Positions 1 to 23,937 of a stretch of DNA of 23,937 nucleotides are shown here, piece after piece (the stretch's first letter is position 1; every line of letters starts with the position of its first letter). The translations under genes and the position numbers were made by a program. The notes below the pieces were generated by a model. The model was not told the origin of the DNA, did no database searches, and saw only the letters and a list, made by a program, of their open reading frames with translations. The DNA comes from a virus: the IMG/VR virus record IMGVR_UViG_3300025929_000048, positions 1-23,937 of that record, one strand, 5' to 3'.

Positions 1-2
1 CC

Positions 3-110
3 GCCGCTCGGGCCGCCGCTGGGGCCGCCGCTGGGGCCGCCGCTTGGGACGCCGCTGGGGCCGCCGCTGGGGCCGCCGCTTGGGACGCCGCTTGGGACGC
101 CGCTTGGGAC
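3..110 (+). repeat. 12-bp tandem repeat array, nine units
   Basis: Nine head-to-tail 12-bp units read in frame as the tetrapeptides AARA, AAGA, AAGA, AAWD, AAGA, AAGA, AAWD, AAWD, AAWD. Two unit types alternate: gccgctggggcc (AAGA) and gccgcttgggac (AAWD). Both differences, T/G and A/C, always change together, so units seem to be copied whole. The array is cut by the window edge, so the true copy number is unknown. It lies inside a coding sequence and is a minisatellite rather than CRISPR, because there are no spacers. Confidence 0.9.
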
Positions 111-221
111 GCCGCCAAGCAGGTCCTTGTCCCCACCGTCGAGCAGCTCCAGGACTCCGCGATCGAGGCGTTCACCCGCATGGTGCGCATCGGCAAGGAC
201 CCGGTCCCGGCCGCCGAGTAG
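3..221 (+). CDS. 3' end of a gene with AAWD tandem repeats, function unknown
   Basis: This is the C-terminal 72 residues of a gene that begins before the window. The first part is the Ala-Ala-Trp-Asp / Ala-Ala-Gly-Ala repeat. After it comes a 36-residue tail, with segments KQVLVPTVEQLQDSAIEAF and TRMVRIGKDPVPAAE, that looks helical. The stop TAG is at 219-221 and is followed closely by a strong GC hairpin, so this gene probably ends a transcription unit. Ala-Trp-Asp-rich repeat segments are known in actinobacterial and actinophage proteins, usually without known function. The repeats would form a highly regular helix with Trp on one face. I cannot assign a role. Frame choice rests on the clean tail and the stop followed by a terminator. 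Confidence 0.7.
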   Translation, partial: AARAAAGAAAGAAAWDAAGAAAGAAAWDAAWDAAWDAAKQVLVPTVEQLQDSAIEAFTRMVRIGKDPVPAAE

Positions 222-235
222 CCCACCCACAGACC

Positions 236-270
236 CCCGCGGGCCGGTGCCGCACTCACCGGCCCGCGGG
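236..270 (+). terminator. Perfect 14-bp GC hairpin after the first gene
   Basis: The arms CCCGCGGGCCGGTG (236-249) and CACCGGCCCGCGGG (257-270) are exact reverse complements around a 7-base loop. The hairpin begins 14 bases after the stop of the upstream gene. There is no U-run, which is common in Streptomyces terminators. It could also act on the leader of the gene at 297, since its 3' arm ends 26 bases before that start. Confidence 0.7.
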
Positions 271-296
271 CCCAGACCCGAAGGGCAAGAACGCTG

Positions 297-617
297 ATGT
301 ACAAACTCAGGCGCCGCACTCTGCACGCGTTCCCCGTCGAATCGGCGGTCGCCGTGTCCGCCGAGGCCTTGACCGCCGCCACCGTCGGCCCGATGCCGCT
401 CACCGACGCCGCCGTGATCGCCCAGTTGCGCCAGCAGCTCGCCGCCCGCCCCGACCCGGTCAGCAACTGCTCCGGCTGCGTCGGCTACCGGCAGGTCATC
501 GCCGACCTGCGCGAGGAGATGCGGGGCCTGCGCCGCCGCTTCATGGAGCTGCACCTGGCCGCCCCCGGCGAGCGCGAGCGCACCTGGGCGGCGCCGTACG
601 CGGCCCGGGAGGACTGA
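297..617 (+). CDS. Small phage protein with a CxxC and a helical segment, unknown
   Basis: The 106-residue product has no family I recognise. A short basic N terminus is followed by an Ala-rich stretch, a C58-x2-C61 pair (NCSGCVGY), and a strongly charged helix at about 64-88 (QVIADLREEMRGLRRRFMEL) that could be a coiled coil. ATG 297 is preceded by a weak gaagg. An internal ATG at 393 (MPLTDAAVIAQL) is an alternative start, because the first 32 residues look less conserved in style. The stop overlaps the next start (TGATGA, 615-619), so translation of the next gene is probably coupled. It lies between a strong hairpin and two Cys-rich genes in a short plus-strand set. Confidence 0.65.
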   Translation: MYKLRRRTLHAFPVESAVAVSAEALTAATVGPMPLTDAAVIAQLRQQLAARPDPVSNCSGCVGYRQVIADLREEMRGLRRRFMELHLAAPGERERTWAAPYAARED

Positions 618-1132
618 TGACCGCCACCGTCGACATCGTCCTGGACGACGAGGCCGGCCGGGTCCAGGCCGAGAACCTCGAGGTCGAACCCACAACCGGC
701 GACCAGGAGCACGCCGCCGCGCTGGTGATGTGCGCGATCGCGGGTCGCGGCCTCGACGTGTGCGACCGGCGGCAGCTCGAGCGCGCCGCCGCGCTGGTGC
801 GCCCTGCGCTTCAGGCGCTCGGCATCGTCGCAGCAGACGAGCAGCCAGGACCGGAGCAGGAGCAGTCCGGCGAGCACTCGACGTGCGGCACGCCCGCCGG
901 GTACCGGCGCCACTACCGGCTGCGCGAGCAGCCGTGCGAGGAATGCCGGGACGCCTACAACGCGCACGAACGGGCCACCTACGCCCCCAAGCCGCTGCCG
1001 CGCCAGCCCTGCGGCACCCCGACCGGGTACAAGCGCCACTACAAGCGCCGCGAGCGCCCGTGCCAGCCGTGCCGCGACGCGTACAACGCGTACGAGCGCG
1101 ACCGGCGCAAAGCCAAAAGGCAGGCCCGCTGA
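617..1132 (+). CDS. Protein with two copies of a Cys-rich CGTPxGYxRHY motif
   Basis: The 171-residue product has an acidic N-terminal half and a C-terminal half made of a tandem duplication. Repeat 1 covers about 90-118 and repeat 2 about 132-160. Each has CGTPxGYxRHY, then CxxCRDAYNA(H/Y)ER. The cysteines 90, 107, 110 and 132, 149, 152 plus the conserved His could bind zinc twice. Single copies of this module occur in many small actinophage and actinobacterial proteins, and a nucleic-acid role is plausible but unproven. The C terminus is very basic (RDRRKAKRQAR). The start is fixed by the one-base overlap with the previous stop; a longer upstream reading of the same frame runs through the previous gene and is rejected. 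Confidence 0.8.
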   Translation: MTATVDIVLDDEAGRVQAENLEVEPTTGDQEHAAALVMCAIAGRGLDVCDRRQLERAAALVRPALQALGIVAADEQPGPEQEQSGEHSTCGTPAGYRRHYRLREQPCEECRDAYNAHERATYAPKPLPRQPCGTPTGYKRHYKRRERPCQPCRDAYNAYERDRRKAKRQAR

Positions 1133-1569
1133 TGGCCGACGCCCTGTTCCCGGTCCCCGACGGCGCCCAGGCCGAACCGGGCCCGGCGCTGTCGCCGGAC
1201 CGGCGCCGCACCCTGCGGCGCGCCGACACCCTCGCCAAGGGTTTCCATCCGATCACCGGCCTGAAGCTGCACGCCGAGGCCGCCCCCGCCGACGACCGCA
1301 AGGCCGGCGGGCGGCGCTGCGGCACCTGCCGGTTCCGCACGGAAATCCTCGCCGACGGCTACCAGGGCCGGCGTGTGCCCAAGTGCATGAACCCCGGCAC
1401 GCGCGGCGCCGACGAGATCGACACCCTCGGGCCGCCGTACTTCAGCCACAGCGTCGCCACCGACGTGCCCAAGTGGCTGCCCGGCTGCCGCGACCACTCC
1501 TACGGCGACCCGGGTGTGTCCGAGGACGCGGCGCGGTGGGTGCTCGACGCTAGCGGACAGCCCGGATGA
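1132..1569 (+). CDS. Small four-Cys protein, probably zinc binding, unknown
   Basis: The 145-residue product has a segment RADTLAKGFHPITGLKLH (about 30-47), then CGTC (63-66), C85 in PKCMNPG, and C119 in WLPGCRDH. These four Cys with nearby His form a likely zinc site. Proteins with this layout are frequent in actinophage early regions, but I know no function for them. The start ATG 1132 overlaps the previous stop by one base. The stop at 1569 lies only 5 bases from the end of the convergent minus-strand antitoxin-like gene, so the two transcripts meet with no terminator visible between them. Confidence 0.75.
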   Translation: MADALFPVPDGAQAEPGPALSPDRRRTLRRADTLAKGFHPITGLKLHAEAAPADDRKAGGRRCGTCRFRTEILADGYQGRRVPKCMNPGTRGADEIDTLGPPYFSHSVATDVPKWLPGCRDHSYGDPGVSEDAARWVLDASGQPG

Positions 1570-1574
1570 CGGCG

Positions 1575-1799
1575 CTATTCGCCCCGGCCGGCCGCGCGCT
1601 CGACCTCGACGCGCTCGGCCAGCTCGGCGACCTCCACGGGGACCAGTGCGGCGACGCGCTTGCCGTTCTTGGTGATCCAGATGACTTCCCCCCGGTAGAT
1701 GACCCGGTTGACGAAGTCGGACAGCTTCGCCTTGAGCTCGGCGATACCCACGTCGGCGCCTGCCTCTCCAGCCATGGTCACAGCGTAACGGATGGCCAT
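1575..1799 (-). CDS. Phd/YefM-type antitoxin-like DNA-binding protein, orphan
   Basis: The 74-residue product carries the Phd/YefM pattern: VGIAELKAKLSDFVNRV, then a strand-turn GEVIWITKNGKRVAALVPVE, and a charged helical tail (AELAERVEVERAAGRGE). In this family the N-terminal half binds palindromic DNA as a dimer and the tail neutralises a toxin such as Doc or YoeB. The tail here is short, and no toxin gene is adjacent on either side. I chose ATG 1799 because GGAG lies 8 bases upstream; GTG 1808 and ATG 1775 are alternatives. It is transcribed away from the replication operon, and its likely promoter shares a palindrome with that operon. I infer that it may work as a repressor of both promoters instead of as an antitoxin. 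Confidence 0.85.
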   Translation of the reverse strand: MAIRYAVTMAGEAGADVGIAELKAKLSDFVNRVIYRGEVIWITKNGKRVAALVPVEVAELAERVEVERAAGRGE

Positions 1800-1840
1800 A
1801 GTGGTCACTCCGCGTCCGCGCTGCGATCCTCCTGTTTCGG

Positions 1841-1875
1841 TAGACCATTATAGTCATAAGAACTATAATGATCAG
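1841..1875. promoter_or_regulatory. Divergent overlapping promoters within one palindrome
   Basis: ATTATAGT (1847-1854) and ACTATAAT (1862-1869) form a perfect inverted repeat with a 7-base spacer. Pairing continues outward to 1843 and 1873 with one mismatch. Each arm contains TATAAT. Plus strand: -10 at 1864-1869 with TAGACC at 1841-1846 (4 of 6 to TTGACA) and a 17-bp spacer, leading to the gene at 1897. Minus strand: -10 at 1852-1847 with CTGATC at 1875-1870 (3 of 6), also 17 bp away, leading to the antitoxin-like gene. The AT-rich block stands out in this high-GC window. A protein bound here would block both directions. Confidence 0.8.
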
Positions 1876-1896
1876 GACGACTAGAGAGGGAGCGCG

Positions 1897-2766
1897 GTGG
1901 CGGCCGAAGGGCTGAAGTGGCGTGTAAACCGGGCGGTCCAGGAATCAACCCTGCCCGCACCCTCGCGGCTACTGATGTTCGTGCTCTCCGACCGGGCCGA
2001 CGCGCGCACCGCGGTCGTGCCCGAGGACCGCACGCCGTCGCTGGCCGATCTGGCAAAGTGCTCCGGCCACAGCGAGGCGACCGTCAAGCGGCACATGGGC
2101 CTGCTTGAGGCGAACGGCTGGGTGGTCGTGGAGCGCCCGAGCGCCGAGGGGATGGCTCGCCACGAGTCGAACAGGTACCGCCTTGCGCTCCCGCGCGGGG
2201 GCTCAGAGCGAGCCCCCGAATCGTCAAATGCGGGGGCTCAGAGTGAGCTACCGGCGGGGGCTCAGAGTGAGCCAGCGGATTCGGGTCCGGGGGCTCAGAG
2301 TGAGCCCACCGGGGGCTCAGAGCGAGCCCGCGCGGGGGCTCAGAGTGAGCCCCCTTCCTTTATAACGATCCTTAACGATCTAGACGATCTAAAGACTGCG
2401 CCTGACGGCGGCGCGACGCCCGCCCAGACGACCCTCTTCGCCGACGCCCAAACACCCCCCTCCGAAACCGAGGGGCAACGCGTCAACAGGCTCACACGGA
2501 CCTACACCGACCGAGTCCCGCTCTCCCCGTTCCTCGCCGTCCAGGGCGTCGTGCGCATGGCCGCCCGAGCCCGCAACGGCGCCGGGGGCCCGCTCTACAC
2601 CGACGCCCAGATCACCGACGGCCTCGCAGTCCTAGTCAAGGAAAACCGCGCCGTCAGCGCCAACGCCCTGCGCATCGCCATCGAGGGCGCCCCCCGCGCC
2701 TCGCCCAACAGTCACGCCCCCTGGCGCAACCCCACCGACCCGTCCGTCTACCACGAGGCCATCTGA
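1897..2766 (+). CDS. Winged-helix replication initiator-like protein (lambda O analogue)
   Basis: The 289-residue product has three parts. Residues 1-100 form a winged helix-turn-helix domain (PSLADLAKCSGHSEATVKRH, then LLEANGWVVVE as the wing). Residues 101-153 form a low-complexity linker with repeated GAQSEP and GGSERA, encoded by DNA iterons. The C-terminal domain (about 195-289) includes TRTYTDRVPLSPFLAVQGVV and may bind the helicase loader. GTG 1897 has GAGAGGGAG just upstream, and the promoter lies 30-55 bases before it. The next gene is a DnaC-like ATPase that overlaps the stop. This order of DNA-binding domain, linker holding an origin, C-terminal domain and loader gene is that of lambda O and P. 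The role is inferred from architecture and context, not from sequence similarity to O itself. Confidence 0.75.
   Translation: MAAEGLKWRVNRAVQESTLPAPSRLLMFVLSDRADARTAVVPEDRTPSLADLAKCSGHSEATVKRHMGLLEANGWVVVERPSAEGMARHESNRYRLALPRGGSERAPESSNAGAQSELPAGAQSEPADSGPGAQSEPTGGSERARAGAQSEPPSFITILNDLDDLKTAPDGGATPAQTTLFADAQTPPSETEGQRVNRLTRTYTDRVPLSPFLAVQGVVRMAARARNGAGGPLYTDAQITDGLAVLVKENRAVSANALRIAIEGAPRASPNSHAPWRNPTDPSVYHEAI
2197..2354 (+). repeat. Six origin-like iterons inside the initiator gene
   Basis: The 17-base core gggggctcagagygagc occurs six times in direct orientation, starting at 2197, 2232, 2256, 2289, 2311 and 2334. Most copies extend to gagccc or gagccccc, so each unit is itself an inverted repeat (GGGCTC/GAGCCC). 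Start-to-start distances are 35, 24, 33, 22 and 23 bases, close to two or three helical turns, so the sites fall roughly on one face of the helix. The units encode GGSERA or GAQSEL/P in one frame. Nucleotide conservation includes bases that the protein would not require, as expected for protein-binding sites. Confidence 0.85.
2355..2396 (+). other. AT-rich putative DNA-unwinding element
   Basis: Immediately after the last iteron the composition falls sharply to a tract beginning ttcctttataacgatcctta. Within it ACGATC recurs three times at 2365-2370, 2375-2380 and 2384-2389, about one helical turn apart, embedded in A/T. In lambda-type and many plasmid origins the iterons are followed by such an AT-rich region, where the duplex first opens. 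In the protein this tract encodes FITILNDLDDLK. I see no Streptomyces-type DnaA box nearby. The origin call is an inference from layout. Confidence 0.65.
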
Positions 2767-3458
2767 TGGAAACACCCGACTTCGGCGACACACCGCCCGA
2801 CCTGCTCAACACCATCCGCTCCCTCCTACCCAAGCGCCTGACCTGCGACCCCAGCGACATCGACAACCCCAACTGGGAAGGCACACCCGCCTGGTTCCGC
2901 AAGCGCAACCGCGAGCACGCCACCCGCAACGTCCCCACCCGGTACGCCGACGCCGTCACCAACCTGACCGGCATCCACGAGTGGACCATGCAAGTGCTCG
3001 CCGACGCGGCCCACGCCCCCTCGCTGCTGATCACCGGGCCGACCGGAACCGGAAAGACCCACGCCGCATACGCCGCCCTGCGGCTGATGTCCGAAAGCTG
3101 CCTGCCCGTCGGACGGTGGGTCGCCACCTCCACCGCCGCCCTCTACGGAGACCTGCGGCCCAGCGGCAAACGCGACACCGAGGCCACCTTCGCCACCTTC
3201 GCCAACGCGCCCGCGCTGCTGATCGACGACCTCGGCGCCACCAAGCACACCGAATGGACCGAAGAGACCACCTACCGGCTCATAGACCACCGATACGTCA
3301 ACTGCCTGCCATCGATCTTCACCACCAACGTGCCGCCGAAAGACCTCGCCGAGCGCCTCGGCGACCGCACCGCATCCCGGCTCGCCGAGATGTGCGAGCG
3401 CATCGTGCTCGAAGGCAGCGACCGGCGCCGCGCCTCCATGGCCGGAGTCGGCCGATGA
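2766..3458 (+). CDS. DnaC/IstB-type AAA+ helicase loader
   Basis: The 230-residue ATPase has Walker A GPTGTGKT (91-98), Walker B LLIDDLG (151-157), sensor 1 FTTN (185-188) and an arginine-finger region GDRTASRLAEMC (199-210, R201 and R205 as candidates). This is the pattern of DnaC, DnaI and IstB-like loaders, which deliver the replicative DnaB helicase to an origin. The N-terminal 60 residues probably hold the partner-binding part, though a classical zinc motif is missing. The start overlaps the stop of the initiator gene (TGATGG at 2764-2769). The length fits phage loaders. With no transposase nearby, an IstB role in transposition is unlikely, and it is best read as the lambda P counterpart. 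Confidence 0.9.
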   Translation: METPDFGDTPPDLLNTIRSLLPKRLTCDPSDIDNPNWEGTPAWFRKRNREHATRNVPTRYADAVTNLTGIHEWTMQVLADAAHAPSLLITGPTGTGKTHAAYAALRLMSESCLPVGRWVATSTAALYGDLRPSGKRDTEATFATFANAPALLIDDLGATKHTEWTEETTYRLIDHRYVNCLPSIFTTNVPPKDLAERLGDRTASRLAEMCERIVLEGSDRRRASMAGVGR

Positions 3459-3844
3459 CCTCCACCGACTCGGCCACCGAGCGCGTGATGTGCCGCGGCG
3501 GCTGCGGCTACCCGCTCAGGAGCGAACTCGCCCGCGCCAGAGGCTTCGGACACCGCTGCTGGGACAAGCTCCCGCGCACCCTCCAGGACGCCATCACCGC
3601 CCCCGCCAAGCCCAGGCGCCGACGCACCCGCCCGGCCGAGCCCGGCCCCGACCAGCTCCCGCTCGCCTCCGGCGCGTGCGGCCGGTGCGACACGCCCTTC
3701 GACACCACCTACACCCGGTTCGACGGCGCCGCCCGCCAGGGCGAGACCGAGTTCTGCCGCCGATGCGTCGACCGGTGCCACGAATCCACGGAATCCGCCC
3801 ACGCCTGCGCCGTGTGCAGCCCGGCCATGAGGAAGGACGACTGA
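3455..3844 (+). CDS. DUF6011-like double zinc-binding protein
   Basis: The 129-residue product opens with MCRGGCGYPLRSELARARG followed by GHRCW (C13, C17, C35), the pattern of DUF6011-like proteins of actinobacteria and their phages. A basic Pro/Arg linker (about 50-68) follows. The C-terminal half has CGRC (75-78), CRRCVDRC (101-108) and CAVC (118-121), a second multi-Cys module. Two zinc ribbons joined by a basic linker suggest a nucleic-acid-binding accessory protein. It overlaps the loader stop by four bases (ATGA), so it belongs to the replication operon. No enzymatic motif is visible. Confidence 0.8.
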   Translation: MTSTDSATERVMCRGGCGYPLRSELARARGFGHRCWDKLPRTLQDAITAPAKPRRRRTRPAEPGPDQLPLASGACGRCDTPFDTTYTRFDGAARQGETEFCRRCVDRCHESTESAHACAVCSPAMRKDD

Positions 3845-3846
3845 CG

Positions 3847-4428
3847 ATGGCCGACCAGACCCCGATCGAGGAAGCGGCCGGCTACCTCGAAGCACGCCGC
3901 GGCCACTACGCGATGCTGCGCCAAGAGGACACCCACCCCATCGACACCATCTGGGGCAAGCCCCTGACCGCGCGCACCGTGCAGCTGCTGCTCGAGCAGG
4001 TCCAGCTCGACGGCCAGCGCCTGACCGAGCTGCGCCGTCAGCTCGACGCCGCAGACGCCGCCGCACCCGCAGACCTCGACGCCGACGCCACCCAGAGCAC
4101 ATGGACCGCGCCCGACGGCACCCCCTACGACCTCAAAGCCGTCCTGACCGACCGATTCGAGCAGACGTGGTCATGCGAGGGATGGCTACGCCGCATCGGC
4201 TCCGGTGACCTGTTCCCCCTGATGATCTCCGACTTCGGCGACCACATGGAGTTCATGTCGATCCGCGACGCCATCGCCTGCTACGGGCCGCTCACCGTCG
4301 CCGCCGAGAAGCCCAACCCGCTCGAGTCCGCGGTCGCCGAGGCCCGCGCCGACATCGCCGCCACCCCGGCCGAACCCGAGCCCGCACCGATCCGGCACGC
4401 ATGGCTCATCGAGGCAGGCGACGACTGA
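3847..4428 (+). CDS. Hypothetical early phage protein
   Basis: The 193-residue protein is not one I can name. Residues 1-75 look helical with acidic and Gln-rich segments (TVQLLLEQVQLDGQRLTELR). A compact region at about 86-150 (WTAPDGTPYDLKAVLTDRF, EGWLRRIGSGDLFPLMISDF, then FMSIRDAIACYGPLTV) is the most ordered part. The C terminus is Ala/Pro/Glu-rich. The WTAPDGTPYDL segment suggests a small beta-rich fold. ATG 3847 lies two bases after the previous stop, and the next gene overlaps by one base, so it is part of the early operon. No catalytic motif is seen. Confidence 0.7.
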   Translation: MADQTPIEEAAGYLEARRGHYAMLRQEDTHPIDTIWGKPLTARTVQLLLEQVQLDGQRLTELRRQLDAADAAAPADLDADATQSTWTAPDGTPYDLKAVLTDRFEQTWSCEGWLRRIGSGDLFPLMISDFGDHMEFMSIRDAIACYGPLTVAAEKPNPLESAVAEARADIAATPAEPEPAPIRHAWLIEAGDD

Positions 4429-4784
4429 TGCCCACCCCCACCCGCGCGCTCACCCTGCCGCGCTACACCGACGCCATGGCCCGCGACATGTCCGAAGCCA
4501 CCCTCCAGGGCAACATCATCAGCGCCGCCGAAACCCTCGGATTCCTCGTCTACCACACCCACGACAGCCGCCGCAGCCAGCCCGGTTTCCCAGACCTCGC
4601 CTGCGCACTCGACGGACGCCTGATCCTGGCCGAACTCAAAACCGAGCGCGGCAAGCTGACACCCCCGCAGATCGCATGGGGGCGCCGCCTGAGCACCGCC
4701 CCGGGCGTCGAGTACTACCTGTGGCGCCCCTCCGACTGGCTGGCCGGCGACGTCACCCGCATCCTCGCCGCGAGGCCCACATGA
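4428..4784 (+). CDS. VRR-NUC domain nuclease
   Basis: The 118-residue protein matches the stand-alone VRR-NUC fold of the PD-(D/E)xK superfamily. E23 sits in SEATLQGNIISAAETLGF, followed by GFPDLACALDGRLILAELK, giving D56, E69 and K71 as the catalytic triad, and then KLTPPQIAW with Q81. Phage VRR-NUC proteins act on branched or double-stranded DNA and have been linked to Holliday-junction-like processing. Its start overlaps the previous stop (TGATG), and its stop overlaps the start of the methyltransferase gene by four bases. A replication or recombination role fits the operon. A restriction-like pairing with the methyltransferase is possible but not supported by any specificity domain. Confidence 0.9.
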   Translation: MPTPTRALTLPRYTDAMARDMSEATLQGNIISAAETLGFLVYHTHDSRRSQPGFPDLACALDGRLILAELKTERGKLTPPQIAWGRRLSTAPGVEYYLWRPSDWLAGDVTRILAARPT

Positions 4785-5500
4785 GCCGCCCCCGCCTGCT
4801 CGACCTGTTCTGCGGCGTCGGCGCGGCCTCGGTCGGCTACCACCGCGCCGGCTTCGACGTCATCGGCGTGGACATCCACCCGCAACCCGACTACCCCTTC
4901 ACCTTCCACCGCGCCGACGCGATCGAGACCGCCTACTTCCACGGCGCCGAATACGACGCGATCCACGCCTCACCCCCGTGCCAGGACCGCATCGCCATCA
5001 CCGCCGGCAACCGCAAACGACCCGGCTGGAAAGACTCACACGTCAACCTCGTCCCCCACACACGCGAAGCCCTCGCATGGGTGCGCGACCGAACCGAGAT
5101 CCCCACCGTCATCGAATGCGGCGTGGGCCGACACCTACGCCGCGACCTGACCTTGTGCGGGGAGATGTTCGGCCTCGGAGTCATCCGCCACCGCTGGTTC
5201 GAGATCGACGGATTCGACGTCCCGCAGCCCGCCGAGAGGCCACACCGCGGCTACGTACGCGGCTGGCGCCACGGCGTCTACCGAGACGGCCCCTACCTCG
5301 CCGTCTACGGCGCCGGCGGCGGCAAGGGCACCGTCACCGAATGGCAGCAGGCCATGGGCATCGACTGGACCGACGACGCCAGATCGATCGCCGAAGCCAT
5401 CCCGCCCGCCTACACCGAGCACATCGGCCGCCACATGCTCGAGCAGATCGAACTAGACCGCACCAGCCCGCACCACACCGTCACGCGGAGGGGAGCATGA
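4781..5500 (+). CDS. DNA (cytosine-5) methyltransferase, compact phage type
   Basis: The 239-residue enzyme has motif I LLDLFCGVGAASVGYHRAGF (6-25, AdoMet binding), motif IV SPPCQ (64-68, catalytic C67), LCGEMFGLGVIRHRWFE (125-141, motif VIII region) and AIPPAYTEHIG (206-216, motif X). Such short forms are common in actinophages and may protect phage DNA from host restriction. Motif VI, normally ENV, reads VIECGVG (110-116): the Glu is kept but the Asn is Cys. Target recognition must be confined to the short segment at about 142-195. The start is fixed by the ATGA overlap with the nuclease gene. Activity is likely but the motif VI change leaves some doubt. Confidence 0.9.
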   Translation: MSRPRLLDLFCGVGAASVGYHRAGFDVIGVDIHPQPDYPFTFHRADAIETAYFHGAEYDAIHASPPCQDRIAITAGNRKRPGWKDSHVNLVPHTREALAWVRDRTEIPTVIECGVGRHLRRDLTLCGEMFGLGVIRHRWFEIDGFDVPQPAERPHRGYVRGWRHGVYRDGPYLAVYGAGGGKGTVTEWQQAMGIDWTDDARSIAEAIPPAYTEHIGRHMLEQIELDRTSPHHTVTRRGA

Positions 5501-5805
5501 CCACCCGCCCCCGCGACGTCGCCGGCGACTCCACCCGCATCACCACCACCATCCTGCGCCGCAACGGCTGCGCCACCCCCGAAGCCGTCACAGCCGAACT
5601 CATGGCCGCCCTGCTCGGCAACCACCTCGCGATCGTCGACACCACCCCACCCACCGACCCCAACGCCGACTGGCACCGACCACCCGAGCACATGATCGCG
5701 CCCCCGCCCGCCGCCATCGACACCCCCAGCCCAGGCCTCGCCGCCTACCGCGCCGCACGCGGAAAAACCACCACCGACACCACCACCCAGGAAGGCCAGC
5801 AGTGA
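5497..5805 (+). CDS. Small Thr/Pro-rich early protein, unknown
   Basis: The 102-residue product begins MTTRPRDVAGDSTRITTTIL. An N-terminal segment rich in Thr and Arg is followed by a helix (about 25-48, GCATPEAVTAELMAALLG) and then a Pro/Thr-rich tail that looks disordered. No family is recognised. The start at 5497 has a strong purine tract GGAGGGGAGC just before it and overlaps the methyltransferase stop by four bases. The stop overlaps a GTG start of the next gene. It is therefore translated as part of the early polycistron. Confidence 0.7.
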   Translation: MTTRPRDVAGDSTRITTTILRRNGCATPEAVTAELMAALLGNHLAIVDTTPPTDPNADWHRPPEHMIAPPPAAIDTPSPGLAAYRAARGKTTTDTTTQEGQQ

Positions 5806-6095
5806 CGCCTGAGCTCCACGAAGCGCGCGAACTCGCCCGCGCCCTCTACCACGCCGGCCAAGAGCTCGCCGACAGCCTCGGCGACCTCGCCCGGATCGAC
5901 CCAGACCTCGACGTCGACGAACGCCTACCCCACTGGCTCACCGGCATCGCCGGCGCACCCGAGACCTGGCAGCGCGACGACGAGGAAATCACCCTCCGCG
6001 ACGTCGACCCCGAGGCCGTCTACGCCACCGAGGACGACGACTTCGACGACGAGCGCGCAGAGGCCTACACCGACCACGGAGACCACGAGCAGTGA
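5802..6095 (+). CDS. Small acidic early protein, unknown
   Basis: The 97-residue protein has an N-terminal helix (ELHEARELARALYHAGQELA) and a very acidic C-terminal half (ATEDDDFDDERAEAYTDHGD). Acidic small early phage proteins are often DNA mimics or inhibitors of host enzymes, but nothing specific supports that here. GTG 5802 overlaps the preceding TGA by four bases (GTGA), and the stop overlaps the following GTG in the same way, giving tight coupling. Confidence 0.7.
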   Translation: MTPELHEARELARALYHAGQELADSLGDLARIDPDLDVDERLPHWLTGIAGAPETWQRDDEEITLRDVDPEAVYATEDDDFDDERAEAYTDHGDHEQ

Positions 6096-6451
6096 CCGAC
6101 CTCGGCAGCCTCCAGCGCCTGCGCGACGCAGCCAACCGGCTACGCCTGCAAGCCCACCACCCCGGCACGGGCCCACTGACCCGAGCCATCCTCACCGGCG
6201 TCGCCGACTGGCTCGAGGACACGGCTCGTCGTGGCGGCTACACCACCCGCGGCGTCGACGCCACCAACGCCCACCGCATCGCGGACGTCATCCTCGACGG
6301 ACCCTCCGACCCGGAGGAGCCCACCCGCCACGCCCCGCTGACCGACGACCCCTGCGGCGTCACCACCACCCCCGCCGGCACAGCCGCCGTCAACGCCTAC
6401 CGCGCACACCGCACCCAGCAACACCCCCGCACCAGCGGCGGACCGTCATGA
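6092..6451 (+). CDS. Small early protein, unknown
   Basis: The 119-residue product has an N-terminal helical part (LQRLRDAANRLRLQAHHPG, then LTRAILTGVADWLEDTARRG, about 5-47) and a polar C-terminal half rich in Thr, Ala and His. The helical pair with hydrophobic spacing could be a small interaction domain. No known motif is visible. GTG 6092 overlaps the previous stop by four bases, and the stop overlaps the ATG of the Cro-like gene. It remains a hypothetical member of the early operon. Confidence 0.7.
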   Translation: MTDLGSLQRLRDAANRLRLQAHHPGTGPLTRAILTGVADWLEDTARRGGYTTRGVDATNAHRIADVILDGPSDPEEPTRHAPLTDDPCGVTTTPAGTAAVNAYRAHRTQQHPRTSGGPS

Positions 6452-6681
6452 CCACACATCGCCTCGACACCGACGCCCTACACCTCGCGATCTACGCCCG
6501 CATGCACCGCGAGAAGCTCAGCGCTCGAGAGGTCGCCCAGCAGACCGGGATCAGCGCCTCGACCCTCACCCGGATCAAACACGGCCAACGCCCGGACGCA
6601 GACGGCCTCGTGACGCTGCTCGTCTGGCTCGAGCGCGGCATCGAGGACTTCACCGTGCTCAACCTCGGCGGCAGCCGATGA
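6448..6681 (+). CDS. Cro/CI-type (XRE) helix-turn-helix protein
   Basis: The 77-residue protein is almost entirely one HTH_3 domain: AIYARMHREKLSAREVAQQ (helix 1 and 2), TGISASTLTRIKHGQRPDAD (recognition helix and following turn), then LVTLLVWLERGIEDF. This is the fold of Cro, CI and small XRE regulators, which bind short palindromes as dimers. It sits in the middle of the early operon, linked by four-base overlaps on both sides, so it would be made together with the replication proteins. A Cro-like role in turning down early transcription is a reasonable inference. The palindrome at 1843-1873 is one candidate target, though nothing proves it. Confidence 0.88.
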   Translation: MTTHRLDTDALHLAIYARMHREKLSAREVAQQTGISASTLTRIKHGQRPDADGLVTLLVWLERGIEDFTVLNLGGSR

Positions 6682-6938
6682 CCCAACGCCACCGCACCAC
6701 CGGCCGCCTCTACCTCGCCACCTGCGGCGACGGCTGCCCCCTGATGCTGTGGGCAGAGGAAGCCGTCACCAACGACACCCAGGCCCGACGCGCCATCGCC
6801 GACGCCACCGGGATCGGCCCCGCCGGCTTCGACGTGCAGCTGCTCGACCGCGCCGCCGCACGTAGGTACTACCGCGGATTCCACCTCACCCTGCTGCGCC
6901 AGGGCTGCGTCCACCGACCCGTCAGGACCAGGACATGA
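6678..6938 (+). CDS. Small early protein with two Cys near the N terminus, unknown
   Basis: The 86-residue product starts MTQRHRTTGRLYLATCGDGC, followed by PLMLWAEEAVTNDTQARRAI and a basic C terminus (LRQGCVHRPVRTRT). C16 and C20 with C77 and H79 might form a metal site, but the spacing is not typical. The start is fixed by an ATGA overlap with the XRE gene, and the stop overlaps the start of a short membrane-peptide gene. No family is recognised. Confidence 0.65.
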   Translation: MTQRHRTTGRLYLATCGDGCPLMLWAEEAVTNDTQARRAIADATGIGPAGFDVQLLDRAAARRYYRGFHLTLLRQGCVHRPVRTRT

Positions 6939-7114
6939 ACCACGCCGCCCGCATCGCCGAACGCCTGACCACCGCAATCTCACGACTGCCCATCTACGCC
7001 GCCATCATCGCCGCGACCATCCTCATCCTCGCCGCCGCCAACCAGAGACCACACGTCACCCTCGCAGCGACACACCCCACCACGACCATCCTGACCACAA
7101 GGCCAACCCCATGA
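6935..7114 (+). CDS. 59-residue single-pass membrane peptide
   Basis: The frame from ATG 6935 to TGA 7112-7114 encodes 59 residues. The first 17 are basic and polar (MNHAARIAERLTTAISR). A hydrophobic segment LPIYAAIIAATILILAAA (18-35) is long enough to cross the membrane once. The outside or inside tail is Thr/Pro-rich. It overlaps the previous stop (ATGA at 6935-6938) and the next start (ATGA at 7111-7114), which is strong support that it is a real gene despite its size. By the positive-inside rule the N terminus would be cytoplasmic. Holin-like, superinfection-exclusion or host-membrane roles are possible; the early position argues against a holin. Confidence 0.75.
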   Translation: MNHAARIAERLTTAISRLPIYAAIIAATILILAAANQRPHVTLAATHPTTTILTTRPTP

Positions 7115-7575
7115 CCACACCCACCCCCGCCACGATCCCGGGCGCCGGGCTCCCCCTCTCCGAAGCGCTACGTCGCCAGGAACTCGCCGCGGACGCACCG
7201 GTTCCAGAGCCTGCGACCCGCGCCAAACTGCGCGCCGCACTCGAAGACCCCGACCAGGTCGTCATCCTGCGCCCCGACGGCACCTTTGAAGGCACACGCG
7301 AGCTGACTGCCGCCGAGAAGTACGAATGGCCGGCACTACTCCACGCCGACGCCGGCACCGCAGGCATCCCCGAAGACGACGCACCAGGGACGCCCGAACC
7401 GGGCCCCACACACGCACCTGTCGGCCTCAACCGCTACCAGGACATCCGCGACCGTGCACTCGGCCACGCCATCCGCTTCTACGAGCAAGACCCCCAGACC
7501 GAGGTCGACGACCAGGAGGTCATCGCCACCGCGGACCGCTTCGCCGACTGGATCCGCCGCGGCTACCACCTGTGA
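7111..7575 (+). CDS. Hypothetical early protein
   Basis: The 154-residue protein is not recognised. Segments include LPLSEALRRQELAADAPVPE, PDQVVILRPDGTFEGTRELT (a possible beta hairpin), a Pro/Gly-rich linker (about 88-108), and a C-terminal helical stretch QDIRDRALGHAIRFYEQDPQ with IATADRFADWIRRGYHL. The C-terminal acidic and aromatic helices suggest a protein-interaction domain. It overlaps the membrane-peptide stop by four bases and ends the run of overlapping genes; a 43-base gap follows. Confidence 0.7.
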   Translation: MTTPTPATIPGAGLPLSEALRRQELAADAPVPEPATRAKLRAALEDPDQVVILRPDGTFEGTRELTAAEKYEWPALLHADAGTAGIPEDDAPGTPEPGPTHAPVGLNRYQDIRDRALGHAIRFYEQDPQTEVDDQEVIATADRFADWIRRGYHL

Positions 7576-7618
7576 GCCACCACCACCGACCAGCCACCAA
7601 CACAGGAGAAATCATCCA

Positions 7619-8077
7619 GTGAACATCCCCGACCAGACCCCGCAGCCGCCACGCCCCGCAGCCGACGTGTTCGTCTGCCCCCTACCCGACTGCGAATGGC
7701 GCCACGAAGCCCCCGCGATCTACGAACTGCCCGAAGGCATCACCCCGGACGAGCTCGGCGAGTACAGCACCAAACGCACCGCAGGCATCGAACAAGCCCT
7801 CACCCTGCACTTCACCGGCGACCACAAGACCACCGACTGGGTCAACGAGGTCTCCCGGCTACGCACCCTTCTGCGCGAACGGCCCCCGCTGATCTGCGCC
7901 CTGTGCTTCGTCGACCGGCACAACGCCCGCGAGGCCGGCCAGCCGCTACCGCCACAGGAGCTCGCGCAGCTCGTCGTCAACGGCAACGCCATCTGCCCGG
8001 CGCACCTGAGCATCGTCGACGGACCACCGCCGACGCCCGGCCGCACCGGCTCCGGGCTGATCGTGCCGGGAGCCTGA
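7619..8077 (+). CDS. Zinc-finger-like early protein
   Basis: The 152-residue product contains two possible metal sites. The first is VCPLPDCEW (C20, C25) with HFTGDH (H64, H69), a C2H2 arrangement with a long insert. The second is CALC (93-96) with CPAH (126-129). GTG 7619 is preceded by AGGAGA (7603-7608), a good Shine-Dalgarno sequence and one of the few independent ones in this operon. The tail (PPPTPGRTGSGLIVPGA) looks disordered. A nucleic-acid-binding role is likely for such fingers but no partner can be named. Confidence 0.75.
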   Translation: MNIPDQTPQPPRPAADVFVCPLPDCEWRHEAPAIYELPEGITPDELGEYSTKRTAGIEQALTLHFTGDHKTTDWVNEVSRLRTLLRERPPLICALCFVDRHNAREAGQPLPPQELAQLVVNGNAICPAHLSIVDGPPPTPGRTGSGLIVPGA

Positions 8078-8078
8078 G

Positions 8079-8456
8079 ATGGCAGCCGCCGACGTGAACG
8101 CCGCTCTCCGCGCCTATGTGACCGGCACCTCATTTAGCCTCTCGCTGACGCGCGCACAGGTCGAGTATTTGGTTTACCTGGACCTTTTTGAGCGACGGGA
8201 AGCCATGCTCATGGCGGGCACCTTCTGGGATGATCCGTCGCTGGCCCCGAGTCCGGGAGCTCCGCCCAAGAACTCGCATTACGCATGGAGTGGATTGGAG
8301 CGGCGCGGCCTCGCTGCTCGCCCCGTTGCGAACCGCGGACTAAAGATCACTGAGGCTGGGCGCCTAGTTATTGGCCTCCTCAAGCAAGCTGGAATCTGGC
8401 AGGAACATGAGGCCATCTACACACAATGTGCCGAAAGAGCTGTCGTGGGGAATTAG
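8079..8456 (+). CDS. Small winged-helix-like protein of foreign composition
   Basis: The 125-residue product has an N-terminal helix (VNAALRAYVTGTSFSLSLTR), LVYLDLFERREAMLMAGTFW, and a segment SHYAWSGLERRGLAARPVAN followed by GLKITEAGRLVIGLLKQAG. The pattern of a helix, then GLERRGL, then ITEAGRLV resembles winged-helix proteins, in which the last helix follows a short wing, but the family is uncertain. Codon use differs from its neighbours: it contains ttt, tat, tta and cta codons and a clearly lower GC, which suggests recent acquisition. It starts one base after the preceding stop and is the last gene before a perfect inverted repeat. Confidence 0.65.
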   Translation: MAAADVNAALRAYVTGTSFSLSLTRAQVEYLVYLDLFERREAMLMAGTFWDDPSLAPSPGAPPKNSHYAWSGLERRGLAARPVANRGLKITEAGRLVIGLLKQAGIWQEHEAIYTQCAERAVVGN

Positions 8457-8494
8457 CGACGGCTCGGGGTCGCGCTCGCCCACCGTAGGGCGCC

Positions 8495-8529
8495 GAGGGT
8501 ACGCCGTTCCCCACGCTCGGCGTACCCTC
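8495..8529 (+). terminator. Perfect 12-bp inverted repeat ending the early operon
   Basis: GAGGGTACGCCG (8495-8506) and CGGCGTACCCTC (8518-8529) are exact reverse complements around an 11-base loop. The repeat lies 38 bases after the stop of the last early gene. No U-run follows. A GC-rich hairpin at this place is best read as a factor-independent or processing terminator, but a repressor operator for the small genes downstream is equally possible because it lies about 35 bases before a perfect ribosome binding site. Confidence 0.65.
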
Positions 8530-8580
8530 AAGGTGGCGACACACCTGAACACCAGTTCGAGCGAAAGGAGGTCACCACTG

Positions 8581-8646
8581 ATGTCCGGAAGCAAGAACGG
8601 CGGCCACAAGAACCGCCGCGTCGTAAGCCAGGCGCAGTGGCGCTAG
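8581..8646 (+). CDS. Putative 21-residue basic peptide with a perfect Shine-Dalgarno sequence
   Basis: ATG 8581 is preceded by AAAGGAGGT (8564-8572), an almost complete match to the end of 16S rRNA at ideal spacing, the best such site in the window. The frame runs 21 codons (MSGSKNGGHKNRRVVSQAQW plus one Arg) to TAG 8644-8646. The peptide is strongly basic. The frame is open upstream to 8371, but that part overlaps the preceding gene and lacks a good start. It could be a real micro-protein or a leader peptide coupling translation to the next small ORF. Function is unknown. Confidence 0.5.
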   Translation: MSGSKNGGHKNRRVVSQAQWR

Positions 8647-8650
8647 CTGG

Positions 8651-8767
8651 ATGTACGCAACCCATCAGTCGTTTAGTCATCGCTGGTCGGATGAGGTCGT
8701 GACCTCGCGTGGACCACGTACCGGCTTCCACTCCCTGCCCAAGCGCAAGAGCATCCGCAAGAAGTAA
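8651..8767 (+). CDS. Putative 38-residue basic peptide
   Basis: The frame begins at ATG 8651, four bases after the stop of the 21-residue ORF, and ends at TAA 8765-8767. It has no Shine-Dalgarno sequence of its own and would depend on reinitiation after the upstream peptide. The product begins MYATHQSFSHRWSDEVV and ends SLPKRKSIRKK, rich in Arg, Lys, Ser and His, which suits nucleic-acid or ribosome binding. TAA stops are rare in this genome. Support is limited to the coupling and the good frame, so it may be non-coding. Confidence 0.35.
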   Translation: MYATHQSFSHRWSDEVVTSRGPRTGFHSLPKRKSIRKK

Positions 8768-8833
8768 CCTCACGCGGCCGCCCTGTGCTCGAACTGGTGT
8801 GCGAGTACCGTTGGATGTGGCGCTGGAGAGGAT

Positions 8834-8880
8834 CCCGCGGCCCGACACGGCCGTCGGGACTTCCCCCCTCGTACCGCGGG
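8834..8880 (+). promoter_or_regulatory. Nested hairpin in the leader of the gene at 8925
   Basis: The outer arms CCCGCGG (8834-8840) and CCGCGGG (8874-8880) enclose an inner hairpin with CCCGAC (8841-8846), loop acggcc, and GTCGGG (8853-8858). The structure sits in the 157-base gap between the small ORF ending at 8767 and the GTG at 8925. The rest of the gap shows no gene and no convincing -10/-35 pair. It could terminate upstream transcription or structure the leader mRNA. Confidence 0.4.
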
Positions 8881-8924
8881 TGAACTCCAGCGCCACCACC
8901 ACCCCGTCACCCACCGGAGGAACC

Positions 8925-9239
8925 GTGACCGAACCCGTCATCGCCGCTGTCGAATCGGCCGCGGCCACCGCCGTCCAAGCCGCCGCGAAGGAACTCGCGC
9001 CCGAGGCCGAGCAGCTGCTGCGCGAGCTGGAGAGCGTCGCCCAAGGCGAACTCTCCAGGCTCGAGGCGGCCATCCCGCAACTCGCCGCCAGAGCCGAGGG
9101 CGCGTCCGCGCACGCCGTGAACGAGGCGCACCAGCACCTCACCGCGCTGCTCGCGCACCTGCACTCCGTCCTCGGCGGCGCGCCCTCAGCGAGCGGCGTG
9201 GACCCTACGGCAGCGCCGGAAGCGCCCACCCCGTCCTGA
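8925..9239 (+). CDS. Ala-rich helical protein, unknown
   Basis: The 104-residue product is almost all predicted helix: VTEPVIAAVESAAATAVQAA, then EAEQLLRELESVAQGELSRL and LAARAEGASAHAVNEAHQHL, with heptad-like spacing of Leu and Ala, ending in an Ala/Pro/Ser tail. GTG 8925 has GGAGGA six bases upstream and is preferred over upstream in-frame starts that would run through the hairpin leader. A coiled-coil oligomer seems likely. Its place before an Ig-like protein suggests a minor virion or assembly role, but that is a guess. Confidence 0.65.
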   Translation: MTEPVIAAVESAAATAVQAAAKELAPEAEQLLRELESVAQGELSRLEAAIPQLAARAEGASAHAVNEAHQHLTALLAHLHSVLGGAPSASGVDPTAAPEAPTPS

Positions 9240-9421
9240 GGCACTTCGCTGGCATCCGCGAAATCGTCGCCCGGCGTGTGCACACCGACTTCCAGGAGCT
9301 CGAGCGCGCCCTCGCAGCGTTCGAACGCGACGTCGAGGCCGCGATCCACGACTGTCACCACCAGCACCACGGCCACGACCCGCGCCCGGCCAGCGTCCAC
9401 GTCACACACCAAGGAGACACC
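9240..9421 (+). other. Gap with coding-like frame but no good start
   Basis: The 182 bases between two genes keep one frame open, the frame of the following Ig-like gene. It would read LRHFAGIREIVARRVHTDFQ followed by LERALAAFERDVEAAIHDC and a His-rich stretch. That looks protein-like. The only start is GTG 9278, without a Shine-Dalgarno sequence. It is either an N-terminal extension of the gene called at 9422, or the tail of the gene at 8925 reached by a -1 frameshift near its stop (9237-9239). No classical slippery heptamer is visible. Confidence 0.35.
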
Positions 9422-9694
9422 ATGGGCACCTACGCCCCCGGCACCCCGATCGATCTCACCGCGACCGCTGACAATGCCGAGCAGCAGCCCGTCACCACCC
9501 AGTTCACTTGGGCCACCACCGCGGGAACCATCACCCCAGCCGCCGACACGCTCACCGCGGTCCTGACCGACGCGCCCCTGGGCGACACCACCGTCACCGC
9601 GACCGCGGCCAACGGAGTCGCCGGCACCGACACCGTGACCGTGGCCGACCAGACCGTCGCCACGGTCACCGTCACCGACAGCGCGGGCGCCTAG
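9422..9694 (+). CDS. Ig-like (Big-type) domain protein
   Basis: The 90-residue product is beta-strand rich with alternating Thr and Val: PIDLTATADNAEQQPVTTQF, then TWATTAGTITPAADTLTAVL, TTVTATAANGVAGTDTVTV, and TVATVTVTDSAGA. This matches the bacterial Ig-like fold seen in many phage decoration and tail-associated proteins, which bind weakly to carbohydrate on the cell surface. ATG 9422 is preceded by AAGGAGACACC and is the best start. GTG 9278 would add 48 residues. Stop TAG 9692-9694 lies one base before the next start. It is not next to the tail genes, so a capsid-surface role is as plausible as a tail role. Confidence 0.7.
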   Translation: MGTYAPGTPIDLTATADNAEQQPVTTQFTWATTAGTITPAADTLTAVLTDAPLGDTTVTATAANGVAGTDTVTVADQTVATVTVTDSAGA

Positions 9695-9695
9695 C

Positions 9696-9935
9696 ATGGC
9701 GCCGGCGACCACCCGCGCGAAGTTCCGCTGCGCCACGGAGAAGCGGTACAGCAAGAAGGCCGACGGGCAGCGCATCTACGAGTTCCACGCCGTCTACGAC
9801 GATGGGACGCCCGAGAACGAGCGGTACGCCAAGTACACGCCGTCCGGTCGGATCGAGATCACGGTCGACAACCCGGCGGTCGAGTTTGAGCTGGGGCGCG
9901 ACTACTACCTCGACTTCACCCCGGTCGAGGCCTGA
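9696..9935 (+). CDS. Small conserved phage protein, unknown function
   Basis: The 79-residue product has the pattern RAKFRCATEKRY, then RIYEFHAVYDDGTPENERYA, KYTPSGRIEITVDNPAV and GRDYYLDFTPVEA. Proteins with this layout (RAKF or RCKF, Y-x-DG-PENE-F-KYTP-G, and a final YY(L/V)DF-P) are widespread in phages of Gram-positive bacteria and actinobacteria, usually annotated as hypothetical. The fold should be a small beta barrel. ATG 9696 follows the previous stop by one base. A GC hairpin terminator follows it. Confidence 0.75.
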   Translation: MAPATTRAKFRCATEKRYSKKADGQRIYEFHAVYDDGTPENERYAKYTPSGRIEITVDNPAVEFELGRDYYLDFTPVEA

Positions 9936-9951
9936 CGCGGCACCCGAGACC

Positions 9952-9983
9952 GGCCGCCCCCGACAGGGGATGCGGGGGCGGCC
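9952..9983 (+). terminator. Perfect 11-bp GC terminator hairpin
   Basis: GGCCGCCCCCG (9952-9962) and CGGGGGCGGCC (9973-9983) pair exactly around a 10-base loop, 16 bases after the stop of the 79-residue gene. There is no U-run. The geometry (11 bp, 10-base loop) equals that of the hairpin after the major capsid gene, so it probably works the same way. Confidence 0.75.
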
Positions 9984-10007
9984 ACCCAACACGCAGCGGA
10001 GAACACG

Positions 10008-10439
10008 ATGCCCACCGCCCCCATCGCCGTCCACGTCAACGCCCGATCGGAAATGCCGCCCTCCATGAAGCAGCAGACCGTGGCCGTCGACTTCGACGGC
10101 GTGATCCACCGCTACTCACGCGGATGGCAGGACGGATCCATCTACGACGAGCCCATGCCCGGCGCACTCGACGCCCTGCGCACACTGATGGAGCGCTACG
10201 CGGTCGTCATCCACACCACCCGCGACGCCCACCAGGTCGGCCCCTGGCTCCAGGAACGCGGCTTCATCGTCACCCTCGACGAGGACCTGCCGGTCAAGAT
10301 GGTGTTCTGGAACACGATGGGCGCACTGTTCGTGACCGACCGTAAGATGCCCGCCGTCGCGTACATCGACGACCGCGGGATCCGGTTCGAGAACTGGGAC
10401 CAGGCGCTCGCCGATCTCCAGCGGCATGTCGGCGCCTGA
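10008..10439 (+). CDS. HAD-superfamily phosphatase-like protein
   Basis: The 143-residue protein carries HAD motifs: motif I VAVDFDGVIH (D28 nucleophile, D30), motif II as VVIHTTRD (T70 or T71), a conserved Lys (PVKMVF, K97), and motif IV YIDDRG (D121, D122). The small cap fits phage HAD hydrolases that act on phosphate groups, including nucleotide or polynucleotide 3' phosphates. GCGGAG lies nine bases before ATG 10008. An in-frame ATG further in (residue 20, MKQQTVAVDF) could also start the core domain. It is preceded by a terminator, so a promoter or read-through is needed, but I see no clear one in the 25-base gap. Confidence 0.85.
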   Translation: MPTAPIAVHVNARSEMPPSMKQQTVAVDFDGVIHRYSRGWQDGSIYDEPMPGALDALRTLMERYAVVIHTTRDAHQVGPWLQERGFIVTLDEDLPVKMVFWNTMGALFVTDRKMPAVAYIDDRGIRFENWDQALADLQRHVGA

Positions 10440-10635
10440 GCCGGGGGCCGACGTCCTGCACGTCACCCCCGTCGGCGACCTGACCGAGCACGACACCTCA
10501 ACCACCGAAGCCGACTGCGTCTGCGGGCCCACCGTCGAGCCCGAGAAGCGCGAGGACGGCTCGGTCGGCTGGCTGATCGTGCACCACAGCCTCGACGGCC
10601 GCGAACGGGCCACGCGCAATCAGTCGAACGTGTGA
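10426..10635 (+). CDS. Small conserved actinophage protein, unknown
   Basis: The 69-residue product reads HVTPVGDLTEHD, then CVCGP (C31, C33), and WLIVHHSLDGRE near the end. Small proteins with EHD, C-x-CGP and VHHSLDGRE are common in Streptomyces phages and integrated elements. No function is known to me. It overlaps the HAD gene by 14 bases in another frame, so it is translationally coupled. Its stop (TGA 10633-10635) lies nine bases before the -10-like element of HNH cassette 1. Confidence 0.75.
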   Translation: MSAPEPGADVLHVTPVGDLTEHDTSTTEADCVCGPTVEPEKREDGSVGWLIVHHSLDGRERATRNQSNV

Positions 10636-10643
10636 GCGAACTC

Positions 10644-10701
10644 CGATAGACTGACAGCGCATCAAAGACCCCCGCACCTGCGGAAACAGGCCGGGGGCAT
10701 G
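10644..10701 (+). ncRNA. Structured leader of HNH cassette 1
   Basis: CGATAGACTG (10644-10653) contains the -10-like TAGACT at 10647-10652. No convincing -35 is seen. Downstream, P1 pairs CCCCCG (10669-10674) with CGGGGG (10692-10697). Inside it lies P2, CCTG (10677-10680) with CAGG (10687-10690), closed by a CGGAAA loop. The element at 21933-21988 has the same lengths: 17 bases inside P1 and a six-base CGGMAA loop. Two P2 base pairs differ by compensatory change, which supports an RNA structure. It ends with ATGG after P1, where the other copy has GTGG. Confidence 0.7.
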
Positions 10702-10727
10702 GAGAACACCTGTCGAGAGGCGTCCTC

Positions 10728-11345
10728 ATGGGCAATCGTATATGCACCATCGACGGCTGCGAGCGGCCCCACAACGCTCGAGGGCTCTGCAAGCCCCACT
10801 ACAAGTACGCTGAGCGCCACGGATCGCTGCCCCCTCGTCAGCGCGTTATCCCCATCGAAGAACGCTTCTGGCAGAAGGTGGCTCTTTCGGCCGAGCCAGA
10901 TGGATGCCTCCTCTGGATGGCTGCGCTAGATCCCCACGGGTATGGGCGCTTCGGTACTACCACCGGAACTGTCTTCGCGCATCGCTTCGCGTTCGAACTC
11001 GTGGTTGGGCCGATACCGGAGGGGCTTCAGCTCGACCATCTTTGCCGGGTGCATTCCTGCGTGAATCCGGCGCACCTTGAGCCGGTAACGGGCCACGAGA
11101 ACACCATACGCGGGATAAGCGGATCGGCTATCAACGCCCGGAAGACGGTGTGCGTTCACGGCCACCCATTCGATGAGGAAAACACGTCCTATCTCACGCG
11201 CGGCGGCAGGCAGTGTCGCGCATGTTGGCGCAAGAAGGCGGCCGACAAGGCGGTGCTACGCAGGCTTACCAGCAGTATGCCCGGACCAGACTCGCCAGTT
11301 CCAGGTGGGGACATTCAGATGGCGGAACTTGGCTCCCGCATCTAG
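10728..11345 (+). CDS. HNH endonuclease with flanking zinc modules (homing type)
   Basis: The 205-residue protein has an N-terminal zinc module (CTIDGCERPHNARGLCKPHY), then a core with CLLWMAALDPHGYGRFG, HRFAFELVVGPIPEGLQLDH, LCRVHSCVNPAHLEPVTGHEN (the HNH active site, with the first His in LDH) and a C-terminal module VCVHGHPFDEENTS with CRAC. These are free-standing HNH homing endonucleases typical of actinophages, which cut DNA and spread by gene conversion. Start ATG 10728 has GAGAGG upstream. The last 30 codons (from 11256) overlap the 3' end of the minus-strand GT2 gene and look unstructured, as if the ORF had run on into its insertion site. Confidence 0.9.
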   Translation: MGNRICTIDGCERPHNARGLCKPHYKYAERHGSLPPRQRVIPIEERFWQKVALSAEPDGCLLWMAALDPHGYGRFGTTTGTVFAHRFAFELVVGPIPEGLQLDHLCRVHSCVNPAHLEPVTGHENTIRGISGSAINARKTVCVHGHPFDEENTSYLTRGGRQCRACWRKKAADKAVLRRLTSSMPGPDSPVPGGDIQMAELGSRI

Positions 11346-11876
11346 AAGGGCTATGAGGAAACGTTCGTCTTCTCCCTGATATCTGCCGTCAGGGAGAATG
11401 CGACCCTCGGGGAAGCCTTCGGTCCCACGCACCTTCTCCATGCGGACCGCGAAAGTTATAGGGATAAACGATCCCCGTGTCCGTAGATGCATCTCTTGTT
11501 CTTTTTGGAACTCCACACCCCACGGATGCCGCCACACGCCACCCACCGTGACCGCCGTCGGATCCGCTCCACCCACCATCACCGGGCGCGGGTACACCAG
11601 GTCTATGTCAGGTTCGTGTTCGAGTACATACATGCATGCCGAGAGGTGATTGCGCCTGAGCTCATCGTCGTCGTCGAGGAACGCCACGGCGTCCGTCTCC
11701 ACCCGCGCCAGTGCCCGGTTCCGGGTCGCCGCCGCACCCGTCCGCCCCGGATCCGCCTCCACCACCAGCTGATCCACCGCCCGGCGCTGGGCCAGCACCG
11801 AATCCACCGCCCGCGCGAGCAGCCGCTCACGTCCCGGAATGGTCGCGATCGCCACCGCGACCGACAGGCGGCTCAC
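11256..11876 (-). CDS. GT2 family glycosyltransferase
   Basis: The 206-residue enzyme has the GT-A pattern: SVAVAIATIPGRERLLARAV, ADPGRTGAAATRNRALARVE, the metal-binding DDDDE (68-72), a middle segment YPRPVMVGG, and GEDERFLIALLDAG, which supplies the later acidic residue. Family members move a sugar from a nucleotide-sugar donor. GTG 11876 overlaps the stop of the epimerase gene (GTGA), so it is the last gene of a coupled minus-strand operon. A longer reading to 11942 would run into that gene and is rejected. The C-terminal part has lower GC than the N-terminal part, and its end overlaps HNH cassette 1, so the last few residues may have been replaced when the cassette arrived. Confidence 0.85.
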   Translation of the reverse strand: MSRLSVAVAIATIPGRERLLARAVDSVLAQRRAVDQLVVEADPGRTGAAATRNRALARVETDAVAFLDDDDELRRNHLSACMYVLEHEPDIDLVYPRPVMVGGADPTAVTVGGVWRHPWGVEFQKEQEMHLRTRGSFIPITFAVRMEKVRGTEGFPEGRILPDGRYQGEDERFLIALLDAGAKFRHLNVPTWNWRVWSGHTAGKPA

Positions 11877-12796
11877 AGAAACTCCCGCAGCGCGTCCACA
11901 GCCTGCTGCACACCGCGCTCCAACCCCAGCGGATGCCTCCACCCGGCCGCTGCCAACCGGTGCCCGTCCAGCATGATGTCGCCCACCTGCCCCGGCCGCC
12001 CCTGGCCGCCGACCCGCACCGCAGCCTCCGGACGACCGACCGCCGTCGCCACCAACCGCGCGAAATGCGCATGGCTCACCCGGCGCTCGCCGGCCACATG
12101 GCAGTGCGACCAGTCATCCGGCGCCTGCTTGAGCATCCACACCCACGCCGAGGCGCAGTCCTGCGCGTGGATGAACCGCCGCTCCCCAGGGACCACCTCG
12201 AGTCGGTCGCCGCGCCATGCCCGCGCCATCAGCACCGGCAGGAGCTTCGAGAGCGGCTGCCCCTCACCGAACACGTTCCCCGTATGCGACACCAATACCG
12301 GCATCCCGTACGCCTCGCGGTACGCCAGGGCGAGAGCGTCCTGCGCCGCCTTCGATGCCGCGTAGGGCGTCTGCGGCCTCGGCGCCGAGTACTCCGTGTG
12401 CGCGATGTGCGAGGTGCCGAAGACCTCTGCGGACGAGACTTGCACGAACCGTCGCAGCGAATACAGGCCCCGGGCGTACTCGAGCAGCGTCATCGCCAAC
12501 CGCACGTTGTTGTCCACCGCGTACATGGGCGCCTCGAGGCTGCGCGCGGCGTCAGCGTCGGCCGCCAGATTCACCACATACTGGACCTCGTCGCCGATCA
12601 CCTTCGCGAGGATCTTCGGGTCCGTGTGCGCGAGGTCCGCGTGCACCCACGCCACGCGCTCATGCGGCGACACATGCTCGTGGCCCTGCTCGCTGCGCGA
12701 GACCGCGATGATGCCCCAGTCCGTTTCCTCGAGGATGTAGTCGACCACGTGCCGGCCGATGAACCCGGCCGCGCCCGCCACCAGGACCCGGGTCAC
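11873..12796 (-). CDS. NAD-dependent epimerase/dehydratase (extended SDR)
   Basis: The 307-residue protein starts with VLVAGAAGFIG (GxxGxxG, 8-14 region) for NAD(P) binding. It keeps VVNLAADADAARS, the active-site Ser in VQVSSAEVFG (121-122), and YAASK (Y145, K149). Downstream are TGNVFGEGQ and PGERRFIHAQDCASAWVW, typical of sugar epimerases/dehydratases. It probably converts a nucleotide sugar (UDP, GDP or dTDP type; not determinable here) used by the adjacent glycosyltransferases. GTG 12796 overlaps the preceding stop by four bases, and its own stop overlaps the next start. Phages rarely carry this enzyme unless they modify their own virion, their DNA or the host surface. Confidence 0.9.
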   Translation of the reverse strand: MTRVLVAGAAGFIGRHVVDYILEETDWGIIAVSRSEQGHEHVSPHERVAWVHADLAHTDPKILAKVIGDEVQYVVNLAADADAARSLEAPMYAVDNNVRLAMTLLEYARGLYSLRRFVQVSSAEVFGTSHIAHTEYSAPRPQTPYAASKAAQDALALAYREAYGMPVLVSHTGNVFGEGQPLSKLLPVLMARAWRGDRLEVVPGERRFIHAQDCASAWVWMLKQAPDDWSHCHVAGERRVSHAHFARLVATAVGRPEAAVRVGGQGRPGQVGDIMLDGHRLAAAGWRHPLGLERGVQQAVDALREFL

Positions 12797-13467
12797 ACCG
12801 CGCTCCCGAACCGGGCGTAACGCCGCTCGAACTCGGCCCGGTCCGCCGCCTCATGCTGCGCTCCCAGCGCGTACACGTCGTCCGGTTGCGCTTTGCCCCA
12901 CGCCGGATGCATGTGCTCGATCACGCAGTCCGGCGCCGACACCCACACCCCGCGCTGTTTCGCAGCACACACGATCTCGTCGTCCGCGAACCAATGCTTA
13001 TAGCCCTCGTGCATCACCACCCCGGGCGCATCCCACCCCGCGCCCGGATCGTCGATATAGGAGCGGCGCAACAGGAAGTGGGTCGCGTGCTCCCCGGCCA
13101 TCACCTTCGGGTGCCCGAGGTCGTTCGTGCCGACCACATGGAACCGGTCGCCGGCCGCTGCGAGCGCAGCGGTATCCCAGCCGGTATGAAATCGGACGTC
13201 CTCCCCGACGAACAGCACCCACGGCTGATGCGTCGCAGCTGTGCCCTTGTTGACCTTCGGCGGCATCCCGATCTCGTCGCACGTCACGACGCCCGCGCCC
13301 AGATCCAGCCACGCCCGCGCCAACACCTCGTCGCCGCGGTGCACGACCGCGGACACCAGCTTGCGGCCCCACGGCGCTCCGCTGGCCTCCAGCGACCGCA
13401 TGAACGGGTACGCCGCCTCGGGCCGCATCGCGGGCACGATGATGTCGATCCAGTCCTTAGGCGCCAC
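12793..13467 (-). CDS. Glycosyltransferase-like protein (GT-A type)
   Basis: The 224-residue product starts VAPKDWIDIIVPAMRPEAAY and has WVLFVGEDVRFHTGWDTAAL, where the ED-V segment (89-91) is at the usual metal-binding place, then HFLLRRSYIDDPG and HWFADDEIVCAAKQRGVWVS (DDE 162-164), which fits the second acidic site of GT2-like enzymes. Ends with VIEHMHPAWGKAQPDDVY. The fold is inferred from these segments, and the donor and acceptor are unknown. GTG 13467 overlaps the end of the GT4 gene by 11 bases. A longer frame up to 13695 lies antisense to nothing useful and inside the GT4 gene, so it is rejected. Confidence 0.75.
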   Translation of the reverse strand: MAPKDWIDIIVPAMRPEAAYPFMRSLEASGAPWGRKLVSAVVHRGDEVLARAWLDLGAGVVTCDEIGMPPKVNKGTAATHQPWVLFVGEDVRFHTGWDTAALAAAGDRFHVVGTNDLGHPKVMAGEHATHFLLRRSYIDDPGAGWDAPGVVMHEGYKHWFADDEIVCAAKQRGVWVSAPDCVIEHMHPAWGKAQPDDVYALGAQHEAADRAEFERRYARFGSAV

Positions 13468-14458
13468 GGTACGCGTCCTCCCACTTGTCGATGTGCTGAT
13501 CGATAGTCCAGAGGTTCGCCTGGGCGCGGGCCGCAGTCCCCATGTACGCCCGCAGCCCGGGATTCCCGGCCAGCAGCTCCAGGTACCGGGCCCATTCATG
13601 ATCCGCTTTAACCAGGAACCCCGTGACGCCGTGCTCGACGAAACCCCGGTACGGTTCCACGTCAGATGCGATGACGACGATGCCCCGCGCCGCATACTCC
13701 AGGGCCTTCAGGGCGCTCTTGCACCGGTTGAACTGGGTCGGCGCGAGCGGCGCCAACCCCACCTGCCAGTCCAGGCGCCGCATATACGAGAGCGGATCCG
13801 ACCAGATCGGCGTCCACTCCCGCAGCCGCCCCCACGGCGCGCCCACGACGTGCCGGTAGTCGACGCCCATCATCGTGAAGCCGATCCCGGGATGCCGTGC
13901 GAAGAACCGGCGCAGCGGCCCGCGCACGTACGCGAAGTCGCCGGCGTGCGTGTCCGAACCGGACCAGCCGACCGTCATCGGCCCGGCCTGCACAACCGGC
14001 GCCAAACCGAACACCGCCCGGTCGAGACAGTTCGGCAGCACGTACACCGGCGCATCGACCTCGTACTGGGTGCGCACCACCTCGGCCAGATACGGCGTCG
14101 AGACCGTCACCCCGTCGGCCGACCGGATGTTCTCCAGGAAGCGGCGCCGCACCGCGGTGTCGTTGTAGAACTCCCGCGCTATCGGCGATCCCAGGTCCAC
14201 GTTGAGCAGGTCATCGTCGAGCTCGAACAGCCGCCGCACGTCCCCGGCCGCGTCCTGCCACCGGCGCGACGTGCCCTCGTTGCTGATCCGCTGCCCAACC
14301 AGCACATGACTGGCCGGCCGCTTGCCGGGTTGGAACGGCAGCACCATCCGGTACTCCACCGCGTGCCCGCGCGCCGCCAGCGCGTCCAGCGGCAGCTTCA
14401 TCCGGTAGTAGCCGACACCGTCCTCACCCGCGAGCCACCCGCCGACCGTGAGGGGCAT
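13457..14458 (-). CDS. GT4-like (GT-B fold) glycosyltransferase
   Basis: The 333-residue protein opens with TVGGWLAGEDGVGYYRMKLP, a glycine-rich loop near the N terminus. Middle: FELDDDLLNVDLGSPIAREF and VTVSTPYLAEVVRTQYEV, and YVLPNCLDRAVFG. The C-terminal donor domain has MTVGWSGSDTHAGDF and KSALKALEYAARGIVVIASD, followed by VEPYRGFVEHGVTGFLV, which is the usual GT4 region with the donor-binding Glu residues. ATG 14458 has GGAA about nine bases upstream; GTG 14479 and 14473 are alternatives. The frame is open to 15424 on this strand, but that part is a shadow of terminase genes. First gene of the minus-strand sugar operon; the 54-base gap before the next plus-strand gene must hold its promoter. 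Confidence 0.85.
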   Translation of the reverse strand: MPLTVGGWLAGEDGVGYYRMKLPLDALAARGHAVEYRMVLPFQPGKRPASHVLVGQRISNEGTSRRWQDAAGDVRRLFELDDDLLNVDLGSPIAREFYNDTAVRRRFLENIRSADGVTVSTPYLAEVVRTQYEVDAPVYVLPNCLDRAVFGLAPVVQAGPMTVGWSGSDTHAGDFAYVRGPLRRFFARHPGIGFTMMGVDYRHVVGAPWGRLREWTPIWSDPLSYMRRLDWQVGLAPLAPTQFNRCKSALKALEYAARGIVVIASDVEPYRGFVEHGVTGFLVKADHEWARYLELLAGNPGLRAYMGTAARAQANLWTIDQHIDKWEDAYRGA

Positions 14459-14512
14459 AGAACTGTGTTCCACGCTCACGATGATGGCACGTCTTAGTTC
14501 ATATGTTCGACA
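14459..14512. promoter_or_regulatory. Divergent gap between sugar operon and late genes
   Basis: The 54 bases separate the divergent GT4 and HTH genes, so promoters for both directions should lie here or inside the coding ends. A relatively AT-rich patch cttagttcatatgttcgaca (14492-14511) contains CATATG, a possible weak -10. I see no good -35 and no palindrome I would trust. Confidence 0.3.
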
Positions 14513-14995
14513 GTGAGCCGTATCATCATGGGCATGACCATGGTGACGGACGAGATGGTGCAGGCAGCGCGCCGATGCATGCCCGCGCGCTGGTCTATGG
14601 ACGACCTCCGCAACGCCATCGCGGCCGCCATCGCGGCCGCGCCACCGATCGGACTGGTGTTCGAACAGGGCCCGGCGCTCACACCCGAGCAACAGGCCGA
14701 GTGGGATCAGGAACTCGCTCAAGCCACGCCCCGCCCGCTGATCCGGGTCCACACCCCGACCCTGCACCCCGCGCTCGACCATCCCCTCGTCCTCGGCGGC
14801 ATCAGCGAGATAGCGGCCCGGCTCGAGGTCGCCCGCTCGACCGTCGTCGGGTGGATCAAACGCGCTGAGAAGATCGGGATGCCCGGCCCGATCGCCGTCC
14901 TCGCCGCCGGCCCCGTGTATGACCTCACCGCGCTCGAGACGTGGCACAAGGCGTGGAAGACGGGTGACGACGCCGATGGTGAGGCGCACGCCTGA
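14513..14995 (+). CDS. Helix-turn-helix protein next to the terminase genes
   Basis: The 160-residue product has an N-terminal helical part (MVQAARRCMPARWSMDDLRN, then AIAAAIAAAPPIG), a Pro-rich middle, and a C-terminal MerR/excisionase-like HTH: LGGISEIAARLEVARSTVVG followed by WIKRAEKIGMPGPIAVLAAG, and PVYDLTALETW. This is the pattern of proteins that read a short DNA site through a single HTH with a following wing. It could be an extra DNA-packaging factor or a regulator of the late operon. GTG 14513 is the first start; ATG 14528, 14534 and 14540 are in frame and equally possible because none has a clear Shine-Dalgarno sequence. The next gene overlaps it by 20 bases. Confidence 0.7.
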   Translation: MSRIIMGMTMVTDEMVQAARRCMPARWSMDDLRNAIAAAIAAAPPIGLVFEQGPALTPEQQAEWDQELAQATPRPLIRVHTPTLHPALDHPLVLGGISEIAARLEVARSTVVGWIKRAEKIGMPGPIAVLAAGPVYDLTALETWHKAWKTGDDADGEAHA

Positions 14996-15443
14996 ACAGA
15001 ACCGGGCCGCGCAGACCCGCAACAAGGGCCAGACCGTCGAGCGCGACGCCGAGGTCTGGAAGCTGCACATCCAGGGCCTGACCCTGCGCCAGATCGGGCA
15101 GCGCATGGGCATCCACCACACCACAGTCCTGGACATCGTCAACCGCGGCATCGCCGAGGTGCGCGACCCTCTGGTCAACGAGGTGCGCCGGGTCGCCGAC
15201 GAACGCTGGCACCTGCTGTGGAACAGACTCCAGCCCGCGGTCGAGGCCGGGGACGTGCAGGCGATCGAGGTGGGACGCAAGCTGCTCGAGTCGTGGCGCA
15301 AGATGTACGGGATCGACGGCCCGATCACGATCAACCTGAACGAGACCGGCACCGCGGACGACGCCGTCACCCGGCTCATCGCCGAAGCCGAGGCCGTGAT
15401 CGCCGCCGAGGAAGCGAAGATCAATGGTCGCGGCGGCGACTGA
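14976..15443 (+). CDS. Terminase small subunit
   Basis: The 155-residue protein has an N-terminal HTH (about 33-58: QGLTLRQIGQRMGIHHTTVL, DIVNRGIAEV), a central helical oligomerisation region (EVRRVADERWHLLWNRLQPA, VGRKLLESWRKMYGI), and a C-terminal acidic/Ala-rich helix likely to bind the large subunit. This layout and its place directly before the large subunit match phage TerS proteins, which recognise the packaging site as a ring. ATG 14976 overlaps the preceding gene in another frame; GTG 14979 is an alternative. The stop overlaps the start of the large subunit gene by 20 bases. Confidence 0.8.
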   Translation: MVRRTPEQNRAAQTRNKGQTVERDAEVWKLHIQGLTLRQIGQRMGIHHTTVLDIVNRGIAEVRDPLVNEVRRVADERWHLLWNRLQPAVEAGDVQAIEVGRKLLESWRKMYGIDGPITINLNETGTADDAVTRLIAEAEAVIAAEEAKINGRGGD

Positions 15444-17001
15444 CACCGCCACGCCGGCGCCCGTCGACGACTACCTCGCCGACGTCGACCCGCTCACCTG
15501 GACCTGGGCGTCCTACCTGCTGCGCTACGACAAACGGCTACTGAAGATCCCCCGCATGCGGCGCAAGCTGTGCCGGTTCGACCCGCTGCTGTTCGCGATC
15601 CTCTACCTGCGCCACCACCTCGCCAGTGAGGAAACCGGCGGGGAGATCAGCGTCAGCCAGTTCCACCTCGACCTGTGCAAGGACGCCCGTGCGTGGTGCC
15701 GCACGGACCTCGGGCCGGCCGAGTCGCGCACCGCCTGGGTCGCGCCCCGCGGCTCCGGCAAATCAACGTGGGTGTTCCTGATCCTGCCGCTGTGGGCGCT
15801 CGCGCACCGGCACCGCCGCTACATCGCCGCGTTCGCCGACTCCGCCACCCAGGCCGAACAGCACCTCATGTCATTCAAGCTCGAGCTGGACAACAACGAG
15901 CTGCTGCGCGCCGACCACCCGAAACTGTGCCAGGCCGCCACCCGGCCCACCGGTACGACCGTCGCCGACCGGCAGGGCCTGTATCTGTCGCAGTCAGGGT
16001 GCGCGTTCGCCGCCAAGGGCATCGACTCGAGCACGTTGGGCGCGAAGGTCGGCAACCGGCGCCCCGACCTGATCCTGTTCGACGACATCGAACCCGACGA
16101 GTCGAACTACAGCGCGGGGCAGAAGGAGAAGCGGCAGAAGACGATCGTCAACGCGGTGTTCCCGATGAACCTCAACGCCGTCGTCGTCATCGCGGGCACC
16201 ACAGTCATGGCCGGGTCGATCATCCACGATATCGTCCGGCAGCTCGACGACCCCGACGCGCCCGAGTGGCCGCGTCAGGAGAACATCAGGGTCCGCTACT
16301 ACCCGGCGATCGTCGCCGACCACGACGGCACCGAACGCAGCCTGTGGCCGCAACGCTGGACCCTGACGTTCCTGGTCTCCATCCGGCACACCCCCTCGTA
16401 CGCGCTCAACTTCGAGAACAAACCGGTCTCCCAGGGCGGCTGGTGGCACGCCGCGTACATCCGCTACGGCCACCGGGAGCACTACAACCGGGTCGTCCTG
16501 GTCGTCGACGGAGCCGTCACCACCAAGGACAGCTCGGACTTCACCGGTGTCGCCGTCGGCGCCCTGTCCATCCCAGCCCGCAAGATCTACCTGCGCGAAG
16601 CGCTCGAGCTGAAACTCTCCGGCGAACCGCTGCGCAACCGGATCATCGAAGTCGGTGTGGACCTCGGCGTCGACTACGCCCTGGTCGAAGCCAACCAGGG
16701 CGGCGACCTGTGGCATATGGCGCTGCACGACATGCCGTTCCGTATCGCGACTTTCACCCAGAAGGAACCCAAGCCGGTGCGCATCCGCCGGATGCTCGCC
16801 CTCTACGAGCGCGCCGGCGGCCGGATCGAGCACGAGAAGCCTCTGCCCGCGCTCGAGAAGCAGCAGCTCGCCTATCCGAACCTGCTGCACGAGGACGTCC
16901 TGGACGCCTCAGCAGCGGTGTCCGAACACCTGGTCGCGATGCTGTTCCAAGCCATCGGCGCCCGCGACAAAGCCTTCGTCAGGCAGTTCTCCTACCGGTA
17001 G
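15424..17001 (+). CDS. terL: Terminase large subunit
   Basis: The 525-residue packaging motor has Walker A APRGSGKST (107-115), Walker B DLILFDDIE (215-223), a coupling segment VVVIAGTT (253-260), and the RNase H-like nuclease domain: VVLVVDGAVT (D362 as first acidic residue), YALVEANQGG (E422) and HEDVLDA (D491, D494). The ATPase pumps DNA into the procapsid and the nuclease cuts the concatemer. The length is normal for the family. ATG 15424 overlaps the small subunit gene. It precedes the portal gene by 14 bases, the usual order of a packaging module. No cos or pac site is recognised nearby. Confidence 0.95.
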   Translation: MVAAATDTATPAPVDDYLADVDPLTWTWASYLLRYDKRLLKIPRMRRKLCRFDPLLFAILYLRHHLASEETGGEISVSQFHLDLCKDARAWCRTDLGPAESRTAWVAPRGSGKSTWVFLILPLWALAHRHRRYIAAFADSATQAEQHLMSFKLELDNNELLRADHPKLCQAATRPTGTTVADRQGLYLSQSGCAFAAKGIDSSTLGAKVGNRRPDLILFDDIEPDESNYSAGQKEKRQKTIVNAVFPMNLNAVVVIAGTTVMAGSIIHDIVRQLDDPDAPEWPRQENIRVRYYPAIVADHDGTERSLWPQRWTLTFLVSIRHTPSYALNFENKPVSQGGWWHAAYIRYGHREHYNRVVLVVDGAVTTKDSSDFTGVAVGALSIPARKIYLREALELKLSGEPLRNRIIEVGVDLGVDYALVEANQGGDLWHMALHDMPFRIATFTQKEPKPVRIRRMLALYERAGGRIEHEKPLPALEKQQLAYPNLLHEDVLDASAAVSEHLVAMLFQAIGARDKAFVRQFSYR

Positions 17002-17015
17002 AAAGGGGCCCCGTC

Positions 17016-20000
17016 GTGCCTTTGGACGGCGAGTACACGCCGCTGACCGACTCCACCCTCATGGGCACGATGGTCGACGCCCTGCCACGAGACGACATCG
17101 ACCTTGCCCTGACCGAGATCACCGCGGCGTTGCAGGGCTACGACCACGCCAAGGAGTACGACGAGATCAACCTGTGGGAGCAGAACATGCTCTCGAGGGA
17201 GGGGCGCACGCTGCGGCAGGCGGACATCGAGTTCGACCCCAACTTCTGCCTCGGCCGAGAAACCGAGATCATCACACGCGATGGCGTGCGGCGCCTCGGC
17301 GACATGGCCGGCGAGACCGTCGAAGTGTGGACCGCGCAAGGATGGCACAAGGGCGAGATCGCCTCGTTCGGACGTCAGCGCCTTTACCGCGCCACGCTCA
17401 CCCCCACCGCGTGGATCGAGGCCCATACGGACAAACTCGGTCGCCGCGTGCCCGAGCACTGGCACCGCGGCGGCAGCCGCCACCAGGTCCAGCTACGCGC
17501 GACCGCGGAACACCTGTGGGAATTGGCCGACGGCACCACGACCCGGGCGCTCGCACCAGGAGATATGGTGCGCGGCCACGTCGTCACAGAGGTCACGAAC
17601 CGTGCGGTCTACGACGCGGGGTGGGTTCACGGCATCGTGTTCGCCGACGGGCGCCAATGCAACGCGAAGCGCACACCGCATTCGCGCTCCTACGAGCTGC
17701 GACTGTGCGGCGCGAAAGCGGACCACTTGGCGCGCTTGGAAGCGTCGCCGATGCACGTGAATACCACGCATCCCGCGCATGCCGGCGGTGAACCGGTCGT
17801 CTATCTCAACAGCGGCATCCTGCTCAAGAAGCTGCCCGTCGCGGCCGACGCCGACTACGCGCGCGGCTTCTTGGAGGGGTGGCTCGCCGGAGACGGCGAC
17901 CACAGACCCAACAAGGTGGCCGGCGCCACCCGGCTGCACACGCAGCACGAGCACGCCGAGGAATGGGTGCGTGGGCACGCGGCGCTAGCCGGCTACTTCC
18001 TGACCGGCCACCAGCGCTCCAGGGCCCCGCGAGCCACGTTCCCGGGCGGCATCGACCACACTCCCCAGCATGACGTGCACACCTTCTTCCTTGTACGCGC
18101 GCCCCGCGCCTGGCAGGTCCTGTCCGTCGAAAAGGATGAGATCGAAGAGGTCTACTGCGCGACCGTGCCCGATGTGCACCGCTTCACGCTGGCCAGCGGC
18201 ATCTACACGGGAAACTGCTCCCCGGTGATCGACGCCGTCAACGACCGGCTGTTGGTCTCCAGCGTCACCGCGACCGCCGGCGCCGACACCGACACCGCCG
18301 CCTCCGACACCGCGACCACCGCGCTGGCCGGCATCATCCAAGCCAACGAGATGGACTCCCGCTACCGGGACTGGAACCGCAAAGCCCTGCGCGACGGCGA
18401 CGCATACATCATCGTCTGGCCCGACGAAACCCACCCCGCCGACTACCAGCCGGAGCTTACGAACGAGGTCGACCCCACCGACGGCCTCGGCCCGGATCCG
18501 CTGCTCGGGGTGAACATCACCTACGCCGACCCGCGCAACGCCCGCATGTTCTACGACCCGCAGAACCCGCGCCTCAAGCGGTTCTTCGCCACCATGTGGG
18601 AGACGCAGCTGCGCGGGGAGAAGAAGACCCGCATCCGGATGGACCTGTACTACCCGGACCGCATCGAGAAGTGGATCAGCGCGCCGGGCAACCGGCAGAA
18701 GACCGCGAAAGAGTTCGAGCCGTTCCTCGACCCGGACGACAACGCCGACGACGACTATCCCGGCTCCGGCGCCGACCCGGACAACGACCCCGCGCCCGCC
18801 GCGTCGTGGCCGATGCCCAACCCGTTCGGGCAGATCCCCGTATTCCACCTGCGCACCGCGTACGAGTACGGCAAACCGGTCCACGCGAACGCGTTCGCGC
18901 TCCAGGACGCCATCAGCAAGCTCGTCGAGATGCTGATGGTCACGGTCGAGTTCAACGGGTACCCGCAGCGCTACGCCCTCCAGGAGGCCGACAGCCTGGG
19001 CACCCAGTCCATCCGCGAGGACCCGCTCGCCGAGCACTCCCCGGCCGACTGGGATCATGACTTCACCGAGACCGCTCTGTCGACCACAAGTGTGGTTTCC
19101 GGCGCGATCAGCAACGAGACCGGGTCGAACTACGAGGCCAACCCCGGCGCCATGCAGATCTACAAGGGCTTCAAAGCGGTCGGCAGCTTCACCACCGCGA
19201 CCCCGGGCGCGTTCCTCGACCCGTTCAAGAACTTCGTCACCAGCATCGCGACCACCACCTCCACCCCCCTGTGGAAGTTCCAGGGGCTGGGCGGCACCAC
19301 CCCGTCCGGGGAGGCGCTGCGCATCGCGGAGATGCCGCTGGTGCAGCACGCCCTGGACCTGATGGCGATGCTCGGCAGCCCGTACGAGGACATGTACGAG
19401 TTCGCACTGCTGGTGATCGGCGTCACCGCGAAGGTGAAGATCGCGTGGGCGAACCCGGCCACCTCGGATCTGAAGGAAACCTGGGACCTGGTCAAAGCGA
19501 AGATCGAGCTGGGTGTGCCGCGGGACGTCGCGTTCATGCAGGCCGGGATCAGCGAAGCCGAGGCACAGGAATGGGCCAAGACCTACAACGACGTGTTCGC
19601 CACCGCCGCCTACTACCAGGGCCGCGCGGACATGTACCTGGCCCAGGCCGAGCTGCTGCGGCAGCAGGCGGTCGCGGCGAAAATCGCCAACGGCGTCCCC
19701 CAGCGCGTCGCCCTGATCGAGGACGGCCGCAGCGAGCAGGACGTCGACGGGTGGCTCGCCGACACCGAGCAGGAACGCACCCTCGAGCGCAAAACACAGA
19801 TCTTCCAGCAGCTGACCCAGGGCATGCAGTCGCTCGGCATGGCCGTGAACCTCAACGTGATCAGCGAGCAGGGCGCGAACCAGATCGTCATGTCCCTGTT
19901 CGGGGAGCTGATGCCCGAGATCCCCTCGGCCGAGCTCGAGGTCGACGAGGAAGACGAACCGGACCCGGCCGCGTTCCCGCCGCACCCGCTCCAGCCGGGC

Positions 20001-20111
20001 ATGCCCGGTGAGGAGCCGCACGAGGGGGGCGCGCCGCCGGCGATCCCCGGTGTGCCCGGCCTGCCGCCCGGCACTCCGGCCCCCGTGCACATCTACGACC
20101 CGAATAACTAG
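17016..20111 (+). CDS. Portal protein containing an intein (precursor)
   Basis: The 1031-residue precursor breaks into N-extein 1-77, intein 78-400 and C-extein 401-1031; the mature portal would have 708 residues. The C-extein has the SPP1 gp6-like portal pattern: ITYADPRNARMFYDPQNPRL, a long segment around GKPVHANAFALQDAISKLVE, NGYPQRYAL, and WKFQGLGGTTPSGEALRIAE near the tunnel-loop region. It ends in a Pro/Gly-rich tail (HPLQPGMPGEEPHEGG). GTG 17016 has GAAAGGGG ahead of it, 15 bases after the terminase stop. The frame remains open upstream as far as 15675, but that lies antisense in meaning to terL and is rejected. The portal forms the dodecameric DNA channel at the capsid vertex, and splicing is needed for a working protein. 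Confidence 0.92.
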   Translation: MPLDGEYTPLTDSTLMGTMVDALPRDDIDLALTEITAALQGYDHAKEYDEINLWEQNMLSREGRTLRQADIEFDPNFCLGRETEIITRDGVRRLGDMAGETVEVWTAQGWHKGEIASFGRQRLYRATLTPTAWIEAHTDKLGRRVPEHWHRGGSRHQVQLRATAEHLWELADGTTTRALAPGDMVRGHVVTEVTNRAVYDAGWVHGIVFADGRQCNAKRTPHSRSYELRLCGAKADHLARLEASPMHVNTTHPAHAGGEPVVYLNSGILLKKLPVAADADYARGFLEGWLAGDGDHRPNKVAGATRLHTQHEHAEEWVRGHAALAGYFLTGHQRSRAPRATFPGGIDHTPQHDVHTFFLVRAPRAWQVLSVEKDEIEEVYCATVPDVHRFTLASGIYTGNCSPVIDAVNDRLLVSSVTATAGADTDTAASDTATTALAGIIQANEMDSRYRDWNRKALRDGDAYIIVWPDETHPADYQPELTNEVDPTDGLGPDPLLGVNITYADPRNARMFYDPQNPRLKRFFATMWETQLRGEKKTRIRMDLYYPDRIEKWISAPGNRQKTAKEFEPFLDPDDNADDDYPGSGADPDNDPAPAASWPMPNPFGQIPVFHLRTAYEYGKPVHANAFALQDAISKLVEMLMVTVEFNGYPQRYALQEADSLGTQSIREDPLAEHSPADWDHDFTETALSTTSVVSGAISNETGSNYEANPGAMQIYKGFKAVGSFTTATPGAFLDPFKNFVTSIATTTSTPLWKFQGLGGTTPSGEALRIAEMPLVQHALDLMAMLGSPYEDMYEFALLVIGVTAKVKIAWANPATSDLKETWDLVKAKIELGVPRDVAFMQAGISEAEAQEWAKTYNDVFATAAYYQGRADMYLAQAELLRQQAVAAKIANGVPQRVALIEDGRSEQDVDGWLADTEQERTLERKTQIFQQLTQGMQSLGMAVNLNVISEQGANQIVMSLFGELMPEIPSAELEVDEEDEPDPAAFPPHPLQPGMPGEEPHEGGAPPAIPGVPGLPPGTPAPVHIYDPNN
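17247..18215 (+). mobile_element. Intein with LAGLIDADG homing endonuclease in the portal gene
   Basis: The 323-residue intein begins with Cys78 in CLGRETEIITRDGVRRLGD (block A), has block B T163-x-x-H166 in ATAEHLWELADG, and ends with EEVYCATVPDVHRFTLASG and IYTGN before Cys401 (blocks F and G). The terminal Asn400 and the +1 Cys fit class 1 splicing; the penultimate residue is Gly399 rather than the usual His. Two LAGLIDADG motifs lie between: GWVHGIVFADGR (D211) and ARGFLEGWLAGDGD (D293), so the endonuclease is probably active. The insertion lies in FDPNF-CSPVIDAVNDRL, a conserved part of the portal. It probably spread by cutting an intein-free portal gene. Confidence 0.92.
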
Positions 20112-20114
20112 CCC

Positions 20115-21275
20115 GTGGCCGGCGCGCAGGACACGATGACGCAGTGGGACCTGGCCGACCGCCAGGCCCTGCAGCTCGAGCTGTCCTGCGCCGCCACGGT
20201 GACCAGGTCCCTGCGGCGCGCGGCGGCCGCGCTGACCGCGATGCTGCTCGCCCTCGGCGCCCGCTACGCCGACGAGCAGGGGCAGATCCCACCGCAGCGC
20301 CAGGCAGAGATCCGGGGCGCCCTGGACGCGGCCCTGGCCGGTCTCGCGGTGGATGTGGCGGCCGAGACCACCCGCGCCGTGGCCGCGGCGACCGCGCTCG
20401 CGGTGCGGCAGGAAACCCGGGCCCTGCGCGCCCTCGGCGTCGACGCGAAGAGCCTGCGCCTGCGCATCGCGGACCCGGTGCTCACCCAGGCCGGCCAGTC
20501 CAGTGCCCGGGTCCTGGCCGCCGCGATCGGCGACGCCCAGCGGTTCGCCGCCTCGGTCCCTCTTGCCACCGTGGCGCAGCTCGAGGCGGTCGCGGCGAAA
20601 GCAGCCGGTGTCGCGCCCAGGGTCGAGGCCAACGTCCGGTTCCTGACCAACCGGGCGATCAACGAGACGACACGGCAGCTGGTACGCGAAGCCGCCACCC
20701 TCGCGCCCCCGCCCATACCGCCGACCGAGCGCTTCCCGCTCGAACCGGGCGGCTTCAACCCGCCGCAGCAGCTGCCGCCCGCATCGCCCCCGCCGCTCGA
20801 GCCCGCACGGCCGCCCCTGGTGCCGCCCACCCTGGTGCTGGTGTGGGTCGCCGAACGCGACGCCTGCCTGACCTGCCTCGCCCTGTCCGGGCACGTCTCC
20901 GACCCCAACCGGGGCATCGGATTCGACGAGGACGCCACCTTCTCACCCCACGGCGCACCCCCGGTGTGGCCGCCGGGGATGCCGCTGCTCGCGCCGCCGC
21001 GCCACCCACGGTGCCGATGCCGGCTGCGCATCATCACCGCAGACAACACCCTCGTGCCCGAGACGCTGCGCCTGAACGCGCAACGCTCCGTGCTGCGCGG
21101 CTTGTCCGGCCACGACTCCAACCGGTCCCGCATGACCGCCGCGCGGCGGCTGCTGGCCCACGGCACCGGCCTGCCCGGCGCCGTCCACGAACGTGCCACA
21201 CGCGACCTCGCGCGCGGCCGCTTCACCAAACCCCGGGGGCCGCTGGCCAAACGCCGCTACCCCCAGTCCCGATAA
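20115..21275 (+). CDS. Mu F-like minor head (head morphogenesis) protein
   Basis: The 386-residue product has a long helical N-terminal part rich in Ala, then a Pro-rich linker (about 195-237, EPGGFNPPQQLPPASPPPLE). The C-terminal module is diagnostic: ERDACLTCLALSG (C251, C254), PHGAPPVWPPG and HPRCRCRLRI (H297, C300, C302), the zinc-ribbon-like signature of Mu gpF and related proteins. The tail after residue 310 is basic. It acts with the portal during procapsid assembly and probably enters the head in few copies. GTG 20115 lies three bases after the portal stop, so the two are co-translated. Confidence 0.85.
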   Translation: MAGAQDTMTQWDLADRQALQLELSCAATVTRSLRRAAAALTAMLLALGARYADEQGQIPPQRQAEIRGALDAALAGLAVDVAAETTRAVAAATALAVRQETRALRALGVDAKSLRLRIADPVLTQAGQSSARVLAAAIGDAQRFAASVPLATVAQLEAVAAKAAGVAPRVEANVRFLTNRAINETTRQLVREAATLAPPPIPPTERFPLEPGGFNPPQQLPPASPPPLEPARPPLVPPTLVLVWVAERDACLTCLALSGHVSDPNRGIGFDEDATFSPHGAPPVWPPGMPLLAPPRHPRCRCRLRIITADNTLVPETLRLNAQRSVLRGLSGHDSNRSRMTAARRLLAHGTGLPGAVHERATRDLARGRFTKPRGPLAKRRYPQSR

Positions 21276-21287
21276 GCGGAGGAAACC

Positions 21288-21923
21288 ATGGCAGACGACC
21301 CCACCAAGCCGGGCCCGGCCGACCCGGAGCCGGCCGACCCGGACGAGCTCGAAGAGGTCGACGACCCGCAGGACGGCGACGACCCCGAGGGCGAGCCGTG
21401 GACGCCTCCGACCCGTGAGCAGTGGGAGGCGCACCAGGCCGCGCTCGAGGCGGAGCGCGCGAAGCTCAAGCGGGCCCGCGACCAGGCCAAGCGGCTACGC
21501 GAAGGCAAGCCGCCCACCGATCCGGCCGCGACCGCGCCGGCGGCCGTGGCGCCGGGTGAGGTGGACGTGTGGAAGAGCCGCGCGGTGCGCGCCGCCGCGA
21601 AGGCCGAGCTGATCGACCGCGGCGCCGACCCGGACATGGTCGACCTCGCACTCGGCCGCCTGAAGGCGGACCAGATCGAGTTCGACGCCGACGACGAGCC
21701 GGAGCTCGACGACTGGCTCGACGAGATGCAGGAGCGCTACCCGAAGCTGTTCGCCAAGGCGCCCGCCGCCCCCACAGCCGACCCCCGGCCGCGTGCGGGC
21801 CGCGTCAACCAGGCCGCGCCCGCAGGTGGAACTCCGGCGCGGCCCAAGATGTCGCTCGGCGAGGCGATCATCGCGAAGTCGGAGGCCGCTCGGCGGGCCG
21901 GGCGCCGCGGTATCGGGGGCTGA
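21288..21923 (+). CDS. Capsid scaffolding protein
   Basis: The 211-residue protein is acidic and Pro-rich at the N terminus (PADPEPADPDELEEVDDPQD), then has a coiled-coil segment with REQWEAHQAALEAERAKLKR and ARDQAKRLREGKPP (about 43-75). A second helical part (KSRAVRAAAKAELIDRGADP, DMVDLALGRLKADQIEF) is followed by an Ala/Pro linker and a basic C-terminal helix (IIAKSEAARRAGRRG). This domain order is the usual one for phage scaffolds, in which the basic C terminus binds the capsid protein. ATG 21288 has AGCGGAGGAAACC before it. It normally lies next to the major capsid gene; here an HNH cassette sits between them. Confidence 0.88.
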   Translation: MADDPTKPGPADPEPADPDELEEVDDPQDGDDPEGEPWTPPTREQWEAHQAALEAERAKLKRARDQAKRLREGKPPTDPAATAPAAVAPGEVDVWKSRAVRAAAKAELIDRGADPDMVDLALGRLKADQIEFDADDEPELDDWLDEMQERYPKLFAKAPAAPTADPRPRAGRVNQAAPAGGTPARPKMSLGEAIIAKSEAARRAGRRGIGG

Positions 21924-21932
21924 ACACTCGTT

Positions 21933-21988
21933 CGATAGAATGGAGCCACGAAAAGCCCCCGCGACGGCGGCAACCGTCCGGGGGCGTG
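21933..21988 (+). ncRNA. Structured leader of HNH cassette 2
   Basis: CGATAGAATG (21933-21942) contains the -10-like TAGAAT at 21936-21941. Downstream, P1 pairs GCCCCCG (21955-21961) with CGGGGGC (21979-21985). P2 inside it pairs GACGG (21963-21967) with CCGTC (21974-21978) around the loop CGGCAA. The distance from box to P1 is 14-15 bases here and 16-17 in cassette 1. Compared with cassette 1, P2 changes C-G to A-T and T-A to G-C at equal positions, so pairing is kept while sequence changes. A -35 is not recognisable. Confidence 0.7.
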
Positions 21989-22008
21989 GCCGACCGCGTG
22001 GAGTCGAC

Positions 22009-22488
22009 ATGTCCCATCTTAGCGACCTCGAGCGTTTCATCTTGAAGGTCCCCGTGCGTGGAAACGGATGTTGGCCCTGGGGCGCATATCTGCACCCGAA
22101 GGGCTATGGCCGCTTCTCGCTCGGCGGCAAAATGATCTGGGCGCATCAGGCTGCGTACCTACTCCTCATTGGTCCCGTACCTGCGGGGCTTAGCGTTGAA
22201 CACGCATGCCACACGCGCGATACAAGCTGCCCTGGCGGTTCAACATGTCCGCATCGGGCATGTGTGCGCCCATCGCACCTTGAACTGCTCACCGGCCGAG
22301 AGAACATCCTGCGAGGCCGAAGCCCGTCTGCCGCCTGCGCCGTAAAAACACACTGCCCCGCTGGCCACCCATACGATGCCGGCAATACCTATGTCAGCCC
22401 GAGCGGCGATCGTACGTGTCGAACGTGCAAGGTTGAAACGCGTTTGCGGTATCGCACAAGAGTTCGACCCGGTGTATCCTCCAGCTAG
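22009..22488 (+). CDS. HNH endonuclease (homing type)
   Basis: The 159-residue protein has FILKVPVRGNGCWPWGAYLH, PKGYGRFSLGGKMIWAHQAA, YLLLIGPVPAGLSVEHACH and CVRPSHLELLTGRENILRGR. The HNH core is VEHACH with the later His in RPSHLELL and Asn in RENI. A Cys-rich insert (CPGGSTCPHRAC) and a C-terminal pair (HCPAGHPYDAGNT, CRTC) probably bind zinc. It lacks the N-terminal zinc module of the HNH in cassette 1 and is only distantly similar to it, although the leaders match. ATG 22009 has GTGGAG six bases upstream. The stop TAG 22486-22488 is followed by a small inverted repeat. Confidence 0.9.
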   Translation: MSHLSDLERFILKVPVRGNGCWPWGAYLHPKGYGRFSLGGKMIWAHQAAYLLLIGPVPAGLSVEHACHTRDTSCPGGSTCPHRACVRPSHLELLTGRENILRGRSPSAACAVKTHCPAGHPYDAGNTYVSPSGDRTCRTCKVETRLRYRTRVRPGVSSS

Positions 22489-22489
22489 A

Positions 22490-22516
22490 GATCGTCGAGC
22501 CAGAGCGCAGACGATC
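22490..22516 (+). terminator. Small inverted repeat after the HNH gene
   Basis: GATCGTC (22490-22496) and GACGATC (22510-22516) pair exactly around a 13-base loop, directly after the HNH stop. The stem is short and has no U-run, so termination would be weak. It may mark the end of the mobile cassette. Confidence 0.35.
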
Positions 22517-22580
22517 CACCGGCGCCAGAGCGCGCCACCAATGGCACAGCACGACCGGCGTGTTCGTTAGCAGAGCCTCG

Positions 22581-22651
22581 CTCGCCCGGATCCAGTGACT
22601 TCACCTGGACGGCGAGCCGCCTCACCTCCAGGTCGACGCTCCGGAGGTGAG
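22581..22651 (+). promoter_or_regulatory. Capsid leader with a hairpin that hides the ribosome binding site
   Basis: CTCACCTCC (22621-22629) is an exact reverse complement of GGAGGTGAG (22643-22651), the Shine-Dalgarno sequence of the major capsid gene, whose ATG is at 22654. In addition an upstream stem pairs CTCGCC plus TCCAG (22581-22586, 22591-22595) with CTGGA plus GGCGAG (22605-22609, 22611-22616). A third pairing, ACCTGG (22603-22608) with CCAGGT (22628-22633), overlaps both. The layout resembles a two-state switch in which the middle pairing would free the ribosome binding site. No promoter is evident in the remaining 22517-22580, which holds nothing else I can support. Confidence 0.55.
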
Positions 22652-22653
22652 CG

Positions 22654-23592
22654 ATGGCGGCGAGAGACTTCAGTGCCTGGCAGCCGATCATTTGGGACGA
22701 CCAGGTCATTCAGCGCGAGGTCCAGGCCAGCGCGATCTACGACGTAGCGCGTGAGATGAACATGGTGTCCAACACGTACGAGATCCCGCGCTTCACCAAC
22801 GCCATGGTGGGCGGCGGCTCGCAGCTGACCGAGGACACCAACAACGGCGACACCATCGCCCTGTACTCCTACCAGTACAACGGCAAGGAGACCCTCGACG
22901 AGGCGCAGATCGAGGACTCTCCGGCCGACGAGGTCGCCGCGGTCACCTACGAGTGGATGAACTCGTTCCACCTGTCGTACGACAACGCCTGTCTCGGTGT
23001 GTCGGCCGCCCGCTCGAGCACTACCTCGAACTTCCAGCCGTACAACTCGGTGTACTACACGGTGCGCCACTCCGACTCGGACGTGGGCTACGTCGCGGAC
23101 ACCAACTACACCAAGACGGGCTCCGGCGGCCTGACCTACGACTTCGCGAACACTGCGCTCGGGGTCCTGGAGAACACCAAGTTCTGGAACCCGGTCAACG
23201 GCTGCGCGATCATCCACAACAGCCTGAAGAAGGCGATCCGCGGCGTCAAGGACGGCCAGGGGCGCCCGATCTTCGTGGAGTCCACCTCGGGATTCCCCGG
23301 TGGTGGCGTGCAGCCGCGCTACGAATTGTTCGGCGTGCCGGCCTACTTCACTTTCGGCGCGGTGGTCTCCAACGACTTCACCTCGTTCCAGAACGGCACC
23401 TTCGGCAACCCGCTGATCATTTTCGCGAACCGGCGCCACCTGGTGCGAGGCGACCGGATCCCGCCGCAGGCGCAGTTCATCAACGCCAACATCAACATCA
23501 GCGCGCTCGAGCACACGGTCCAGTTCCGCGCCCGCCAGGGCTTCGCCGCGACCGTGCCCCAGGCCTTCTCGGTGCTCGAGGTCGGCGCCTAA
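22654..23592 (+). CDS. Major capsid protein (HK97 fold)
   Basis: The 312-residue product starts MAARDFSAWQPIIWDDQVIQ, with an N-arm-like segment, then REMNMVSNTYEIPRFTNAMV. The middle contains YEWMNSFHLSYDNACLGVSA, a P-domain-like LSYDNACLGV helix, LENTKFWNPVNGCAIIHNSL and VKDGQGRPIFVES, and the end has RRHLVRGDRIPPQAQFINAN and FRARQGFAATVPQAFSVLEV, as in actinophage capsid proteins of HK97 type. The codon use is strongly biased, as in highly expressed genes. GGAGGTGAG lies six bases before ATG 22654. A perfect hairpin follows the stop by 13 bases. Scaffold before it and a beta-rich protein after it support the call. Confidence 0.92.
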   Translation: MAARDFSAWQPIIWDDQVIQREVQASAIYDVAREMNMVSNTYEIPRFTNAMVGGGSQLTEDTNNGDTIALYSYQYNGKETLDEAQIEDSPADEVAAVTYEWMNSFHLSYDNACLGVSAARSSTTSNFQPYNSVYYTVRHSDSDVGYVADTNYTKTGSGGLTYDFANTALGVLENTKFWNPVNGCAIIHNSLKKAIRGVKDGQGRPIFVESTSGFPGGGVQPRYELFGVPAYFTFGAVVSNDFTSFQNGTFGNPLIIFANRRHLVRGDRIPPQAQFINANINISALEHTVQFRARQGFAATVPQAFSVLEVGA

Positions 23593-23604
23593 ACACCACC
23601 GTCA

Positions 23605-23636
23605 CCGGTCGGCGGCCCTCCGCTGCCGCCGACCGG
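23605..23636 (+). terminator. Perfect 11-bp hairpin after the capsid gene
   Basis: CCGGTCGGCGG (23605-23615) and CCGCCGACCGG (23626-23636) pair exactly around a 10-base loop, 13 bases after the capsid stop. No U-run follows. Such hairpins after capsid genes limit read-through and stabilise the capsid mRNA, which helps capsid protein to be made in great excess over downstream products. Confidence 0.8.
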
Positions 23637-23668
23637 CCCGGCACTTCGCGGAGGGAGGTGACCTGGAC

Positions 23669-23937
23669 ATGTCGGCCACGACCGTCAACGGGCAGCTACT
23701 GAGCCCCGTCGTCGCGCTGCCCGCCGGCGCCGTCCAGGTCACCCTCACGCTCGTCGACTACGACGACGCGCCGGTAGTCGGGTTCAACACCACCGACTCC
23801 ACCGAGATCGTGTCGACGAGCACGATCATCCCCACCACGGGGGGTCTGTGGACCGCGCAACTGGTGCCCAACGCGGACATCCAGCTGTTCAACGGCTCCG
23901 CGCAGACCGCGTACCGGGTCGTGGAGAGCGGCAACGG
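23669..23937 (+). CDS. Start of a structural gene, Ig-like or beta-rich, cut by the window
   Basis: The frame from ATG 23669 stays open to the window end (89 complete codons). AGGGAGGTGA lies about eight bases upstream, a strong ribosome binding site. The visible part is beta-strand rich with many Val and Thr: QLLSPVVALPAGAVQVTLTL, VDYDDAPVVGFNTTDST and LWTAQLVPNADIQLFNGSAQ. This resembles the first Ig-like domain of a phage head fibre or minor structural protein, which in actinophages commonly follows the capsid gene. The name cannot be settled without the missing part. Confidence 0.7.
   Translation, partial: MSATTVNGQLLSPVVALPAGAVQVTLTLVDYDDAPVVGFNTTDSTEIVSTSTIIPTTGGLWTAQLVPNADIQLFNGSAQTAYRVVESGN

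Follow-up and report, generated by a model that had tools for sequence, protein, structure and literature searches.

A candidate replication origin inside the O-like initiator gene of a high-GC virus, laid out as in phage lambda

The window, by which we mean the whole stretch of 23,937 bases of the virus record that was analyzed (GC 0.69), carries a gene for an O-like replication initiator. Inside this gene lie six direct repeats (iterons) and an AT-rich tract, and the gene of a helicase loader comes next. The features of this region, all on the + strand, are as follows.

1841-1869, promoter-like site TAGACC-17-TATAAT, in the lowest-GC region of the window (about 1830-1875)
1843-1873, inverted repeat GACCATTATAGT/ACTATAATGATC, overlapping the promoter-like site
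1897-2766, O-like replication initiator, 289 aa, GTG start (PHROG 391/270/1032)
1897-2196, N-terminal winged-helix domain of the initiator, aa 1-100, recognition helix SEATVKR (AlphaFold2, PDB matches)
2197-2213, iteron 1, frame 0, palindrome complete to 2217
2232-2248, iteron 2, frame 2
2256-2272, iteron 3, frame 2
2289-2305, iteron 4, frame 2
2311-2327, iteron 5, frame 0
2334-2350, iteron 6, frame 2, palindrome complete to 2354
2355-2396, AT-rich tract, presumed unwinding element, GC 0.36 against 0.69 overall
within 2355-2396, direct repeats AACGATCCTT / AACGATCTAG / ACGATCTAA (repeat analysis)
2452-2763, C-terminal helical domain of the initiator, presumed contact for the loader or helicase (similarity to the relatives L003 and L281; AlphaFold2 helices)
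2766-3458, DnaC-like AAA+ helicase loader, 230 aa (PHROG 50, E 2.8e-34)

The stretch 1841-1873 is likely the promoter/operator of the initiator gene, as predicted from the first two features. Divergent from this gene, on the - strand at 1575-1775, lies a Phd/YefM-type antitoxin gene (PF02604, E 1e-8), with no partner toxin recognized adjacent to it. Two HNH endonuclease genes (10728-11345 and 21793-22488) are found elsewhere in the window, and its right third contains terminase, portal, and capsid genes.

Residues 8-152 of the initiator match PHROG 391, 270, and 1032 (E 4.4e-9, 1.4e-8, and 9e-8), the first of which is named "replication initiation O-like." Pfam gave no match above its cut-off, only sub-threshold MarR_2/HTH hits, and no Rep-type domain of iteron plasmids was among them. 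In an AlphaFold2 model built on eight relatives, residues 1-100 form a winged helix, 101-186 are of low confidence, and 192-263 are helical; residues 101-167, coded by the iterons and the AT-rich tract, form a linker that is predicted to be disordered. The original prediction held that the iterons encode the linker between the DNA-binding and C-terminal domains, and the low-confidence segment indeed covers them. Winged-helix matches in the PDB reach Z 10.6 and include many regulators, and a Foldseek search of the PDB returned generic winged-helix regulators only, none at E <= 0.001. Matches among predicted viral structures include proteins named as replication initiators or as "lambda GpO, N-terminal"; a sequence search for an O-family structure found none. 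Searches of viral contigs, GTDB contigs, and the phage collection brought up no close relative of the whole initiator, and a plasmid search with the whole protein gave a weak partial match.

The iterons are six exact copies of GGGGGCTCAGAGYGAGC (in full, GGGGGCTCAGAG[C/T]GAGC) spanning 2197-2350, with start-to-start spacings of 35, 24, 33, 22, and 23. The core CTCARARYGAG occurs six times in the 23,937 bases, always within the array, where shuffled sequence would be expected to hold 0.05 copies; six iterons with a quasi-palindromic core inside a winged-helix gene, as originally proposed, are thus borne out. The full right arm of the palindrome (GAGCCCCC) is present in copies 1 and 6 only, and in copies 2-5 it decays beyond GAGC. 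A search with the exact iteron returned 108 stretches, all with scattered single matches and none with an array. The copies are read in frames 0, 2, 2, 2, 0, and 2 and translate as GGSERA (twice) and GAQSEP/L (four times); with iterons in two reading frames, it is the DNA and not the peptide that is conserved. When codons were shuffled synonymously, CTCAGAGYGAG reached three copies in 2 of 5000 trials and six in 0 of 5000. Third-position GC is 0.88-0.90 on both flanks, 0.62 in the iterons, and 0.43 in the AT-rich tract, and codons ending in A or T make up 28/68 of the linker against 25/222 in the rest of the gene (p = 3e-7). Mixed frames, synonymous shuffles, and this codon excess together indicate that the constraint acts on DNA. 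They also bear on the idea that the linker is a low-complexity GAQSEP-repeat peptide extended through DNA slippage, the DNA itself having no function. Disordered linkers such as the one predicted here often bear repeats, but slippage would hardly leave copies in two frames with unlike spacers, an array that synonymous shuffles do not reproduce, or A/T-ending codons retained in the linker and avoided elsewhere; since relatives moreover retain DNA arrays and not the peptide, we regard this origin of the repeats as highly improbable.

The AT-rich tract with three ACGATC repeats, which had been predicted to follow the iterons, is found directly after them. The repeats start at 2365, 2375, and 2384 (the whole window holds 10 such words), and the 45 bp from 2353 have a GC content of 0.38, second in the window only to the promoter region upstream. 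Taken alone, the ACGATC triple is modestly unusual, arising in 45 of 5000 synonymous shuffles (p about 0.009), and 8% of 80-nt segments here contain a generic triple. The candidate origin site is not marked by a switch in GC skew. The loader gene starts within the stop of the initiator gene (TGATG), and its product also matches IstB_IS21 in Pfam and the DnaC structures 3ecc and 6qel. A loader related to lambda P is ruled out by the DnaC/IstB AAA+ families and the DnaC structures; of the expectation that a DnaC-like loader would follow as P does in lambda, the DnaC-like part stands and the relationship to P does not.

Iterons over the linker, an AT-rich tract directly after them, and a helicase-loader gene next are the features of a lambda-type module. 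We therefore read the locus, with a probability of about 0.83, as a tailed-phage initiator/helicase-loader replication module whose candidate origin lies within the initiator's own coding sequence, as in lambda. This reading draws on the conservation of the iterons at the DNA level, their position over a disordered linker, the families to which the proteins belong, the arrangement of the parts, and the recurrence of the layout in relatives, all of which are observed. Binding, opening, loading, and origin function are modeled on lambda. By this analogy, the winged helix would bind all six iterons, with a dimer probably sitting on each quasi-palindrome; separated by about two or three turns of the helix, the bound copies would assemble an O-some-like complex. 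Such a complex would strain the adjacent AT-rich tract, whose three repeats of about 10 nt would open and be held single-stranded, and the C-terminal domain may then bring the DnaC-like loader and the host helicase to the open strand.

An alternative is that the iterons are operators, with the winged-helix protein only repressing or tuning its own operon and replication starting elsewhere. The protein does have the fold of MarR/Fur/ArsR-type regulators, and MarR_2 was its best sub-threshold Pfam match. However, operators normally lie at the promoter, and here a separate inverted repeat (1843-1873) occupies that place, whereas the iterons lie 300 bp into the gene, ahead of an AT-rich tract and a loader gene in lambda-like order. 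Given also that this layout recurs in several phyla, we consider a purely regulatory role unlikely.

In lambda, the iterons and the AT-rich tract lie in the middle of gene O; O binds these iterons, the tract opens, and O also binds the single strands of the AT-rich tract (PMC7466680). With the lambda origin the locus shares iterons placed within the gene just past the DNA-binding domain, a 5-nt spacer between half-sites, and mixed frames; the lambda iterons are likewise 20-24 bp apart with an AT-rich tract next, and there, too, the loader gene overlaps the initiator stop. The lambda iteron (NC_001416) is ATCCCTCAAAACGAGGGA, and the core of the window iterons, CTCAGAGCGAG, differs from the lambda core, CTCAAAACGAG, at 2 of 11 positions. 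The locus differs from lambda in having six iterons rather than four, GC-rich arms, and a DnaC-like AAA+ loader in place of P. Direct comparison of the initiator with lambda O gave an hhalign probability of 0.1%, a comparison of winged-helix profiles gave no match, and phrog_277, the family of lambda O, was absent from the initiator's matches at E 0.1 (lambda O itself scores 1e-152). The locus is therefore not a relative of lambda O/P in the narrow sense. The prediction that the initiator has no similarity to lambda O accordingly holds for the pairwise comparison, but not for the O-like PHROG match (E 4e-9) or for the nearly shared core.

Initiator/helicase-loader modules of phages have been described (Weigel and Seitz 2006, as cited in PMC3610622 and PMC9144972). 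One instance is the origin of the Bartonella ROR region, which was inferred within an O-like gene, upstream of a helicase/loader gene, from palindromic repeats and a GC dip (PMC3610622). That case belongs to a different host group, and the iterons of the window were additionally assessed against synonymous shuffles and relatives. An in-gene origin with a loader is an already established type of module, and the window is a further member. Iteron plasmids such as RK2 and F offer another comparison. Their iterons stand beside an AT-rich unwinding element with 13-mer direct repeats, and the window iterons similarly adjoin an AT-rich element with short direct repeats. In plasmids, however, the rep gene does not usually contain the iterons, whereas those of the window are inside the initiator gene.

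Relatives that share one domain with the initiator were found in two directions. Loaders in the viral collection are 51% (L003/L004) and 41% (L281) identical to that of the window, and the C-terminal domain of the initiator is about 62% identical in L003 and clearly similar in L281. The N-terminal domains of the L003 and L281 initiators are unlike that of the window, and each has its own linker repeats (CCGTGAGTCACG in L003, GTACGGAATCCGAAC in L281), the L003 array being the weakest of the three (p 0.025, synonymous shuffles). One C-terminal domain is thus combined with three different DNA-binding domains and with as many types of iteron. Searched with the DNA-binding domain, 395 genomes from the taxonomic class of a Streptomyces gave seven matches. 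L314, the closest relative by its winged helix (46% identity), has the identical helix SEATVKR and four iterons of the type TGGGCTCACGGTGAGCCCA, nearly those of the window and resembling TGGGCTCA-n3-TGAGCCCA; more distant relatives (L316-L320) have other repeats in the same place. Winged helix and iterons have apparently been exchanged as one cassette, with the C-terminal domain and the loader staying. The original prediction had staked itself against relatives in which protein repeats are kept over varying synonymous bases, and we found the opposite: DNA iterons are kept, frames shift, and peptides change. In the actinomycete genomes of L314, L317, and L318, no loader was recognized directly after the iteron-bearing, initiator-like gene; these are perhaps integrative elements or plasmid-like islands.

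To look more widely, we assembled a protein-selected sample from matches to PHROG 391/1032 in actinobacterial genomes and in the phyla of a Vreelandella and a Paenibacillus. Together with the window, L281, and L003, this gave 59 initiator genes, chosen without regard to DNA repeats. An array was called where the best repeat family had at least 3 copies and exceeded all 40 synonymous shuffles. By this measure, 32/59 genes carry iteron arrays of their own, in mixed frames in 27/32 and nearly all directly after the winged helix; two of the 32 (L303 and L311) have accidental- or tandem-looking repeats and were later dropped. Spacings in the sampled genes concentrate at 20-25 bp, and a further group falls at 33-39. 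A second, iteron-selected sample came from scans for two neighboring GCTCANANYGAGC, which yielded about 80 stretches each from viruses and from bacteria, many of them arrays in winged-helix ORFs of 200-400 aa. The core of this sample, CTCA-A-YGAG, is the type found in the lambda iteron. As a general core it failed, being absent from O-like genes picked by protein profile in actinobacteria except L290, whose genome had entered through the iteron scan; it marks one subgroup.

Initiators selected by CTCA-A-YGAG have an arginine at the position of R65 of the window in 33/34 cases, against 27/54 in the protein-selected sample (p 9e-7), although the sampled genes are interrelated, so that p-values overstate their independence and shared ancestry inflates the R65 figure. 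The association supports, without proving, the view that the winged helix may read the iterons. It also bears on whether the repeats act as RNA, forming consecutive hairpins in the initiator mRNA through which translation or termination is controlled. The RNA fold of the segment is very stable (z -6.9), and the last iteron with the TTCCTTTATA that follows (2334-2363, inside the initiator gene) resembles an intrinsic terminator, its palindrome forming the stem. Many relatives, however, have arrays in the same place with weak palindromes (CCAGGTCAC, ACGAGGGGGCGCTG, CAACGGGGTGCAA). What is kept is a direct repeat, mostly spaced at 20-25 bp, and the recognition helix tracks the iteron type; an action as RNA is, in our estimation, very unlikely.

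Among cultured phages, the Streptomyces phages SV1, Picard, ToastyFinz, SoJo, and Eklok have 5-6 quasi-palindromic linker iterons after the winged helix, of a GGCCGGAATCCGGCC-like type that differs from the GGGGCTCAGAGYGAGCC of the window. The original prediction had suggested checking related phages for kept iteron number and spacing, and these phages keep both, with spacings of 36, 30, 24, 46, and 23 (Eklok has 35 for one 24) and changing iteron sequence. A loader-sized gene follows the initiator, annotated as a helicase loader in SoJo. Measured against their own shuffles, the arrays of SV1, Picard, ToastyFinz, and Eklok stand narrowly above; those of SoJo, JBD68, KellEzio, and a Vibrio phage stand more clearly above; and those of Yavru and Kels do not. 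None of the cultured-phage records (L394-L403; SV1, Picard, SoJo, Eklok, KellEzio, JBD68, and others) carries an origin annotation. The design had been presented as a lone case in a high-GC actinophage; this part of the prediction did not survive, since the same layout is widespread across several phyla and includes cultured Streptomyces phages. As far as can be read from sequence, the in-gene iteron design is common across several phyla, with iterons that are lineage-specific. In one further group (L154 3795-4051, L156, and L192), the initiator gene has 12 iterons, CTAGCTCATAGTGAGCTAC, at alternating 21/24 bp, in a single frame throughout and followed by ACAACCTAGATA repeats.

A second element was sought after the iterons by counting all 4- to 6-mers in the 80 nt past the last copy. 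In the protein-selected sample, GAACC is present in at least 2 copies in 11/31 genes against 0/155 control regions (p 5e-10), and AACC is found in 18/31 against 9/155. Typical post-iteron repeats, often in mixed frames, are GAACCGTCAGGG GAACCGTCAGAG GAACCGTCA (L302) and AACCGGAATCT AACCGGAAGAG AACC (L281). As a universal word GAACC was rejected, with only 1/33 in the CTCA-selected sample, where other triplet words are found. A triplet test identical for both samples (7-mers at 9-15 nt periods) gave 15/30 genes against 9/154 controls (p 2e-8) and 15/31 against 4/138 (p 7e-10); the background in synonymous shuffles is 13-18%, and part of the triplet signal can therefore be peptide-derived. GC drops after the iterons by a mean of 9.5 points, in 50/61 genes. 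The AACGATC triple of the window is its version of this element. To our knowledge such a set of roughly three direct repeats, at distances of 9-15 nt and directly behind the iterons in about half of the genes, is new: no description was found in the literature searched, whose coverage lacked most subscription journals, among them the main review of phage replication modules. We would put at even odds a two-part plan for the in-gene origins of O-like initiators in several phyla, so far not spelled out. The first part would be a lineage-specific iteron array exchanged with its winged helix, with a readable code between recognition helix and iteron. The second would be about three frame-independent direct repeats of about 9-15 nt in the AT-rich tract (often GAACC-based; AACGATC here), serving as a single-strand landing site for the initiator or the loader.

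For a high-GC phage, the locus is a concrete candidate for the origin. Origins of this type may be readable from sequence alone, as synonymous shuffles and frame changes separate constraint on DNA from constraint on protein. It becomes possible to test how initiator and origin, written in the same bases, keep fitting each other during evolution, and also what purpose the unwinding-element sequence has; the cultured Streptomyces phages, whose arrays carry no annotation, are at hand for such tests. As to the host of the window itself, a Streptomyces or other actinobacterial host is plausible. The best hint of an actinobacterial host is the stretch 4790-5430, with about 75% DNA identity to DNA methyltransferase genes of the Gordonia phages Kamaru and Phabuloso.
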